NCBI GenBank assembly: GCA_016350165.1
Contig: CP066225.1
Coordinates: 4,526,001 to 4,590,000, forward strand
Direction: 5' to 3'
DNA from: Planctomycetota bacterium
GTDB taxonomy: Bacteria > Planctomycetota > Phycisphaerae > Phycisphaerales > Phycisphaeraceae
Length of the DNA: 64,000 bases
Both the position numbers and the translations under genes were made by a program. Under the pieces are notes generated by a model that saw nothing but the letters and a program-made list of their open reading frames with translations, ran no database searches and was not told the DNA's origin. The stretch's first letter is position 1. Each line of letters opens with the position of its first letter. Shown piece by piece: positions 1 to 64,000 of the stretch.

Positions 1-260
1 TTGTGCCAATTCGTATGAAGAACCTCATCCCGGCATGTAAAAATTTCGGCACAACACACCTCAGTAACGGTTGTGCACGTGAGCATCCAATCGAATGGAA
101 TGTTGGTGAAGTTGCTGGCGTTTTCGCTGATGAATGCATTACTCAATCAGAGAGCGTTCAGGGTCTCTATGGTAATAAAGAAAAGGTTGCAGCCCTCCAA
201 TCCCGCCTTGTACAAGAGGGCGTGAAATTAGATTGGCCTGCAATTCGCATGCCTCGTTAA
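1..260 (+). CDS. FAD-dependent oxidoreductase, C-terminal fragment (5' end outside window)
   Basis: Only the last 85 or so codons are visible. The reading frame is open to the left edge, so the gene is truncated by the window and not by mutation. The segment NLIPACKNFGTTHLSNGC followed by REHPIEWNVGEVAG resembles the C-terminal FAD-contacting part of the FAD-dependent oxidoreductase family PF12831, where a threonine/histidine-rich strand precedes an R-x-x-P-x-x-x-x-x-G-E/Q-x-A-G helix. In planctomycetes such proteins are often linked to polysaccharide breakdown, but that role is inference here. A rho-independent terminator follows at 283-315. The family assignment rests on this short tail, so the substrate cannot be stated. 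Confidence 0.55.
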   Translation, partial: VPIRMKNLIPACKNFGTTHLSNGCAREHPIEWNVGEVAGVFADECITQSESVQGLYGNKEKVAALQSRLVQEGVKLDWPAIRMPR

Positions 261-282
261 TCACAAATTTAAAACAATAGAA

Positions 283-316
283 AAACTGCACGCTACATAA
301 CGTGCAGTTTTTTATT
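283..316. terminator. Bidirectional rho-independent terminator
   Basis: A 10-bp stem (AAACTGCACG at 283-292 pairing with CGTGCAGTTT at 301-310) with an 8-base loop is followed by a T-run on the plus strand. On the minus strand it is also followed by T residues. It lies between two convergent genes and can end both the oxidoreductase and gmhA transcripts. Confidence 0.85.
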
Positions 317-334
317 TATTAATTTTGGTTCAAG

Positions 335-907
335 CTATTCTGCTGGTGGAAAGGCTCTTTCGACAGCCTCTAAAATCATGTGCATGATTAACGTGTGTGC
401 TTCTTGAATACGAGCAGTTTCTTTTGATGCAACAATCAACTCGTGCGTTGTCTTATCTTTGATATCGCCGCCAGTTTTGCCGGAGATCGCAATTGTCTTG
501 ATGCTGTTTTTATTCGCATAAGCAACGGAGTCAGCAAAGTTCTTGCCATTACCAGATGTCGTGAACATGACGAGCACATCACCTTCTTTGCCATGAGCTT
601 GTAGTTGACGTGGGAACAAAGCATCAAAGCCGTAATCATTCGCGATACATGTGAGAAGAGGACCATCCGAAACCAGACAAATCGAAGGCAATGGGATACG
701 GTCGCCCATGAAGCGGCCAACCAATTCCTCAGACATGTGTAATGCTTCTGCTGCCGAACCACCATGTCCAGCAGTGAGAATCTTATTACCATTCTGCAGT
801 GCAGTGACAATCTCCTCGCATATAGCTTGGATAGTGGGGCGTTGCTTCTGCAAAGAATTGATTGCATCAGCGGATTTTTGGATTGAGTCGGCGATTAGCT
901 GGTCCAT
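335..907 (-). CDS. gmhA: Phosphoheptose isomerase (D-sedoheptulose-7-phosphate isomerase)
   Basis: This is a 190-residue single SIS-domain protein, the normal size for GmhA. The enzyme converts sedoheptulose 7-phosphate to D-glycero-D-manno-heptose 7-phosphate, the first step toward the heptose of the LPS core or of S-layer glycans. Visible family marks are the SIS loop GHGGSAAEALHMSEELVGRF near residues 47-66, whose Glu matches the catalytic Glu of GmhA, the phosphate-binding TTSGNGKN loop near 115-122, and IQEAHTLIMHMI near 167-178, which carries the catalytic His motif QExHxxxxH. The gene is convergent with the oxidoreductase and shares a terminator with it. Generic SIS-domain sugar isomerases are the only realistic alternative. 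Confidence 0.88.
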   Translation of the reverse strand: MDQLIADSIQKSADAINSLQKQRPTIQAICEEIVTALQNGNKILTAGHGGSAAEALHMSEELVGRFMGDRIPLPSICLVSDGPLLTCIANDYGFDALFPRQLQAHGKEGDVLVMFTTSGNGKNFADSVAYANKNSIKTIAISGKTGGDIKDKTTHELIVASKETARIQEAHTLIMHMILEAVERAFPPAE

Positions 908-1069
908 GGAGTGTGCTCAGTACAGTGGCAAAACGGTTGTCAGGCAACAATGCCTTGACTGCGACAGTATTTTATGAGGTTTCGTGTAATCACTCAACGT
1001 ACGCGCATTATCAGCAATATTCAGCAATCTCGCTGAATACTTATTCAGTCTTAATCACTTACAATCAAA

Positions 1070-2011
1070 TTATGGTGTATTTGGCGTGACATCCTCTGCT
1101 TGCAAGGCTTGAGCTTGTGCGGTATTCGGTGCTGGTTCGAGATTTGCCATGTGTACTGTAAAGCCCGCCGGTAGTTTGTAATCCGAGTTTTGGATTTCAA
1201 ACACACATCGGAATGTTTGGCTTGCTGAATCGATAATCGGATCGATATGAGTCAGCTTAGCATTCAAATTCGTATTGATTGGCTTATCTGCATAAAGGTT
1301 ATATGTCTTACCTTCATTCAGTTTACCAAAAACTTCGATTGGCAAATACATGTTAACTTTTAATGGATCGAGTGATGCAATACTTACCACCGGCTCATTA
1401 TCTGCAAGCGTTGACCCAGCTTCAGTATGCAATCGGATGACTTGCCCATTAAACGGCGCTTCAATTCGATACTCAGCCAATCTCTCTAACTCAAGTTCAT
1501 ATTGCGTTTGCATCTGTGCTTTGTTTTCAAGTGCTAAATCATAATCAGCTTTTGCTTGTTCTAAAACAACCTTAGCACGTTGTTCTTCAAAATTTGAAGC
1601 AGCATGACGTGTAACCATTTCATTGGTTTGATTGTATACAAGTTCAGCTTCGTCAAGTGCTGCCTTTGCACGCTCTATGGTCGCATCGGATTCAGCTTGT
1701 TGCTTTGCAACCTGTACAAGAAAGGATTGGACTCGATCATCCATTAAAGCTAACTTCTGACCTTCATCAATCTTTTGTCCTTCCTTTACATCAATTTCCT
1801 TTAAGACACCTTGGAATGGCGCAATCAATTTTACTTGTTGCGATGGAATAACAACACCTTCATATTTCTCATAAGCAATCCGATTAGGTGACTGCGTTGT
1901 AGGTGGACTGTCATAGCTATAACTGTTTTGTGCCAAAAGTTTATTTGATGGTGTGATACCGAACAGGCCGGCAAACAGAATAGTGATTGCAAGTTTACTG
2001 CTTGTGCTCAT
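1070..2011 (-). CDS. HlyD/RND-type periplasmic adaptor (membrane fusion) protein
   Basis: A 313-residue exported protein. Residues 1-27 form a signal peptide (hydrophobic LAITILFAGLFGI, then SNKLLAQ). A barrel-sandwich half-motif follows near 50-80 (PSQQVKLIAPFQGVLKEIDVK split across the strand pair), then a charged alpha-helical hairpin from about 85 to 175, then the second half of the lipoyl-like barrel (YRIEAPFNGQVIRLHTEAGS) and a beta-barrel domain to about 290. This is the plan of membrane fusion proteins that bridge inner-membrane pumps and an outer-membrane channel. No RND pump, ABC protein or TolC-like gene is next to it in this window, so its partner and substrate are unknown. It is divergent from the giant chitinase gene across a 934-bp spacer. 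Confidence 0.8.
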   Translation of the reverse strand: MSTSSKLAITILFAGLFGITPSNKLLAQNSYSYDSPPTTQSPNRIAYEKYEGVVIPSQQVKLIAPFQGVLKEIDVKEGQKIDEGQKLALMDDRVQSFLVQVAKQQAESDATIERAKAALDEAELVYNQTNEMVTRHAASNFEEQRAKVVLEQAKADYDLALENKAQMQTQYELELERLAEYRIEAPFNGQVIRLHTEAGSTLADNEPVVSIASLDPLKVNMYLPIEVFGKLNEGKTYNLYADKPINTNLNAKLTHIDPIIDSASQTFRCVFEIQNSDYKLPAGFTVHMANLEPAPNTAQAQALQAEDVTPNTP

Positions 2012-2945
2012 TGTAATACTCAGCTCTAATCGAAGGTTAGTAATGATTTATGTGGTGCTCGCTACATACTGAAGTATAACACCTGTACTTAATTGTAGGT
2101 AAGCAATTAGATAGAAGTGAATATACCTTTGCCTTATTTGGATGAAATAGTCGGATTATCTTGCTCACTTCGTTTTTACTATTGAATTTGCTTAGCTGAC
2201 AATTATCCTATTACACAAGTACACGAAACAAACACAATTGCAGAAAAGCAATACAAGCCATAAACATTATGGACTAACGTAAACGTGAACAACCTCAGGT
2301 GAACCCATTAACCCACCCCAAGCAATATTGCCTGATTACGTGTACACAAATACAAGTTAACAACAGACATAATCAAGCATGCGACTGGTTTGATCAGCTA
2401 TGATGCGCACGGAAGTGGGTGTCTAGCTTTTACGTTGAGATTGCAGTTAGATTTCAACTTTTTCATTGGGCTTTAGTCACAAAAGTGGAGTGCTCAAACT
2501 ATGTGTAAGGACATAGATATTTCCCTTGAGAATGTAGTGTTACCGATGGGCAACCATGATTCATTATACGCTCTTAAACGGTAATAGAGCCGATTTGTGC
2601 CTATATAAGATAGTTCGTCCCGGTACTGCCTATAAATGTTTCAAACCACAGTTTGATTTTAATCAGTGCCAAGCCAAATATACCTCGCTCAAAGATATGT
2701 ATTGGCTAGTCCATATGCATAAACAAAAGCACCAGTTTCTAACTACATGCAAATTAAAGGTCGTTGTATCGACGAAACATTTTTAATTTCAATCGGAACA
2801 AGCTAACAAATTGCAGCAGGGATGTTGCGGTATCTGATGATGTTAATCAGGTGCCGCCATGGTATCGCATGCACTTACACCCATAATGAATGCATTGCCG
2901 CCATGAAATTCTAAACCAGGGAAACGTATCAGGAGCAATCAAGTT
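2012..2945. other. 934-bp intergenic spacer between divergent genes
   Basis: No convincing gene is seen: the short open frames lack ribosome sites and recognisable products. The spacer must hold the promoters of both the adaptor gene (minus) and the giant chitinase gene (plus). The chitinase ribosome binding site AGGAG lies about 10 bases before its ATG at 2946. The sequence GCCGCCATG occurs twice (near 2852 and 2897), too little to call a regulatory site. Confidence 0.5.
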
Positions 2946-5900
2946 ATGGCGAAACGCGATAACGATTGGACAGGTAACCCAGAGGATCAGAAGATGAAGC
3001 GCAAGCAAAACAAAAAAAATAAAAAAGCAGATCAAGCGCCGAAGGGTTTGGAATCACTCGAACAACGCTTAATGATGAGTGCGAGTCCTCTTGGCGACGA
3101 TGCTAATGTCGTTCAAGATGAACCTACATCTGCTGCGATTGAAGCGGCCGCACAATCTGTCGAAGAAACCGCAGACCTTGTTGTCAGCGCAAGCGACACT
3201 TGGAGCACAGGTTTTACAGGCACACTTACGCTGACAAATAACAGCAGTGAGGCCTGGGGCAGTTGGCGCGTTGAATTTGAATCACCTCACCAGATTAGTA
3301 GTGCATGGAATGCAAACTTGGAAAATCTAGGTGAAGGCCGTTATGCGATATCTAACCCCTCATGGGCATCGGCACTGGAAGCTGGCTCATCAGTTGAAAT
3401 CGGTTTCTCCAGTGGTTCTGCCTATGACGGGCAAGGTGTCAATATTGTCAGTGTTGATACAACCGCAGGTGACGCAGCACCGACGCCCGGTACAGGCGGC
3501 GGCGACGGTAGCACCGGGACGACACCTGGTACCGGTGAAACTATCGGTGAAGGTGCACCTGCAATTGCGAACATAAATATCACCGACGAACGTCCAAGTG
3601 ATGGCGAATTTACTGTCAGCTTTGCTAAATATAGTGGTGCCGCTGCAAACAGCTGGGAACTGCTTGAAAACGGTGAAGTTGTCGCCAGTGGCGACTTTGA
3701 TACGCTCGGCGCGACACAAACCGGTAGTGTTGAAATCACCGGACACGATTACGGTGTCTACGAATATCAAGTGCGTCTCATCAACGATGACGGTAGTAGC
3801 ATCAGTAACACTTCAGTCAAAGCAACAAACGGTGCGTCCTTCATCACGATTGATGAGGTTGATGCAGGCGATCAAGCGCTTCAACTCACTGTTGAGCAAG
3901 GTCAAACCGTTTTCTCACTCGATGACCTTCGTAGTGAAAATGAATCGTTTGAAACATACACCAACAACGGCAGCGTTCTTGATGTATCAATTGATGCGGA
4001 TGGTAATCTCGTCGTTAACGGTCTTGCACCCGGTCGTGGTTCTGTTCGAGTCGTTAACGCTGAGACAGGTGAAGAACGTTACGTTGGCGTACGTGTACTA
4101 ACTGACGCAGGCGAAATACCAGGCCGTCCTGATTATCTTGCGATCGGTTCTGTCAGTGAAGATAGTGCTGCAGACATCGGTTTCTGGCAAGACTTTGGTG
4201 ATGGTGATGACACAAATAAACGTGTCGACTCTCGCTACATCTACCTCAACGGCGGACACGAAAACGGTTGGCGTAGTTGGCAAGACGGCCAACGCCTACA
4301 AAGCTACCTGCGTGAGAGTATGAAGCTTGGTTTTACGCCTCAATTCGTCTATTACAACATCCCAGACGGCGGCGAAAGTTACTACACCAACAACGAACAC
4401 CTTAACAGTGAAGAATACATGCGCGGGTACTTTGATGACTTGCAGTACGCGCTCGATACCATCGAAGAAATTGCAGGTGATGAAAAAGTCGAATTCATTC
4501 TTGAACCAGACTTTATCGGATATTTAATGCAGCTCGGCGGCGTTCCTGCTGACGAAGTGTTCGCATTCACCGATCAAGCCTACGAAGTAGGCCTTCTTGA
4601 ACGTGGTGTCGATCCAGACTTTGATAACACCGTTCAAGGCCTTGTGCAGGCTATTAACTACTCCATTAGTAGTAGCAATGCGAACGTTGACTTCGGTTGG
4701 CAGTTCAACCTTTGGGCCTCACCCGGTGTTACCGTCGGCATCCCATCCACAGGTTTGATTCGAATTACTGACAGTCTCGGACTTGATGCAGGCCGCGAGG
4801 CAATCGTTGCTGAAGCGCAGGCAATCGCTAACTACTACCTAAATGCAGGTGTGGCTAGCTATGGTGCCGACTTTGTCTCTATTGATAAATATGGTCTTGA
4901 TGCTGTCGGTTATCAAAGCGGTGCAGCAGCTGATCCAGAAAGTGGTACATGGTTCTGGAACCAGGATCACTGGGATAACTATCTGCTCTTTACTAAGACA
5001 CTGCACGAAACGACTGAAAAACCAGTCACATTGTGGCAGATTCCAGTTGGTCACATCAACGGCAGCCAGTCTGTCAATCCATACACTGGCGAAACATACG
5101 AAGATCTTCCTAACACAACAGCGCGTTATGAAGATTCTGCGGGTACATACTTCTTCGGCGATACATTCACTGGCGATCAAAACCGTGTCGATTACTTCGG
5201 CCGTGATATAGATGGCAGTGGTGATGTATCAGTTGATGGCAATGCAATCACTTGGGAAGCAGCTTGGGAGAAAGTCGCCGATGCAGGCGTTACTCAGGTT
5301 CTCTTCGGTGCAGGTGTTGGTATCAGTACCGATGGCGTTGGTTCACCTCCAACCGATGGCCACTGGTTCATAAGTAAAGTCCAGGAATATTACGAAAACC
5401 CAATTGAACTCGATGGTGAGTACAGTGATACCGTACCAGATGTTGGTGATGGCGTTGGTACAACACCAGATCCCGGTGACGGTGATGCTGGTGACGGCGG
5501 TGATGTTGTCGATCCCGGTACAGGTACTGGCGGCGATGATGGCGGTGACGTAACCGATCCAGGCACCGGCACAGGTGGCGATGACGGTGGCGACACTGGC
5601 GTAGTCGATCCAACACCAGGTACGGGTGATGAAGTAGTTGCAAACGCAGCACTCGATATCACAATCGAATCTGCATGGAGCAACGGCTTCTCAGTCAGCG
5701 CAACAATCACCAACCCAACTGATGCTGCAGTTGATAACTGGGCTGTCGAATTCACTTTGGCAGACGGCCTCGGTATCAGCAGCCTTTGGAACGGTAGCGT
5801 TGAAGATCTCGGCGACGGTCGCTACCGTGTTTCCAGCGTTGGTTGGAACGGAGCACTCGAAGCTGGCGGTTCAACTGCAATCGGTTTCGTCGGCACAGGT

Positions 5901-8300
5901 GCTGTCGGTAATGCAGTGCAACTCGCTGTTAGCGATGTGACCTTCAACGGCGTCCCAGTTGGTGTGCCTTCAACAAATCCAGGTACCGGTGGCGACACTG
6001 GTGATGGCGTTATAACTGACCCTGATGTTGGTGATGGCATCGATCCTGGCGTTGACCCAGGCACAGGTACTGGCGGTGACGGTGATGGTGATACAGGTAC
6101 TGTAGATCCAGGTACGGGTACCGGTGATGATGGTACAGGTACTGACCCAGATGACGGCGGTGACGTGGTTATTCAACCTGTTCCAGATGATGGCGGTGAC
6201 GTAACTGATCCAGATACAGGTTCAGGCGATGACGGTACAGGCGTTGTTGATCCAGGTACTGGTGACGACGGCGGCGACGTTGTTGACCCAGGCACCGGCA
6301 CTGGTGATGACGGTACAACTACCGATCCTGATTCAGGTACCGATGATGGTACAGACGACAATGTAGTAACCAACCCAGCAGTGGCTCTAACAGTTGATTC
6401 GAGCTGGGGCAATGGTTTCAACGCATCGTTGACCGTAACCAACACGACCGAAGGCCCGATTGATAGCTGGACTGTTGAGTTCACACTCCCAGACGGCATC
6501 GACATCAGCAGCCTTTGGAACGGTAACCTAGAAAACCTCGGCGAAGGTCGCTATCGAGTCAGCAATATTGACTGGAACGGTAACCTTGGCGTTGGCAGCA
6601 GCGTAACCATCGGCTTCGGTGGTACAGGTGACGCTTCTAACCTTCAGATCACTGACGTTGAATTCAACGGCACTGCAGCAGTTGTTACTAACCCAGATGT
6701 TGGTACACCAGGCGGTGGTGATGATGGTACCGGTGATGACACTGGTGTAACCGATCCAATCGCTGCACTACCTAACGCTGGTATCGAAGGCGTCAGTGTT
6801 ACTGACACTCACGATGGCGAGAAGCAGGTCGTACTCACCGTGACCATCGACGAAGCATTCGATGAAGCAGTCACAATTGAGTACCGCACGCAAAACCGTA
6901 CAGCGATCGCTGGCGAAGACTACGTTGCAACCAGTGGTATCGTGACGATTGAACCCGGTGAAACCACCGCAACAATCGCAGTCGGAATCCTTGGCGATGA
7001 CATCGAAGAATACAACGAGCAATTCGACGTTGTTCTCTACGGTGCTCAAAATGCGAAGCTCTCAATCGCTCGCGCTGGCGTTGTGATTATCGGTGAAAAT
7101 GGTGAAGCTCCTGACGGTTTGCAGGACGATGAGTTCCGCGTCGTTGGCTACTTCCCAGAATGGGGTATCTATCAGCGTGGTTACGACATCGTTGATGTCC
7201 CTGCTGACAACCTCACTCACCTAATCTACGCGTTCGCTGACGTAACTGCTTCTGGTGATGTGACTGTCTTCGACAGCTATGCAGCACTCGAAAAAACCTA
7301 TCCTGGCGATACATGGGATCAGGAAGTTCGTGGTAACTACAACCAGATGAATAATCTCAAAGCAGAAAATCCACACCTCAAGACAATGATCGCTCTTGGT
7401 GGATGGACGCTTTCAGCTCACTTCTCTGACGTTGTATCAACCGAAGCAGGTCGTGAAATCCTCGCTGAAAACGCAGTGCAATTCATGTTGCAATACGGCT
7501 TTGACGGCATCGACCTCGACTGGGAATTCCCAGGTGGCGGCGGCCTCGAAGGTAACAGCGAAAGCCCAGACGACCGCGTAAACTTCACCCTGTTCGTCCA
7601 AGAACTTAGATCGCAGCTCGATGCCCAATCGCAAATCGATGGTAACGACTACGAACTCTCAGTTGCAGTCTCTGCTGGTTACGACAAGTTCGCTCACGTG
7701 GATCTCCAAGCTGTTTCAGAGTCAATCGACTTCTATAACATGCTGACCTATGACTTCCACGGCCGTTGGGATGACTCACAAACCGGTCACCTCTCAGGTC
7801 TCTACAACTCAGATTCCAACACAAACCTCGACTCACGCTATAACGCTGACTACGCAATCCAGTCATTCCTCGCAGCTGGCGTTGACTCCAAGAAGATCAC
7901 ACTCGGTGCTCCTCTCTACGGCTTCGGCTGGAGTGGTGTGAGCGATGTAAACAACGGTTTGCATCAAGCCGCTAGCGGCCTCGCACAAGGTGGCATCGAA
8001 CGTGGTTACTACGAGTACCGTGACGTATACGAACTGATTCAGAATAACCCTGATGAATATCAGCTCTACTTCGATGAATCAGCTCAAGCAACATACGTCT
8101 ATGCCAAGAATATCGCAGGCGGCACCTTCATCACAATCGAAGATGCCCGCTCAATGCAGGCCAAGATTGATTACGTTAAGGAATACAACCTTGGTGGCAT
8201 GATGTTCTGGGAACTCAGTAATGACCTCCGTGAATCTAATCACCCAGACAGCCTCGTCCTTCAGGTAGCTGATCAGCTCCTGCGTGGCGTAACCGTCTAA
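2946..8300 (+). CDS. Giant multimodular chitinase with LEPR-XLL-type tag, three CBM2-like modules, an unassigned glycosidase-like domain, Calx-beta and GH18
   Basis: A 1784-residue secreted polysaccharide-degrading enzyme. Order by residue: polybasic leader (1-34, many Lys/Arg, no hydrophobic core); tag LESLEQRLMMSA (35-46); CBM2-like module (about 79-169); Gly/Thr linker; FN3-like (about 202-296) and Ig-like (298-385) segments; a 420-residue TIM-barrel-like domain (397-818) with ILEPDF and DFVSIDKYG motifs that I cannot assign to a GH family; Asp/Gly/Thr linker; CBM2-like module (900-999); long acidic linker (1007-1139); CBM2-like module (1144-1239); Calx-beta (about 1279-1389); and GH18 (1397-1783). 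The GH18 motif DGIDLDWE is at 1520-1527, with Glu1527 as the expected acid catalyst. GH18 cleaves chitin with substrate assistance, and the CBMs suggest binding to crystalline chitin or cellulose. There is no ordinary signal peptide, so the tag is the probable export signal. Export-like genes follow directly. Confidence 0.9.
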   Translation: MAKRDNDWTGNPEDQKMKRKQNKKNKKADQAPKGLESLEQRLMMSASPLGDDANVVQDEPTSAAIEAAAQSVEETADLVVSASDTWSTGFTGTLTLTNNSSEAWGSWRVEFESPHQISSAWNANLENLGEGRYAISNPSWASALEAGSSVEIGFSSGSAYDGQGVNIVSVDTTAGDAAPTPGTGGGDGSTGTTPGTGETIGEGAPAIANINITDERPSDGEFTVSFAKYSGAAANSWELLENGEVVASGDFDTLGATQTGSVEITGHDYGVYEYQVRLINDDGSSISNTSVKATNGASFITIDEVDAGDQALQLTVEQGQTVFSLDDLRSENESFETYTNNGSVLDVSIDADGNLVVNGLAPGRGSVRVVNAETGEERYVGVRVLTDAGEIPGRPDYLAIGSVSEDSAADIGFWQDFGDGDDTNKRVDSRYIYLNGGHENGWRSWQDGQRLQSYLRESMKLGFTPQFVYYNIPDGGESYYTNNEHLNSEEYMRGYFDDLQYALDTIEEIAGDEKVEFILEPDFIGYLMQLGGVPADEVFAFTDQAYEVGLLERGVDPDFDNTVQGLVQAINYSISSSNANVDFGWQFNLWASPGVTVGIPSTGLIRITDSLGLDAGREAIVAEAQAIANYYLNAGVASYGADFVSIDKYGLDAVGYQSGAAADPESGTWFWNQDHWDNYLLFTKTLHETTEKPVTLWQIPVGHINGSQSVNPYTGETYEDLPNTTARYEDSAGTYFFGDTFTGDQNRVDYFGRDIDGSGDVSVDGNAITWEAAWEKVADAGVTQVLFGAGVGISTDGVGSPPTDGHWFISKVQEYYENPIELDGEYSDTVPDVGDGVGTTPDPGDGDAGDGGDVVDPGTGTGGDDGGDVTDPGTGTGGDDGGDTGVVDPTPGTGDEVVANAALDITIESAWSNGFSVSATITNPTDAAVDNWAVEFTLADGLGISSLWNGSVEDLGDGRYRVSSVGWNGALEAGGSTAIGFVGTGAVGNAVQLAVSDVTFNGVPVGVPSTNPGTGGDTGDGVITDPDVGDGIDPGVDPGTGTGGDGDGDTGTVDPGTGTGDDGTGTDPDDGGDVVIQPVPDDGGDVTDPDTGSGDDGTGVVDPGTGDDGGDVVDPGTGTGDDGTTTDPDSGTDDGTDDNVVTNPAVALTVDSSWGNGFNASLTVTNTTEGPIDSWTVEFTLPDGIDISSLWNGNLENLGEGRYRVSNIDWNGNLGVGSSVTIGFGGTGDASNLQITDVEFNGTAAVVTNPDVGTPGGGDDGTGDDTGVTDPIAALPNAGIEGVSVTDTHDGEKQVVLTVTIDEAFDEAVTIEYRTQNRTAIAGEDYVATSGIVTIEPGETTATIAVGILGDDIEEYNEQFDVVLYGAQNAKLSIARAGVVIIGENGEAPDGLQDDEFRVVGYFPEWGIYQRGYDIVDVPADNLTHLIYAFADVTASGDVTVFDSYAALEKTYPGDTWDQEVRGNYNQMNNLKAENPHLKTMIALGGWTLSAHFSDVVSTEAGREILAENAVQFMLQYGFDGIDLDWEFPGGGGLEGNSESPDDRVNFTLFVQELRSQLDAQSQIDGNDYELSVAVSAGYDKFAHVDLQAVSESIDFYNMLTYDFHGRWDDSQTGHLSGLYNSDSNTNLDSRYNADYAIQSFLAAGVDSKKITLGAPLYGFGWSGVSDVNNGLHQAASGLAQGGIERGYYEYRDVYELIQNNPDEYQLYFDESAQATYVYAKNIAGGTFITIEDARSMQAKIDYVKEYNLGGMMFWELSNDLRESNHPDSLVLQVADQLLRGVTV

Positions 8301-8320
8301 CTTACACTTAAAAACTAATC

Positions 8321-8350
8321 GACGGCCTGATGAGAAATCATCAGGTCGTC
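8321..8350 (+). promoter_or_regulatory. Perfect 13-bp hairpin with GAAA tetraloop between chitinase and downstream genes
   Basis: GACGGCCTGATGA pairs with TCATCAGGTCGTC (one G-U pair) around a GAAA loop, 20 bases after the chitinase stop codon. No T-run follows (ATTTCGTG), so it is a poor intrinsic terminator. It fits an mRNA 3'-end stabiliser or partial attenuator that would let the chitinase be expressed above the three downstream genes. Confidence 0.6.
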
Positions 8351-8426
8351 ATTTCGTGTATTGATCGTTACAAGGAAATCTTCTGAAGGATCGTGAAATA
8401 CAATACATTTAGCAGAAAGTTGAATT

Positions 8427-10421
8427 ATGGTTGAGCAACGTAAAGTCGCTACAACAGTTCAAGCAAAACATCGTCCAGGTAGTAGCAGGGGCAAGAACGG
8501 AACCACCACAACCGCAAATATCCCTCGCTCTGATGTGCAACGTCGTCAGCAGCAACGTGGTCTTTCTCTAACCTTTGATACAACACAATGGATCGATCGT
8601 CTTGACAACTTCGAAGGTTCATTCCCAGAGTTTGTCAAGGAATTGCTCTCTGTTCAGTGTCTCGTTTCAAAAGCAAGTGCAGGCGCAATTGTTCAGCAAG
8701 GTGGTACGGAACATGGCGGTTGGGGACTTATTGCAAGTCGGCCAGTCCTCGATAATAAATCCGGCCTACCAGAATGGCTCAATAGAGCACTCAAAGATGT
8801 ACCTCCTGTAAACAACACCAAACGTGCTTATCTTAAGCACTACACCACGAGTAAACGCAATCAAAGATCAGAAGGCAGTAAAGGTGAGTACCTCATATAC
8901 TTACCCCTTATCTACGACCAGTCTAAGCGCATCTTAGGCGTTTTCTGGATTACGGTTGATGATGAATCCACCGCACGTGAGCGTGCAAACCAACTCAAAC
9001 TCACGCAAGGCGCATACACCACTTTCGAGTTACGTAACCAGTTACGTAAGCAGGAAGAGGATATGCAGATCGTTACACGCTCTGTCGCTGTACTTGATCA
9101 ATTTAACGCATACAACAAATTTCACGCTGCCGCCATGGCCCTCTGTAACGAAATCGCAACCGAGTGGCGGGCTGATCGTGTCTCTATCGGCTTAAAGCGT
9201 GGGCAATACATCAAAGTTATCGCAATCAATCAAACTGAACACTTTAGCCGTAAAATGCAGCTTATTCATGACATCGAAGGTGTTATGGAAGAATGTTACG
9301 ACCAGGATATTGAAGTGTTCTATCCAATGCCGCCTGACGTTCCCGTCATTGGTCGGCAAGCCAAGCGTCTCTCCGAGCGTTACGGCCCTTGCAATATATA
9401 CAGCCTTCCGCTTCGTCGCGATGATGAAATTATCGGTGTGCTAACTGTTGAAATGCCACTCGATCGACCACTTGATGAAAACGGCCTCGAAGGTATCCGT
9501 CTTCTCGGCAACCTCATCGCGCCTCGCGTCGATGACCTTGAGAAGGCTAATCAATGGATAGGTAAGCAACTTCTTGAATCTGTTAAACATGGTGGCGAAA
9601 TTGTTGTTGGTCCTACTCACACTTGGGTCAAACTTACAGCCGTTGCTGTCAGTGTTGTACTCGGCCTTATATTCTTCCTGCCAGCAACCGATTACGTCGA
9701 ATCACCTTTTGAAATTGATGCTATCACACGTCAGGTCATAGCAGCGCCTTTCGATGGTTACATCGAAGAAGTCTACGTTGAGCCCGGCGACGTGATCCTG
9801 AGTGACGAGCAAGTCATGGGTACACTCGCAACAGGTGATCTTCGTTTGCAGCGTGCCTCACTCATGGCTCAACTTGCTGAATTCGAAATTGATGCCGACA
9901 TAGCTCGTCGTGAAGGCAGCACGGTTGATGTTCACATCGCTCAATCAAAAGCAGACGCTATCCGAGCTGAAATCGGTATCGTCGATGACGACATTGAAGA
10001 TGCGCTCATGCGTAGCGCCATCACTGGTATCGTTATTGACGGCGACCTTCGCCCTCGTACCGGTGGCGCCGTTCAACGCGGCGAGGCACTCTTCGAAGTG
10101 GCACCCATCGACAGTCTTCGTGCTGAGCTTTATGTGCCGGAAGATCGCATCAATGATGTATATCCAGATCAGCGTGGCTCACTTTCAACAGCCGCAAGCC
10201 CCGGCACATACATCGGGTTCATCGTCGAAAAGATTGAACCCATGGCCGAGATACGCAATGGTCAAAACGTCTTCCTTGTACGTGTGAAAATGGATGAAAT
10301 GCCACAATGGCTTCGTCCCGGTATGCAAGGTTTAGCCAAAATTGAAGCTGGTGAAACCAGTTACTTCAACCGCTGGACTCGCGGTGCTGTGAACTGGGTC
10401 AGAACAAAACTCTGGCTTTAG
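8427..10421 (+). CDS. GAF-domain / HlyD-type membrane adaptor protein
   Basis: A 664-residue protein with a cytoplasmic sensor-like half and a periplasmic adaptor half. Residues 1-45 are basic and disordered. A GAF-like segment (about 55-190) ends in LIYLPLIYDQ and GVFWITVDD, and a clearer GAF domain (about 215-370) contains NKFHAAAMALCNEI and IIGVLTVEMPLDRPLDE. A single transmembrane helix (about 402-422, AVAVSVVLGLIFFLPA) comes next, then a HlyD-type barrel-sandwich and beta-barrel region (about 435-645, QVIAAPFDGYIEEVYVEPGD) with only a short helical hairpin. HlyD proteins link inner-membrane exporters to the envelope. A GAF fusion suggests gating or sensing from the cytoplasm. It is the first of three closely spaced genes and lies 126 bp after the tagged giant chitinase. 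The ligand is unknown. Confidence 0.82.
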   Translation: MVEQRKVATTVQAKHRPGSSRGKNGTTTTANIPRSDVQRRQQQRGLSLTFDTTQWIDRLDNFEGSFPEFVKELLSVQCLVSKASAGAIVQQGGTEHGGWGLIASRPVLDNKSGLPEWLNRALKDVPPVNNTKRAYLKHYTTSKRNQRSEGSKGEYLIYLPLIYDQSKRILGVFWITVDDESTARERANQLKLTQGAYTTFELRNQLRKQEEDMQIVTRSVAVLDQFNAYNKFHAAAMALCNEIATEWRADRVSIGLKRGQYIKVIAINQTEHFSRKMQLIHDIEGVMEECYDQDIEVFYPMPPDVPVIGRQAKRLSERYGPCNIYSLPLRRDDEIIGVLTVEMPLDRPLDENGLEGIRLLGNLIAPRVDDLEKANQWIGKQLLESVKHGGEIVVGPTHTWVKLTAVAVSVVLGLIFFLPATDYVESPFEIDAITRQVIAAPFDGYIEEVYVEPGDVILSDEQVMGTLATGDLRLQRASLMAQLAEFEIDADIARREGSTVDVHIAQSKADAIRAEIGIVDDDIEDALMRSAITGIVIDGDLRPRTGGAVQRGEALFEVAPIDSLRAELYVPEDRINDVYPDQRGSLSTAASPGTYIGFIVEKIEPMAEIRNGQNVFLVRVKMDEMPQWLRPGMQGLAKIEAGETSYFNRWTRGAVNWVRTKLWL

Positions 10422-10462
10422 TTTGACTATTCAAGAGTTAGATTAACCGGTGAGGTAAACAC

Positions 10463-12664
10463 ATGGGTGCAGACAGACCGACATTCAGCGAATCATGGTA
10501 CCGCGTTGGCCCGCTTAAACCCAGGCTACGTTCAGTCATCCAGACCACACGCCAGCAATACCGCGGGCACGTTTGGCACATCCTTCGTGACCCTGCCAAC
10601 AACAAGTTCTATCGGCTCGACGAACCAAGTTATCACTTCGTCGGTCTACTCGATGGTGTACGCACCATCGACGAAGCTTGGAAAAAATGCTGCGAAGATT
10701 TAGGTGACAACGCGCCTACCCAAGGCGAAGTTATTCAAACCCTCGGCCAACTCTATCAAAGTAACTTGCTGGATGCTGACATCACCCCCGACGTCGGCGG
10801 CATGTTTGAACGTCAACGAGAACGCGTCAAACGTGAAGTCTCCGGCTACCTCATGAACCTCCTTTTCTCAAAGGTGCCCGTTTGGGACCCCGACCGATTC
10901 CTCAATAAATGGACTCCCATGTTCGGCTGGGCATTCGGTCCTATCGGCCTCGCAATATGGCTCGTACTTATTTTCTACGGCGTCTTCACACTCGTTAATA
11001 ACGGCTCGCAATTCTTCAACATGGCCTCCGGTGTTCTCTCACCCGGTAACCTTGGTTGGCTTTTCATCAGTACCATCATCATCAAACTCATTCACGAATC
11101 AGGTCACGCATTTGCCTGTAAATATTTCGGTAATAAAGAGAACAGAGGCGGTGTCGAGGGGATCGGCGGTGAAGTGCATACCATCGGCGTTATGTTCGTT
11201 GCACTCATCCCTATGCCTTACGTTGATACAAGCAGTTCATGGACATTGCGTAACAAGTGGCATCGCGCTTTCATCGGTATGGCGGGTATGTACCTCGAAC
11301 TCGCTGTCGCTGCTGTTGCCGTTGTCGTTTGGGCAAATACAGCGATGGGAACTGTGCCGCATGCGATTGCATACAACATGATCTTCATCGCATCTGTCTC
11401 AACTTTCCTCTTCAACGCGAACCCACTCATCCGTTTCGACGGCTACTACATCCTCTCTGACCTCACAGAGATGCCCAACCTCGCACAACGCAGTAAACAA
11501 TACCTTTACTTTGTCATCAAAAAATGGGTTTATGGCGTCGATAAAGCAAATGACCCATCGCATTCACCTGCTGAACGTCCGTGGCTAATGTCATACGCAC
11601 TTGGTAGCGCAGTTTATAGAGTATTTATCTCCGTCGGCATTATTCTTTTTGTTGCGGAGAAACTCATTATTCTCGGTATCATCATGGCCATCAGTACCCT
11701 TGTCGGTATGGTCTTCGTTCCATTCGGCAAATGGATGCATTATCTCTTCACCAACGGAGAATTACGTAAACACCGTGCACGTGCAATTGGCACAACAGCT
11801 GGTTTTGCTGCCGTTTTATTCCTTTTCCTCGGCATCATTCCGATGGCTGACCGTAGTGTCGCACAAGGCTTCGTACGTCCTGATCAGATCACAACCGTCT
11901 ATGCTGAAACCGAAGGTTATGTAGAGGGTGTACTTCCTTCAGGTGTACTAGTTGATCCAAACGGCCCACCGCTGGTTGAACTGCGTAATGTACACCTTGA
12001 ATTGGAACGCAACGGTTTAGTCGCACAGCAAGCAGAATACATTGCGAAGTATCGTAAACATCGTGATGAAGAAATGGCTGCTGGTTTCGCAATGCGTGAA
12101 CACTTGCAGGCTATCGATCAAGAGATTGATCGTGCAGATCGCGATGTACGCAATCTCATGGTGAAAGCGCCATTCAAAGGTAATTGGATCACAGGAAAAA
12201 ACGATTCAGTACTTGGGCAATACGTGCAACGCGGCCAGGAACTTGGACAAGTCGCATCACTCAATGATATGCAGATCGTGGTTGCTGCAGACCAGTTCCT
12301 TGGACCACGACTTTATCGTTTGCCTAATGAAGAGGTCGTCGTCGATATCATGATCCAAGGTCATCCCGACTTGAAATTCAAAGGCACAATCGAGCAGGTC
12401 ATCGCCGCCGGTCAACGCGACCTTCCATCAGAAGCACTCAGCCAGCAGGCTGGCGGTGAGATGGCAATGGAACAGGATTCAAGTGGCAGTTCAGTTGCAA
12501 GTGAGATCTTTTTCGAGGTTCACGTGAATCCTGAAATGCTTGAAGATCTGAAACTCTATCCTGGCCAGCGCGTTCTCGTGCGTTTTGAAATGCCTAGCCA
12601 GACGATTGCTTCCCAAACTTGGCGTACGATTCGTCAATTAGTCCAGACACGATTCCAGATCTAA
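10463..12664 (+). CDS. PqqD-like / M50 site-2-protease-like / HlyD fusion membrane protein
   Basis: A 733-residue polytopic membrane protein. Residues about 20-110 resemble a PqqD-like winged-helix peptide-binding module (FYRLDEPSYHFVGLLDG). Several transmembrane helices follow. The zinc-binding HESGHAFACKYFG motif (HExxH, near residue 210) and the later NPLIRFDGYYIL motif (near 319) are the two signatures of the M50/site-2 protease fold. After further helices (about 390-480), a barrel-sandwich HlyD-like part (about 480-733) starts with VYAETEGYVEGV and continues with a helical stretch and VKAPFKGNWITG. A Shine-Dalgarno GTGAGGT precedes the ATG. It sits 41 bases after the GAF-HlyD gene and 26 before the SecA-like gene, so co-transcription is likely. 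Related M50-HlyD fusions occur in planctomycetes and in peptide-export clusters. The role here, cleaving or conducting tagged exoproteins, is inference. Confidence 0.82.
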   Translation: MGADRPTFSESWYRVGPLKPRLRSVIQTTRQQYRGHVWHILRDPANNKFYRLDEPSYHFVGLLDGVRTIDEAWKKCCEDLGDNAPTQGEVIQTLGQLYQSNLLDADITPDVGGMFERQRERVKREVSGYLMNLLFSKVPVWDPDRFLNKWTPMFGWAFGPIGLAIWLVLIFYGVFTLVNNGSQFFNMASGVLSPGNLGWLFISTIIIKLIHESGHAFACKYFGNKENRGGVEGIGGEVHTIGVMFVALIPMPYVDTSSSWTLRNKWHRAFIGMAGMYLELAVAAVAVVVWANTAMGTVPHAIAYNMIFIASVSTFLFNANPLIRFDGYYILSDLTEMPNLAQRSKQYLYFVIKKWVYGVDKANDPSHSPAERPWLMSYALGSAVYRVFISVGIILFVAEKLIILGIIMAISTLVGMVFVPFGKWMHYLFTNGELRKHRARAIGTTAGFAAVLFLFLGIIPMADRSVAQGFVRPDQITTVYAETEGYVEGVLPSGVLVDPNGPPLVELRNVHLELERNGLVAQQAEYIAKYRKHRDEEMAAGFAMREHLQAIDQEIDRADRDVRNLMVKAPFKGNWITGKNDSVLGQYVQRGQELGQVASLNDMQIVVAADQFLGPRLYRLPNEEVVVDIMIQGHPDLKFKGTIEQVIAAGQRDLPSEALSQQAGGEMAMEQDSSGSSVASEIFFEVHVNPEMLEDLKLYPGQRVLVRFEMPSQTIASQTWRTIRQLVQTRFQI

Positions 12665-12690
12665 TACACAGTTTGAAAAGCGAGTTCATT

Positions 12691-14751
12691 ATGAGTCATG
12701 TGATCAGACAAGGTGAAGATCTGACGATCAAAACTGATCCCGGTTTGCCGCAGTTTAATACTGATGCGATGCCGCGTGTTTCGTCCATGATCGCATGGGA
12801 AGCCTGTAAGCGTTGGCAACCTCTAAAGGGTGATCGTGAAGCAAAGAAACTGCTCAAAGGTCTGGATGCGTTCTGGGATTCAGGCACGGCACGTGTTGTG
12901 AACATCTATCCACGTACACGCGTTTTGATGAAACGCGCAAAGAAAATCATGCATATTTCAGATGGTTTTCAGAAACTGAGCGAAGAAGAGTTCAAAGAAA
13001 AGATCGAAGAGTATCGCGAGATTTATCGGCGCAGTAAAGATAATGATGAAGTGCAGATGACCGCACTGGCGATTGTGCGTGAAGCATCACGACGATCGGT
13101 TGGTATGGCACATTATCAAAATCAGATTGCATGTGCACTGGCGATAACACGTCATTGTTTGGCAGAGATGGCGACCGGCGAAGGTAAAACGCTCACTGCA
13201 ACCATGCCCGCAGTACTCGAAGGGTGGCGGGGAAAGGGTGTGCATGTCATGACTTCGAACGACTATCTTGCTCACCGCGATTCGGAAGATATGCGTCCGG
13301 TATATGAATATTGCGGTTTAACTGTTGCGTCAGTAACGAATGAAATGGCGCCGACGGATCGACGTAATGCATATTACTGTGATGTCACGTATGCAACACA
13401 CCAGAATGTCGCAGCAGATTTTCTGCGTGATAAATTGCAACTCGGCACGATACGCAGTCTGACAAAAGCGATTTTGGAACGTGTACGTACTGGACAGAAA
13501 AGTTCATCGGGTAAGTTGGTAATGCGCGGTTTGGCTGCTGCGGTGATCGATGAAGCAGATTCGATTTTGGTTGATGAAAGTGTGACACCTTTGATTATTT
13601 CAGGCGATAATCCATCTGGTCAGGAAGAAGATGCGTTCCATGAAGCACGCGAACTTGCGCTGAAATTGGTTGAGAATGTTGATTACAAGATTAATGCGAA
13701 GTTTAAAGAAGTCGAACTGACGAAACAGGGTAAGAATCACCTTGAAGTGTTGACGGAAGATATGGGCGGGATGTGGCAGAGCGGGCGTATGCGTAATGAA
13801 TGGGTGACGCAGGCGCTGACCGCAGCTCACATGTTCCATAAGGGGGAGCAGTATATTATTGATGATGACAAGATTGTGATTGTTGATGAATCGACAGGGC
13901 GATTGATGCCGGACAGAACGTGGCGGGCAGGGTTGCATCAGGCAGTGGAAGCTAAAGAAAAAGTAACGATCACAAGTGCGAAAGAAACGCTGGCACGTAT
14001 CAGTTTTCAGCGGTTTTTCAGGCTGTATCCGCGCATCGGTGGGATGACTGGTACGGGTTGGGAGGCGAGAAATGAGATGTGGCAGATGTACCGACTGCCA
14101 ACGGTGAGGATACCGACGAACAAACCTTGTATCCGTAAGTTGTTGCCTGAGAAGATTTTTGCAAATGATGAATTGCGCTGGAAGGGTGTGGTGGATCAGG
14201 TTGCGGAGGTAAATAAGAGTGGGCGGCCGATTTTGATCGGGACGCGTAGCGTTGAAACGAGTTTGAAATTGAGTGAACTGCTGAAAGAACGTGGTATTGA
14301 ACATAAGGTTTTGAATGCGGTGAACCATGCAGAGGAAGCTGATATCGTTGCCGAGGCTGGGAAGAGGGGGCGTGTGACGGTCGCGACGAACATGGCGGGT
14401 CGTGGAACGGATATTAAATTGAAAGACGAGGTGCGGGAACTGGGAGGCTTGCATGTGGTTTCTGGAGAGCGTAATGAGACGGGGAGGGTGGATAGACAGT
14501 TGTTTGGCCGTGCTGGACGGCAGGGTGATCCGGGAAGTGCGATTTCGTTTGCGGCGATGGATGATGATCTGGTGATTCGGTATGGGCCGAGCAAGATCGC
14601 GCGGTATTTGGGTAAGTTTATGAGTGGTAGCCGCGCGTTTGATAAGGCGCAGGCGAATGCGGAGAAGCAAGCGTATCGGCAGCGCAAGAGTGTGCTGAAG
14701 CAGGATGATTGGCTGGCGAAGAATCTTGGATTTGCTGGTCGTGAACATTAG
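12691..14751 (+). CDS. Short SecA-like preprotein translocase ATPase lacking the C-terminal wing/finger region
   Basis: A 686-residue SecA paralogue. The start at 12691 (MSHVIRQ) is preferred, because an earlier ATG at 12619 would overlap the upstream gene and has no ribosome site. Conserved elements are Walker A MATGEGKT (160-167), the substrate-crosslinking-domain region with THQNVAADFLRDKL, Walker B VIDEADSILVDESVTPLIISGD (here split as VIDEADSILVDE and TPLIISGD), IGGMTGTG, TNMAGRGTDIKL and the arginine-finger motif GRAGRQGDPGS near 605. Ordinary SecA is about 830-900 residues. This one ends about 75 residues after the last motif, inside the first half of the helical scaffold, so the helical wing, two-helix finger and zinc tail are absent. 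It is therefore a specialised, SecA2-like motor, and the genome must encode a full SecA elsewhere. It is the last gene of the chitinase-linked cluster. Confidence 0.88.
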   Translation: MSHVIRQGEDLTIKTDPGLPQFNTDAMPRVSSMIAWEACKRWQPLKGDREAKKLLKGLDAFWDSGTARVVNIYPRTRVLMKRAKKIMHISDGFQKLSEEEFKEKIEEYREIYRRSKDNDEVQMTALAIVREASRRSVGMAHYQNQIACALAITRHCLAEMATGEGKTLTATMPAVLEGWRGKGVHVMTSNDYLAHRDSEDMRPVYEYCGLTVASVTNEMAPTDRRNAYYCDVTYATHQNVAADFLRDKLQLGTIRSLTKAILERVRTGQKSSSGKLVMRGLAAAVIDEADSILVDESVTPLIISGDNPSGQEEDAFHEARELALKLVENVDYKINAKFKEVELTKQGKNHLEVLTEDMGGMWQSGRMRNEWVTQALTAAHMFHKGEQYIIDDDKIVIVDESTGRLMPDRTWRAGLHQAVEAKEKVTITSAKETLARISFQRFFRLYPRIGGMTGTGWEARNEMWQMYRLPTVRIPTNKPCIRKLLPEKIFANDELRWKGVVDQVAEVNKSGRPILIGTRSVETSLKLSELLKERGIEHKVLNAVNHAEEADIVAEAGKRGRVTVATNMAGRGTDIKLKDEVRELGGLHVVSGERNETGRVDRQLFGRAGRQGDPGSAISFAAMDDDLVIRYGPSKIARYLGKFMSGSRAFDKAQANAEKQAYRQRKSVLKQDDWLAKNLGFAGREH

Positions 14752-15394
14752 TCAATTCGGTTTTGTGCGCACGATTTGTTTGGAAGTTGGTTTTTAAGAT
14801 GGTCATATTTTGCATGTTTTAAAATGAGTCTATGCGCGTATTAGTCAAATCTTTGATTGAAATTGTGAAATAGAATTGTAAATAAAGGGTTTATGAAAAT
14901 GGGTGTGCGTGATTGTGCGCGCGAATGTGAAAGTTGATTGATTTTCGGTGACTTTCCCGTAGTCGGAAATGGGTTGAAATGATGTAGTTTGGGTTAGTTT
15001 TGTTGAGGAATGGTTTAGGAATGGACAGTAATGAAAAGGTTTTGAAGGGGTGAATGCGTGAATGTGCGCGCGTTTTGTATTGCTGTTGGGTTTGGTATGT
15101 GCTTTGCATGTGGTGGGTGAAATGAAGAAATTGATTTGCTGTGTCTTCTATGGGGCCGGACCGGCCATTGTGGTGATGAGCGACGGATTTGGGTGAAGAT
15201 GGGGTGGAGTTGTGAGGGATTTTTCACTACAGCGTATCGTCAAATGCACATAATCGTTTTTGGTTGATTGTTTCACTGCAGCGTATCGCTGATTTTGGGT
15301 GTATTGGATATATCTTGACTGGAGACATTGCGTCACTTAATTTGATAGGTCGAAATTGTGTGCTGTAATTGGATTTTTGACTACGAGGTGATGT
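14752..15394. other. 643-bp G/T-rich spacer without a gene
   Basis: No credible coding frame is present: the minus-strand open frames are His/Ser/Pro-rich shadows. It contains two exact TGTGCGCGCG decamers (14914-14923 and 15063-15072), a 13-base palindrome GGCCGGACCGGCC (15154-15166) and an 18-base direct repeat described separately. No clear terminator for the SecA-like gene was seen. Confidence 0.5.
15222..15288. repeat. Direct repeat TTTCACTRCAGCGTATCG, two copies
   Basis: Copies lie at 15222-15239 and 15271-15288, differing at one base, with start points 49 bases apart. The second copy includes CAGCGTATCGCTG, a 5-bp inverted repeat around TAT. The pair lies 105-170 bases upstream of the SDR gene at 15395, so a regulator site for that gene is a reasonable guess. 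Confidence 0.45.
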
Positions 15395-16459
15395 ATGACG
15401 CAGATTGATCGAGAGAAGCCGGTGATGGTTAGTGGGGCGACGGGGTATGTGGCGGGGTGGATTGTGAAGAAGTTGCTAGATGAGGGGTTGACGGTGCATG
15501 CAGCGGTGCGCGATCCGGGTAATGCTGAGAAGTTGAAATATTTGAATGCGTTGGCGGAGAAGTCGGAAGGTACGATCAAGTATTTTAAGTCGGATTTGTT
15601 GGATGAAGGGTCGTATGCGGAAGCGATGGAGGGGTGTGAGTTGGTGTATCACACGGCGTCGCCATTTACGATGGAAGTGAAGGATGCGCAGAAGGAATTG
15701 ATTGAGCCTGCGATGTTGGGGACACGTAATGTGTTGGAACAGGCGAGTAAGACGGAGTCGGTGAAGCGTGTTGTAGTGACGAGCAGTTATGTTGCGATTT
15801 TTGGTGATAATGTTGATGTGAAGGATACGCCTCGCGGCGTGTTTGATGAGGAGGTTTGGAATACAACGTCTTCGATTGATCATATGCCTTATGCGTATTC
15901 GAAGGTGTTGGCGGAGAAGGAGGGATGGCGTGTATGTGGTGAGCAGAACAGGTGGGATATGGTGACGATCAATCCGGCGTTTGTGATAGGGCCGGGGATC
16001 AATCCGTTTGGAAGTTCGGAGAGTTTTAGTTTGATCAAGATGATGGGTGATGGAACGTTGAAGACTGGTGCGCCACGGTATGGGGTTGGTGTTGTTGATG
16101 TGCGTGATGTTGCAGAGGCGCATTATAAGGCTGGGTTTATGCCTGAAGCGAAGGGTCGGTATATGGTGGTGAGTGAAGGGACTGATTTTGTTGAGATGAC
16201 GAAGGCGTTATTGCCGAAGTATGGGGATGATTATGCGATACCGAGGCGAGCGTTGCCGAAATGGTTAGTATGGTTGGTGGGACCGCTGGTGGATAAGATG
16301 ATGACACGTAAGTTGATTTCTAAGAATGTGAATGTGCCTTGGTTGGGTGATAATCGTAAGAGTAAGGAAGAGTTGGGATTGACGTATCGGCCGATGGCGG
16401 AGTCGATGTGTGACTTTTTTGAGCAGTTGGTTGAGTATGAGGTGATTAAAAAAGCCTGA
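15395..16459 (+). CDS. NAD(P)-dependent extended SDR, dihydroflavonol-4-reductase/aldehyde reductase type
   Basis: A 354-residue protein of the extended short-chain dehydrogenase family. The Rossmann signature is VSGATGYVAGWIVKKLL (about 12-28), a variant of GxxGxxG in which glycine 3 is replaced (GATGYVA). The catalytic region shows VVVTSSYVAIFG (about 126-137) and YAYSKVLAEKEGW (about 167-179), that is YxxxK. The arrangement with VYHTASPF near 89-96 is typical of DFR-like ketone or aldehyde reductases rather than sugar-nucleotide epimerases. The substrate is unknown. The ribosome site ACGAGGTGATG is close to the start codon. The gene stands alone, with a strong terminator after it, and is G/T-rich like the preceding spacer. 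Confidence 0.8.
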   Translation: MTQIDREKPVMVSGATGYVAGWIVKKLLDEGLTVHAAVRDPGNAEKLKYLNALAEKSEGTIKYFKSDLLDEGSYAEAMEGCELVYHTASPFTMEVKDAQKELIEPAMLGTRNVLEQASKTESVKRVVVTSSYVAIFGDNVDVKDTPRGVFDEEVWNTTSSIDHMPYAYSKVLAEKEGWRVCGEQNRWDMVTINPAFVIGPGINPFGSSESFSLIKMMGDGTLKTGAPRYGVGVVDVRDVAEAHYKAGFMPEAKGRYMVVSEGTDFVEMTKALLPKYGDDYAIPRRALPKWLVWLVGPLVDKMMTRKLISKNVNVPWLGDNRKSKEELGLTYRPMAESMCDFFEQLVEYEVIKKA

Positions 16460-16478
16460 GAAAATAGAGATAAAAAAA

Positions 16479-16512
16479 ACCGCAAGCGAGAGAATGCTTG
16501 CGGTTTTTGTTT
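16479..16512. terminator. Bidirectional rho-independent terminator
   Basis: ACCGCAAGC (16479-16487) pairs with GCTTGCGGT (16496-16504), with a T-run after it on plus and an A-run before it (a T-run on minus). It separates the convergent SDR gene and autotransporter gene. Confidence 0.88.
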
Positions 16513-16528
16513 TTAATGTTGGTTGCGA

Positions 16529-19500
16529 TTAGAAGTCGACGCGGAGGTTGAGTGTGAGCGATTGGGCTTGGTAGCTTGAGCGGTGTTGGTAGTTGTAGTT
16601 GAGTGAAGTTTTGGTGTTGTTGTTGAGGAGATAGTCGAAGCCGAGACCAAGGTCGATGGCGGATTTGTCGGTTTCGATACCTGTGGTTGAGAAGGGAGTT
16701 GAGCCGGGGCCTTGGAAGGTTGCGGTTGCTTCGGGTGCGTCGTTGGTGAAGTCGTATGTGTAAGCGAGTTTTGAGTTGAGTGTGAGTTGGTCATTGTATT
16801 GGTATGCGGCTGCGAAGCTAAGGGCGGAGGAGAGAGTGTGTGCATCAAATGAATCGACGGCGAGGTTGAGTGCATCGGCTTTGGATTCTTCGTATGAATC
16901 TTGTGTGAAGTAGGTGTAGGAGATTTGTGCGTGTGGTGTGAGCGTGAGTCGGTTGTTATTTGAGGTGAAATCTTTTCCGAGGCCGAGGTAGTTAGTGAAA
17001 GCGTGTGAGGTGACGTCGTCAGCTTCAGCGGTGCGTCCGAGGGCGGTTTCGCGTTTGTAGTCGGAGAAGCCGAGGGTGTAGATGACGCCGCCGTCTAATG
17101 TGAAGTTAGAGGGTGCGTATGCGAAGTATGCAGCGGTGGTGAGTGCGTCGAAGTCGGTTGAACCACGTGATTGGTTCGTGTCGATATCAGCATGTGCGAA
17201 GCCTATTGCTGCGCCGAGGAGGAGGTTGTCATGTTTGCGATCGATGCCAATGAGTGAACCAGCGGAGCGTGATTGATAGCCTGCGATGTTGTCAGTGTCG
17301 TCTTGCTCTGCGATTGAGCCGAAGGCTGAGGTCCAGAATGCGTATTGATTTTCTGTGTCAGGTTCTTCGGATTGGAGGAGTAGGGGGTATGCGTTTGGTG
17401 ACGAATCTGAGGCTAACTTTGAGTTAGATATTGTTGAGGTGCGGCCTGTGAGTTTGCCTGAGAATGAGGCTGTGATTGAAGATGAGGCTGCGGCAGTTGA
17501 GAGGGACTGTTGGGGTGTGATTTTTTCGAGTTCTTTTTGCAGGGTTGGTTCATCCATGGCTTGGAATTGGGCGAGGACTGAATCGGTGTCTGGGTTTGAT
17601 GTGGCATCGAGCGCGTTTTGCAGTGATTTTGCAGCACCAAATGAGGTTGAAGGGGCGTGATCTTGCAGTTCGCCGAAGGTGCTGGCGGTGATGATGATTG
17701 AGCCACCATCGATGGAGAGTTCGGATTCATAGTCGATGAGTGCGGTGTCTAACATGTAGATAGGGTTATCGCCAGCGGAAGTGTCGATGGTGAAGAGTGT
17801 GTTTGATTTGATGAGCGTGAATGTGGTTGTTTGGCGAAGTGGGCCATCGAGTTTGGATTTGATGGTGAGGTTTTTACCGATGCTGACGGTGTCAGCGACG
17901 AACTTGCCAGTGGATTTTTCAGCGGCATTGATTGGAACGATGAGCGTGCAGTTGTCGCCGATGGTGAGTGAATCGGAAGTGATGTTGCCTGTGGTTTGGA
18001 TGGTTGTGTTGTCGGCTGCGGTGAAGGTTGTTGATTTTAGGTTGCCAGCGAAGTTGAGTGTACCTGCCTGGAGGTCGATGGTGTTGAGTGTATTGATTTT
18101 GTTTGTTTCGTCGACTTCTGAGTTGGTTGTGATGTTGAAGACTGGTGAGGCGATGGTGAGGGAAGGTGTATCTTGGATGAGGGTGAGCGTTTCGATGTTA
18201 ATGAGGTCGCCTTGGATTGTGGCTTGGTTTTTGAGTGTGAGTGTATCGCCTATGGTGACTTGGTTGCCAAGACGGATGTCACCGATGACGGAGCCGCCGT
18301 TGGCGATGGTGACGATGTCGTCACTTGGGTTATTATCTTCCCATACGTTGTTATAGATACGTTCGGCCGTAATAGCTGCAACTTTCGCATCTGTGTCGGT
18401 CGCGGTCGCAGTAATTGTGCCTATGATATCTGGCAGGTTTAGTGACCGGTAACCCCCGATTGCGATTGCTTTAGATTTGCCAGAAGCGGAGATGTTGCCA
18501 TCGATGTGCTGAATGTCGATGTTATTGCCAATGATTGCGTAAGCACCGGTATTGGGAGCGGATACGGAAATTTGTGAATCTGCTGTGATGGTATCAATAT
18601 TGAGTTCAGTGAAATATAGTCCGTAGCCTAGCCAAGCTTGTGAGTTTGTGTGTGCGATGATGTCGCCAGCGAATGTGTTGGTGTTCATTGTACTGCCATG
18701 CATGCCACGAACGTCACCTTGTTCGGAATGCAGAATGATGGATGCTTCTTTGGCAAAGGTTGGCATATTGAGGGTGTAGCCGTAGTAGGCGAACATGCCT
18801 GTTGCATCTGAGTTGTAGCCTGTGGCTGAGATGTTGATTTTGCCTGAGAAGTCGTTGGTGAAAGTAAGATTTTTTCTTGCGAAGATGCCGGTGCCACCAC
18901 CTGTTCCGGAGATGAGAAAATCTTCGGTGACGTTGTTGATTGTGATATTGCCTTCGTCAGCGAGTAAGCCGGTAACTCTTGCGTTTTCTGCGCCGATGAT
19001 TTGGCCAGCGAGATCGCCGTTGATGTTGATGTCGCCTTCATTGGCGCGGATGGCTGTGCCGCCGTTGCCGATGAGATTGATTTGTGAGTTTTTGGTGATT
19101 GAGTCAATGGTGATGTTGTTTTCAGCTGCGATCGCAGAGCAGAGGAAAGTGTCACCAAAGGTATTTAGTGTGAGGTCGCCTGCAAGTTGATTGATGGTGA
19201 GGTTGCCTTCGGCACCGCCGAGAGTGTCGTCGGATTCGAGGACGCTGGTGTAATCGCCACCTGATGCGTAGATGTGTGCGGATTCGGTGATGTCGTTGAT
19301 GACGATGTCGCCATAACGTTGGATTGCAGTGACGTACTTAGAATTTTGATTCGTGTGTATCTCGATGTTGCCGTTGATGTCGTTGAAGTACTTGGCGCCG
19401 TAGATTGCTGCGGTGTGATCGCCGGTGGCGTGGACGATGAGTTGTGTTGATGCAGAGGTGTTTAGGGTTGAGTTACCCAAGAAATAGATGGCTTGGAAGC

Positions 19501-19816
19501 CGGACTTGTCGGAGGTGATATCGACTTTACCGTTGAGATTTACGGTTGCACTGTTGCCTTTCAACCAACAGTCGGCGGCGTTGTCGGTGAGGTCGATGAT
19601 GTAAGGTGAGGCGGGGTCGGAGCTATGAATTGTGTCGGCGATGTTGAAGGTTGAGCCAGAGGATGAATAGTCAACAGTGACAGAGCCGGTTGCATCGGCA
19701 TGGTAGTCGTAGGTGGAGCCGGTTTTAACCCAGCCTGCGTAGGAAGGGGCGTGGAGTGTGAGGGTTGTGAAGGCTGCGAGGAGGGTGGCTGTGGAGTATG
19801 TACGGAATGATGTCAT
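16529..19816 (-). CDS. Autotransporter (type V secretion) with beta-helical passenger
   Basis: A 1095-residue protein. A signal peptide (TATLLAAFTTLTLHAPSYAG) ends near residue 28. Residues about 30-690 are rich in Thr/Asn/Ile/Gly/Asp with repeated NINIDGN-, ITINNVT-like strands, as expected for a beta-helix passenger. A linker (about 700-800: QNALDATSNPDTDSVLAQF) resembles the region before autotransporter barrels. Residues about 825-1095 form the translocator beta-barrel, from YAFWTSAFGSIAEQDD, and end in LNLRVDF. The terminal aromatic residue is the BAM recognition signal of outer-membrane barrels. The passenger function is unknown; a surface adhesin is the default guess. The gene is convergent with the SDR gene and probably monocistronic. 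Autotransporters are uncommon in planctomycetes and support a true outer membrane. Confidence 0.85.
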   Translation of the reverse strand: MTSFRTYSTATLLAAFTTLTLHAPSYAGWVKTGSTYDYHADATGSVTVDYSSSGSTFNIADTIHSSDPASPYIIDLTDNAADCWLKGNSATVNLNGKVDITSDKSGFQAIYFLGNSTLNTSASTQLIVHATGDHTAAIYGAKYFNDINGNIEIHTNQNSKYVTAIQRYGDIVINDITESAHIYASGGDYTSVLESDDTLGGAEGNLTINQLAGDLTLNTFGDTFLCSAIAAENNITIDSITKNSQINLIGNGGTAIRANEGDININGDLAGQIIGAENARVTGLLADEGNITINNVTEDFLISGTGGGTGIFARKNLTFTNDFSGKINISATGYNSDATGMFAYYGYTLNMPTFAKEASIILHSEQGDVRGMHGSTMNTNTFAGDIIAHTNSQAWLGYGLYFTELNIDTITADSQISVSAPNTGAYAIIGNNIDIQHIDGNISASGKSKAIAIGGYRSLNLPDIIGTITATATDTDAKVAAITAERIYNNVWEDNNPSDDIVTIANGGSVIGDIRLGNQVTIGDTLTLKNQATIQGDLINIETLTLIQDTPSLTIASPVFNITTNSEVDETNKINTLNTIDLQAGTLNFAGNLKSTTFTAADNTTIQTTGNITSDSLTIGDNCTLIVPINAAEKSTGKFVADTVSIGKNLTIKSKLDGPLRQTTTFTLIKSNTLFTIDTSAGDNPIYMLDTALIDYESELSIDGGSIIITASTFGELQDHAPSTSFGAAKSLQNALDATSNPDTDSVLAQFQAMDEPTLQKELEKITPQQSLSTAAASSSITASFSGKLTGRTSTISNSKLASDSSPNAYPLLLQSEEPDTENQYAFWTSAFGSIAEQDDTDNIAGYQSRSAGSLIGIDRKHDNLLLGAAIGFAHADIDTNQSRGSTDFDALTTAAYFAYAPSNFTLDGGVIYTLGFSDYKRETALGRTAEADDVTSHAFTNYLGLGKDFTSNNNRLTLTPHAQISYTYFTQDSYEESKADALNLAVDSFDAHTLSSALSFAAAYQYNDQLTLNSKLAYTYDFTNDAPEATATFQGPGSTPFSTTGIETDKSAIDLGLGFDYLLNNNTKTSLNYNYQHRSSYQAQSLTLNLRVDF

Positions 19817-19993
19817 TGCCTGTGCTTTCAGGTTTGGTGGTGATGCAAAGTTATGATTGGATAATGAATCGGGAGATGTTCAAAACCCAACGGAAGTAAC
19901 ACAGGCATGTGTCTATATGACCGCACTAATGAGAAAGCAATGTAGATTGTATTGTTGAGATGGGCAAGTGTTGAGCGGTTAGATTGGCATACG

Positions 19994-20024
19994 AAAAAAC
20001 CGTAAAACATAGGGTTTTACGGTT
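19994..20024 (-). terminator. Rho-independent terminator after the bactofilin genes
   Basis: Read on the minus strand, CCGTAAAAC and GTTTTACGG pair around a short loop (20-base region 20004-20023) and are followed by TTTTTT. It lies 30 bases beyond the stop of the zinc-ribbon bactofilin. Confidence 0.8.
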
Positions 20025-20051
20025 TGAGCATTTGTTTTTATTTGAACACTT

Positions 20052-20573
20052 TTAAACGAGCGGTTTGAACGTTGTCTGATTTGTTGACGTTACACGTTTT
20101 TGAACTTTTTGAAGCGGGCGATGAGAAGTCAGCCGATGTTGAGTCGTGCTGATTTTTGGTTTGGGGCTGATGCTGACGTTGCCTCGTAAGGTGGCGCCTT
20201 GTGCGACGTTGAGTGATTTGGCGACGAGTGAGCCGGTGGTGAGGCTGTGTTCGTGGAGAGTGATTGCACCGTAGACCATGGCTTTTCCTTCGAAAGAGCC
20301 ATCGCTGGAGAGTGCACCACAAACAAGTCGCCCGTTCATTTCGCCGTGCTGGTCGAGTTCAATGTGTCCCATTGTAGAGACGTCGCCTTCTACGCGATCA
20401 CGCAACGTGAAGTCGGAGAACTGTAGTGGGCGGGTGCATTGCGGACAGCGTATTGAAAGGGCTCGCTTAGAGATTTCAAAACTTTTAGAGCAATGCGGAC
20501 ACATGACCCTTCGAACAGCTTGCGGTTTGGGCCCTTTTGGGTGAAACGCAACTAATGCCGGTTTGATTGGCAT
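20052..20573 (-). CDS. Bactofilin with N-terminal zinc ribbon
   Basis: A 173-residue protein combining two parts. Residues 24-45 show CPHC-x14-CPQC, a zinc-ribbon pattern. Residues about 60-135 are a polymer-forming bactofilin (DUF583) beta-helix, with turns such as GDVSTMGHIEL, GRLVCGALSSDGSFEGKAMV and GATLRGNVSISP. Bactofilins assemble into nucleotide-free filaments that organise cell shape, stalks or envelope enzymes. The C-terminus is short, basic and disordered. No strong ribosome site precedes the ATG at 20573, and Met24 just before the first Cys pair is an alternative start, but it would remove the basic leader. A second bactofilin lies about 95 bases upstream in the same direction, so a two-gene unit is likely. 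The role of the ribbon is unknown. Confidence 0.8.
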   Translation of the reverse strand: MPIKPALVAFHPKGPKPQAVRRVMCPHCSKSFEISKRALSIRCPQCTRPLQFSDFTLRDRVEGDVSTMGHIELDQHGEMNGRLVCGALSSDGSFEGKAMVYGAITLHEHSLTTGSLVAKSLNVAQGATLRGNVSISPKPKISTTQHRLTSHRPLQKVQKRVTSTNQTTFKPLV

Positions 20574-20668
20574 AGGAGCTTAGCCGCCTGTTACTTTCAG
20601 AGCGTTTGACGAATTACGATCTTGTAGACCAATGGTTCGCAAACTGCTGCTAAGTGTTCAAAGGTTGA

Positions 20669-21205
20669 TTAGCCGCGAGTTGAGAGCACTTTAGCGCGAC
20701 GGCGCTGAAGGATCGCGTTGACTGAACCTGGGACAGTCTTTACTTCACTAGCGTCAACAGCTTCTTCAGCGATTGGCTCGTCGATGTACTGTTCTTCGGT
20801 GTAGTCTTCAGTAGCAGCTGGTGCTGGTGCAGCAATGTTGTGCTGAGCGAGGACTTCGCCAGCGGCTTCCATTGCTTTAGGGCCGATGCAGACATCGCCT
20901 TGGAAGACAGCGCCTTCAACTACGTTGAGGTTTGATGTGTAGACTTGGCCGATGAGTTGAGCACCTGGGAGAAGCTCGAGGCCGTTTTCAGCGATGACGT
21001 CAGCTTCAGCGCGACCTGCGAGGCGAAGGTGGCCAACGATGATTGTGCCAGCGACTTCAGCTGAATCTGTAAGTTCGAGTGTACCGCTGACGCGGAGTGT
21101 GCCTTTGAACTGACCCATGATGACGGCATCGTTATCGAGGGAGAGTTCACCAGAGATACGGCAGTCTGGGCCGAGTACGGTTTTGTTTTTCATGGCTTCT
21201 GACAT
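20669..21205 (-). CDS. Bactofilin family polymer-forming protein
   Basis: A 178-residue bactofilin. A short leader precedes a right-handed beta-helix (about 10-115) with typical hydrophobic/glycine periodicity: TVLGPDCRISGELSLDNDAVIMG, then GTLELTDSAEVAGTIIVG, then GAVFQGDVCIGPK. The remaining 60 residues are acidic and Ala/Glu-rich, then end in a basic RRRAKVLSTRG tail. Such flexible tails in bactofilins mediate membrane or partner contacts. It probably forms cytoskeletal filaments together with the zinc-ribbon bactofilin encoded just downstream. The ribosome site AGCTTGAAC before the ATG is weak, but the start coincides with the family's usual short N-terminus. Confidence 0.85.
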   Translation of the reverse strand: MSEAMKNKTVLGPDCRISGELSLDNDAVIMGQFKGTLRVSGTLELTDSAEVAGTIIVGHLRLAGRAEADVIAENGLELLPGAQLIGQVYTSNLNVVEGAVFQGDVCIGPKAMEAAGEVLAQHNIAAPAPAATEDYTEEQYIDEPIAEEAVDASEVKTVPGSVNAILQRRRAKVLSTRG

Positions 21206-21502
21206 TTGTTCAAGCTCCGTAAATTGCGATTTTTGTGGACTGCTGATGCTAAATCAGAGTGTGTAATTCGCATGCAGGCGATGCTGCTTAGGTTGCGATG
21301 TGTACTCTGATGGGTATCCACGTTGAGGACAGAGTCCTAGCCGGCGTCCCTATGCCTGGCTTCTAATTCATCGGGAAACGGGGTGAATTTGTGTAAAAAC
21401 AAATCAAAAGGGGTTATGTGGGTAAGGGATGAGGTTTTCTCGGACGTAACTGGGCTGGTGACGTTGAAACGCAGGTCCGTTTCCATGTATGCTTAGGGGA
21501 CG
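21206..21502. other. 297-bp divergent promoter region
   Basis: Spacer between the bactofilin (minus) and the uracil-DNA glycosylase gene (plus). It contains GAGGACAGAGTCCTAG (near 21327), a short imperfect hairpin. No RNA gene or clear promoter pair was recognised. Confidence 0.4.
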
Positions 21503-22399
21503 ATGGAAGAATCACAAAAAAGACGGATTGCGGAACAGCATGTTTTGGCCGATAAATTGCTTGGATTGGACGCGGTGCCGTGCGATTTGGGTGTTATCGC
21601 GGACGTTGGGGCTCCGAGTACGATTCCATCAGGTGGAACCGGCGTTATTGGACAGCCTGGTGGAGGGCAGGGGGCGATAAGTGGATCTGGGCATGCTGGT
21701 GTTGGAATAGGTGGGGGGATGCCGCAGAAGCCGATGGGAGGGGCTGTAAGCAATCCTACGAGCGGGCCAGCGGCGAGCGGTGGGATGTCAGCGGTGGAAC
21801 CGATCAAGGTGGAGGATCTAGGTCGTGATGAAAAGGTTGTACGTTTGGAGCAGATGTATGAGGGAGAGGTGAAGGATTGCCGAAAATGTGCACTTGCGAG
21901 AGGGCGTACGAATGCGGTGTTTGGGGAGGGTGATGTCGATGCAGGGTTGATGTTTGTTGGTGAAGGGCCGGGGTATTTTGAGGATGTGCAGGGGAGGCCG
22001 TTTGTTGGGAAATCTGGTGAGTTGCTGGACAAGCAGATTGCTGCGATTGGATTAACACGTGAGCAGGTTTATATTGCGAATGTGGTGAAGTGTCGTCCGC
22101 CGAATAACAGGACGCCTGTGATTGATGAAGTAGAAGCGTGTCGAGATTATTTGCAGAGGCAGATTGCGATCATACGGCCTAAGGTGATCGTAACGTTGGG
22201 TGGGCCTGCGGCGAAGTTATTGCTTGATACTAAGGAGGGGATTACGCGGTTGCGCGGTAGATGGTTTGAGTATAAGGGTGTTGATCCTTCGATCCCTGTT
22301 ATGCCGACGTTCCACCCTGCATATTTGTTAAGACAATATACGCGTGATAATCGCATGAAGGTTTGGTCGGATTTAAAAGAAGCCTTAACAAAAATGTAA
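21503..22399 (+). CDS. Type-4 (Fe-S) uracil-DNA glycosylase
   Basis: A 298-residue base-excision repair enzyme that removes uracil from DNA. The catalytic domain (about 115-298) shows the family-4 signatures: GEGPGYFEDVQGRPFVGKSG, then VYIANVVKCRPPNNRTP, and the histidine motif TFHPAYLLR. Four cysteines (CRKC near 127-130, VKCR near 192, EACR near 208) match the iron-sulphur cluster ligands. Residues about 30-110 form a Gly/Pro-rich low-complexity extension, absent from most family members and of unknown role. A ribosome site AGGGGACG precedes the ATG closely. The family also contains proteins once called 'SPO1 DNA polymerase-related'. The gene ends 36 bases from the convergent LuxR-type gene. 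Confidence 0.88.
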   Translation: MEESQKRRIAEQHVLADKLLGLDAVPCDLGVIADVGAPSTIPSGGTGVIGQPGGGQGAISGSGHAGVGIGGGMPQKPMGGAVSNPTSGPAASGGMSAVEPIKVEDLGRDEKVVRLEQMYEGEVKDCRKCALARGRTNAVFGEGDVDAGLMFVGEGPGYFEDVQGRPFVGKSGELLDKQIAAIGLTREQVYIANVVKCRPPNNRTPVIDEVEACRDYLQRQIAIIRPKVIVTLGGPAAKLLLDTKEGITRLRGRWFEYKGVDPSIPVMPTFHPAYLLRQYTRDNRMKVWSDLKEALTKM

Positions 22400-22405
22400 G
22401 GCTTC
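22376..22405 (-). terminator. Probable terminator for the LuxR-type gene
   Basis: GAAGCCTTA (22379-22387) pairs with TAAGGCTTC (22397-22405), overlapping the end of the glycosylase gene. On the minus strand it is followed by TTTTAAAT. The T-run is short, so confidence is moderate. Confidence 0.55.
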
Positions 22406-22435
22406 AAAGAGAGTTTCGTTCTATATTAATTAGGT

Positions 22436-23218
22436 TTATTCGACAGTTATCGTGTCGTAATCTTCGTACATATCTAATAGCTTACGTCTTGAAGATACAT
22501 TAAGCTTGTTATAAATATTTTTCACGTATACATGGATGGTGTGCCTTGAGCGATCCATGTGTTCAGCGATTTGACGTTCTGTCATTTCTTTCAGTAAATG
22601 ATTGAAAACAATGCGCTCAGTTTTGCTGAGTTTTTTGAGCAGTTCTAATGGATCATTAGACATGTAGTCGTTGATGCTATCATTTGGATCGGTTTGAAGT
22701 TCACGTTTGAGGCCGATCATGAAAAGGCGCGCGATGGATGATTTGAGTTGTTCAATGAGCGCTATGTTTTGCGTATTGAATGGCTCTGAATCATTGCATC
22801 GCATGTAGACGATGGCAGCCCAGACATCCTGGTTGATTTGGATGGTGAGGCAAACTGAATCTACAACTTCGACAGCATGATTGATTGGCTGTACGAATTG
22901 GTCGGGCTCGATGGGTATAGCAGGTGAGGATTGGAGTTGCGTGAGGTGGTAGATGCCGTCTTTCATGCTGTATAGTTGCAGAAAGTCGTAAATAGAGGCA
23001 TCGGAGCGAGGCCAATTGTGAAGATGTTTGATCGCTTTGTTATCGATATTGATTCGGTTGGTGCTGACATACGAGCAAGGTTCTGGTGAGGGTAGGCCAA
23101 AGATTTGGCCTGCGGTGATGTCAGCTCTCAGCGTTGCGGACGTAACTTCGATCGCATGAATAAGTGAACCGAATGCGGAAGAATCGAGACGTTGGTTTGT
23201 TATGACTTCGTTAAGCAT
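22436..23218 (-). CDS. LuxR-type HTH transcriptional regulator
   Basis: A 260-residue protein with a LuxR/FixJ-type DNA-binding domain at about 195-252: LSKTERIVFNHLLKEMTERQ, then IAEHMDRSRHTIHVYVKNIY and NKLNVSSR. This is the canonical helix-turn-helix with the hTvkxHxxxIyxKL pattern. The first 180 residues have no aspartate receiver and look like a weak GAF/PAS-like sensor (VCLTIQINQDVWAAIVYMRC), so the signal is unknown. The gene stands alone, followed by a small hairpin terminator, with a 380-bp AT-rich upstream region. Target genes cannot be deduced. Confidence 0.8.
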   Translation of the reverse strand: MLNEVITNQRLDSSAFGSLIHAIEVTSATLRADITAGQIFGLPSPEPCSYVSTNRINIDNKAIKHLHNWPRSDASIYDFLQLYSMKDGIYHLTQLQSSPAIPIEPDQFVQPINHAVEVVDSVCLTIQINQDVWAAIVYMRCNDSEPFNTQNIALIEQLKSSIARLFMIGLKRELQTDPNDSINDYMSNDPLELLKKLSKTERIVFNHLLKEMTERQIAEHMDRSRHTIHVYVKNIYNKLNVSSRRKLLDMYEDYDTITVE

Positions 23219-23599
23219 GGTATGAGCTGTATGGTTGTAGCCGCTTGTTGGTGTGTATTTGTTAATCGCTAACGTGACATATGCGACAACCCGGACATCA
23301 GCATTATTCAGGAGTAGGTGATATTTTCAAGCATAAAAATTTCAAGAAGTGGTTGCCAGTAAGGGTGTTAGAGCAAAAAACCAAGCTAACCTGTTAGGTG
23401 AAAAATTACATCAGTACTTACAAAACAAGTACTTAAATCAACGAAGTTGTAGCGTTTTGTATATGAAAAGATTTTTTTAAAACAGTAATTAAGAGTGTCA
23501 TAGTGTTGGCACTAAAGGTTACAAAATGTTGATAACTTTTGAACTGAATAAGAGTTAAGTGGTAGGAAAATGGAATCATTCAAATGAATTAATGATATT
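23219..23599. other. 381-bp AT-rich spacer upstream of the LuxR-type gene
   Basis: No gene is visible. The base composition is clearly more A/T-rich than the flanks (runs such as TTTTTTTAAAACAG). It should carry the promoter of the regulator and the 3' end of the UbiB-like transcript. No strong terminator was found. Confidence 0.4.
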
Positions 23600-25360
23600 C
23601 TATTTTCGCTTACGAAAATGGGTGGTGAAGAAAAGCCAGATGGTCATGGTGAAAGCGAGGATGTATCCGAAGATTCCGAAGCCAAGAAGGTAACCTGTTC
23701 CTTGTGCGATTCGGTCGGAAAGAATGAGCATAGATGAGGCGATGAGTAGTGATGCAATGATGAGAGATTGGGACGTGCTGCGGCTTGCGTGTTCGACGGT
23801 GTTGTCGAGTTGTTCGAGTTTTTTAAGTTCAAAGTTGATGGTGAACTGGTTATGTCTGAGGTGGTTGAGGAGGCCGAGCAAATCGGTTGGGGCTTCTTCG
23901 AGTACATCAACATATTTTGAAAGTGTTCGTTGAATGCGTTGGCGGACGGCGTTAACGCTGAAGCGTTGTTTGATTAGTTTGGTGATGTGTGGCTCAACGT
24001 AGCCAACGAGATCCCATGTCGGATCGAGCTGTTCTGCGACGCCTTCGATGGTGGTCATGGCTTTGATAAGGAAAACGAGATCGGATGGGCATTTGATGTG
24101 ATAGCGACGCAGTAGATCAAAGAACTCACCAAGTAGTTTACCTAGGTTAAGCTCTTTGACATTGGCGATGTTAAAGTGGCCTATGAATTCACTGACATCA
24201 GCGCGGAATTTGCGATCGTCTGCAACATCAGGATCAAGGTCTACCAGTTGAGCAACAGTGCGTATGACTTTGTCGGTGTTTTGATCGACGACGCCACCGA
24301 CTAGATCGCCAAGTTGTTCGGCTGTGCGTATATCGATTTGTCCAGTCATGCCACAGTCAATGAAACAGACTTTGCCTTGTTCGAGGACGATGATATTGCC
24401 TGTGTGCGGATCAGCATGAAAGAAGCCGAATTCAAGACATTGGCGAAAAACAGCATCGGTAAAGTTCTCCATAACACGCGTGAGTATGTCTTTGCTAAAG
24501 ACGCCGGGCTTGTATTGCGAGAGATGGAAGCCGACGACTTCTTCCATGGTGACGACGTTACGTGTTGTTGCTTGCCAATAGATTTTCGGAAAACTGATAT
24601 TGTTGTTGTCTGCAAAGTATTTATTGAGCCTATCTGCGGAACGCCCTTCATTTGAGAGATCGGATTCCTTACGAATTTCCTGTGCAAATTCTTGGATGAC
24701 TTCCGTAGGACTGAAGCCGATGGAGTCGTAGTGTTTTTCAATGAGTTGCGCGAGTGATTCGAGGATGGACATGTCAGCTTCGATGAGTTCGTGAATGTGA
24801 GGGCGTAGGATTTTGATGACGACCTTGGTGTTGTCTGCGAGGGTGGCGCGATGCACTTGCGCCATGGATGCTGCGGCCATGGGTTGAGGTGATATGTATT
24901 TAAAAATTTTGAAAAGATCGTGACTGAATTCGTGATGGAGGATTTTTTCAGCTTCCTCGTAAGGGAAGGGTGGGCATTCATCTTGAAGCTTTTTGAATTC
25001 GCTGATCCATTGGTCGTCAAAGATGTCGCCACGTGTTGAGAGTATTTGGCCGAGCTTGATGTAGGTTGGGCCGAGTTCTTCCATGGCTTTGCGTAATCGC
25101 ATGGGGCGTGGCATGTCGGCTAAATCTGTGATCGCATCTTTGCCTGTGGATGGCTCGGTAGATTGAGTTTCACTGCTTTCATGCCTGAGAAATTTGTTGA
25201 GGCCAGTTGTAGCGAGAATGTCACCGAAGCCATAGCGGAAGAGTACGTGAGCGATCTCAGCGTATCGTTTGGCATTGCGGACGGTCGATTTGATGTTATT
25301 GAGCGGCATCCCGGTCTCGCAGAGTGGGTGAAAAGGCGCAATTTTAGCCGGCATGCTCAT
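23600..25360 (-). CDS. UbiB/ABC1-type atypical kinase (AarF family)
   Basis: A 586-residue member of the ABC1/ADCK family, atypical kinases needed for quinone synthesis or lipid homeostasis. Family motifs: PTYIKLGQILSTRGD (KxGQ, about 94-108), AAASMAQVHRATL (Ala-rich loop, about 157-169), HADPHTGNIIVL (catalytic loop, about 316-327) and DCGMTG in place of DFG (about 336-341). Two hydrophobic segments at the C-terminus (about 525-580: IIASLLIASSMLIL and GFGIFGYILAFTMTIWLFF) anchor it in the membrane, as in E. coli UbiB. Met18 at 25309 (MPLNNIKS) is an alternative start that fits the family better. No quinone genes are adjacent. Confidence 0.85.
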   Translation of the reverse strand: MSMPAKIAPFHPLCETGMPLNNIKSTVRNAKRYAEIAHVLFRYGFGDILATTGLNKFLRHESSETQSTEPSTGKDAITDLADMPRPMRLRKAMEELGPTYIKLGQILSTRGDIFDDQWISEFKKLQDECPPFPYEEAEKILHHEFSHDLFKIFKYISPQPMAAASMAQVHRATLADNTKVVIKILRPHIHELIEADMSILESLAQLIEKHYDSIGFSPTEVIQEFAQEIRKESDLSNEGRSADRLNKYFADNNNISFPKIYWQATTRNVVTMEEVVGFHLSQYKPGVFSKDILTRVMENFTDAVFRQCLEFGFFHADPHTGNIIVLEQGKVCFIDCGMTGQIDIRTAEQLGDLVGGVVDQNTDKVIRTVAQLVDLDPDVADDRKFRADVSEFIGHFNIANVKELNLGKLLGEFFDLLRRYHIKCPSDLVFLIKAMTTIEGVAEQLDPTWDLVGYVEPHITKLIKQRFSVNAVRQRIQRTLSKYVDVLEEAPTDLLGLLNHLRHNQFTINFELKKLEQLDNTVEHASRSTSQSLIIASLLIASSMLILSDRIAQGTGYLLGFGIFGYILAFTMTIWLFFTTHFRKRK

Positions 25361-25547
25361 GAGGTATCTTCGGCAAAACCGGTTGGTGTGTTTGTAGATA
25401 GGGGTAAGGCCTCGGCTGGGGAGTGAGATGATTGGAAAAGGTGAGGCGGGGTTAGCAGTTGTTTATAAACATAAATAAAGCAATGGTTTATAATTGCATG
25501 TTTGGCCGTGTGATTTTGATTTGATATTCAAGAAGGTGTGCGTTATT

Positions 25548-25558
25548 GGACGATAAAT
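25548..25558 (+). promoter_or_regulatory. Putative sigma28-like -10 element of fliD
   Basis: TTGGACGATAAA lies about 53 bases before the fliD start codon and closely matches the element TTGGCCGATAAA placed about 49 bases before fliS. The flagellar sigma factor recognises GCCGATAA. No good TAAA -35 box is visible, so this is tentative. Confidence 0.4.
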
Positions 25559-25610
25559 GGATTACGGTATTTAAATTTGTGATTGTTTCTTGAAAGAGGG
25601 GGTCCATCCA

Positions 25611-28600
25611 ATGGGCCAAATTACAACCAGCGTCGGTCTAGTCAGTGGTATCGATACGGGAGCGATTACTGATCAGCTGATTGAGATTGATTCGCAGCCG
25701 AAATATAAACTTGAGCAAAAGAATGCTACGCTGACGACGAAGATCACAGCGTATCAGACTGTGAATGCGCAGATGTTGGCGGTAAAAGGGGCTGCTGACG
25801 ATCTTGCATTGCCTACGACATTCAATGCGACGCTGGCGAACACTTCGAATGAAAGTGTGATTACAGCAACCACTTCGAAGACAGCAGTGCCTGGCAACTA
25901 TTCGTTTGTTGTGAAGGAATTGGTTTCATCGCAGCAGACTGTGACGAAGGGTTTTAATGACGATGACACAGCGTTGGGGTTGGATACAACGTTCAGTTAT
26001 GAGTCAGCGGATGCGCGTATTGATTCGACGACACCCTTGAGTGTGTTGAATGGTGGTGAGGGCGTTGAGCGTGGGATTATTCGAATTACAGATCAGACTG
26101 GGAATGCTACATTTGTTGATTTGAGTGCAGCGGTCACGATTGATGATGTGGTTGAAGAGATTAATAACACGCTTGAAGTGAATGTGACAGCGAGCATTTC
26201 GGGTGATGGTTTGGTTATCACTGATACATCTGGCGGCACGACACATGATTTAAAAATTGAAGATGTGGGTTCAAAACAAACTGCAACAAGTTTGGGTTTG
26301 AATAAAACATCTACGACAGGGCAAATAGTTGGTGACCAAATTAATACCATTGGTCATGAAACAATGCTTGCTAATATTAATGATGGTAATGGCGTTGGTA
26401 TTAAAGCGGGTGTGAGTGATTTTCGAATTGAAAACTCTGTTGGTTCTGTCGATATTAACCTTGATGGTGCCAATACTATTGGTGATGTTGTTGATAAAAT
26501 CAATAGTGAATCAGAAGCAGCAGGCTTGGGGGTTACAGCATCGGTTGCAGATGACGGTGTGAGTCTTGTGTTGACTGATACGAATGGTGGTGGCAGCGGT
26601 TTTAGTGTTACGAATTTAAATGAGTCAACAGCAGCGGAAAGTCTGGGAATTCTGGGTGACGATGCGGATGGTAATGGGAAGATTGATGGCGAACGATTGA
26701 TTGCTTCAATCAACTCGAAATTACTAAAGAATGTTAATGGTGGTGCAGGTTTAGGCTTAAAAACAGGTCAGTCGCCCTCGGCATTGGTGATGTCATCAAG
26801 TTTGGATTTGCTGAATAATGGTGATGGCATTTCAACGAATGGAAATACTGCTGGGGATATTGTTGTTACTGACCGTGATGGTGATGAGTATGAGATTGAT
26901 CTTGATGGTGTTAATACGATAGCTGATCTGATTCAAGCGGTTGAAAATGGAACTGGCGGTGCAGTGACGCTGGAAATCAATGGCAATAAACTGGTTGCTA
27001 TTGATGATACGGGCGGATCTTCAGAATTTAAAATAGCTTCTGTGGGAGATGGGACTGCTGCAGAAGATCTTGGCCTTGCATTTGAGATCGCTGGTGACTC
27101 GATTACTGGTAGTGATCTGAATCCGATGCAAACGAGTACCGAAACAGGTGCTGGTACGATTCGTATTCAAAATGCGGCAGGTACGATTGTTGATGTTGAT
27201 CTGAGTAATGCTGAAAGCTTCAGTGATGTAATCGATGCGATCAATAATAGTGGTGCGGGTGTGACTGCACAGGTGAATAGTGCGGGTAATGGCTTGGAGA
27301 TCGTAGATGAATCGGGTGGAAATGATGAACTCGTAATCTCTGACGTAACAGGTGCAGTGGCTGCGAACTTGGGTTTGGCTGGTGTACATGATGAGAAGGT
27401 TGCGGACAGTGGTAACCTACAAATGCAATACATCAGTGAATCAACGACACTTGATGATTTAGGGGTGACGCGAGGTGAGTTTACGATTACTGACAGTAGT
27501 GGCGCGTCTGCAACGGTTGACTTGACGCAGGGTGATGAGCATACACTTGGTGATGTGATTCGTGAGATCAATAGTCGTGGTTTGGACGTTGAAGCGAGGA
27601 TCAATGAGAACGGGGATGGTATTGAATTGATCGATAATGGGCCGGGGCTTGTTCCGATTAAGGTTGAAGATGAAGGCTCTAGTACAGCTAGTGATTTAGG
27701 CATTGTAGGTGAAGCATCTGCAGCGGGTAAGAATCTGGATGGCAGCTTTGAGAAGCATGTGAAGATTGATCCTGATGATTCGCTAGAAGATATTGCTGAC
27801 AAATTGAACGATGCTGATTTGAATATGCGTGCGACGATTGTGAATGATGGTGCAGCGGGTTCACCTTATCGTTTGAGTATGACCACACGCGAGCCGGGAA
27901 CTGAAGGGGCGTTTGTATTTGATGATGGTGATGCAGATTTAGGTGCTTTTAATCTTGCTGAAGCTCAGGATGCTGTGGTTTTTTATGGCGATACAGAATT
28001 AGCGGATGCACTTGTTGTAACATCAAGTAGTAATACAGTTAAAAATTTGATTCCTGGCGTTACCGTTAATTTGAAATCAGCGAGTATGAATCCTGTACAG
28101 GTAACAATCTCGCAGGATGATCAAGCGATTACTCAGTCGGTCAAAGGGTTTGTCGATTCGGTTAATAGTTTGATTGATACGATTAACACCTACGATACGT
28201 ATAATGCTGACAACAATGAAAAGGGTTTGCTGTTTAATGATTCAGCTATCAATGATGTGACTTCATCGCTGTATAACTCGATCATCCACGGCAATCCAGA
28301 GATTCCAGGGCGATATCACACGCTCAGTCAAGTTGGGGTCACTGTGGGGTCTGGCGGTAAGCTACGATTTGATCAAGACAAGTTTAACGAAGCGCTTGAA
28401 ACTGACCGTGATGCGGTGGTTGATCTATTCACGTGGCGGGAAACAGAAGAAGTTGAGACAGGCGAGAAGGATGAGGATGGGAAGCCAATAACGGAAGAAG
28501 TATTGGTAGCAAGTGGTATCGGTGTTGAGTTAGATGAATTGATGAAGCGATTGACTGATGAGGAAACCAGTCCAATTGATAATGCAATCAAATCGCTTGA

Positions 28601-28775
28601 AGCACAGATTGAGATGAATGAAGCCAAGATTGAAGAATGGGATGAAAAACTCGCGCGTAAAAGAGACCAATACGTAAGAGAATTCACAGCGATGGAAAAA
28701 GCGTTGGCTGAGATGCAAACAATGACGAATTCGATTTCGCAGATTCAGCCAATATCGTATGACAGCGGTAACTAA
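25611..28775 (+). CDS. fliD: Flagellar hook-associated protein 2 (filament cap), repeat-expanded
   Basis: A 1054-residue protein starting at the ATG at 25611, preceded by GAGGGGG; a TTG at 25590 is inside that ribosome site and is rejected. The N-terminus (VGLVSGIDTGAITDQLIEID, about 7-26) is the conserved FliD D0 coiled-coil start. The C-terminus (about 830-1054) is also FliD-like: QSVKGFVDSVNSLIDTIN, GVTVGSGGKLRFD and a heptad region ending in EMQTMTNSISQI. Between them lie about five tandem 'flagellin IN/hook IN' units of 110-130 residues, each with a strand pair, VDL-x-n-T-x-x-D-V/I-x-x-IN, a beta hairpin and ending in A-x-x-LGL/I. FliD is usually 450-650 residues. It caps the flagellum and promotes flagellin assembly. 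The next gene is fliS. Confidence 0.92.
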   Translation: MGQITTSVGLVSGIDTGAITDQLIEIDSQPKYKLEQKNATLTTKITAYQTVNAQMLAVKGAADDLALPTTFNATLANTSNESVITATTSKTAVPGNYSFVVKELVSSQQTVTKGFNDDDTALGLDTTFSYESADARIDSTTPLSVLNGGEGVERGIIRITDQTGNATFVDLSAAVTIDDVVEEINNTLEVNVTASISGDGLVITDTSGGTTHDLKIEDVGSKQTATSLGLNKTSTTGQIVGDQINTIGHETMLANINDGNGVGIKAGVSDFRIENSVGSVDINLDGANTIGDVVDKINSESEAAGLGVTASVADDGVSLVLTDTNGGGSGFSVTNLNESTAAESLGILGDDADGNGKIDGERLIASINSKLLKNVNGGAGLGLKTGQSPSALVMSSSLDLLNNGDGISTNGNTAGDIVVTDRDGDEYEIDLDGVNTIADLIQAVENGTGGAVTLEINGNKLVAIDDTGGSSEFKIASVGDGTAAEDLGLAFEIAGDSITGSDLNPMQTSTETGAGTIRIQNAAGTIVDVDLSNAESFSDVIDAINNSGAGVTAQVNSAGNGLEIVDESGGNDELVISDVTGAVAANLGLAGVHDEKVADSGNLQMQYISESTTLDDLGVTRGEFTITDSSGASATVDLTQGDEHTLGDVIREINSRGLDVEARINENGDGIELIDNGPGLVPIKVEDEGSSTASDLGIVGEASAAGKNLDGSFEKHVKIDPDDSLEDIADKLNDADLNMRATIVNDGAAGSPYRLSMTTREPGTEGAFVFDDGDADLGAFNLAEAQDAVVFYGDTELADALVVTSSSNTVKNLIPGVTVNLKSASMNPVQVTISQDDQAITQSVKGFVDSVNSLIDTINTYDTYNADNNEKGLLFNDSAINDVTSSLYNSIIHGNPEIPGRYHTLSQVGVTVGSGGKLRFDQDKFNEALETDRDAVVDLFTWRETEEVETGEKDEDGKPITEEVLVASGIGVELDELMKRLTDEETSPIDNAIKSLEAQIEMNEAKIEEWDEKLARKRDQYVREFTAMEKALAEMQTMTNSISQIQPISYDSGN

Positions 28776-28875
28776 TAAGGGCTGAGATTGTTGTGTTTTA
28801 TCGAAAGGTATTGCCTAAACATTATTGGACCTTGTTAGGGTGAATACCTGAATGTTTTGATCGGAATCGAGAGTT

Positions 28876-28886
28876 TGGCCGATAAA
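28876..28886 (+). promoter_or_regulatory. Putative sigma28-like -10 element of fliS
   Basis: GCCGATAA at 28878-28885 equals the sigma28 -10 consensus and lies about 49 bases before the fliS start. The matching -35 box is not evident. Confidence 0.4.
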
Positions 28887-28933
28887 GAGCTTGTTAGTAG
28901 TTTTGTTTTCGAAAGAGGAAGGCGATATCGTCA

Positions 28934-29428
28934 ATGAACCAGGCAGGACCAAATCCTTACCTTCGTACAAAGGTTCTTACAGCAAGTTCCGAGGACTTAC
29001 GGTTGCTTTTATTTGATGGCGTGATTCGCTTCTGCAACCAAGCCAAGAAAGCTATCACTGAAGGCGATTTCGAGACGAGTTATAGCAATATTGTCAAAGC
29101 TCAGAAGATTGTTCAGGAACTTTCGAATAGTTTGAATCACAAGGTTCAACCCGAAGTAACTGAAAAGATGGCATCGCTTTATAACTATTTGTATCGCCGT
29201 TTGGTTGATGCAAATATGTCGCGTAATGCGGAAGCACTTGATGAAACTATTAAGTTGATTCAGTACGAACGTGAAACTTGGCAGCTGCTGATCAAAAAGG
29301 TTAATCCTCAAACTACTGCAGCAGCAAAACCTGCGGCGGCAGCGGCTAGGCCTGCAGTAGGTGGTTATGGACAGGCTGTCGCAACTCCGAAGCCTGCAGG
29401 TCTGAGTGGATATTCTCAGAGTGCTTAA
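28934..29428 (+). CDS. fliS: Flagellar export chaperone FliS
   Basis: A 164-residue protein. FliS binds the C-terminal helix of flagellin in the cytoplasm and prevents early polymerisation. The family core is at residues 7-125: NPYLRTKVLTASSEDLRLLL and LFDGVIRFCNQAKKAI match the N-x-Y-x(4)-V...A-s-p-e-e-L-i-x-m-L-Y-d-g pattern, and NIVKAQKIVQELSNSLN matches helix 3. The final 35 residues are an Ala/Pro-rich extension (AAAKPAAAAARPAVGGYGQ) not usual for FliS. A GAGGAAGG ribosome site precedes the ATG. The pairing with fliD is the classical gene order. The 158-base gap, with its own GCCGATAA, suggests a separate promoter. Confidence 0.92.
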   Translation: MNQAGPNPYLRTKVLTASSEDLRLLLFDGVIRFCNQAKKAITEGDFETSYSNIVKAQKIVQELSNSLNHKVQPEVTEKMASLYNYLYRRLVDANMSRNAEALDETIKLIQYERETWQLLIKKVNPQTTAAAKPAAAAARPAVGGYGQAVATPKPAGLSGYSQSA

Positions 29429-29448
29429 TTAAATGTAAATAATAAAAA

Positions 29449-29477
29449 ACTCGAATCGTTTTGATTCGAGTTTTTTT
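29449..29477. terminator. Bidirectional rho-independent terminator
   Basis: ACTCGAATC (29449-29457) pairs with GATTCGAGT (29463-29471), followed by TTTTTT and preceded by AAAAAA. It serves fliS and the convergent AraC-family gene. Confidence 0.9.
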
Positions 29478-29487
29478 GTGCGCTGAT

Positions 29488-30480
29488 TTAGAGGGGTTTG
29501 ACGGGAATACAGATATCGAAGAGGAAACTTTTACCAGATTCATCATCGGAGGAGTGCATAATCTGATAGCAAGGTTTTTCGTCAGGCAAGTAACCGCTGG
29601 TTGCAAGCCATTTGAAGATATCACCCCAGCATTCAGCAAAGCCGCTTGAATCAGGGATCTGATATCGACCGACAGCATATTTGCCGCCTAAAATTTCCTG
29701 TTCGCTAATATTGCCTTCGATTTTGCAGTTTTCAGGAATGTCGATGCAAGCATCAAAGCGACATTTATCTTCTGGGGTTACATCTGGGTTGTCCCAGCAA
29801 AGGCCGATGAGTGTGCCTTCTGCGTAGCCTCTTGGACCAGCCCATTTAAAGAGTTGTTCGAAAGCTTTGCCACAAGTTTCATCACTTAGGCCGTAGGTTC
29901 GAACATAAGCGACGCGAAAAGTTGGCATTTCTTTGATTTGTATGCCCATGTTATGACTCCTGTATTTTGAAGGTTGAAAATCAATTAAGGAGTCAAAATC
30001 ATATTCAGTGGGTTGTCGCGCGTCGTTTCCTTGATTGCTATACGTGTTTCCTGGCTTGCTATTCTGCAGTGTTTTGAAGAATGGGTTATTTTGTGGGCTG
30101 CGGCGTAGCTCGGTGGGTGATTGTTTGTAAAATTTTCGAAAAGCTTTTGCAAAATTTTGTGAACTTGAGAAGCCACAAGTTAATGCGATAGTTGTGATAT
30201 CTGTATTCGGTTCGTTAAGCAGTAAGCTTGCTGCTGTTTGTAATCGAATGCGCCTTGTGAATTCAGCAACGGTCTCGCCTAACATGGCTTGAAAAATGCG
30301 ATGGAAGTGGTATTTGGAGAACATGGCACGAGCTGCGATATCATCAAGTCTTACATCGCGATTGATGTTCTCAGAGATATAGTTCATCGCGATGTGTATG
30401 CGTTTGGCATATTCTATATTTGTCTGTGAACGTTCAGCCATGTTGGTTGCCCAATAAAAAATGGCAGCTTGCGCTACCAT
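29488..30480 (-). CDS. AraC-family regulator with GyrI-like effector domain
   Basis: A 330-residue transcription factor of the Rob/SoxS-like type. Residues about 25-125 hold two AraC helix-turn-helix units: YISENINRDVRLDDIAARAM with FSKYHFHRIFQAMLGETV, and TTIALTCGFSSSQNFAKAFR followed by KFYKQSP. Residues about 175-330 form a GyrI-like/SOUL-type ligand domain (VAYVRTYGLSDETCGKAFEQ ... GGKYAVGRYQ ... CIPVK), which binds small lipophilic or cationic compounds in family members such as BmrR and Rob. Met14 at 30441 (MAERSQTN) is an equally possible start. Neither site has a clear Shine-Dalgarno. The gene ends near the trpS stop side and may be read after trpS, but a 21-base gap is all that separates them. 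Targets are unknown. Confidence 0.88.
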   Translation of the reverse strand: MVAQAAIFYWATNMAERSQTNIEYAKRIHIAMNYISENINRDVRLDDIAARAMFSKYHFHRIFQAMLGETVAEFTRRIRLQTAASLLLNEPNTDITTIALTCGFSSSQNFAKAFRKFYKQSPTELRRSPQNNPFFKTLQNSKPGNTYSNQGNDARQPTEYDFDSLIDFQPSKYRSHNMGIQIKEMPTFRVAYVRTYGLSDETCGKAFEQLFKWAGPRGYAEGTLIGLCWDNPDVTPEDKCRFDACIDIPENCKIEGNISEQEILGGKYAVGRYQIPDSSGFAECWGDIFKWLATSGYLPDEKPCYQIMHSSDDESGKSFLFDICIPVKPL

Positions 30481-30501
30481 AAATTTCGTTATGTTGTGAT
30501 A

Positions 30502-31470
30502 TTAGAGGCCAGCCGCTTTGCGTGCTCGTTCATTGACTTCACCAATAACTTTGTTTGCTGCGTCAGCGCCGTCTTTAAGTACTTTTTCGATATAGCCTGG
30601 ATCTTTCATCAGTTCTACACGTTTCTTACGTGCCTCGCCGAAGTGGTTGAGGATGAATTCAAAGAGTGTTTGCTTCGCTTCGCCGTAGCCCATGCCACCG
30701 TTGCGGTAACGATCTGCAAGTGCTTGTGTTTCAGCTGAGTTTGGACCAGCTAATGCACGGAAGATTTGGTAGACGGTACACTCGTCAGGATTTTTTGCAT
30801 CATCAACGCCGAGTGAATCGGTTTTAATTTTCATGATGCGTTTGCGGAGTGGTTTTTCCTCCATGAACGGATCGAGCGTGTTGCCGTAGGATTTACTCAT
30901 CTTTTGGCCGTCTACACCCGGTACGACACCAGCTTCTTCACGGATCATAGCGTCCGGTAGTTTGAAGACGTCGCCGTAGTAGTGGTTGAACTTCGAAGCA
31001 AGATCGCGTGTGATTTCGATGTGCTGACGTTGGTCTTCACCGACTGGGACGAGGTCTGCGTCAACAGCAAGGATGTCAGCTGCTTGAAGGATTGGGTACG
31101 TGTAAAGGCCGACGGAAGCCGAGAGACCTTTCGCAACTTTGTCCTTATAACTGGTCGCTTTGTCCATCATGTGCTTGGGGCATACACAGGAGAGTAGCCA
31201 CGACAATTCGGTGACCTGCGGAACATCCTGCTGCAAATAGATATTTGTCTTAGCAGGGTCGAGGCCGAAGGCGATGTAGTCAATGACGACCTGACGGATG
31301 TTAGCACGTAATTGTTCAGCGTCGCGTGATGACGTAAGTGCATGGTACGACGCAATGAACACGTACATTTCGTGTGAATCCTGGAGCTGCACGAACTGCT
31401 GAATAGCACCGGCATAGTTGCCGACGTGTAGCTGCCCCGAAGGTTGTAAACCTGATAATACTCGCTTCAT
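30502..31470 (-). CDS. trpS: Tryptophan--tRNA ligase
   Basis: A 322-residue class I aminoacyl-tRNA synthetase that charges tRNA-Trp; the length is typical of bacterial TrpRS. The N-terminal LSGLQPSGQLHVGNYAGAI (about 5-23) carries the HIGH-equivalent LHVGNY, and QKMSKSYGNTLDPF (about 194-207) carries KMSKS. VGEDQRQHIEITRDLA and the tryptophan-pocket region SYHALTS are also present. It is transcribed on the minus strand, away from the first DUF3568 lipoprotein gene. trpF lies 1.2 kb away, but the two lipoprotein genes on the other strand lie between them, so this is not a trp operon. No T-box or other leader structure was recognised upstream, and the 5' spacer is only about 160 bp. Confidence 0.96.
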   Translation of the reverse strand: MKRVLSGLQPSGQLHVGNYAGAIQQFVQLQDSHEMYVFIASYHALTSSRDAEQLRANIRQVVIDYIAFGLDPAKTNIYLQQDVPQVTELSWLLSCVCPKHMMDKATSYKDKVAKGLSASVGLYTYPILQAADILAVDADLVPVGEDQRQHIEITRDLASKFNHYYGDVFKLPDAMIREEAGVVPGVDGQKMSKSYGNTLDPFMEEKPLRKRIMKIKTDSLGVDDAKNPDECTVYQIFRALAGPNSAETQALADRYRNGGMGYGEAKQTLFEFILNHFGEARKKRVELMKDPGYIEKVLKDGADAANKVIGEVNERARKAAGL

Positions 31471-31634
31471 AGTGCGTCATTCTAAGCAAAATATGGGTAG
31501 TTTGGCCAATTTACCCCAAATCTTGATCAATGTTTTTGGTGACATTTTGCCGATGATCGGTCATGGTCGGTAACGGGGGGCCAGCCCGTTCGGGTACAGT
31601 TGGTTGGATTTCTACTAGTTTCAGGGACGAAACA

Positions 31635-32042
31635 ATGCAAAAGATTCGAAGAGTCACAGCGATTTTGTTGTTGATGTTGGTTTGCGCAAGTGGTAGTGGT
31701 TGTATTGCTCTGGCATTGGCGGGTATTGCCGGTGTTGCGGGTATGGGTGTTGCGTATCATATGGGCGAGTATGAAGGCTATTTAGCTGCTAATCCTCCCC
31801 AAATAACAGACGCAGCTGGCGACGTACTACGAGGCTTAGGCGCAAAGATTGAAAATGAAGCTTCCAGTTGGGATCGTGGCAAGATCGACGGCATTCTGCA
31901 AGCCGATGAAGAAATTGTCATCAAGGTTCGCAAGAAATCTGAACAGATGAGCAGCATTACTATTCGTGTCGGTGTATTCGGCAGCGAAAAGCAAAGTGCA
32001 ATTCTGTACAACCAGATCAAAGCTCGCCTGCATAACGAATAG
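31635..32042 (+). CDS. DUF3568-family lipoprotein
   Basis: A 135-residue lipoprotein. The start at 31635 (MQKIRRV) is preferred over an upstream frame at 31563, because it gives a proper lipoprotein signal: IRRVTAILLLMLVCASGSGC, with the lipobox GSGC and the acylated Cys near residue 20. The mature part has a glycine-rich hydrophobic stretch (LALAGIAGVAGMGVAYHMG), YEGYLAANPPQI, and a C-terminal alpha/beta domain (about 65-130) with IVIKVRKKSEQMSSITIRVG and FGSEKQSAILYNQIK. This matches the DUF3568 pattern, whose function is unknown. A closely related paralogue follows 250 bases downstream. Location is inferred to be membrane-anchored in the periplasm. Confidence 0.8.
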   Translation: MQKIRRVTAILLLMLVCASGSGCIALALAGIAGVAGMGVAYHMGEYEGYLAANPPQITDAAGDVLRGLGAKIENEASSWDRGKIDGILQADEEIVIKVRKKSEQMSSITIRVGVFGSEKQSAILYNQIKARLHNE

Positions 32043-32180
32043 GCGCATCCAAAACAGTTTCAGTTAAAGCCAGTACATAACTGACAGGTTAGACAGAGAA
32101 TCTGCGCGTTGATTGAATCAATAATCTTTCATCGCAAGTCACAAAATAGATGTCGCTTAACAATCAAAACAAACTTACAG

Positions 32181-32207
32181 GCTGCGATTAGATTCGCAGC
32201 TTTTTTT
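32181..32207 (+). terminator. Rho-independent terminator
   Basis: GCTGCGA (32181-32187) pairs with TCGCAGC (32194-32200) and is followed by seven T residues. It ends the first DUF3568 gene before the second begins, so the paralogues are transcribed separately. Confidence 0.9.
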
Positions 32208-32292
32208 ATTTGTCAATATTTCGTCATTTTATTGTAAGCTATGCGCGTTAATATCTGGTTTTCATATATAAGAAAACAAAAGGATTCACAAC

Positions 32293-32709
32293 GTGAAACC
32301 CATTAAAAATGCAATGAGTAAGCATCTCAGTGTGCTGTTGATCGCTATTGTATCGCTTCAATCAGGATGTACATTGCTACTAGTTGGAGCAGCAGCAGCA
32401 GGTACTGGCGCAGGCGTTGCTTATTATGATGGTGCATTGAAAGCAACTGTAAAAGCAGAGCCTCAAATGATAGCTGAAGCTGCAGAGCATGTTCTAAAAG
32501 ATATGCTTATTACTGTTACCGTGAATCGCCATGATATGATAAGTGGTCTCGTTAAAGGTGTAACAGCAGAAGATACAACGATCACGATCAAGATCAGCAA
32601 AGAAGATGAACACCTCAGTAAGATCAGTATACGTGCTGGCTTGTTTGGCAATGAATCAATAAGCCGAAATATTCTTGATCGAATTAAAAAAGAGATAGGT
32701 GAAGATTAA
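32293..32709 (+). CDS. DUF3568-family lipoprotein, second paralogue
   Basis: A 138-residue lipoprotein related to the gene at 31635. The signal LSVLLIAIVSLQSGC has its lipobox Cys near residue 26. It is followed by the same Gly/Ala-rich segment (LLLVGAAAAGTGAGVAYYDG), LKATVKAEPQM, and the C-terminal domain TTITIKISKEDEHLSKISIR then AGLFGNESISRNILDRIK, which aligns with IVIKVRKKSEQMSSITIRVG of the first copy. The listed start is GTG at 32293; ATG at 32314 (MSKHLSVLL) is an alternative with a standard signal length. The stop overlaps the end of the convergent trpF gene by four bases. Function is unknown. Confidence 0.78.
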   Translation: MKPIKNAMSKHLSVLLIAIVSLQSGCTLLLVGAAAAGTGAGVAYYDGALKATVKAEPQMIAEAAEHVLKDMLITVTVNRHDMISGLVKGVTAEDTTITIKISKEDEHLSKISIRAGLFGNESISRNILDRIKKEIGED

Positions 32710-33392
32710 GCGAACTGAGCGTCAGCTTTTTGTGCATGTATACAGAACTGTTTGATAAGCTCATGATCTTTAATGCCACGTGATGATTCTACACCGCTAG
32801 AAACATCAACAGCATAAGGTTTGATTGTAGCAATAGCTTCGCCAACATTTTCAGGAGTTAGTCCACCTGCGAGTATAAGCTTGGGTAAATGTTCAAGGTT
32901 GCCATGAGCCTGAAGTTCTGCGAGTGCGTCCCAGTCAAATGCTTGACCAGTACCACCTAATAAACCACTGTTATCACCATTTGGTGCAGCATCCCATAGT
33001 AAGCCAACCAGATGACGTGGAGGATTCTTCCACTCATCGATAATCGCATCGGTTTTGTCAGGTGATGAAGAAAATGTAACAGCTTTGAGTATGTGCAAGT
33101 CATCCAGCGAAGTCACGTATTCAATCGTTTCCCTGCCATGTAATTGCACTGTTCGAAGTCCAACTTGCTGAGCGATATGGCGTACATGTTCAGGTGCTTC
33201 ATCAACAAACAACCCGATCGGCTCAACGAGTGGTGGTAATGCTTTGACGATTTTCTTAGCTGTTGGAACATCAATATTGCGAGGCGATTTTTCAACAAAG
33301 ACAAGACCAATCGCATCCGCGCCAGCTTCAACTGCGACTAAAGCGGTTTCTTCATCAGTGATGCCGCAAATTTTGATTCTCGTCCGAGACAT
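32706..33392 (-). CDS. trpF: Phosphoribosylanthranilate isomerase
   Basis: A 228-residue TIM-barrel enzyme of tryptophan synthesis that converts N-(5-phosphoribosyl)anthranilate to CdRP by an Amadori rearrangement. The N-terminal RIKICGITDEETALVAVEAG (about 5-24) holds the catalytic Cys, followed by ADAIGLVFVEKSPRNI. The C-terminal LILAGGLTPENVGEAI and VDVSSGVESSRGIKD hold the second catalytic Asp and the phosphate site. The length is normal. It lies at the end of a minus-strand series (cysE, LON-domain, SDR, uvrD, trpF) with a 110-bp gap to uvrD. Its stop overlaps the convergent lipoprotein gene. Confidence 0.94.
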   Translation of the reverse strand: MSRTRIKICGITDEETALVAVEAGADAIGLVFVEKSPRNIDVPTAKKIVKALPPLVEPIGLFVDEAPEHVRHIAQQVGLRTVQLHGRETIEYVTSLDDLHILKAVTFSSSPDKTDAIIDEWKNPPRHLVGLLWDAAPNGDNSGLLGGTGQAFDWDALAELQAHGNLEHLPKLILAGGLTPENVGEAIATIKPYAVDVSSGVESSRGIKDHELIKQFCIHAQKADAQFA

Positions 33393-33502
33393 GTATCCCT
33401 TGTCCTCTTTACCTCACGTTCCGAAATATTATTTCGTCAATTATCAGTAGTATTTACTGATTTTGCAAGATGATATCTCTACCAAATTTCATGAAAATCG
33501 AT

Positions 33503-35827
33503 TTAAAAAGGAGGTTCCTCTTCTATATTAATTACTTCAAGTTTCGCATATTCCAATATCAATGGTTTAACCCCCACTGTATTGAATGCAACCTGAGCAC
33601 GTGTATGCCCACCCATTGACGAAACATTTTGAATGCGGCCTATACCAAATTTTGGATGACGTACCATCGTACCAGCTGGATATTTTGCACTAATGCCCGT
33701 TGCTTGTCCGCCTGATGACGCTACACCAAATGATGAGGAACCAAAATCATCTGCAGATAAATCTGTAGATTCGTAAAGTTCTTCCGGTAGCTCTTTGATA
33801 AAACGACTTGCGATCGTCGGCATCGTTTGTCCAAACACCGTGCGATATCTAGCGCTCGAAATAATCAAACGTTTCTGTGCACGTGTTATACCTACAAAGC
33901 ATAAACGTCGCTCTTCTTCAAGCTCATTCTCGTCATTCTGCGATCGATCGTGTGGCAACATGCCATCCTCAACCCCAATCATTGCGACCACATTAAACTC
34001 CAACCCCTTCGCTGCATGCAATGTCATCAACGTAACCGAACCTTGGTCTGACTCAATTGCATCAACATCACTCATAAGCGCGATCTGCTCAAGGAATCCA
34101 AGTAGCATTTCTCGTAGTAGAGCAGGGGCATTCTCACGTATTTCATTATCAATCTCAGCAACATAATCTTCAGCAAATTGCTGTGCACTTGTAATCAATT
34201 CCCCTAGGTTTGCAAGGCGTTCACCATCCGGATCGGACTTGTCATTGCGATAATAATCCTGAAGACCACACTCACTCAGTACCAGCTCCACATAGTCCGG
34301 CAATGACATCGTGCCACCAGTTAACATCCCGCCTTCTTCATTTAAGCCAGCAACTTCACGCCAATGATGTAGCTGCCCCATGAACTTGTTTACACTATTT
34401 ATCGCGCGTGTATTCAAGTTCGGGATAAGCTCAGGTTGCATCAGTATTTGAATCGATGAAACATTTGATGCGAGTGCAGAAGCTTGTGCAGACTTTACTG
34501 TTTTATCACTAATGCCACGTGTTGGCATATTTATAATACGTAACAGATTAATTTCATCGGCAGGATTAACGATCGCCCTAAGATATGCCACAGCATCTTT
34601 AATCTCTTTGCGATCATAGAACGCAGTGCCGCGTGCAATCTGATAAGGAATTCCTCGATCACGTAATGCATCTTCCATCACACGTGAAAGACTATTCATG
34701 CGATAGAATACTGCCATTTCTCCCCATGCTACATTCTCGTCACAATTAAGCTTTTCAAACTCTTGTACAATCTGCCTAGCTTCCTCACGCTCATCACGTG
34801 AAGTTAAGACCTCAATCAACTCCCCTTCTTCATTATCTGTCCAGAGATCTTTATGTTTACGTGCAGAGTTGTTTTGGATTAGCGCATCCGCCGCAGCGAG
34901 AATACGCTTGGTTGATCGGTAATTCTGTTCAAGGCGAACCGTTGTCGCATTGGCATAGATTGCTTCAAAATCTAAAATGTTCTGAATATTTGCACCACGC
35001 CAACCGTAAATTGATTGGTCCGGATCGCCTGTCGCGCAGATGTTCTTATGACGTGCAGCCAACGCATTAGCAATCATAAATTGAGCGTGGTTTGTATCCT
35101 GATATTCATCGATCATGACGTACTGATATCGCTCTTGCAACTCGGCCAAAACGATCGGATGTTCACGGAAAAGCTGCACCGTCTTTAATAACAAATCATC
35201 AAAATCAAGTGAATGACTTTGATCAAGAATTTGCTCGTATTTTTTATAGATTGTCGCGATTTTTTTCGAATAAAAATCATCAGCCTGACCAGCAAAAGCA
35301 TCTGCATTCTGCAGCTCATTTTTTGCATTACTGATCGCATTAAGCACACTGGCAGGTGGGAAATTTTTGGTGTCGATCCCCAATACTTCAAGTGCTTGTT
35401 TGGCAGCACGCTTCTGATCGGACGTGTCGTATATCGAGTATGACGGTGGCAGTCCCAGCTTATCTGCATACTGACGAATGATGCGTGCGCACAAACTGTG
35501 GAACGTACATATCGTTGCTGCCTCACTTTGACGTTGACTTACAACTTTACTGACGCGCTCACGCATCTCGCCTGCCGCTTTATTCGTAAACGTAATCGCA
35601 AGCACATTCCAAGGCGGAATGCCGCACTCAAGAATTAAGTACGCAATACGACTGGTAATTACACGCGTTTTGCCTGAGCCAGGCCCTGCAAGTACCAGCA
35701 ACGGTCCTTCCGTTGTCGTCACTGCCTCAACCTGTGGCTCCGTCAAACCTTTCAGCAAATCCTGATTCGACTGCTGCGGCTGCTCAAAACTATCTTCAAT
35801 TGGTGCATCAAAAAAATCGCTCGTCAT
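33503..35827 (-). CDS. UvrD/PcrA-type superfamily 1 DNA helicase
   Basis: A 774-residue 3'-5' helicase for nucleotide-excision and mismatch repair and replication-fork processing; the size fits PcrA/UvrD. Motifs: Walker A AGPGSGKTRVITSR (about 47-60), Ia FTNKAAGEMRERV, Walker B MIDEYQDTNHAQF, motif III GDPDQSIYGWRGA, motif IV QNYRSTKRIL, motif V VTLMTLHAAKGLEFNVVA and motif VI RRLCFVGITRAQKRL. The last 60 residues (GTMVRHPKFGIGRIQNVSSM) form the UvrD/PcrA C-terminal Tudor-like domain that contacts RNA polymerase. PcrA is favoured by the MVRHPKFG-type tail, but I leave the symbol open. Confidence 0.95.
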   Translation of the reverse strand: MTSDFFDAPIEDSFEQPQQSNQDLLKGLTEPQVEAVTTTEGPLLVLAGPGSGKTRVITSRIAYLILECGIPPWNVLAITFTNKAAGEMRERVSKVVSQRQSEAATICTFHSLCARIIRQYADKLGLPPSYSIYDTSDQKRAAKQALEVLGIDTKNFPPASVLNAISNAKNELQNADAFAGQADDFYSKKIATIYKKYEQILDQSHSLDFDDLLLKTVQLFREHPIVLAELQERYQYVMIDEYQDTNHAQFMIANALAARHKNICATGDPDQSIYGWRGANIQNILDFEAIYANATTVRLEQNYRSTKRILAAADALIQNNSARKHKDLWTDNEEGELIEVLTSRDEREEARQIVQEFEKLNCDENVAWGEMAVFYRMNSLSRVMEDALRDRGIPYQIARGTAFYDRKEIKDAVAYLRAIVNPADEINLLRIINMPTRGISDKTVKSAQASALASNVSSIQILMQPELIPNLNTRAINSVNKFMGQLHHWREVAGLNEEGGMLTGGTMSLPDYVELVLSECGLQDYYRNDKSDPDGERLANLGELITSAQQFAEDYVAEIDNEIRENAPALLREMLLGFLEQIALMSDVDAIESDQGSVTLMTLHAAKGLEFNVVAMIGVEDGMLPHDRSQNDENELEEERRLCFVGITRAQKRLIISSARYRTVFGQTMPTIASRFIKELPEELYESTDLSADDFGSSSFGVASSGGQATGISAKYPAGTMVRHPKFGIGRIQNVSSMGGHTRAQVAFNTVGVKPLILEYAKLEVINIEEEPPF

Positions 35828-35906
35828 AACATATCAGTTTAGCAGATCGTACCGTTTGAAATGGGCTCTGGGGATAATCAGAAGCACGATTTTTCGTAGT
35901 TTTTCA

Positions 35907-36866
35907 CTAACGCTTCGAAGCAATCAGACTTTCACGCAGTCCCTCGACAAAATTCGTAAACCGAGGCTCCCATCCAGTACGTTCTTTCGTCGCTTTATTA
36001 CATAAGCATTTCGATGAAGATCGCTTCAGCCGCTCAATATTTAGTCCAAATTGCTCCGCGGCCGTCTCGTCATCCAGTACCTGAGGTGGTGAAACCGAGA
36101 CCAAATTCGCTAATGCTGTGTAATACTCACCGCGCCCAATCGGTTCCCCATCACTGCCAATCTCAATCCGCCCTGTACTATCTGCCTGCATCATCGCGAT
36201 CAGCAACTCCGCAGCATCGCTTACATGAATCAAATTCAATTTCGCATTTATATCACCTATCAGAGGGCTTCCATTCATCACAGCATGCATACCAATTACG
36301 CGTTTAGGGCCATAAATTCCAGCCAGACGCAAAACATGATATTGATCGCCACCAGCGAGCCATTTCTCTTCACCTGTAAGTAACGCTGCCGTCCGCTTTG
36401 TCGTTGGCTCTGCTTTACTTGCTGTCGTAACCACTTCACCATTGCGCTGGCTGTAGACAGCTGTTGAAGATACAAACACAGTCTTGCGAACGTGATCACT
36501 CATATCCGACAAAATCTGCATGGTATTTCCAATACCCGCTTCAATCGTATGTTCAGCATTCTCGCGGCCGGGCGGAATCATATAAAACACATCCACACTT
36601 TTATCCGTAACAACACCTCTTAGAGCAGACAATGAAAGCGTTTGTGTAACGTTAGCCATAACCGCGCGAACACCCATATCTACAAGTGCTTGTCCACTTC
36701 GCTCACTCCGTACCACACCATACACTTCACGATATAAATCTCGCCTGATCAGATGGTTTGCCAGCACACGTCCAAGGTAGCCGCAGCCAATAATCAATGC
36801 GCGTTCACTTAATTTGTTTTTGCTTTCATCACTCATGTTCAGAATTGTAGCTGCAACTTCAGTCAC
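35907..36866 (-). CDS. NAD-dependent epimerase/dehydratase-like SDR (YeeZ-like)
   Basis: A 319-residue atypical extended SDR. The Rossmann motif ALIIGCGYLGRVLANHLI (about 24-41, GxGxxG) is of the type seen in YeeZ/WbjE-like proteins. TVFVSSTAVYSQRNGEV (about 130-146) supplies the Ser of the catalytic triad. The usual YxxxK is replaced by a KRTAALLTGEEKWLAGG region, so dehydrogenase activity is uncertain. The C-terminal half (LNLIHVSDAAELLIAMM) follows epimerase geometry. Met11 at 36836 (MSDESKNK) is an alternative start. It lies 23 bases downstream of the LON-domain gene and 79 bases upstream of uvrD, consistent with co-transcription. The substrate is unknown. Confidence 0.78.
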   Translation of the reverse strand: MTEVAATILNMSDESKNKLSERALIIGCGYLGRVLANHLIRRDLYREVYGVVRSERSGQALVDMGVRAVMANVTQTLSLSALRGVVTDKSVDVFYMIPPGRENAEHTIEAGIGNTMQILSDMSDHVRKTVFVSSTAVYSQRNGEVVTTASKAEPTTKRTAALLTGEEKWLAGGDQYHVLRLAGIYGPKRVIGMHAVMNGSPLIGDINAKLNLIHVSDAAELLIAMMQADSTGRIEIGSDGEPIGRGEYYTALANLVSVSPPQVLDDETAAEQFGLNIERLKRSSSKCLCNKATKERTGWEPRFTNFVEGLRESLIASKR

Positions 36867-36889
36867 AGCATAATCACCTTAAATTCAAG

Positions 36890-37582
36890 CTAATTTAGGC
36901 AATATCCATCATCCGATTCAGGCATCCCAAACTGTTCCGCAACCTCAATCACTTTACGTGTTTGCTTGAGATATTTCGTAAGCCATTCTGCTCGCGTGTA
37001 GATATCCTTCTCTTGTAACATCTGATATCGCATCTCAGTATCGTTGCATGTCATCAGAGTCGTCTGGTCAATCAGCGTATCCGTTGGAATCTCACTACTC
37101 AGCCAATTGTTAATCGCACCAATACTCGCTAGCCCCATCAGCTTGGGATCATGCAGCAGTTTTTCCAAACCATATCGTTCTTCCTGCATATCAATTTCAA
37201 GTGTTTTCTCAATCTCAATTGGCTGAAGGTAGGCAACGCGATACGGTTCATGCAAAGGTTCGCTCGCAATTTTCGCTCTGCAAATTCCCTGTAGGAATAC
37301 GTGATACCGACCATCGTAAGTCTGGTCGTGCTTCACAATGTAACCAACACATACGTACTCACGAAGAGCAGGCCTTGCACCCTTCTTGTACTGTTTATCT
37401 TTATCCGCATACACCGCCATCGCAATCAGCTGTCTGTCCATCAGTGCTTCATGAATCATTTGCCGGTAACGATCCTCAAACACAAACAGCGGCACCGTCG
37501 TATGTGGCAATAACACACATTGACCAAGCGGGAATAGTGATATCGGCTTATTGAAATCTATAGAGCGTTCAGGCATATCCAC
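36890..37582 (-). CDS. LON substrate-binding-domain protein (Lon N-domain only)
   Basis: A 230-residue protein consisting of a stand-alone LON substrate-binding (PUA-like) domain. ISLFPLGQCVLLPHTTVPLF (about 14-33) followed by FEDRYRQMIHEALMDRQLI is the signature start of this domain. GYIVKHDQTYDGRYHVFLQG then CRAKI (about 82-108) is its second conserved strand region. There is no AAA ATPase or protease domain, as in the many stand-alone LON-domain proteins of bacteria, whose role is not settled. The gene is 51 bases after cysE and 23 before the SDR gene, in one likely operon. Confidence 0.88.
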   Translation of the reverse strand: MDMPERSIDFNKPISLFPLGQCVLLPHTTVPLFVFEDRYRQMIHEALMDRQLIAMAVYADKDKQYKKGARPALREYVCVGYIVKHDQTYDGRYHVFLQGICRAKIASEPLHEPYRVAYLQPIEIEKTLEIDMQEERYGLEKLLHDPKLMGLASIGAINNWLSSEIPTDTLIDQTTLMTCNDTEMRYQMLQEKDIYTRAEWLTKYLKQTRKVIEVAEQFGMPESDDGYCLN

Positions 37583-37633
37583 TCGCCCCTTATGATGCAG
37601 GTAATCATCAAACGCCTACATCATTTTAGCCTG

Positions 37634-38638
37634 TTATTTCGCCTTTTTCTGGCGTTTCGGCTTAATCTTCAGATCAAGGTTATCCATCGATACCGTTGAA
37701 TTGGCTGGGATTGATTGCGTAATAAACACAGCACCGCCAATCGTTGAATTTTCACCAATCGTCGTTGCGCCACCCAAAATAATCGCACCCCCATAGATCG
37801 TGACATTGTCTTCAATCTTCGGATGGCGCTGCATACCTTTCCAATCCTGCCCACCTTTGGTCGACAGTGCACCAAGTGTTACACCTTGATAAATCTTCAC
37901 ATTGTTACCAATGATGCAGGTTTCGCCAATTACGATACCTGTTCCATGGTCAACGCAGAAACGTCTGCCAATTTTTGCGCCAGGGTGAATATCAATCCCT
38001 GTTTCATTGTGTGCATACTCAGTCATGATGCGTGGCAGCAGCGGCACGTCCAATTCTTGTAAAACATGCGCGACACGATAAATAAATATCGCATCAATAC
38101 CTGGGTAGCAGAAAATATTCTCATCCATCGAAGCAGACGCAGGATCGCCTTCAAATGTTGCAAGAACATCATCCGCAAGAAGCTTTCGGATCTCAGGCAA
38201 CTGCTGTAAGAAATTTTCAGTCGCATCAAGTGCGATCCTATCGCACTTATCACATTCATCGCCCAGGCCATCTTCTCTAACATTCAGCGAGTAGCGCATT
38301 GCCTGACGACATTGGTCATACAGCTTGTCATGCAAAGCAGAAAGCAAATCGCCCACATGAAAACGTACGTTCTCACTGGTCACGCGTTGCTCATCAAAAA
38401 ATCCTGGAAACAGCAAGCGACGCAGCATTTCTATGATCTCGATCGTTTTTACCCTGCTAGGCAAAAAGATCGCATCCAAGTGCTGCATGCTCTTTTCTTT
38501 CTGATAACTCTCAACCAGTTCATCAACCAGTCCAGTCAGAAAACTGTCTCTTTTGCATTTCGCCTGTTCCATATCGTCTAACATGCTCCGTATACTAGCG
38601 CTGACTTTTGAGCATTTCTTGAGTCCAATCCACCCCAT
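37634..38638 (-). CDS. cysE: Serine O-acetyltransferase
   Basis: A 334-residue enzyme that makes O-acetylserine from serine and acetyl-CoA for cysteine synthesis. The C-terminal left-handed beta-helix (about 200-315) has hexapeptide repeats and the SAT signature: IDIHPGAKIGRRFCVDHGTG, IVIGETCIIGNNVKIYQGVT and LGALSTKGGQDWKGMQRHPK, with the catalytic His in HPGA and DHGTG. The N-terminal 190 residues are a longer helical domain than in E. coli CysE (273 residues in total), as in the EpsC-like/plant-type group. Met19 (38584) and Met23 (38572) are plausible alternative starts close to a GGAG. It heads a minus-strand gene series, with an independent RNA terminator 120 bases upstream. Confidence 0.92.
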   Translation of the reverse strand: MGWIGLKKCSKVSASIRSMLDDMEQAKCKRDSFLTGLVDELVESYQKEKSMQHLDAIFLPSRVKTIEIIEMLRRLLFPGFFDEQRVTSENVRFHVGDLLSALHDKLYDQCRQAMRYSLNVREDGLGDECDKCDRIALDATENFLQQLPEIRKLLADDVLATFEGDPASASMDENIFCYPGIDAIFIYRVAHVLQELDVPLLPRIMTEYAHNETGIDIHPGAKIGRRFCVDHGTGIVIGETCIIGNNVKIYQGVTLGALSTKGGQDWKGMQRHPKIEDNVTIYGGAIILGGATTIGENSTIGGAVFITQSIPANSTVSMDNLDLKIKPKRQKKAK

Positions 38639-38760
38639 ATCGTTTATTCTTTCACACTGACTCTTTACTCAATCTCGTCGGCTAGACCCATAGTGTAACA
38701 CCAAATCGTAGCCAACTTATTTCATCTTTTTTCATTTCACACCAAACCCCCATTCCCCTC

Positions 38761-38789
38761 AAAAAAACACGGCCCACATTAGCGGGCCG
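38761..38789 (-). terminator. Rho-independent terminator of the structured RNA
   Basis: CGGCCC (38770-38775) pairs with GGGCCG (38784-38789). On the minus strand this is followed by GTG and seven T residues. It lies 120 bases upstream of cysE, so it ends the RNA and not cysE. Confidence 0.8.
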
Positions 38790-39000
38790 ATCGAAAGTAT
38801 ATCGTTTGTCACGAAGGGGAGCTCTAAAGGATTTGCTCGAACCCCAATATTAGGTGGGTGCGTCGCCAAATCATCCCGACCTTCCACTCGTGGGTGGCTT
38901 GGCCATCGTGCTCAGTTCCAGCTCCCTTGGGGTTCTCAAAGGTTCGAGCAAATACACAGTAGATGCTGATGACCCCTTCGGCAAACTTTTCACTTTATAT
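38761..39000 (-). ncRNA. Candidate rod-shaped structured RNA, about 240 nt, identity uncertain (6S-like?)
   Basis: On the minus strand a promoter (39006-39034) and a terminator (38761-38789) bracket a segment with no open frame that folds into one long rod. GTTTG/CAAAC and CGAAGGGG/CCCCTTCG (38804-38819 with 38973-38986) close the base. After an asymmetric internal loop comes a perfect 13-bp stem (38831-38843 with 38941-38953, ATTTGCTCGAACC in one arm). Further pairs lie toward the apex, such as GCCAA (38865-38869) with TTGGC (38899-38903). A competing helix GAACCCCAA/TTGGGGTTC is also possible. A rod with internal bulges and its own promoter is what 6S RNA looks like, but I cannot match the conserved 6S sequence, and the SRP RNA core is absent. 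Confidence 0.55.
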
Positions 39001-39005
39001 CGTCC

Positions 39006-39034
39006 ATTATACATACCCAAATCTACTACTCCAA
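39006..39034 (-). promoter_or_regulatory. Sigma70-type promoter for the structured RNA
   Basis: On the minus strand TTGGAG (39029-39034) and TATAAT (39006-39011) are separated by exactly 17 bases. A start near 38999 is expected. Confidence 0.65.
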
Positions 39035-39156
39035 CCACATTATCGCTTTTTCACATCTCATAAACATTATTCAGCTATTTGCCCGTAGTTGACTCAAAAT
39101 AAACTTGACTTTGCCTTTTTTATATGTTCACCCTATACACACGATTCGTCATTAAA

Positions 39157-39186
39157 AAAGAGCCGCATAAGCAGCTCTTCTTTTTA
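39157..39186. terminator. Bidirectional rho-independent terminator
   Basis: AGAGCCGC and GCAGCTCT pair around a short loop with A/T-runs on both sides (AAAAAAGAGCC ... GCTCTTCTTTTT). On the minus strand it ends the LysM protein gene. Confidence 0.8.
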
Positions 39187-39212
39187 ATCTAATACTTAGT
39201 TAGAGTTTTCAC

Positions 39213-40340
39213 TCAATTCTTCTTCGTTGGTATAACCAACTTCATTCCTATCTGCAAAGCATCAGGATCATCATTCATCTTCTTCTTATTCGCATTGAAG
39301 ATCTCACGCCATCTATTATACGTGCCGTAATATTTCTTCGAAATGCTTGACAATGTTTCACCTGATTTAACAGTATGAACCGCCATTGATCCTGCTGGTG
39401 CTTTAGGCTTGTTTGCAATCGTTGTTGTCTTGATGACTGGATTCTTTTTAGCCTGTTCTTTTGCACGAAGCGTAGCAATATTAGGGATATTCAACTTCAT
39501 GCCCGGCTTAATACGCTTCGGATCAATCGTTGGATTTGCCTTCGCAATCTCCATGAAATACTTAGGCGTGTTATAAACCTTCTTGCTGATCTTATACATA
39601 CTATCGCGTGGCTGAACCGTGTACTGTGTCATCTTTGGTACAGTAGCGGTCGTCGTTCTGCGAGTTGTATTACCAAGTAAATTACGTGTTGTCGTTGGCT
39701 TTACTGTTGGCTTAGAGCCCAACACATTGTTGGTCGATGTGTTTGATGGGGCAGGGAGATTGTTGCGTACAGGAATCTTAGATCCAGCGGTATTTGTACC
39801 TGTCGAAGTTGAAGGCTTTTTGTTCCAAGCACTGGCTGAATTATTCGTCACAGAGGGCTTGCTTGCAGGTTTTCCATTCAACGTGAAAGTCGATGAACTA
39901 TTCAATGGCTTTGTCGTACCTGATACACCAGAAGTTGATGAATTTGGCTTGCTCGAATAGCGGCTCGATGTTGTGCCACGGTTACCTGTCGTGCCAATGC
40001 CTGTATTAGACTTTGGTGTAGAGCTAGCACCGCTGGTAGCACCCGAATTTCTTATAAAATCGCGAGCTTTAGAGCCATTGCTTGGCTTCGAATTGTCTCT
40101 CGCGGTTACTTTCGTTGAAGCTTTACGAGTTGAACTACCAGATGTCTTACCACTGTTTTTGTTGGGCAGGGTGTTTCTGGCGGTTAAATTTGATGAATCG
40201 CTGCCCGCAACTGCTGCAGGAGTATCCCCTGTCGGCTGGTTCGCAACCGTTCCGCTATCATCATTGCTAAAGTAAAAAAATACCGCAAAGCCGAAAAATA
40301 ACATCACGGCCAAAAGCGCGATCTTGTAAGAGCTGTTCAT
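39213..40340 (-). CDS. Membrane-anchored protein with two LysM domains
   Basis: A 375-residue protein from the ATG at 40340, chosen because GGAGG lies eight bases before it; the ATG at 40358 overlaps that site. One N-terminal transmembrane helix (YKIALLAVMLFFGFAVFFYF, about 5-24) is followed by a long Ser/Thr/Asn/Lys/Pro-rich disordered stretch (about 30-225). Two LysM peptidoglycan-binding domains end the protein: about 232-285 (YTVQPRDSMYKISKKVYNTP) and about 317-372 (HTVKSGETLSSISKKYYGTY). It presumably spans from the cytoplasmic membrane to the wall. There is no hydrolase domain, so a scaffold or wall-tether role is inferred. It stands alone and is divergent from the glycosyltransferase gene. 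Confidence 0.85.
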   Translation of the reverse strand: MNSSYKIALLAVMLFFGFAVFFYFSNDDSGTVANQPTGDTPAAVAGSDSSNLTARNTLPNKNSGKTSGSSTRKASTKVTARDNSKPSNGSKARDFIRNSGATSGASSTPKSNTGIGTTGNRGTTSSRYSSKPNSSTSGVSGTTKPLNSSSTFTLNGKPASKPSVTNNSASAWNKKPSTSTGTNTAGSKIPVRNNLPAPSNTSTNNVLGSKPTVKPTTTRNLLGNTTRRTTTATVPKMTQYTVQPRDSMYKISKKVYNTPKYFMEIAKANPTIDPKRIKPGMKLNIPNIATLRAKEQAKKNPVIKTTTIANKPKAPAGSMAVHTVKSGETLSSISKKYYGTYNRWREIFNANKKKMNDDPDALQIGMKLVIPTKKN

Positions 40341-40485
40341 CGCAGCGCCTCCATGCAAAGATTATCAGACATAGTGTATCATCGGACTGCCAAATCAGCT
40401 AGGCGAACTCAACCCAGCTTTACCCCTACATGAGAACAAATTTTCAAAACGTGATACTTCCGCACTTTTTCCTTAAACTATTGCC

Positions 40486-41262
40486 ATGCCTAAGTTTTCC
40501 GTTGCAATTTGCTGTATGAACGCCGCTGATACTATTCAGCAGGCTTGCGAGTCCGCCTCATGGGCTGATGAGCTTATCATTGTCGATTCAGGCTCAACCG
40601 ATGGAACGCAGGACATCGCACGTAAATATGCCGACAAATTCGTTGAGCAAAAGTGGTTGGGCTTTACCAAACAGAAAAAACTCTCCGCTGAGCTTTGTTC
40701 TAATGATTGGGTTTTTATTCTCGACTCAGACGAGGAGTTATCCCCAAAGCTCATTCAGCAGATTCAGCAACTCACCGATGACCAACTCGATAATCTCGAC
40801 GTCATCTATATGCCTCGTCGCAACTACGTCATGGGCAAATACATTCGTGCATGGTCACCCGATTGGCAATCTCGCCTTATTCATCGCAACCGCGTCACCT
40901 GGCCAGAAGAAGCACTACACGACGCCCGTGTGCCATCCGATCCCTCACGTGTTCTCAAGCTCTCAGCCCCACTCGAACACAAAAAAGCAGCACCGGTCGA
41001 TTTCTCAGATTACTTCTCTGGCTCACGTATGGATGCACGTCTCATCCAAGTTGCTCAGCAAATGTACGACAAAGGTAAGCGGGCCTCCATTCTCGACCTC
41101 GCATTTCGCCCATATTTCGCCTTCTTTAAGTTCTACTTCCTCAAGCTCGGCTTCCTCGATGGCTCCTTCGGCTTCCTCATTGCTCAAAAGGCCTCAGTCT
41201 CCGTCCAACTTAAATACGCAGCACTCTGGACCATTCAGCAGCAGCACAAGAGCAAATCTTAA
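40486..41262 (+). CDS. Family 2 glycosyltransferase, WaaE/KdtX-like
   Basis: A 258-residue GT2 enzyme with the GT-A fold. FSVAICCMNAADTIQQACES (about 4-23), ADELIIVDSGSTDGTQDIAR (about 27-46) and WVFILDSDEELSP (about 75-87, DxD-type metal motif) are all characteristic. RNYVMGKYIRAWSPDWQSRL and WPEEALHD resemble the LPS core beta-1,4-glucosyltransferases WaaE/KdtX, which add glucose to the inner-core heptose. With gmhA in this window this suggests an LPS-type glycan. The C-terminal region (AFFKFYFLKLGFLDGSFGFL) is an amphipathic membrane-binding helix usual for these enzymes. The acceptor is not proven. Confidence 0.85.
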   Translation: MPKFSVAICCMNAADTIQQACESASWADELIIVDSGSTDGTQDIARKYADKFVEQKWLGFTKQKKLSAELCSNDWVFILDSDEELSPKLIQQIQQLTDDQLDNLDVIYMPRRNYVMGKYIRAWSPDWQSRLIHRNRVTWPEEALHDARVPSDPSRVLKLSAPLEHKKAAPVDFSDYFSGSRMDARLIQVAQQMYDKGKRASILDLAFRPYFAFFKFYFLKLGFLDGSFGFLIAQKASVSVQLKYAALWTIQQQHKSKS

Positions 41263-41737
41263 TTTTTTCATTGCCACGGCAACTGGCTAAAAAGACATGA
41301 TTGGCGATTTATTGCTCTCAAATTTCATTTCTCATGTCAATATCTTTTCCCAGTCACAATCCGAGCACCCTCCTACCTTAATTTCAGCAAACTTCCTTCA
41401 GAGAATCTGTTTTTTATCTCAAATTTACCTGTCTAATGACCATTTATCGATAATCATGGCACCTGCCCAAAATGTTAATCTATCTCGATTATCACACTTA
41501 CGCAGATTGTTCCGCACCCTTATACTATTGATGACCAATAATTTTTCGCACCGACCTTTTTGCATAACTGCAACGGACCGAATAACTAATAGGACCGTTG
41601 GGGACGGGACGTGTGAATATAATTGCCAAATGGCCTATTTTGCCTGGATTGTCCATCTTGACAATTGTATTAACAAACGGTAATTTCTTAACTTACAGTA
41701 ACTAGCCAACATTTTTTAGGCATTGGAGATAGGGTAG
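41263..41737. other. 475-bp spacer upstream of the STAS/anti-sigma genes
   Basis: No gene is supported. The right end carries a good promoter (41658-41686). The rest is AT-rich sequence with no structure I could identify. Confidence 0.4.
41658..41686 (+). promoter_or_regulatory. Sigma70-type promoter of the STAS/anti-sigma operon
   Basis: TTGACA (41658-41663) and TAATTT (41681-41686) are separated by 17 bases, 51 bases before the ATG at 41738. This is a consensus -35 box with a near-consensus -10. Confidence 0.6.
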
Positions 41738-42097
41738 ATGACCGCGAAGGAATCCCGTCTAGTAGTCAGGGAAGAAGACGGAATCATCAAAGTTTCTTTC
41801 CTCGACCGTAATATTCTTGAGGAAGCTTACATCCAGCAGATCGGAGATGAAATCTCTGCGCTGATCGATGATGCTACCAATCCGAAGATTCTGCTCAGCT
41901 TCGCAAGTGTCGAGCACCTGTCTTCTGCAGCTTTAGGCACCCTCATTACGATCAATAATAAGGTACGGCAAAAAGGTGGCCAGCTTCGCCTATCCAACAT
42001 CGATCCTCAGATTTATGAGGTCTTTGTGATTACGAAGCTCAACAAGCTCTTCCAGATTCACGAAGAAGCGGATGCAGCACTGGCCAGCTTTCAGTAA
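41738..42097 (+). CDS. STAS-domain anti-sigma factor antagonist (SpoIIAA/RsbV-like)
   Basis: A 119-residue single STAS domain. In such partner-switching modules the unphosphorylated antagonist binds the anti-sigma kinase and frees a sigma factor or other target. The segment VEHLSSAALGTLITINN (about 58-74) includes Ser62/Ser63 at the position of the phosphorylated serine in SpoIIAA/RsbV. The N-terminal beta strands and the C-terminal FVITKLNKLFQIHEEADAAL helix match family length and layout. The gene for the cognate GHKL kinase follows 22 bases downstream. No sigma factor gene is adjacent, so the target is unknown. Confidence 0.92.
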   Translation: MTAKESRLVVREEDGIIKVSFLDRNILEEAYIQQIGDEISALIDDATNPKILLSFASVEHLSSAALGTLITINNKVRQKGGQLRLSNIDPQIYEVFVITKLNKLFQIHEEADAALASFQ

Positions 42098-42119
42098 TCA
42101 GCTGACACGGTAGTGATAA

Positions 42120-42590
42120 GTGATCTTGCCAGTTACAGATACTGATGGTTACCGCATGGGTGAATCACCACAAAAGACAATGGTGATCCCGTCACGCCTC
42201 GCTGAAGTCGCAACTGTTCAAAATGCGATACTCAGCGACGCTAAAGACCAGGGATACACCAAAGAAGCAATATTCGCTATTCAGCTCGCACTGGACGAAG
42301 CTGTTACCAACGCTATTCGCCACGGCAACAAGCTCGACGATACCAAAAACGTCACCGTTCAGTACACGATCGATGATCAGCGCATCTCCATCACGATCTG
42401 TGATGAAGGCGAAGGTTTCGATCCGTATGAAATACCAGACCCCACTCTCGACGAGAACCTCACTTGCCCTAGTGGACGTGGCGTCATGCTTATTCAGGCA
42501 TATATGACCAGCGTCTCCTACAACGACAAAGGCAACTGTCTAACCCTCGTCAAAAATAAAGAGTGTGCTCTGCCGAAGAACAGCGAATAA
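42120..42590 (+). CDS. Anti-sigma regulatory factor, RsbW/SpoIIAB-like serine kinase
   Basis: A 156-residue GHKL-type ATP-binding protein that phosphorylates the STAS protein and sequesters a target. The N-box ALDEAVTNAIRHGNK (about 58-72), G1 box CDEGEGFDP (about 97-105) and G2 box SGRGVMLIQAYM (about 119-130) are all present, so it should be active. The listed start is GTG at 42120; ATG at 42156 (MGESPQKTM) is a strong alternative. It forms a two-gene unit with the STAS gene and is followed by a clear terminator. It lacks a membrane or receiver domain. Confidence 0.92.
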   Translation: MILPVTDTDGYRMGESPQKTMVIPSRLAEVATVQNAILSDAKDQGYTKEAIFAIQLALDEAVTNAIRHGNKLDDTKNVTVQYTIDDQRISITICDEGEGFDPYEIPDPTLDENLTCPSGRGVMLIQAYMTSVSYNDKGNCLTLVKNKECALPKNSE

Positions 42591-42622
42591 GACGACGACA
42601 TCCTCAAATTAAGCCAATTATC

Positions 42623-42652
42623 ACGCTTCGCATCCACGCGAAGCGTTTTCTT
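42623..42652 (+). terminator. Rho-independent terminator
   Basis: ACGCTTCG (42623-42630) pairs with CGAAGCGT (42639-42646), followed by TTTTCTTTT. It ends the STAS/anti-sigma operon. Confidence 0.88.
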
Positions 42653-42812
42653 TTGCTCCCACTCATGCCTATAACTCCCCATTCTCCTTCTTCGCACACT
42701 ATTGCACCTCCTCTCCACCCCTCAATTCATCCTGAACTCCCCTTTGTTCGATAACCGCCTAATAGGTATACTTTTCTGTTCCCCACAATGGCTTGACAAC
42801 CGGAGTAGTACC

Positions 42813-43700
42813 ATGGACCAAATCGTTAGTCAGGAAGCAATCAACAAAGCCGCCGCGCTTGTTGAAGCTCAAGAGTACATCCACCAATTTGCTGACAAGA
42901 CCGTCGTCGTCAAAGTTGGCGGCTCAATTATGGACCAACCAGAAGACCTTCGCGCCGTCATCAATGACGTCTGCTTCATGGCTTCTGTCGGCATGCGCCC
43001 AATCATCGTTCACGGTGGTGGCAAAGGTATCACCGAAGCAATGAAAAAAGCAGGTCTCGAAGCTCACTTCGTGCAAGGCCGTCGCTACACTGACGAACGT
43101 ACACTCGCTATCGCTGAACACGTCCTCACTCAGGACATCAACGGCGAAATCCAAACCATGATCCGTGACCGTAATCTCGACCCAATGGGGCTTCACTCAC
43201 TCTCATCATGCGCCGTCTTCGGCAAGCGTCTTTTCCTCCAAGGTGAAGACAACCGCAAGATCGACATCGGCTTCGTCGGTGAAGTGGAATGGGTTAACGC
43301 TGAACTCATTAACGCACTTACGCAAGCCAACGTCATCCCAGTCATCGCACCAATCGCACGAGACAAAGCAGGCAGCAAACTAAACGTCAATGCAGACTCA
43401 GTTGCAGGCCACGTTGCCGCCGCAGTTAAAGCCGAAAAACTCGTTCTCATCTCAGACACTCATGGCATCCGTATGTCCGATGACGCCAAAGACCTCGCGC
43501 GTCACCTCACCAAAAATCAAATCCAGAACCTCATCGATACAGGTGTCATCACATCAGGTATGCTTCCAAAAGTTGAAGCATCCTTCATCGCCCTCGCAGG
43601 CGGCGTAAAGAAAGCTCACATCATTGATGGTCGCATTCAACACGCTGCTCTCCTCGAAGTCTACACCCAAACCGGCATCGGTACGGAAATCGTCCTCTAA
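42813..43700 (+). CDS. argB: Acetylglutamate kinase
   Basis: A 295-residue enzyme from the ATG at 42813, which has GGAG ten bases before it; the upstream ATG at 42702 would add a hydrophobic non-homologous leader and is rejected. It phosphorylates N-acetyl-L-glutamate in arginine synthesis. TVVVKVGGSIMD (about 28-39, phosphate-binding Lys), PIIVHGGGKGITEAMKKAGL (about 61-80), SVAGHVAAAVKAEKLVLISD and GMLPKVEASFIALAGGVKKA are the standard amino-acid-kinase elements. The N-terminal helix of about 25 residues is of the type seen in arginine-regulated AGKs. Ornithine carbamoyltransferase is the next gene. Confidence 0.95.
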   Translation: MDQIVSQEAINKAAALVEAQEYIHQFADKTVVVKVGGSIMDQPEDLRAVINDVCFMASVGMRPIIVHGGGKGITEAMKKAGLEAHFVQGRRYTDERTLAIAEHVLTQDINGEIQTMIRDRNLDPMGLHSLSSCAVFGKRLFLQGEDNRKIDIGFVGEVEWVNAELINALTQANVIPVIAPIARDKAGSKLNVNADSVAGHVAAAVKAEKLVLISDTHGIRMSDDAKDLARHLTKNQIQNLIDTGVITSGMLPKVEASFIALAGGVKKAHIIDGRIQHAALLEVYTQTGIGTEIVL

Positions 43701-43799
43701 TCATCGATTAGTACAAACAATAATCGCCTTATTTATAGGCTGATTCATAAACACAACGCCTGACAATTTGGTTCAAGCACGTTAATGAGGTACCCACTC

Positions 43800-44723
43800 A
43801 TGAAACACTGCATCTCACTTATCGACTATACAACCGAGCAAGTCAACCACGTTCTCGACGTGGCAATCAAGCTCCGTAATGAACGTGCAACTGGCAAAGG
43901 TAATGACCCGATTCTTAAAGGTCAGACTCTTGCCATGCTCTTCGAAAAACCATCACTCCGTACACGCGTCAGTTTCGAGCAAGCCATGTACGAGCTTGGC
44001 GGCAACGCCATTGTTCTATCTAACAGTGAGGTAGGTCTCGGCAAACGAGAATCTGTCGCAGACGTCACACGCGTACTCGCTGGCATGGTCGATGGTATCG
44101 CTGCACGTGTTTTCGAGCACGAAAAGCTCATCGAAATGGCTGACAATACCGACATCCCCGTTGTCAATATGCTCAGTGATTACTCACACCCATGCCAAGC
44201 TCTTGCAGACATCATGACTCTCATCGACGAGTTCGGCCGTGACCTCTCCGGACGCACACTCGCATACATCGGTGACGGCAACAACGTTGCTCTTTCACTT
44301 GCCATCATCAGTGCAAAGCTCGGCATCAACTTCAAAATCTCAACACCTGTTGGCTATGAACTCGATCAGTCCGAGATTGATAAGATTCTCGCGCACAATC
44401 CCAACTTCTCATATCAGGCTTTCAACAAGCCCGTTCAAGCCGTCCAGAACGCCGACGCTGTCTACACTGACACATGGGTTTCCATGGGACAGGAAGAAGA
44501 GAAGGCCAAGCGACTCGAAGCTTTCCACGGCTACCAGATCAACGACATGCTCCTCGAACATGCCCTCGATCACACCATCGTCCTGCACTGTCTCCCCGCC
44601 TACCGTGGCATCGAGATCACTGACGAGGTCATGGACGGCCCAAGATCACGTGTTTTCCCTGAAGCACACAACCGACTCCACGCCCAAAAAGGCGTTCTCG
44701 CTGTCCTCATGGGCAATCTGTAA
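43800..44723 (+). CDS. argF: Ornithine carbamoyltransferase
   Basis: A 307-residue enzyme from the ATG at 43800, with TGAGGT upstream. It makes citrulline from ornithine and carbamoyl phosphate. The carbamoyl-phosphate motif is SLRTRVSFEQAMYELGG (about 50-66), with Leu in place of the usual Thr of STRTR. DYSHPCQALADIMTL (about 127-141, HPCQ) and LHCLPAYRG (about 260-268, HCLP) are the other two signature motifs, and the last is the ornithine site. The trimeric cytosolic enzyme follows argB after a 99-base gap. The arginine pathway genes between them and beyond are not in this window. Confidence 0.95.
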   Translation: MKHCISLIDYTTEQVNHVLDVAIKLRNERATGKGNDPILKGQTLAMLFEKPSLRTRVSFEQAMYELGGNAIVLSNSEVGLGKRESVADVTRVLAGMVDGIAARVFEHEKLIEMADNTDIPVVNMLSDYSHPCQALADIMTLIDEFGRDLSGRTLAYIGDGNNVALSLAIISAKLGINFKISTPVGYELDQSEIDKILAHNPNFSYQAFNKPVQAVQNADAVYTDTWVSMGQEEEKAKRLEAFHGYQINDMLLEHALDHTIVLHCLPAYRGIEITDEVMDGPRSRVFPEAHNRLHAQKGVLAVLMGNL

Positions 44724-44864
44724 CTTCTTTTTACTGCTGTAAAACTACTCAAGCGTGAATTATTCGCGACCTTTCAGCGTTATCCCATTACAATAGGAGC
44801 AGTTATTCATGCGCATGCATGACCCTGCCACGTCACGCAGGATGTTCAGCCACGGAGACAGAAC

Positions 44865-45344
44865 TTGTCAGATTCAGAACAGCAAACAACACCAAAGCCC
44901 TACAAGCTACTCATCGTCACCGGCTCACATCTAAGAGCTGAAACCGCAGATCGCCCACTCGCCTACCAACTCCAATCCAAAATCTCCGATTGGATCAACG
45001 AGCACGATCAATACCTCAACGTCCGCATCGACCCCATCGTTTGTTCCGACATATGGTTCCTCAACAATCAGGAACTTCAGCGTCGCCCTGTCATCTGCAT
45101 CGGCGGTCCTGGCGTCAACGCACTTTCCGCATACTTCGCCAAATTCATCCCCGACGATGATGAAGAAGAGCCCCGTGAACCACGCGTCCTCATTCAGATT
45201 GACCCCGAGTTCACCGACCTCCATGCATGCATCTGGGGCACAAACCACGAACTCACACGCAAAGGCCTCGACCTCTTCTCAGAACAGTACCTCGACCCCT
45301 ACATGCGTGCCGTCGCTAATCAGGTCGAGCCGGACGTGAACTGA
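44865..45344 (+). CDS. Conserved-looking hypothetical protein in the arg region
   Basis: A 159-residue cytosolic acidic protein that I do not recognise. The start is TTG at 44865, supported by a GGAGAC ribosome site seven bases before it and by the lack of an ATG with a better site. The sequence has an alternating beta/alpha pattern: KLLIVTGSHLRAETADRPLA, RPVICIGGPGVNALSAYFA, and RVLIQIDPEFTDLHACIWG. The first and second strand-loop units look like a nucleotide- or substrate-binding flavodoxin/Rossmann-type fold. There are no transmembrane or signal segments. It lies between argF and a phosphatase, same strand, with 140-bp gaps, so it may be an independent unit. Confidence 0.6.
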   Translation: MSDSEQQTTPKPYKLLIVTGSHLRAETADRPLAYQLQSKISDWINEHDQYLNVRIDPIVCSDIWFLNNQELQRRPVICIGGPGVNALSAYFAKFIPDDDEEEPREPRVLIQIDPEFTDLHACIWGTNHELTRKGLDLFSEQYLDPYMRAVANQVEPDVN

Positions 45345-45500
45345 CTTTCACACCTCATATCCCCTAAATTCTCTCACCCTCACCACTGACCCCGCTTTTT
45401 CCCAAGATTACGACTAACTAGCCCGTCATCTTGCATTCTCCGCCTGCAAGCATCACAATACCCAGCCCACACGCCTCTGCGAATAAAGGAAACATTCCTC

Positions 45501-45968
45501 GTGGCAACAGAAAAATACATCCTCATGGTCTGTACAGGTAATACCTGTCGTTCGCCCATGGCAGAAGGCCTCGCTCAACATATAATCGCTCAGCATCTCA
45601 AAACTACGCCCGAAAAACTCCCCTCCCTCGGCTACCGCATCGCCTCAGCTGGCACTTTCGCCTATGGTGGTGCTCCCGTTTCTCCTGAATCCGTTCAGGC
45701 TCTAAAACCCCAAGGCATCGACATCGCTGCTCACACCGCAACACCACTCACAGACGACCTCATCGACCAAGCCGACCTCATTTACACCATGACCGACTCT
45801 CATCGCCATCTGGTCCTCAGTGTCAAACCCGACGCAGCTCACAAAACTCATCGCCTCATCCCCGACAACGATGTCGATGACCCCATCGGCATGGGACTCT
45901 CCGCTTACCTCAAAACCGCCGAAATGATCCGCGCTGGAATACAGCAGCGAATCAACGAAATGCTCTGA
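45501..45968 (+). CDS. Low-molecular-weight phosphatase, YwlE-type (protein arginine phosphatase-like)
   Basis: A 155-residue LMW-PTP-fold phosphatase. The P-loop VCTGNTCRSPMAEGLA (about 10-25) holds the nucleophile Cys11 and Arg17. The DPIGMG segment near 130-135 supplies the general acid Asp. The Thr four residues after the catalytic Cys (CTGNTCRS) is the feature that in Bacillus YwlE selects phosphoarginine, while tyrosine phosphatases have Ile there. The start is GTG at 45501. The next gene is rpiB, the same pairing as ywlE-ywlF in Bacillus. Substrate specificity is inferred from this residue and is not proven. No McsB-type arginine kinase is in the window. Confidence 0.85.
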   Translation: MATEKYILMVCTGNTCRSPMAEGLAQHIIAQHLKTTPEKLPSLGYRIASAGTFAYGGAPVSPESVQALKPQGIDIAAHTATPLTDDLIDQADLIYTMTDSHRHLVLSVKPDAAHKTHRLIPDNDVDDPIGMGLSAYLKTAEMIRAGIQQRINEML

Positions 45969-46072
45969 TTTTTAGCAATTATGCTTTGGTTTACAGCATT
46001 TATTCAGTAACTTAAGAGCTACAGCATCAGCTCATTTTCGCAAACGCACTTCATGATTTGGAGATAAGTGCA

Positions 46073-46552
46073 ATGATCATCGCAGTAGGTAGTGACCACC
46101 GGGGTGCAGATGTACTCGCTAAGCTCGTCCTCGAACTCCAAGCCTCTGGCTGCAAAGTTCTCGAAGTCGGTGCTTGTGAAGGCAAAATTTGTGATTACCC
46201 AGACATGGCCTACCCAGTCTCAAAAGCAGTCTCCACAGGTCAAGCCGATCGTGGCATCCTCATCTGTGGTTCAGGCATCGGCATGTCCATCGCAGCAAAC
46301 AAAGTCAAAGGCGTACGCGCAGCTCTCGTCCATGATGAGATCGGCGCCGAACTCTCACGTCGTCACAACGATGCAAACGTCCTCTGCCTCGCAGCCGACC
46401 TCCTCGGCGCAAGCGTCATCGACCGCATCATCAAGATTTGGCTCGAAACAGAATTCGAAGCAGGCCGCCACGCCCGTCGTGTCGATAAAATCAACGCGAT
46501 CGAAGAAGACACATTCGAAGAAACCTACATGGATCAGGCAACCAAAGCCTAA
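46073..46552 (+). CDS. rpiB: Ribose-5-phosphate isomerase B
   Basis: A 159-residue enzyme from the ATG at 46073, with GGAG upstream; an ATG at 46058 is less well placed. It interconverts ribose 5-phosphate and ribulose 5-phosphate in the pentose phosphate pathway. MIIAVGSDHRGADVLAKLVL starts the family, with the phosphate-binding His. GILICGSGIGMSIAANKVKG (about 63-82) holds the catalytic Cys and the anion loop, and RRHNDANVLCLAADLLG (about 97-113) is the third signature. The length is standard. A strong terminator follows. The alternative is the LacA/B family, but the Cys and His pattern favours RpiB. Confidence 0.93.
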   Translation: MIIAVGSDHRGADVLAKLVLELQASGCKVLEVGACEGKICDYPDMAYPVSKAVSTGQADRGILICGSGIGMSIAANKVKGVRAALVHDEIGAELSRRHNDANVLCLAADLLGASVIDRIIKIWLETEFEAGRHARRVDKINAIEEDTFEETYMDQATKA

Positions 46553-46606
46553 TCCCAAAACTTAAAACCCCTTCGTTTTAAGTAACAATATAAAAATTCA
46601 CCCAAA

Positions 46607-46640
46607 CAAGCTGCACTAAAAATGCAGCTTGTTTTTCTTC
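46607..46640 (+). terminator. Rho-independent terminator of rpiB
   Basis: AACAAGCTGCA and TGCAGCTTGTT form an 11-bp stem, followed by TTTTCTTC. Confidence 0.9.
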
Positions 46641-47119
46641 ATTTAAGCTGCCAACATCTAACTTATGATTAGCCAACGCCTCACTATCATCGACCTCATC
46701 CCTTATCCTCTCCTTTAGCCTCATCACATCAACCAACGATACGTTCAAGTGAAACAACTCAACAACAGCCGGCGAGTTCCGGGGTCACGCTCGCCGTGCT
46801 CACCACCTCAAACCTCCACCCCATCTTTAACCCAATCTTTTACTAATCACCCCAATGGCCCATCCGGCCTCTTAGAGGATACCGCATTGAATAACATTCA
46901 AATTAGATATTAAAATACGCAAAAATTGATACTTTTAGCTATTCCCACTCAAGCAAACCATGTCTGCCTGCAATCAGAATTTCCACGATGCTGCCGAAGG
47001 CTTTGTCTTCGCGATAGCAGTTATTCTCCATAAAATCAATTTTTCATAACATTACCAACTCTATCGCAAGTACAAATAAAGACTGTTTTTATAGTGAAAA
47101 ATGGCATACGATAAAACAT
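46641..47119. other. Gene-free spacer containing one dispersed palindromic repeat
   Basis: About 480 bases with no supported gene. It includes one copy of the AGCCGGCGAG palindrome family (46767-46803). The region before the RraB-like gene is AT-rich. Confidence 0.45.
46767..46803. repeat. Dispersed palindromic repeat, copy 1
   Basis: AGCCGGCGAG and CTCGCCGTGC form inverted arms with a longer loop. It is related to the copies at 50363-50393 and 51566-51596. Confidence 0.55.
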
Positions 47120-47461
47120 ATGGATACAAGCAATACCATTCCTAACGATGCCACCGGCGATGCTCTTAGACGATATATCCAGCACGGATCTGATCTCACA
47201 AAGCCAATGGTGATGGATTTTTTCGTAGCAGTACCCTCACAAAAAGCTGGCGACGCAGTTGCTATTGAAGCACAAAAACTAGGTTTCAAAACCCAAGTTG
47301 AAAAAGATGAAGGCAGTGAAAACTGGACATGCTACTGCACCATCACCATGATTCCGCACTACAAAGATGTCGTTGAAGTTGAGGAAAAATTACAAGTCCT
47401 CGCCACACCACACAGCGGCCACATCGATGGTTTCGGGTCCTATGGTAATGCTGACGATTGA
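47120..47461 (+). CDS. RraB-like ribonuclease E inhibitor family protein
   Basis: A 113-residue cytosolic protein. The core (about 35-105) VMDFFVAVPSQKAGDAVAIE, AQKLGFKTQVEKDEG, TCYCTITMIPHYKDVVEVEE and HSGHIDGFGSYG matches the RraB family (PF06877). That family shows strand, helix with A-x-x-L-G-F/Y, a strand with conserved Trp and T-x-x-M-v-P, and a terminal GGEYDGWG-like motif. In E. coli RraB binds RNase E and changes which RNAs it cleaves. Whether a planctomycete copy has such a partner is unknown. It stands alone, and the ribosome binding site is weak. Confidence 0.72.
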   Translation: MDTSNTIPNDATGDALRRYIQHGSDLTKPMVMDFFVAVPSQKAGDAVAIEAQKLGFKTQVEKDEGSENWTCYCTITMIPHYKDVVEVEEKLQVLATPHSGHIDGFGSYGNADD

Positions 47462-47840
47462 CCAGAAATCAATCCTCACCATAAGCACATTTAAAACGCG
47501 ATCATCTGGCGCGCACGAAAACGAACACCCTGTTCAAAAATAGTCGATTTTGTGTCATTTCTAACCAAAACCGCGCGGTTTCTGATTGTTTTGGGCTTAT
47601 TCCTGTCCATTTCTGAGTATTATTAAAATCACCTCAAAATCAGCTTTAAATAACAAGGGACTGCTAACACATCACAACAACAGAACTTATGATCAGTCTA
47701 ATCATCGGATAGGAAATTAATGTGTTTAAAAGTAAATCAAAACGCGCGCACGAAAGCGATTGGGATCAGCGATTTACCGCTTAAAAAGTAGCATTCTGTC
47801 CTTATTTGCTAAGAAACAATTTGGCATTTTTGTTTATCAA
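47462..47840. other. Gene-free spacer with palindrome and short direct repeats
   Basis: No gene is seen. AAACCGCGCGGTTT is a perfect 14-base palindrome (47568-47581). GGCGCGCACGAAAACGA (47508-47524) and CGCGCGCACGAAAGCGA (47743-47759) form a near-perfect direct repeat. These may be regulator sites. Confidence 0.45.
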
Positions 47841-47845
47841 AAGAA

Positions 47846-47877
47846 AAAACTGTGCGATTGTGCGCACAGTTTTAAAA
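47846..47877 (-). terminator. Rho-independent terminator of pyrF
   Basis: On the minus strand AACTGTGCG pairs with CGCACAGTT and is followed by TTTTCTTTT, 30 bases after the pyrF stop. Confidence 0.85.
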
Positions 47878-47905
47878 AGTTTCAGTATAAAATTCTAACC
47901 AATGG

Positions 47906-48817
47906 TTAGGCGAGAATCTCAGTGATCTGGTCACGCAGGTCTTGAGCACCTGCAGCAACAGCTGCTTTCCAGTCATCGCGTTGTGAACCATCCTTGTTGA
48001 GGTATGCGTAAATCACTGAGCGGGAAGCAGTAATGATCGCTCCAGTGCCATTTTCATTGAAGCAGGCTCGCACGTCATCAGCCGTGCCGCCTTGTGCTCC
48101 GAAGCCCGGGACGAGGAAAATCTGTTTTTCCATACGCCTGCGTAACTCTAAAGCATCGCTAGACTTAGTGGCCCCGACGACCGCCCCGAGTAGTGAGTAG
48201 CCGCAGTCACCAACATAGGCATCATCACTTTGGCCGAATGTAGATACTTCATCAGCAACCATTTGCGCCACTGTACGCCCATCAGCCAGCTCATGAGACT
48301 GAATTCCATCACTACCCGGATTGGATGTTCTGACCAGAGCAAATAAACCCTTACCCTCTGCTGAAGCTAGCTTTACGAACGGTTCAATTCCGTCCATACC
48401 CAGATATGGATTCACTGTCAGCGCGTCAGCCCCGTCTGGTGAGCCGAGTAGGCCGTTGGCGTAGTGGTCGGATGAGATACCGATATCGCCGCGCTTAGCG
48501 TCTGCAAGTACAAGGATACCAAGGCCTTGCGCAGCCTGAACGATGTTGTGATACGCAGCAAAACCTGCGGCATGGTAGCGTTCAAAGCAGGCAAGTTGTG
48601 GTTTGACGATCGGCGTATATGGTGCAACTGCTTCAAGAAGCGCAACTGCATATTTTTCAAAGACTTCCGCAGCATGCTGATCATCGTCAGGCACGTCCGC
48701 ACCGCCTGTTAGCGACTTGGGCATGCGTTCAAAAACGGGATCGATGCCAACGCAAACGGGTGCCCCCTTCGCGGCCGCAGCTTCATAAAACTTGTCTGCA
48801 AAATGAGTTACCATCAC
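47906..48817 (-). CDS. pyrF: Orotidine 5'-phosphate decarboxylase
   Basis: A 303-residue enzyme that forms UMP from OMP, the last step of pyrimidine synthesis. It is the longer group 2 type (about 270-300 residues) found in actinobacteria, myxobacteria and planctomycetes. APVCVGIDPVFERMPKSL (about 20-37) holds the first Asp, IVKPQLACFERY the Lys of the substrate site, and VLADAKRGDIGISSDHYANG (about 97-116) is the catalytic DAKRGDI motif. FLVPGFGAQGGTADDVRACF and ASRSVIYAYL form the phosphate site. The start at 48817 (MMVTHFADKF) fits. The gene is transcribed alone and followed by a terminator. Confidence 0.95.
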   Translation of the reverse strand: MMVTHFADKFYEAAAAKGAPVCVGIDPVFERMPKSLTGGADVPDDDQHAAEVFEKYAVALLEAVAPYTPIVKPQLACFERYHAAGFAAYHNIVQAAQGLGILVLADAKRGDIGISSDHYANGLLGSPDGADALTVNPYLGMDGIEPFVKLASAEGKGLFALVRTSNPGSDGIQSHELADGRTVAQMVADEVSTFGQSDDAYVGDCGYSLLGAVVGATKSSDALELRRRMEKQIFLVPGFGAQGGTADDVRACFNENGTGAIITASRSVIYAYLNKDGSQRDDWKAAVAAGAQDLRDQITEILA

Positions 48818-49017
48818 GCAATCTCCGAAAGTAGCCCCAAGCCCCTGACCAAAAATCAGTCACATTCCTGCAAGAAGAATAGCGACCAACCAGCCCAGAT
48901 GCGAGTTTGCCTCAGATTTTAAATATCTTCTGTGGATGAATTCTAATCAACGATTAGGTCGATTAGGAAGTCACAGGTGAGGTGTTAGGTCTATTCGATG
49001 GTTAGATGGTGTTAGGC

Positions 49018-49527
49018 TTAATTTTGATCTTTGTATTCTGCGACGAGTTGAAGTTGGGTGTCGCCAACGGTTAGGAGTGGGATAGGGTTGTTGAAGGTGT
49101 AAGTGCCGTCGGAGAGGTGTAGGTTGATGGCTTTGGATAGGTCGGTTTCGTTGTTCCATTCCCAACCGGCACCAGAATGTGCTCTCGCGCCATTACTGGA
49201 TAGAAGTATGTAACGATAAGCATAGGGCGCGTCATCAAACTTTGGGTCACGGAAAGCGTTGATCACGAGGCGGCCTTGGTAATGATCACTGTTTTGTGGT
49301 TTGTCTAAGGCGACATTGCCAACGGAGGGGATGCTCATGATGACGGACTTGTCACTGGTGAAATCTACTGTGATAACGACAGCATCTTCTTCGGTCATCG
49401 TTCGGTCGATTTTTGCTGTCCAGAAGTTTGTCTTTTGGGCTGGGGGAGTGGTGGTTGTTTGATCGTCGCAGCCGAGGGTTAGAAAGAGGATGGATGTAAG
49501 AAATGCTATGTGTAAAGTATTTTTCAT
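49018..49527 (-). CDS. Hypothetical lipoprotein, paralogue of the upstream gene
   Basis: A 169-residue lipoprotein. The signal HIAFLTSILFLTLGC has its lipobox Cys near residue 19. The mature region carries FWTAKIDRTMTEEDAVVITV (about 35-54) and ends with NPIPLLTVGDTQLQLVAEY. These segments align with WTAYIEPLLREGNTITVKMD and KQIPLITINGITINLQV of the neighbouring protein (49581-50228), and both have a central beta-rich domain. No known domain was recognised. Both genes lie downstream of the ABC permease on the same strand. Function is unknown; a periplasmic, membrane-anchored role is inferred. Confidence 0.7.
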   Translation of the reverse strand: MKNTLHIAFLTSILFLTLGCDDQTTTTPPAQKTNFWTAKIDRTMTEEDAVVITVDFTSDKSVIMSIPSVGNVALDKPQNSDHYQGRLVINAFRDPKFDDAPYAYRYILLSSNGARAHSGAGWEWNNETDLSKAINLHLSDGTYTFNNPIPLLTVGDTQLQLVAEYKDQN

Positions 49528-49580
49528 GGTATATGTTCCGGTGTGATTGATAGCAGATCCGTGGATGGGCTAATCAATGA

Positions 49581-50228
49581 TTAGTCCTTGAAGGGGGAAG
49601 CAGGCGGGGAGGTGACTTGGAGATTGATGGTGATGCCGTTGATCGTAATAAGTGGTATTTGCTTATTCGTCATGAGGGTTTTGAGTTCGGATTCGTTGGA
49701 AACGAGGCCGAGTTTGATGAAATCTTTAATGGCAACGGGCGTATCGAGTTTGATTGTGTTTTGATGGGCGAGTTTGCCGTAGTAAGAAGACATGAGCAGG
49801 TTTGTTGTGTATTGCGTGATTTTGTTGTTTTGGGTTTCGTATTCGATTTTGTAGGTGAGTGTGGTATTGGTGTTGCTGCTTTTATCGGGGCGGACAGTGA
49901 ATGAATGAGTACCTGAGTATGGCACGACTGGGGCTGTGTGAGAACTGGAAATGGTGGCGGTTGACCATGGGAGAGCTTCAATATCCATTTTAACGGTGAT
50001 GGTGTTGCCTTCTCGGAGTAGTGGTTCGATGTAGGCGGTCCATGGTTTAATGGGTTTGGGGATTTCTAATAAATCAGTGTCTTGGATTTGTACTTCGTAT
50101 GAAGGGGTTTGAGTTGATATGGGGGTTGATTGGATTGAGCGGTAGGTATGGCTTGGGGATTGGATGGTGCAGCCGAGGGATAGGAGGATGGTGGCAAGGA
50201 GGAGTGTGATACATGTGATGGATTTCAT
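49581..50228 (-). CDS. Hypothetical lipoprotein
   Basis: A 215-residue lipoprotein from the ATG at 50228, chosen because GGAG lies a few bases upstream; an ATG at 50267 is less likely. The signal ITCITLLLATILLSLGC ends in an acylated Cys near residue 20. A Pro/Ser/Thr-rich stretch precedes a beta-rich domain with PWTAYIEPLLREGNTITVKM (about 60-79) and TLTYKIEYETQNNKITQYTT. The C-terminal KQIPLITINGITINLQV aligns with the paralogue downstream. It is 50 bases from the next gene and was probably duplicated in tandem and then diverged. No function can be assigned. Confidence 0.7.
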   Translation of the reverse strand: MKSITCITLLLATILLSLGCTIQSPSHTYRSIQSTPISTQTPSYEVQIQDTDLLEIPKPIKPWTAYIEPLLREGNTITVKMDIEALPWSTATISSSHTAPVVPYSGTHSFTVRPDKSSNTNTTLTYKIEYETQNNKITQYTTNLLMSSYYGKLAHQNTIKLDTPVAIKDFIKLGLVSNESELKTLMTNKQIPLITINGITINLQVTSPPASPFKD

Positions 50229-50362
50229 GGTTTTGGCTCCGGAAAAAATAAGAGATAGTTTGAGCATACAAGGTGCTTGCTCATTTGGAAATGTTAATGT
50301 GATTTGGGGTGAAGTTATGAGGGTTGTTTGAGTACAGCGTATTGTTGGTTGGAAGAAAGGAA

Positions 50363-50393
50363 GACCGGCGACCTGTCAGGTCGCGGCTACTTG
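50363..50393. repeat. Dispersed palindromic repeat, copy 2
   Basis: GCGACCT-GTC-AGGTCGC is a perfect 7-bp inverted repeat flanked by CCG and GGCTACTTG. The flanks and spacing match the copies at 46767 and 51566. Confidence 0.55.
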
Positions 50394-50432
50394 AGTTGTA
50401 AGAATACGTTGGTTGAAAATGGGGAGGTGGGG

Positions 50433-51524
50433 TTAGGCGTCGGAGGCGCCGAGGTGTGGGTGGAGGATGTAGAGGAAGATGGGGCCGCCGAGGAGGGCGG
50501 TGAAGATGCCGATGGGGAGGAGGCCGATGTTGTAGCTGAAGTTGTTTTCGATCTGGATTTTCAGGAATGCGCTGAAGGTGTCTGCAGCGACGATGAGGGC
50601 TGCGCCGGTGATTGCGGAGCCGATGAGGAGGGTGAGGTGTTTGGGGCCAAGGAGCATGCGGACGATGTGCGGACAGATGAGGCCGACGAAAGCGATGGGG
50701 CCAGCGAGTGTGACTGCACATGCGGCGAGGATGGATGAGACTAAGAAGAGGATGAAGCGGAGGAATTTGAGGTTGACGCCGAGGGCTTGAGCTTCGATGG
50801 ATGAAAGGGTTGCGATATCCATGTGACGAGCGAAGGTGAGGAGGATGATGAAGCCGAGAAGGCAGATGGTGGAGGCGGTGATGATGAGTGAGTTGGGTAC
50901 TGATTCGTTGATGAAACCCATCATCCATTGGGCGATGTCTGCTCGGATGCCAGCGGGGCCATTGATGTAGTTGGCTAGCATGATGAGCGCACCGTTGATG
51001 GTGGAGAGGACGACGCCGGTGAGGAGGAGGCCGAGGGGGTCGATGATGCCACGACGTCTTGAGGCGAGGTAGACGATGAACATTGAAGCGGAAGCGCCAA
51101 TGAGTGCACCGAGTGAGTTACTGAAGACGTAGAGGAATTGGTTATCTGCGAAGATGGTGGTGTATCGGTTGATGTAGAGGACGATGAAGAGTCCGAGGCC
51201 TGCGCCGGTGGAGAGGCCGAGGATGTAGGGCTCGGCGAGTGGGTTGCGGAGTAATGCTTGGAGGCCGACGCCTGAGACGGCGAGTGCGATGCCTACGGTG
51301 AGTCCGATGAAGAGGCGAGTGAGTCGGATGTTGAGGATGTAGTTGTCTTGGGGGAAGCCGAAGTCGGAGGTGCCGATGTATAGTCGAAGCAGGGTAGCGA
51401 GGCCGAGGAGGAGAGTAAGGAAGCAGAGGATGACCAAGACGCGTGAGAGGCGTTTGGGGGCTTTCTGCGGGTCTTCAGATGAAGAGGCGGGCAGGGGTGA
51501 GGTTGTGGTGGGTTGGTGGGGCAT
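50433..51524 (-). CDS. FecCD/BtuC-type ABC transporter permease
   Basis: A 363-residue polytopic membrane protein of the iron-siderophore/cobalamin (FecCD) permease family, with about ten transmembrane helices. LTRLFIGLTVGIALAVSGVG then LQALLRNPLAEPYILGLSTG (about 67-106) is the family's first signature, and RHMDIATLSSIEAQALGVNL and ITLAGPIAFVGLICPHIVRM-like text (about 300-315) are the others. The second of these includes the loop that contacts the ATPase. The protein works with the binding protein encoded 110 bases upstream. No ATPase gene is nearby, so it must be supplied elsewhere. No cobalamin riboswitch or Fur box was recognised upstream. Confidence 0.9.
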   Translation of the reverse strand: MPHQPTTTSPLPASSSEDPQKAPKRLSRVLVILCFLTLLLGLATLLRLYIGTSDFGFPQDNYILNIRLTRLFIGLTVGIALAVSGVGLQALLRNPLAEPYILGLSTGAGLGLFIVLYINRYTTIFADNQFLYVFSNSLGALIGASASMFIVYLASRRRGIIDPLGLLLTGVVLSTINGALIMLANYINGPAGIRADIAQWMMGFINESVPNSLIITASTICLLGFIILLTFARHMDIATLSSIEAQALGVNLKFLRFILFLVSSILAACAVTLAGPIAFVGLICPHIVRMLLGPKHLTLLIGSAITGAALIVAADTFSAFLKIQIENNFSYNIGLLPIGIFTALLGGPIFLYILHPHLGASDA

Positions 51525-51565
51525 TGCTTGTTTGGTTAATGGTGAGGGAGGAGAGTGATGAGGTT

Positions 51566-51596
51566 GTGGGCACGGCGAGCGTGGCTCGCCGGCTAT
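51566..51596. repeat. Dispersed palindromic repeat, copy 3
   Basis: GGCGAGC-GTG-GCTCGCC is a perfect 7-bp inverted repeat, with flanks GGGCAC and GGCTATTG. It is the reverse-complement relative of copy 1. It lies between the permease and the binding protein genes. Confidence 0.6.
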
Positions 51597-51634
51597 TGTG
51601 AATTGTAGGAGTTAAGTTGAGGTTTAAGCTTGAG

Positions 51635-52705
51635 TTAGTTTTCTGATTGTAACTCAGGGGCGTCTTCGGGCAAAGGTTCGGTGATGGGTGTGTTGAGTAT
51701 GGGGTTGAGTTTGTCGGTGAGTTCGGGGTGGATTTTGACGGCGAAGGTTGCGGCGGTTTGATAGAGATTGATGCCAGGGACGAGGATGGTGGGTGAATTG
51801 AGAATGAAGATGCTATCGTGCTTGGCGGCTGGGATTGGGAGTGAGGCGAGGTTTGCGAGGCGAGGGTCATTTTGTTTTTGTGCTGGGACATCGGGGAGGA
51901 GAGCGAAGATTACGTCTGGGGCCATGGATACGAGTGATTCGCGATCGAAGGTTGGTGCAGAGACAGCGGAGTCACCGGTGGCGTTGGCGCCGCCTGCGAT
52001 TTCGAGGAGTTGATCATTGACGGAACCTGTGCCGGATGCCATGACGGGTTCTTTGAGTGAGAAGAGCATGAGCACGCGTGGTTTTGGGAGGTCTTTGGTG
52101 AGTTGCATGATTTTGTGAAGGCGTGTGAGTACAGCGGTTTTGAGTTGAGTGGATTGATCGACGCGGTCGAGTGCCTGACCGATGCCGGGGATGTTTGGGC
52201 CTATAAATGTTTTTGCAGATGTGTTGAGTTTTGCGAGTGATGTGCCATTGGAGTCGAGAATTTGGAGAACGTCATCAATGGTGGCGGGGTAGTCGTATGC
52301 AAAGAGTTTGAATGCGCCTGCGTTTGCGAGTTGTTCGATGTTGGTTGGTGGGCCGTCTTTGCCTGTGAGCATGAAGACATGTGTTGGTTTGAGTGAGAGA
52401 AGACGTTCGGTGTCGACGTTGATGAATGTGCCGAGGACGGGGAGGTTTTTGTCCTTGGGTGCGAGCATGTCATATTCGCCGACGCCGACGAGTGAGTCGA
52501 TGAGGCCAAGGTTTTGGATGATGTCGGTAAGGGTAGGGGCAAAGGTGACAATGCGATATTTGGGCGATGAGGATTGAGCTGGCTCGGATTGTTGCGCGGA
52601 TGGATCGGCAGATGCGTTTTGATCGGGGGCGGGGGGCTGCTTGCTGCAGGCGGAGAGGAGGAGTGATAGTGAGAGTAAGAGAATGAAATGAAGTTGCTTG
52701 GTCAT
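51635..52705 (-). CDS. ABC transporter periplasmic binding lipoprotein, BtuF/FepB-like
   Basis: A 356-residue lipoprotein with a class III (helical backbone) periplasmic-binding fold. The signal LHFILLLSLSLLLSACSKQP has its lipobox Cys near residue 20. A Pro/Ser/Gln-rich tether precedes the domain. YRIVTFAPTLTDIIQNLGLI (about 50-69) and VGVGEYDMLAPKDKNLPVLG are the typical N-lobe start, and VDTERLLSLKPTHVFML the metal-chelate/B12-binding signature region. The C-lobe (PKPRVLMLFSLKEP, GGANATGDSAVSAPTFDRES) is also standard. The ligand (iron-siderophore, haem or cobalamin) cannot be told apart here. The permease gene follows 110 bases downstream. Confidence 0.88.
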   Translation of the reverse strand: MTKQLHFILLLSLSLLLSACSKQPPAPDQNASADPSAQQSEPAQSSSPKYRIVTFAPTLTDIIQNLGLIDSLVGVGEYDMLAPKDKNLPVLGTFINVDTERLLSLKPTHVFMLTGKDGPPTNIEQLANAGAFKLFAYDYPATIDDVLQILDSNGTSLAKLNTSAKTFIGPNIPGIGQALDRVDQSTQLKTAVLTRLHKIMQLTKDLPKPRVLMLFSLKEPVMASGTGSVNDQLLEIAGGANATGDSAVSAPTFDRESLVSMAPDVIFALLPDVPAQKQNDPRLANLASLPIPAAKHDSIFILNSPTILVPGINLYQTAATFAVKIHPELTDKLNPILNTPITEPLPEDAPELQSEN

Positions 52706-52892
52706 TGTGTGGGTCCGTTATGCAGATAAAGCGTCGATGTGGTTAGACATCGGGCTATGGTTTGCTGATTGTACCCTTTTCCCAAGCGAATAAGCTTAGG
52801 GGCTTATGATATTTGATGGGCGATGAGATGTAAATAGAACGTGGTTGGAGGGGATTGGGCTAGGAGGTGATGTGGGAGAGGTTATGAGTAAC

Positions 52893-52926
52893 AAAAAAAG
52901 CTTGCCAGAGTGAATCTGACAAACTT
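52893..52926 (-). terminator. Rho-independent terminator of the first PEP-CTERM gene
   Basis: On the minus strand an 11-bp stem with G-U pairs (AGTTTGTCAGA with TCTGGCAAGCT) is followed by TTTTTTG. It closely resembles the terminator at 54034-54065 of the paralogous gene. Confidence 0.75.
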
Positions 52927-53000
52927 CGTAACATGGATCATCAACTAATCAACTGTTGCATCGCTAATTTCGAAGGTTTATTAGCTGTTTAGTATTTGTC

Positions 53001-53732
53001 TTAGTGCTTACGGCGTGCAATTGCGAGAAGCCCGCCAAGGCTGAGTAGCATGAGGGAAGCGGGTTCTGGAACAGGGATAACTGACAAGATGGTGCCGTTG
53101 CCAGTACCGTCATCGACGAGCTTCATATTTGTATCGATGACAGCGGCTTCACCGTTGACGGTAATTTTGCTGAGGTGTTCATCTATCACAGCAGCAATAT
53201 TTTCGTTATTAAAAACGATTCTTGAATTTTCATTGAGAAGATTGATTGTGGCATTGTTCAGAGGGATGCCGCTATGGCGAACGGTCAGGGTTGAGTTGCC
53301 ATTTAATTCTACGTTTGCATAGAAGATGAAATTTGCTTCAAGGTTGCTGTCATTCAGAACGATTGAAGTTCGCAGTCTGGTTGTGTTATCAGCTTCTTTC
53401 TTCCAGTTGCCAACGCCTTGATCTGCACTAACGGAAGAGTTGGTGATGGTGAGTACAGAATCTTTGTAGATTTTCCACTGACCCCCGGAGGCATTTGGCG
53501 TGCCTGTTGCATTGGTAATGACGAGGTCTGTGTCGATAATATCGGTGTTTGCTTTGAGTGGATCACCGGCGGGGTCACCTGAGCCTGTGTCCCAGTTAGT
53601 TTCGTTAAAGATGTCATTATCAGCAGCATCGCCGTCCCATGTATAGGTGTTGGTTGCTGCGAATAGGCTGGTTGACATCATTGTGAAGGTAGCGGAAGCC
53701 GCGATGTACTTAAAATTTTTGGGAATCAACAT
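53001..53732 (-). CDS. PEP-CTERM sorting-domain protein, tandem paralogue A
   Basis: A 243-residue secreted protein from the ATG at 53732, where GGAGAG lies eight bases upstream; the ATG at 53786 is rejected. A signal peptide (FKYIAASATFTMMSTSLFA) is followed by TNTYTWDGDAADNDIFNETN (the dockerin-like WDGxAxDNxxxxxxNWDT motif) and a beta-rich region. The C-terminus IPVPEPASLMLLSLGGLLAI then ARRKH is a complete PEP-CTERM signal: the PEP motif, a hydrophobic helix and a basic tail. The exosortase recognising it is not in the window. The gene at 54141 encodes a close relative. Confidence 0.88.
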   Translation of the reverse strand: MLIPKNFKYIAASATFTMMSTSLFAATNTYTWDGDAADNDIFNETNWDTGSGDPAGDPLKANTDIIDTDLVITNATGTPNASGGQWKIYKDSVLTITNSSVSADQGVGNWKKEADNTTRLRTSIVLNDSNLEANFIFYANVELNGNSTLTVRHSGIPLNNATINLLNENSRIVFNNENIAAVIDEHLSKITVNGEAAVIDTNMKLVDDGTGNGTILSVIPVPEPASLMLLSLGGLLAIARRKH

Positions 53733-54033
53733 CTCAATTCTCTCCATTTCGTGGTTGAGGTCTTTTGTGATGACATGCAAATCCATTGGATTTAGTGGGA
53801 ATCACAAAAGCTATGAATGCAAATATCGTTAACGTGAGAAAGCATTAAGAATCACGTTAATTTTCATAAATGAAGTATAGATTTGGCTGCGAAAATACGA
53901 ATAGCGTTTGGGTGATATTTCAGTGCGATATGGTGATGCAAAGGTATGTAGGGTGCTGAAGTGTGTTGCAGGATATGAATAGCGTTTGATGAAAAGTAAG
54001 TATTGACGTTTGGTGGGAGAATCGTCATCGGTT

Positions 54034-54065
54034 AAAAAAAGCTTGCCAGAAAAAATCTGGCAAGC
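54034..54065 (-). terminator. Rho-independent terminator of the second PEP-CTERM gene
   Basis: On the minus strand GCTTGCCAGA pairs with TCTGGCAAGC (10-bp perfect stem), followed by TTTTTTT. Confidence 0.9.
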
Positions 54066-54140
54066 TTCGTAACATGAAAATTTACCAATCAATCAGCTAC
54101 ATCTCTGAAAACGAAATACATCTGCTGCTTGGTATTTGTA

Positions 54141-54878
54141 TTAGTGTTTACTGCGTGCAATTGCGAGAAGTCCGCCGAGACCGAGTAGTGCGAATGTAGC
54201 TGGTTCTGGAACTGGGATTACGGTCAGAATTGCGCCGTTGCCAGTACTATCGTCTACGAGATTAACGTTTGTGCCGATGACTGCTGTTGCACCATCAACA
54301 GTGATTTTGCTTAAGTGCTCAGACGTTACTGCTGCAACATCTTCACTCTTGAATTCAATTGTTACATTGCTGCCGGTGATGCTGACGGTTGATCCGTTAA
54401 GAGGGTTGCCAGCGTCATTCAATATCAAGGTGCTGGCACCGGTCATTGTGAGAGCACCATTGAAAATGAAGTTTGACGTCATGTCACTGTTGTTAAACGT
54501 CCAGCTTGAAGCGATACGGCTGTTGTCTGCTTCTTTTTTCCAGTTGCCGAATCCATGACCGGACATGTCCATGGCACTGTTGGTGAAGGTGACGGAACCA
54601 TCGTTATAGACGCTCCAATAGCCTTCGTTGCCGTGTGTCAAGCCTGTTGCATTTGTCACAATCAGATCGGTGTTTTGAAGGTGAAATCCAACTGGATTGA
54701 TAGAATCGGCAGTGGGATCGCCTGAGCCGGTGTCCCAGTTGGCTTCGGTGAAAACGTTGTTGTCCCCTGCATCACCATCCCATGTGAAGGTGTTGGTTGC
54801 TGCAAAGAGGCTGGTTGACATCAGCGCTGCTACCGTTGTGGAAGCTGCAATAAAACTAATGCGTTTAGTAATTGTCAT
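54141..54878 (-). CDS. PEP-CTERM sorting-domain protein, tandem paralogue B
   Basis: A 245-residue protein whose plan and sequence match paralogue A: signal peptide (RISFIAASTTVAALMSTSLFA), then TNTFTWDGDAGDNNVFTEAN with NWDTGSGDP, then FGNWKKEADNSR, EHLSKITVDGATAVIGTNVN and LVDDSTGNGAILTVIPVPEP. The PEP-CTERM tail is IPVPEPATFALLGLGGLLAI then ARSKH. The ribosome site AAAGGAGAG lies about ten bases before the ATG. The two genes, their terminators and parts of their 5' regions look alike, which indicates a recent tandem duplication. Such proteins in planctomycetes are usually envelope or exopolysaccharide-associated. Confidence 0.9.
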   Translation of the reverse strand: MTITKRISFIAASTTVAALMSTSLFAATNTFTWDGDAGDNNVFTEANWDTGSGDPTADSINPVGFHLQNTDLIVTNATGLTHGNEGYWSVYNDGSVTFTNSAMDMSGHGFGNWKKEADNSRIASSWTFNNSDMTSNFIFNGALTMTGASTLILNDAGNPLNGSTVSITGSNVTIEFKSEDVAAVTSEHLSKITVDGATAVIGTNVNLVDDSTGNGAILTVIPVPEPATFALLGLGGLLAIARSKH

Positions 54879-55231
54879 ACTTAATTCTCTCCTTTTCCAA
54901 AGTTTGCCATTGTGTGATAAGACGCAAATCCAATGTGTTTTGTGAAGTTTTTATGAAGACATGAAAAACTGCTAACGTTGATGTGAGGCCTATAAAAAAC
55001 GTGTTAACCATCACATATAGAAGTATAAACATGACTATTGAAATGCGAACTGCTTTTGCGTGATATGACACTGCCAAATGGTGATAAAGCACGAAAACTG
55101 CAGGTGAATGAGCTATTTGTGGATGCTAAAGTGATGGATATGTGTTTGTGAAATGAATGAACTAATAGCTATGCAATAGCGTGAATGGCGTAATGCTGGT
55201 GGCGGTATTTTCACTTTTGATTGTAGATGTT
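54879..55231. other. 353-bp spacer upstream of PEP-CTERM paralogue B
   Basis: No gene is seen. Short stretches such as GACGCAAATCCA, GAAGTATA and TGATAT...TGGTGAT recur in the region upstream of paralogue A (53760-53945), so this is probably a duplicated promoter/leader. Confidence 0.5.
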
Positions 55232-56545
55232 TTAATCAGAAGATTGTTCTGAGTTGTTTGGATTGCTGGCGCGTTCTTGCCGCTCTTGTGCGTGTTCTTT
55301 GATGAGTTTGTCTGCGATTTTTGGGTTGTCCATTGAGTTTTCGAGTGGGTCGTCGCCGGGTTCGATGTGGACTTGCTGAGGCTCGGTGCCGTCGGAGTGC
55401 TGACGGAGGAGCAGGTAGATGAAGGTTTGAGCGGTGTAGTAGTATGAGAATGCGAAGGCAGGGAGGAGAGCGATGAGGAGCTTGACCCATGTTGAGACGA
55501 TGGCAGTGATTGCGTCGCCAGCTTCTGGAGCTTGTTCAGTGTAGAAGGGTAGCTCGAAGAGTTTAGGGTCGGGGAGGATGGCATCGAATGTGTTTGTGGC
55601 TTGAGTGCCGAGGGTTGTGGCGATGTCGGTGTCGGTGAAGACCCACCAGCCGACGAAGGTTTTGGTGGCCCATAGCGCGAGGAAGATAAGGAGTGCGAGG
55701 AAGGTGTATGTGATGGCGCCGTAGATGAGGGCGAAAGCGTTGTAGAAGACGAAACGCCAAGGTTGACGCATGACGTAGTTGTATGTTCGTGAGATGGTGT
55801 CGAAAGCGTCAGTACCATCGGTTGTGATGGAAGCGAACATGAGATTGGCTGCGCCGGCGAAGCCGATGAGTAGGAGTGAGATGATGATGCCACCGATGAT
55901 GAGGAAGCCGAAGACGAGAGCGCCGAGGAGGCCAGTGATTGAGTAGTTGAAAAGAAGGCCTACGAATGCGAGCAAGAGTGAGATGAGTGTGACGATGAGG
56001 AGTGGAAGGAGGAGTGCACCAATGAATGAGAGGAAGTGGTGGTATGTGTAGAGTAGTCCTGCGGTGAAAGAAGGACGGAGGTCGCGTGTTGCTTGAAGCG
56101 AGGCTAATCGAGAGATAGATCCGCCGAAGAAGACGTTGAGTATGAAGATCCAGAAGACGAAGATGCCGAAGAATGCGGGGTTATCGTTGTAGACAGCTGA
56201 GGGGACGCCGATGACCATCTGGTAGAGAGCGCCGAGGACGCCTGATGATTGTGTTGGTGCATCGGACATGAAGTTGTGGTAGCCGAGGTCGAGCGAGATT
56301 GCGGAGTAGATGAGGTCGCGGAAAGCGTAGAGTTCGTTGGAGACGGATTGTGAGAAGATTTTTTGGCCAAAGATCTCATCGAGGCCTAGGCCTGAGAGAT
56401 AGGTGATGATGACCATGAGCATTGCGAGGAGCATTTTGGCTGGGTGTATAGCGACGCGGAATGAGCGAGTGATGTTGATGAAGGAGAACATGGCGTGCCA
56501 ATCGAGGCCTTCGACTCGTACGCGGTATGATCGATCCTGCAGCAT
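55232..56545 (-). CDS. Polytopic membrane protein of unknown function
   Basis: A 437-residue integral membrane protein from the ATG at 56545, preceded by GGAG about eight bases before. About seven hydrophobic segments are visible (for example LLAMLMVIITYLSG near 36-49, AFFGIFVFWIFILNVFFGGS near 124-143, and IITISLL-type stretches near 180-215). The C-terminal 60 residues are hydrophilic and acidic (PGDDPLENSMDNPKIADKLI, QERASNPNNSEQSSD). No catalytic motif or transporter signature was recognised. The first 25 residues are cytosolic and amphipathic (SYRVRVEGLDWHAMFSFINI). It stands alone. A role in envelope structure or transport is open. Confidence 0.65.
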   Translation of the reverse strand: MLQDRSYRVRVEGLDWHAMFSFINITRSFRVAIHPAKMLLAMLMVIITYLSGLGLDEIFGQKIFSQSVSNELYAFRDLIYSAISLDLGYHNFMSDAPTQSSGVLGALYQMVIGVPSAVYNDNPAFFGIFVFWIFILNVFFGGSISRLASLQATRDLRPSFTAGLLYTYHHFLSFIGALLLPLLIVTLISLLLAFVGLLFNYSITGLLGALVFGFLIIGGIIISLLLIGFAGAANLMFASITTDGTDAFDTISRTYNYVMRQPWRFVFYNAFALIYGAITYTFLALLIFLALWATKTFVGWWVFTDTDIATTLGTQATNTFDAILPDPKLFELPFYTEQAPEAGDAITAIVSTWVKLLIALLPAFAFSYYYTAQTFIYLLLRQHSDGTEPQQVHIEPGDDPLENSMDNPKIADKLIKEHAQERQERASNPNNSEQSSD

Positions 56546-56807
56546 GTGTGTGACTCCGTGGTTCGCCCGGTTTTGGAAGTCGGAAGTGAGAGTTCCGTGA
56601 ATCCGAACGTGCGGTTGGTGTTCTGTGTGTGTGAAAGCCCGGTCATCCTGACGGGGTATGAAGTGACATGATAAGAGAGGTGAGAAGGTGTGCCAATAGT
56701 GGGGCGGAGGAAAGGGTGGGTTATTGGGGAAAGCGATTGGTTATGAATGAAGGAGAGGATTCAGGGTGGAGGTGTGTGAGAGGGATGGGGTAGCTTGGTG
56801 TATATGA

Positions 56808-56844
56808 AAAAACAGAAGCTCAAAGCGGGGCGATGAGCTTCTGA
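56808..56844 (-). terminator. Rho-independent terminator
   Basis: On the minus strand GAAGCTCA and TGAGCTTC pair around a GC-rich loop and are followed by TGTTTTTT. It ends the gene at 56875. Confidence 0.8.
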
Positions 56845-56874
56845 AGAAAATTTGGATGAAATTTGATTTTGCAG

Positions 56875-57609
56875 TTAGGTGTTGCGTGATCGTCTTAGGA
56901 TGAGAGGGATGAGTAATGCGGCAGCGCCGAGGGCGGCTGGTGTTGGGACGGCAGTTGGTGGATCTACGATGTTTGGTGGAGAAATATTGAGTGGGGCATC
57001 AATCAGGCTGATGGAATCGGCGGTGAAGTTGATGTTGGTGTAAGAACCGTCTTCGCCATAGACGTAGAAATTACTGACGCTGGATTCGGAGCGGAGTGGT
57101 TCGATACGGACGCCGAAGTCATCGTATGCACCGAATGTGTTGACGTCATAGGTTAGTGCGATGATGGATCTGTCTAGTGGGATGACACCGTTTGAGTATG
57201 GAGGAGCGTCACCAACAGAGTCAGCTATAAAGAAGAGTGCATCTTCGACGCCACTGAAACGGTCGTCGATTTGGCGGATGGTGTTATAGACGTTTTCACG
57301 TCCTTCGACGAACTCGTAGGATTGTTCGCCTGATGTGAGTGAAACTTGAGCGATCATGTTTTCGCCATTAAGGTCGCCGTAGAAATATTGGTTGATTGTT
57401 ACTTCGCCAAAATCAATATCGTATACAAGTTGGAATGAGGCGGCGTCGCCGACACTTGCATCAGATAAAAAATGTTGCTGATCGCCGGTGTTGTTGATGC
57501 CTGAGATGGTGCCTGTGACTTCGAACGCAACAGGTACGGCAAGTGCTGTTGTCGGTAGCGATGCGACGAGCGCTACAGACGAAAGTATGCTTAGTTTTTT
57601 TGATGCCAT
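56875..57609 (-). CDS. PEP-CTERM-like exported protein with variant VPTPAAL tail
   Basis: A 244-residue secreted protein from the ATG at 57609. The signal peptide is SILSSVALVASLPTTALAVP (about 4-23). The core is a beta-rich domain with an acidic, Asp/Tyr/Ser-rich composition (FQLVYDIDFGEVTINQYFYG). The C-terminus TAVPTPAALGAAALLIPLIL then RRSRNT has the PEP-CTERM layout, with VPTPAAL in place of the PEP motif, then a helix and a basic end. Such VPTP variants are common in planctomycetes. Met at 57624 is an alternative start. No enzymatic function is visible. It is unrelated in sequence to the PEP-CTERM pair nearby. Confidence 0.75.
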   Translation of the reverse strand: MASKKLSILSSVALVASLPTTALAVPVAFEVTGTISGINNTGDQQHFLSDASVGDAASFQLVYDIDFGEVTINQYFYGDLNGENMIAQVSLTSGEQSYEFVEGRENVYNTIRQIDDRFSGVEDALFFIADSVGDAPPYSNGVIPLDRSIIALTYDVNTFGAYDDFGVRIEPLRSESSVSNFYVYGEDGSYTNINFTADSISLIDAPLNISPPNIVDPPTAVPTPAALGAAALLIPLILRRSRNT

Positions 57610-57624
57610 ATGCAATCTATCCAT

Positions 57625-58013
57625 AGGTTATATGTAGCAACGTCGTCCAGTGACGTTGGGCTTGTTCTGGTATTGGCAAGAGATCAGCTGTGTCGTTGTG
57701 TTGCTGAAGTTTTGTCTCGTGCTGAGTGTGTTAGTGCTCTCTGTTTACAGTAGAGAGGTGGAGCGATGCCTGTCGCGCACACACGTAGCGAAGAGAATGA
57801 TAGGAGACAATGGATAGATTTCTCGGTATGTGATGTTTATAAAAGATGATAATGCGCATAACGTGACTAATAGGGTCGTGGTATGTATGAATAAACTTTA
57901 TATATAGACAAATAACCGTCTAGGCTTTGGAAAGTCCTAGAGAGGTTTAGCCACGTAATTAACGTTACTTTGTGAACAGTATTCGGTTTTAGTGACGTGG
58001 TAATGTGGAGGGG
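57625..58013. other. 389-bp spacer, no gene seen
   Basis: Contains the promoter region of the variant PEP-CTERM gene (minus) and the 3' end of the Na/Pi gene. No RNA or hairpin of note was recognised. Confidence 0.35.
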
Positions 58014-59654
58014 TTATGTGGGTTGCTGGTGTTTTATGATTGCGTATGCGACGTGGGTGACGCATGAGTTGATGGCTTTGAGGTGTGTGAGCATATCGAG
58101 GTGGACGGCAGAGGATTCATGTGAGAGTTGGACGCCGGTATGGAGGCGTGTGAAGTGTTGCTGACGAAGTTCGCGTTCGATGTCACGTAGATGATCTTTG
58201 TGACGGAGCAGGCGTTGAGCGAGGATGATATCGCTTGTTGCGAATGCGGTTTCAGCAATGAGTACGTTTTCAGCTACTTTTTCATAGAAGCTCTTGAGTT
58301 CAGCCCAACCTTCGTCGGTGAATGAGATGTTTTCACGGCAACGCTTGATGGCGATCTCTGCGAGGTTTTTGTCGATGATGTCGCCGATGGTTTCGAGCTC
58401 GTTGAGGTAGTCGAGTTGGCGGATGATTTCGTTTGCGGCTGCTTCGGAGTTGTCTGCGTTGGATACCTTGGCGAGGTATTGTTTGATTGCAGCGTCGAGG
58501 AGGTCGACTTTGTCGTCTTGTTCCTGGATGCGACGTGCGCGTTGGATGTCGAGGTCTTTGAAGGAGAGCCATAGGTCGTCGAGCATGCGACGAATAATTT
58601 CTGAAACTCGGAGGATTTCACGGAGAGATTGGCCTGTTGCGAGGCCTGATTCATCGATGAGTTTTGGATTGATGTATCGAGGGCCGAAGGCTTCGCCTTC
58701 TTTGTATTGGGGTTCTGGAACGAAGTGGCAGATGAGTGAGTAGATGGGGCCGATGAATGGGAAGAAGACGAGAGCCATGAGTACGTTGAAGCCTGTGTGT
58801 GTGGCTGCAATTTGTTTGTCGAGGTTGGCTGGTATATCGGCAATGAGGGCCGCGGCGATTGGGAGGAAGATAAGGATGAGGATTGCGATGATGGTCTTTG
58901 AGAGGAGGTTACCAAGTCCGAGTCGCCTTGATTCGATCTGCGACCAGCCAACGATGGTGGTGCTGATACCGATACCGACGTTGGCGCCGACGACGACGGC
59001 GATACATGTGTCAAGACCGAAAAGCGATTCGCCGCCGTTGGCGGTGATGCCTGAGAGGCCGATGAGAAGGGCGATGGCTGCGGTGGATGATTGCATCATG
59101 ACGGTGACGATTGCGGCCATGATGGCGATGCCGATGGGGTAATTTGCGAGTGCTTGAACGAGGTCGATAAATTCGTTGGTGGGGGTGACGGTCTTTGCGG
59201 CTTGTGAGATGGTGCCGATGCCCATGAAGATGAAGCCGAGTGAGAGGAGGAGTTGGCCGATGCCACGTGTGTTGTTTGCTTTGGTGAATTGGAAGAGGAG
59301 GACGCCGAAGAAAACGAGTATGGGGGCGTAAAGTTCGAGGCGTAATGCGATGAGGAGGACCATGACGGTGAGACCGACGTCGGCACCGAGGATAACAGCG
59401 AGCATTTGACGTGCAGTCATGTGACCTGCTTGAACGGTCTGGACTGAAAGGATGGACATGGAGATGGATGAGGGCGCGAGGACTGAGATGAATAGTCCCA
59501 TGAAGAATGATTTGATGCGTGAGTCGCCGACGGACTGCATCCATCGCGCGAGCTTTGGACCGAAGAGACGGTCGAGGCCTTTACGAAGGAAACGGACGCC
59601 GAAGAGGATGAGTGCCACGCCGCCGGCGGTTGTGAGCAGAGTCATGAGAGCCAT
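58014..59654 (-). CDS. Na+/Pi cotransporter family protein with PhoU-like C-terminus
   Basis: A 546-residue protein of the NptA/YjbB type. Residues about 5-315 hold about nine transmembrane helices with two inverted repeats. The second repeat carries the QSSTA motif (VTVMMQSSTAAIALLIGLSG, near 185-204), while the equivalent position in the first repeat reads LAPSSISMSILSVQT, so the first Gln is replaced. Residues about 335-540 form a PhoU-like helical domain (SEIIRRMLDDLWLSFKDL ... RQLDYLNELETIGDIIDKNL). Proteins of this family import phosphate with sodium, or export it. The first-repeat change may affect ion coupling. It is monocistronic. Confidence 0.88.
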   Translation of the reverse strand: MALMTLLTTAGGVALILFGVRFLRKGLDRLFGPKLARWMQSVGDSRIKSFFMGLFISVLAPSSISMSILSVQTVQAGHMTARQMLAVILGADVGLTVMVLLIALRLELYAPILVFFGVLLFQFTKANNTRGIGQLLLSLGFIFMGIGTISQAAKTVTPTNEFIDLVQALANYPIGIAIMAAIVTVMMQSSTAAIALLIGLSGITANGGESLFGLDTCIAVVVGANVGIGISTTIVGWSQIESRRLGLGNLLSKTIIAILILIFLPIAAALIADIPANLDKQIAATHTGFNVLMALVFFPFIGPIYSLICHFVPEPQYKEGEAFGPRYINPKLIDESGLATGQSLREILRVSEIIRRMLDDLWLSFKDLDIQRARRIQEQDDKVDLLDAAIKQYLAKVSNADNSEAAANEIIRQLDYLNELETIGDIIDKNLAEIAIKRCRENISFTDEGWAELKSFYEKVAENVLIAETAFATSDIILAQRLLRHKDHLRDIERELRQQHFTRLHTGVQLSHESSAVHLDMLTHLKAINSCVTHVAYAIIKHQQPT

Positions 59655-60251
59655 TTGAAATCAACCCATATCAAAAAATGTTGAATGCATATGTGATTGC
59701 TATTTCATTGCGTATGGAGTTTGCCAATGTCCAAAAGCGGGCATATCTCTGGTTCTCATTTGCCGGCGAGCTCTTAGTGCGTGTTAGTGTTGCGCTAAGA
59801 ATGTGAGCAATGTAAGCAAATTGTAAACATACCAACCTTAAGGATTTGTCCGGTGCTGTCAATAATGAGCGTATGTGCGTGTTGAGGATATGAGTGTTAT
59901 ACCGCAATGAAAAACCCCTGTCTTTCGACGAAGTGCAGGGGTTATGTTTTTAATGCGTTTTGCGAAATTATGTCCTTGTTGACCAGTAGGTCGTTTCAAT
60001 AAAATGCCAAATAGCGTGATTTTGCTATCGATCATTGACGTTATTGAATTGGGAACTAATCACGCAAAGCGCACTACTAGAATTATCGGCGGCGTTAGTT
60101 TTGGGACGCCAAAAAAAGCGGTTTTTTAGCGCGTTTCACTTTAGTTTATCGCATTGACCCGGAGGTCATTGAAGTTAGTTTTGCATAGGCAAGCTATTCT
60201 GCTGCAGCTATATATCTCGTATATGCGATAGATCAGAATTGCGTTAATGCC
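59655..60251. other. 597-bp spacer with one bidirectional terminator
   Basis: No credible gene; a short minus-strand open frame (59671-59907) has no homology features. A terminator hairpin lies at 59909-59944. The rest of the spacer has no AICAR transformylase sequence, which matters for the adjacent purH-like gene. Confidence 0.5.
59909..59948. terminator. Bidirectional rho-independent terminator
   Basis: AACCCCTG and CAGGGGTT form an 8-bp stem around a 15-base loop. T-rich sequence follows on plus, and TTTTTC on minus. Confidence 0.8.
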
Positions 60252-60866
60252 TTAGACGCTGACGTTCCAGCGTTTTGTCATCCATGTGCTGATTGCGGTG
60301 TCGTATTCAGCGGTGCGTGTGAAAGCAGCGGCTGCGAGTTCGCGGCGTAGGCTGAAGGTTGTAGCGCCGGCGTGATCGTCCATGTCAGTGCAGACTTGGT
60401 CGTACTGTTTGGGATCGGTAACGCAGGTGACGAACTTGTGGTTCTTAGCTGATGAGCGAATCATGCAAGGGCCGCCGATATCGATCTGCTCGATGGCTTC
60501 TTCGTCGGTGACGCCTTCAGTAGCGACGGTTGATTCGAATGGGTAGAGATTGACGCAAACGAGATCGATTGGAGTGATTTCGTGGTCTTTGAGAGCTTTT
60601 GCGTGTTCTTCTTTGTCACGGAGAGCGAGGAGGCCGCCATGAACTTTGGGGTGGAGGGTTTTAACACGACCGTCCATCATTTCAGGGAAGCCAGTGAGTT
60701 CGCTGATAGGTGTAACTTCGATGCCAGCTTCGATGAGAGCTTTTGCTGTGCCGCCGGTTGAGACGATGCGAACATCGTGCTTGATGAGGCGTTTAGCGAA
60801 AGCGACGAGATCGGTTTTGTCGCTGACAGAAACGAGAGCCGTTTTAATTTTGACCACGTTACTCAT
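60252..60866 (-). CDS. IMP cyclohydrolase, stand-alone PurH N-terminal domain
   Basis: A 204-residue protein equal to the N-terminal (MGS-like) half of bifunctional PurH. KTALVSVSDKTDLVAFAKRL (about 8-27), RIVSTGGTAKALIEAGIEVT (about 34-53), MMDGRVKTLHPKVHGGLL (about 63-80, the catalytic segment) and DLVCVNLYPFE are the IMP cyclohydrolase motifs. The enzyme closes the ring of FAICAR to give IMP in purine synthesis. Full PurH is about 520 residues, with the AICAR transformylase domain starting DLRYGENPHQ. Here the frame stops cleanly after the first domain, and no transformylase sequence follows in the 600 bases downstream. A separate transformylase gene is therefore expected elsewhere. Confidence 0.9.
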   Translation of the reverse strand: MSNVVKIKTALVSVSDKTDLVAFAKRLIKHDVRIVSTGGTAKALIEAGIEVTPISELTGFPEMMDGRVKTLHPKVHGGLLALRDKEEHAKALKDHEITPIDLVCVNLYPFESTVATEGVTDEEAIEQIDIGGPCMIRSSAKNHKFVTCVTDPKQYDQVCTDMDDHAGATTFSLRRELAAAAFTRTAEYDTAISTWMTKRWNVSV

Positions 60867-61012
60867 TGTGTATAAATCCTTCTATCACTCCGCTAGCCGA
60901 GACTCAGCCAGCCCGGATTATTGATTTTATGCATCAGGCGGTAGGTGTTCCGACCGGCCAAATGAACAGTATGTCACACGATTCTAGCTATGTATTTGTG
61001 TACGTCCATCTG

Positions 61013-61063
61013 GAAAAAAAACGGCCACTTGGTTTTGCAAAAAATGCAGACCTGAGTGACCGT
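61013..61063 (-). terminator. Rho-independent terminator of the PQQ-repeat lipoprotein gene
   Basis: On the minus strand ACGGTCACT pairs with AGTGGCCGT (one G-U), with inner pairs around the loop, followed by TTTTTTT. It lies 25 bases after the stop. Confidence 0.8.
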
Positions 61064-61087
61064 ATTGAATTTAATGTGAAATGTGTT

Positions 61088-62206
61088 TTAGCGTTGTGAG
61101 AGTCTCACGATGTCGCCGTCAGCACCGATCAGGAGGAGGCCGCCGTTATCGAGTGAGATGGCATTGCGTAGTTTGTTGGTCATAGCGACAGCGAGTTCAT
61201 CGCCAGATTTTGCGTCGAGGATTCGGATGCCGCGAGTTTGAGCGACAGTGACGGAATCATCATCGCCAGCAACAGCGGTCATAGGTACTTCTTTTTTCCA
61301 GAGGATTTCGCCGCTGAGAGCGTCGAGAGCATACATGCCGTCGCCATCAACTGGAAGGTAGACGGAGAGGCCGAATGCTTGAGGAGCATAAGTGAGTGCG
61401 GTACCGAATGGGAGTTTCCACTGTTCGGTTCCATCGGTACGCTTGATTGCGTAGAGGAACTGGTCTTCACTTGCTACAAAGATCGAGAGATCATTCACAG
61501 CAGGTTGAGAGACGATTGGGCCGAAGGTTTTGCCGATGAAGAGGAGGGTTCCGTCACGGCCAGAGACCTTGCCGTAAACACCTTGCATATCACCAACGAG
61601 GACGCTGCCTTCAATTTCTTTGAGTTCAGCTTTGATTTCCTTGCGGAATTTGTAGCCCCAATGTTCGATCTTGCGGTGCAAGTCCATTGAGTAGATGCGG
61701 CCGTTGATAGTGCCGAAGATGGCTTGGTTATCAACAACAACAGCGCTAGTGGAAGCTACGTGTGGAAGTTGGATGATGTCTTCGATCTGACCCGTCTGTT
61801 CGTTGAGCAGGAATGCTTCAACTTCTGAGTTGATCAGGATGTCGTTGCCAAGCTTAGCAGCTTTGTAAAGGACACCTTTGCGATCGATTTTCACTTTCCA
61901 AAGTTGCTTACCGCTGTCTGTATTGAGAGCAGTAACAGTTTTGCTCTTTTCCTGAATGACAACGATCTTGTCGCCGAGAACAGAGACACCGGTAATAGGG
62001 TCGCTGTTTGTGGCTTTTACATGCTGCAGCCAGTTGAGGGAGTAACCCAGATCAACAGCAGCTTGAGGAGTAATGAGAAGATCGCTGCGTTGAGCAGTGA
62101 CAGCCTTGGAAGTTGGTTCATTGGCTTTACTGGTCTTTGTTGATTGGCAAGCAACGAGACCAAGCATGCTGAAGACAATCAACGACCGGAACAACAATGA
62201 TTTCAT
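61088..62206 (-). CDS. PQQ-like beta-propeller lipoprotein (BamB-like)
   Basis: A 372-residue lipoprotein. The signal FRSLIVFSMLGLVAC has its lipobox Cys near residue 20. The mature part (about 45-370) has repeated beta-propeller blades with tryptophan-docking motifs: ALNTDSGKQLWKVKI (about 94-108), FLYAIKRTDGTEQWKLPF (about 249-266) and YALDALSGEILWKKEV (about 289-304). This is the PQQ/quinoprotein-like repeat fold also used by BamB in outer-membrane protein assembly. No dehydrogenase catalytic residues were noted, so a scaffold role in the envelope is favoured. It stands alone, followed by a strong terminator. Confidence 0.85.
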   Translation of the reverse strand: MKSLLFRSLIVFSMLGLVACQSTKTSKANEPTSKAVTAQRSDLLITPQAAVDLGYSLNWLQHVKATNSDPITGVSVLGDKIVVIQEKSKTVTALNTDSGKQLWKVKIDRKGVLYKAAKLGNDILINSEVEAFLLNEQTGQIEDIIQLPHVASTSAVVVDNQAIFGTINGRIYSMDLHRKIEHWGYKFRKEIKAELKEIEGSVLVGDMQGVYGKVSGRDGTLLFIGKTFGPIVSQPAVNDLSIFVASEDQFLYAIKRTDGTEQWKLPFGTALTYAPQAFGLSVYLPVDGDGMYALDALSGEILWKKEVPMTAVAGDDDSVTVAQTRGIRILDAKSGDELAVAMTNKLRNAISLDNGGLLLIGADGDIVRLSQR

Positions 62207-62385
62207 GCGTCTACACTCCGTCGACTCGAATGGAGGGATTATTCATCGGACCAGACCGGCCCTTTATATGGCTCCAAGTATCAACTCTGGAGGCTTCTAG
62301 GTCAAGCCGAATCCTGATTTTATGCGATTTTCTCCCGGTTCTGAGTTCTAAAGAGAGGTTGGTCAGACTTACCAACAATGCGTGA

Positions 62386-63264
62386 TTAGTCACGAGAACG
62401 GAAGGCGTTGTTGAGTGAGCGCTGATCAACGAACTCTGGGAGGCTTTTTCCTGTCGCGTAATTATACAAAATTGCTTTAAATACGACGTCAGCGGCTGAA
62501 CTCCAGATAGCGACGACGCAGGCCCATGCGACGATGATGCCGATGCCTGAGACGATGATGATGCCGTTGTCACCGGTGACGCCGAGGGCGATGAGAATTG
62601 CACCGAGGATGATGGCGGGGAGCATGAGCAGGAGGCCGAACCAGCCCATTGAGAAATTGCCTATCAGAGCGGTGCCCCAGGTGTCTTTGAGTACGGCGAT
62701 CGAGCGTTTTACGCCTTTAATAGGGCCTACACCCTCAATAACGAGTGTTGGAACGACAAAGAAGGTGAGTGCGGACCATGCCATGCCAATGATTGCAGAG
62801 ATGAAGGAGGCAGCTTTTTCATTTGAGCTTTCGATGGTTTTGAGGATGACGCCGATGATGGCGGAGAGGAAAGCCCAGCCGAGGATTTGGGGGAGGCGTT
62901 TGAGGGCGATGTTAATGCCGTGACCGACTTGGGGTGGTTCGCCGCTGATGACTTGCATGGCACAAGCGGTGAGGCCGACGTTGAAGAAGACGATCACGAA
63001 GTAATTGCAGAAGTAGAAGAGGAAGGTGGTTGTCCACATTGCGACGTGTGTGGCAGTGGATGCATTGCTGAAGTTATCCCCATCGGCCAGCTCGAGCCAG
63101 CTTTGTCCTGTGCCGGTGACGATGATTGGGATCGCGAAACTTGCAAGGACGAGGATCAGTGAGATGCCAGACAGGATGGGGAAGATGATGAGCTTTTTGT
63201 GATCCCAGATGACGCGATAACTGCACTTTGCGTATTCGTAACTACGGCTGAGTGTTTCGAACAT
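62386..63264 (-). CDS. DUF6159-like integral membrane protein
   Basis: A 292-residue membrane protein. The N-terminus SYEYAKCSYRVIWDHKKLII, followed by FPILSGISLILVLASFAIPI (about 8-47), and a further four to five transmembrane helices (TTFLFYFCNYFVIVFFNVGL near 75-95, FISAIIGMAWSALTFFVVPT near 150-170, LLLMLPAIILGAILIALGVT near 210-230) fit the DUF6159 family of uncharacterised proteins. The segment GVGPIKGVKRSIAVLKDTWG links helices in this family. The C-terminus is soluble (EFVDQRSLNNAFRSRD). No enzyme motif was seen. It is on the same strand as the PQQ lipoprotein gene, 180 bases upstream. Confidence 0.75.
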   Translation of the reverse strand: MFETLSRSYEYAKCSYRVIWDHKKLIIFPILSGISLILVLASFAIPIIVTGTGQSWLELADGDNFSNASTATHVAMWTTTFLFYFCNYFVIVFFNVGLTACAMQVISGEPPQVGHGINIALKRLPQILGWAFLSAIIGVILKTIESSNEKAASFISAIIGMAWSALTFFVVPTLVIEGVGPIKGVKRSIAVLKDTWGTALIGNFSMGWFGLLLMLPAIILGAILIALGVTGDNGIIIVSGIGIIVAWACVVAIWSSAADVVFKAILYNYATGKSLPEFVDQRSLNNAFRSRD

Positions 63265-63389
63265 GTTTATCCTCTTGAATGTGGACTGATTTAGGTTTGA
63301 ATCTCCAGTAGACAGTTTATCTCAACAGGTTGTGGTAATGTTGGTAAATTTTGCATGAGAAATCGCAAAATTGGAAGGGTGAAACTGAG

Positions 63390-63431
63390 AAAAAAGTCCG
63401 ACCCAAAGCAGAAGCCGTGAGTCGGGACAGT
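63390..63431 (-). terminator. Rho-independent terminator of the right-end GH18 gene
   Basis: On the minus strand GTCCCGACTCA pairs imperfectly with TGGGTCGGAC (one bulge) and is followed by TTTTTTC. Confidence 0.7.
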
Positions 63432-63456
63432 TTTGTTGGCAAATTTGGGTGGAAAG

Positions 63457-64000
63457 TTAGTCTTGCTTAGGGGCAGGGTATCCACGGATGAGTTGGTCGG
63501 CGGTGAAAGTGATGAGAGCATTTTTGTGCTTGGGATCACGAACATCGTTGCTGACATCCCAGAAGAACATGCCGCCGAGGTTGTGCTTGTTGATGTAATC
63601 AATTTTGGCTTGATATGAGTCACGGCTAGGGCAAGTGATCCATGTGCCGCCATCAACCTCTGGAGCCCAAACATAAGCGGCTTTTGCTTCCTTGTCGAGC
63701 ATTAATTTGAATTCATCAGGGCGCTTTTCAAGAAGTTCGCTAACGATGGAACGCCACTCCCAGTAACCCTTGTGTTCGGTGATGCCAAATGCGAGTGCCT
63801 CGGCAGGTTGTGAGATGCCGTTGTATTCGTGTGAAACGCCTTTCCAGCCTGCAGCATAAAGTGGTGCACCCATCATGACTTGTTCAGGTTTGAAGCCACG
63901 TTTGATGTAGCCTTGAACGCCGTTGTCGCCGTTGATGCCTTGGTTGATGCCACCTGATGCGGAGCTTGGGTATAGAGCGGAGAGGTGGCCTGTTTTGTCT
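63457..64000 (-). CDS. GH18 chitinase, C-terminal fragment (5' end beyond window)
   Basis: The open frame continues to the right edge, so the gene is cut by the window. About 180 C-terminal residues are visible: TGHLSALYPSSASGG, then MMGAPLYAAGWKGV, HKGYWEWRSIVSEL, AAYVWAPEVDGGTWITCPSR and YINKHNLGGMFFWDVSND. These align with the end of the GH18 domain of the giant chitinase (TGHLSGLYNSDS, LGAPLYGFGWSGV, MFWELSNDLR), so this is a second chitinase of the same subfamily. The catalytic DxxDxDxE motif lies outside the window. No tag or extra modules can be judged. The protein ends in a short basic tail. Confidence 0.85.
   Translation of the reverse strand, partial: DKTGHLSALYPSSASGGINQGINGDNGVQGYIKRGFKPEQVMMGAPLYAAGWKGVSHEYNGISQPAEALAFGITEHKGYWEWRSIVSELLEKRPDEFKLMLDKEAKAAYVWAPEVDGGTWITCPSRDSYQAKIDYINKHNLGGMFFWDVSNDVRDPKHKNALITFTADQLIRGYPAPKQD

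Follow-up and report, generated by a model that had tools for sequence, protein, structure and literature searches.

Does the intergenic DNA ahead of a cysE-like gene in a planctomycete chromosome encode a 6S RNA, the global regulator that in other bacteria blocks RNA polymerase by imitating an open promoter, or does it hold a leader of the neighbouring gene, a different kind of structured RNA, or nothing functional at all? The locus lies in a window of 64,000 nucleotides, which is the whole stretch of DNA that was analysed and begins at base 4526001 of the assembly, from a genome made up of one contig of 5,234,020 bases; the host is probably the deep-sea bacterium named as Poriferisphaera heterotrophicis (Planctomycetota). 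We put a probability of roughly 0.93 on the reading that the locus is the 6S RNA of this planctomycete, predicted as a stand-alone molecule of about 240 nt, with a promoter and a terminator of its own, that might be trimmed. Judged from its letters and those of its relatives, it is an ordinary kind of molecule, a 6S RNA in a group that is mostly missed by Rfam, with a clear evolutionary record of its collapse helix.

Wehner 2014, cited in PMC5673643, reported 6S RNA to be absent from Pirellula staleyi and Rhodopirellula baltica, and PMC5673643 itself states that no 6S RNA was found in Thermogutta. Our literature search, which saw its sources in part and had most subscription papers outside its scope, returned no description of a Phycisphaerae 6S RNA.

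The locus and its transcription signals

Read along the minus strand, the order of features is a LysM-protein gene, a putative promoter (39034-39006), the RNA, a terminator (38789-38770) and the cysE-like gene. The candidate 6S RNA gene occupies about 38999-38761 on that strand, with transcription predicted to start near 38999 and the terminator at its end. The longest open reading frames that touch the stretch encode 69 aa on the plus strand and 55 aa on the minus strand, in agreement with the sequence-only reading of this DNA, which had described roughly 240 nt devoid of coding potential. Downstream, a serine O-acetyltransferase-like gene (cysE; 37634-38638, minus strand) was recognised by TIGR01172 and the Pfam hexapeptide repeat; its TIGR01172 match (E 3.7e-48, 163.6 bits) lies under that model's cut-off of 210.65, and for this reason we call it cysE-like. 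A gap of 122 nt separates the RNA terminator from the start of this gene. The LysM-protein gene upstream, also on the minus strand, ends at 39213. Just past its stop codon there is a hairpin followed by a T run (39178-39159), which the terminator scan did not list and which is the probable terminator of the LysM gene; as such it would shield the 6S gene from transcription arriving from upstream.

The same reading had proposed a consensus-like promoter, and this stands for one half of it: the -10 hexamer TATAAT (39006-39011, minus strand, exact search) is a perfect match, whereas the -35-like hexamer TTGGAG (39029-39034, minus strand, exact search), 17 nt away from it, is weak and agrees with TTGACA at three of six letters only. 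Because of this poor -35 agreement, a promoter scan of 38000-40000 came up empty (no promoters, against 3.8 expected from shuffles). The claim of a strong terminator was borne out by the terminator scan, which placed an intrinsic terminator with its T run at 38761-38789 on the minus strand; its stem (38789-38770) has eight pairs, seven of them G-C, and is followed by TGTTTTTTTG. The gene thus has promoter and terminator signals of its own and no sizeable open reading frame, as is expected of a 6S gene, these being signals in the DNA, with a weak -35. Public RNA-seq reads for P. heterotrophicis ZRK32 are named in PMC10945688 (PRJNA768630, PRJNA694614).

Predicted fold of the RNA

Every sequence element of the earlier reading was recovered at its place on the minus strand by exact search and folding. 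The folding energy of 39004-38761, terminator included, is -92.6 kcal/mol, against -69.3 kcal/mol (sd 4.6) for 200 shuffles, none of which was as stable (z -5.0). In the minimum free energy fold a closing helix P1 pairs 38973-38986 with 38804-38819 (minus strand; also subjected to the flank-swap test described below). Helix P2 is the perfect 13-bp helix that had been noticed before, exact at 38953-38941 / 38843-38831, with its 5' strand ATTTGCTCGAACC (38941-38953, minus strand), the putative pRNA template region, and its 3' strand GGTTCGAGCAAAT (38831-38843, minus strand). The 5' strand of the central bubble follows at 38927-38940 (minus strand), its distal part being GAACCCCAA, and the base of the apical arm P3 is assigned from covariation to GGGAGC (38921-38926) and GCACCC (38856-38861), both on the minus strand. 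Pairing of GGGAGC with GCACCC has a probability of at most 0.02 in the free-state fold of the window sequence, though covariation supports it. The rod that marks 6S RNAs, with closing helix, central bubble and an apical helix with internal loops, is therefore found here with compensatory changes or a preference for the own partner in its parts, the evidence for the P3 base being covariation and not the single-sequence fold.

Homology to 6S RNA

At the gathering threshold, Rfam gave no match in the whole window. The covariance search that the sequence-only reading had proposed as a check was also run permissively on a 551-base stretch, where 6S RNA (RF00013) matched 38951-38833 with 24.9 bits (E 0.0044), below the gathering score of 46.4 bits, so that the window sequence fails the curated threshold. 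The permissive search listed four families for the stretch and its flanks, with 6S ranking first; the three other matches (E 2.1-5.7) fall on the LysM terminator hairpin at 39178-39159 and were taken as chance. Across the whole genome the locus is the sole RF00013 match at E<=10 (E 0.0098), and the RF00013 and R1 (see below) searches both place one copy in the genome, with no better 6S candidate elsewhere in it. The typical 6S sequence marks, said earlier to be unrecognisable, are present in a diverged form: the RF00013 alignment contains the blocks GGGAGC, CAAGCC, GGAAG and GCACCCACCU.

With the RNA as query, blastn against the genome and 40 relatives found a match at E<=1 in 38 of the 41, and at E<=1e-4 in 32. 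When RF00013 was applied to 29 related loci (L002-L030), 19 were listed at the same place at E<=10 and no RF00013 row was returned for the other 10; two loci, both orthologues from the same family and both situated before cysE, exceed the gathering score (L014 with 66.7 bits, L007 with 63.8 bits). The sub-threshold score of the window sequence is a limit of the Rfam model, not a property of the molecule.

Two models of our own were used. R1 was built from 30 sequences of the family and order and has helix P2 one column out of register; R2 contains 53 sequences and a structure corrected for this register. The order-wide R1 counts given here and the R1 single-copy result come from R1 and not from R2. 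R2 drew in part on a pattern scan of genome contigs that gave 37 loci, the pattern including one arm of the collapse helix; 14 of these were dropped (13 duplicate cores, one cut off), and the remaining 23, of which seven are also in R1, were used in R2 and excluded from all final pairing counts. The record labels of the 37 are mostly Phycisphaer- or Planctomycet-, with a few Limnohabitans, Kuenenia and uncultured bacterium, labels of metagenome bins being unreliable. R2 matches a conserved core of 131 nt (38827-38957, minus strand) from end to end with 136.1 bits (E 1.9e-28), a score to be read with the window's own sequence being in the building set.

Among 101 sampled genomes of the order, R1 matched 77 at E<=0.001, at one place each except in genome G017, which has two, and missed 24; 15 of the 20 misses listed belong to a single family (f2). 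On the same 101 genomes RF00013 reached 26 at E<=0.001, seven of them above its cut-off, and at every one of the 26 places its match shares more than 100 nt with that of R1, both order-wide searches having been run with stricter filters. R1 places a 6S-type locus in 77 of these 101 genomes, as against seven in which Rfam exceeds its cut-off. The second match in G017 is weaker (G017:C312:16608-16734, L148; 58.4 bits), and as this genome is listed with 2% contamination, L148 is either a second 6S gene or part of a contaminant contig.

In the reverse direction, R2 was run against the 20 best RF00013 loci of a draw from the phylum (L068-L087), none of them from this order. It matched 19, every one at the 6S site (12 at E<0.001, seven at E 0.004-0.42), L075 being the locus without a match, and gave no match off the 6S site in 61,249 bases at E<=10. 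The 6S places of two further loci (L165 and L166) are also matched by R2, and E. coli ssrS gave no R2 match at E<=10. Over 294 phylum genomes R2 reached E<=0.001 in 13 only, 10 within the order and three outside it, which makes it a model of the order and not of the phylum; an alignment of 6S loci from outside the order was too divergent to build a third model on. Homology to accepted 6S RNAs is hence seen in the genome-unique match, in orthologues over the Rfam threshold, in the overlap of 26 of 26 places and in the reverse matching of 19 of 20 loci.

Covariation among relatives

Pairing was examined in 83 loci (82 distinct rows), 30 of which were obtained through blastn and 53 through R1 searches, with no locus of the motif pattern among them. 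Over the modelled helices 90.2% of cells are paired, and 22 of 32 pairs have changed on both sides. Cells with both-side changes number 379 against 129.3 in shuffles (0 of 500 shuffles had as many), and when the partner is shifted by one to three columns, 33-51% of cells (at most 50.5%) remain paired; in reading these values, an alignment fitted to the model leans towards it and kinship inflates the shuffle test, while it is preserved in the slid control. The compensatory changes in the stems that the earlier reading had proposed to look for among relatives are present, which leaves the stems standing: each modelled helix has at least one pair changed on both sides, P2 has such changes in 11 of its 13 pairs, and one pair of the P3 base occurs as GC in 44, UA in 26 and AU in 8 of the 82 distinct sequences. 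The weakest is helix 5, a hairpin by the apical loop, with one covarying pair and no pairing in 48 of 82 sequences. An RNAalifold consensus of a MAFFT alignment was rejected for the P3 base, which it misplaced because a few alignment rows were shifted.

P1 lies outside the model and was assessed free of any alignment by swapping flanks among the 83 loci. Flanks with their own partner reach -46.6 kcal/mol against -31.1 kcal/mol when swapped (0 of 40 swaps as good), and locus by locus 52 of the 83 match or beat all but one of about 40 swaps.

Signals of transcription recur among these relatives. In 42 of the 83 loci the core is preceded, at a distance of 35-115 nt, by a -10-like hexamer (5 or 6 of 6 letters), as opposed to 3.3% of 1281 control stretches; a terminator-like element follows the core within 125 nt in 38 of 83, as opposed to 3.0% of control stretches. 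Both are commoner among the loci with the highest R2 scores; by these simple tests neither signal was found in about half of the loci. On the two-way homology, the single copy and the covariation, the sequence-only reading of a stand-alone, 6S-like structured RNA is supported more firmly than it had been claimed.

A competing helix in the central bubble

A competing helix had been proposed between GAACCCCAA and TTGGGGTTC, and both arms are exact on the minus strand, at 38935-38927 and 38847-38839 respectively, the 3' arm overlapping the 3' strand of P2. In the 83 loci 84.9% of its cells are paired, against at most 59.1% in the slid controls. Seven of its nine pairs show changes on both sides, a number reached by six of 500 shuffles, and the 45 cells with both-side changes compare with a shuffled mean of 11.4 (0 of 500). 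The ends of the helix are not universal, since the pairs 27/210, 36/203 and 38/202 fail in 23, 24 and 27 sequences. Compared without an alignment, the arms give 19.2 with their own partner and 16.5 when swapped (sd 0.18; 0 of 200), and in the 59 loci without CCCCAA the values are 18.5 and 15.6. The two alternative folds suggested earlier are in this way backed by covariation over 83 loci and by the arm-swap test.

Folding of the window RNA gives the nine collapse pairs probabilities of 0.01-0.02 in the free RNA, and of 0.87-1.00 when the first 8-16 template bases are held unpaired in imitation of a bound pRNA, the polymerase being no part of this calculation. The collapse helix leaves the terminator stem (38789-38770) free, and it is the central bubble that changes. 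PMC8876501 describes a central bubble collapse helix in 6S-1 RNA of B. subtilis and in the 6S RNA of A. aeolicus, and the competing helix corresponds to it in position.

Linkage to cysE and alternative explanations

The strongest alternative, though an improbable one, is a cis-acting leader of cysE, either a riboswitch or an attenuator, that governs the synthesis of serine acetyltransferase through its two folds and its terminator. In favour of it are the two alternative helices of the RNA, the terminator that stands ahead of the gene in the window, and the gene order in 41 of the 83 loci, where cysE follows on the same strand at 53-599 nt from the core. However, the alternative helix alters the central bubble and has no base in common with the terminator stem (38789-38770), the homology between the RNA and 6S models holds in both directions of search, and a position ahead of a metabolic gene is shared by E. 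coli ssrS, which precedes fau. A leader is also disfavoured by 12 genomes chosen for having no cysE beside the RNA: all of them keep the RNA, while a cysE homologue is located elsewhere (on another contig or more than 40 kb away) in nine, and in three none was found at E<=0.001. Linkage to the gene supposedly controlled is thus seen in 41 of 83 loci and dispensed with in these 12 genomes; the cysE link is lasting but not necessary. In one locus (L111) a cysE homologue lies upstream on the opposite strand. In some loci without cysE the next open reading frame is one that we take, from its letters, to be ClpB-like (L142, L143, L146) or HIT-family-like with a motif near PWRMAYLR (L112, L120, L130, L133, L139).

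Less probable still is a different rod-shaped regulatory RNA that merely resembles 6S RNA, for instance one like Ms1, which would bind core polymerase: the window sequence itself scores below the Rfam 6S threshold, and Ms1 is described as structurally related to 6S RNA (PMC9130861), but some orthologues pass the 6S threshold, the genome holds no other 6S match at E<=10, and 6S ranked best of the four Rfam families listed for the stretch and its flanks. A chance fold of functionless intergenic DNA is the least credible reading of all, contradicted as it is by covarying base pairs, a folding z of -5.0 and the presence of matches in 77 of the order's 101 sampled genomes.

Proposed mechanism

For the 6S RNA that we favour, the observations comprise its homology, its occurrence as one copy, pairing in both folds that is conserved and covaries, and the promoter and terminator signals, and on these we infer, by analogy, its transcription, polymerase binding, pRNA start and release. 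The rod, in which the long helix P1/P2 leads into an open central bubble and then the apical arm P3, would mimic an open promoter as known 6S RNAs do, and the RNA would occupy the active site of polymerase carrying the main sigma factor. When nucleotides are plentiful, the polymerase would copy the 5' strands of bubble and P2 into a short pRNA, perhaps starting near 38938 with a product that begins AAAGGUUCGAGC; we presume a start three bases after GAACC, by analogy with the E. coli start, and the base at this position varies among relatives. Synthesis of the pRNA would open P2, and the freed 3' strand, UUGGGGUUC, could then pair with GAACCCCAA in the distal 5' bubble, so that the bubble collapses and polymerase is released.

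A further proposal for the 6S RNAs of the Phycisphaerales, which we consider doubtful, is that their release switch has become a dominant element, that a repeated GAACC motif in the 5' bubble allows a strong 9-bp collapse helix to compete with P2, that release consequently needs only a very short pRNA, and that, through the persistent proximity of cysE, cysteine synthesis is coupled to read-through from the 6S promoter.

Comparison with known 6S RNAs

In architecture the window RNA resembles RF00013 and E. coli ssrS, being a rod whose central bubble lies between a closing helix and an apical arm, and the four sequence blocks named above are common to it and RF00013. Like ssrS it is present as a single genomic copy with a lasting gene neighbour, unlike ssrS it adjoins a cysE-like gene and not fau, and it differs from both the Rfam family and ssrS in scoring below the gathering threshold and in that R2 does not detect ssrS.

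RF00013 matched 129 of 294 sampled Planctomycetota genomes at E<=0.001 and was above its cut-off in 81, so that Rfam reaches 81 of 294 genomes among other Planctomycetota as opposed to seven of 101 in the order of the window. The 165 genomes without a match at E<=0.001 may include some whose 6S RNAs are divergent, as they are in this order. One planctomycete 6S locus accepted by Rfam (L076:1087-1853) has a 5-formyltetrahydrofolate cyclo-ligase directly downstream, an arrangement as in E. coli.

The release pairing proposed for the window RNA involves the 5' bubble, as opposed to the 9-bp hairpin in the 3' bubble described for gamma-proteobacteria (PMC8876501). A collapse-type pairing is also seen in 25 6S loci of other Planctomycetota, where it is weaker (own 15.9, swapped 13.6, 0 of 300) and where the best helix is in some cases found in another register. 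The collapse helix of B. subtilis was inferred from probing and studied by mutants, with three A-U pairs as its weakest part (PMC8876501), whereas the helix in the window has nine continuous pairs, a GC-rich centre and covariation across an order. This covariation provides evolutionary evidence, independent of the Bacillus mutants, that the alternative fold is under selection, and the relatives supply natural variants with which the release step can be tested.
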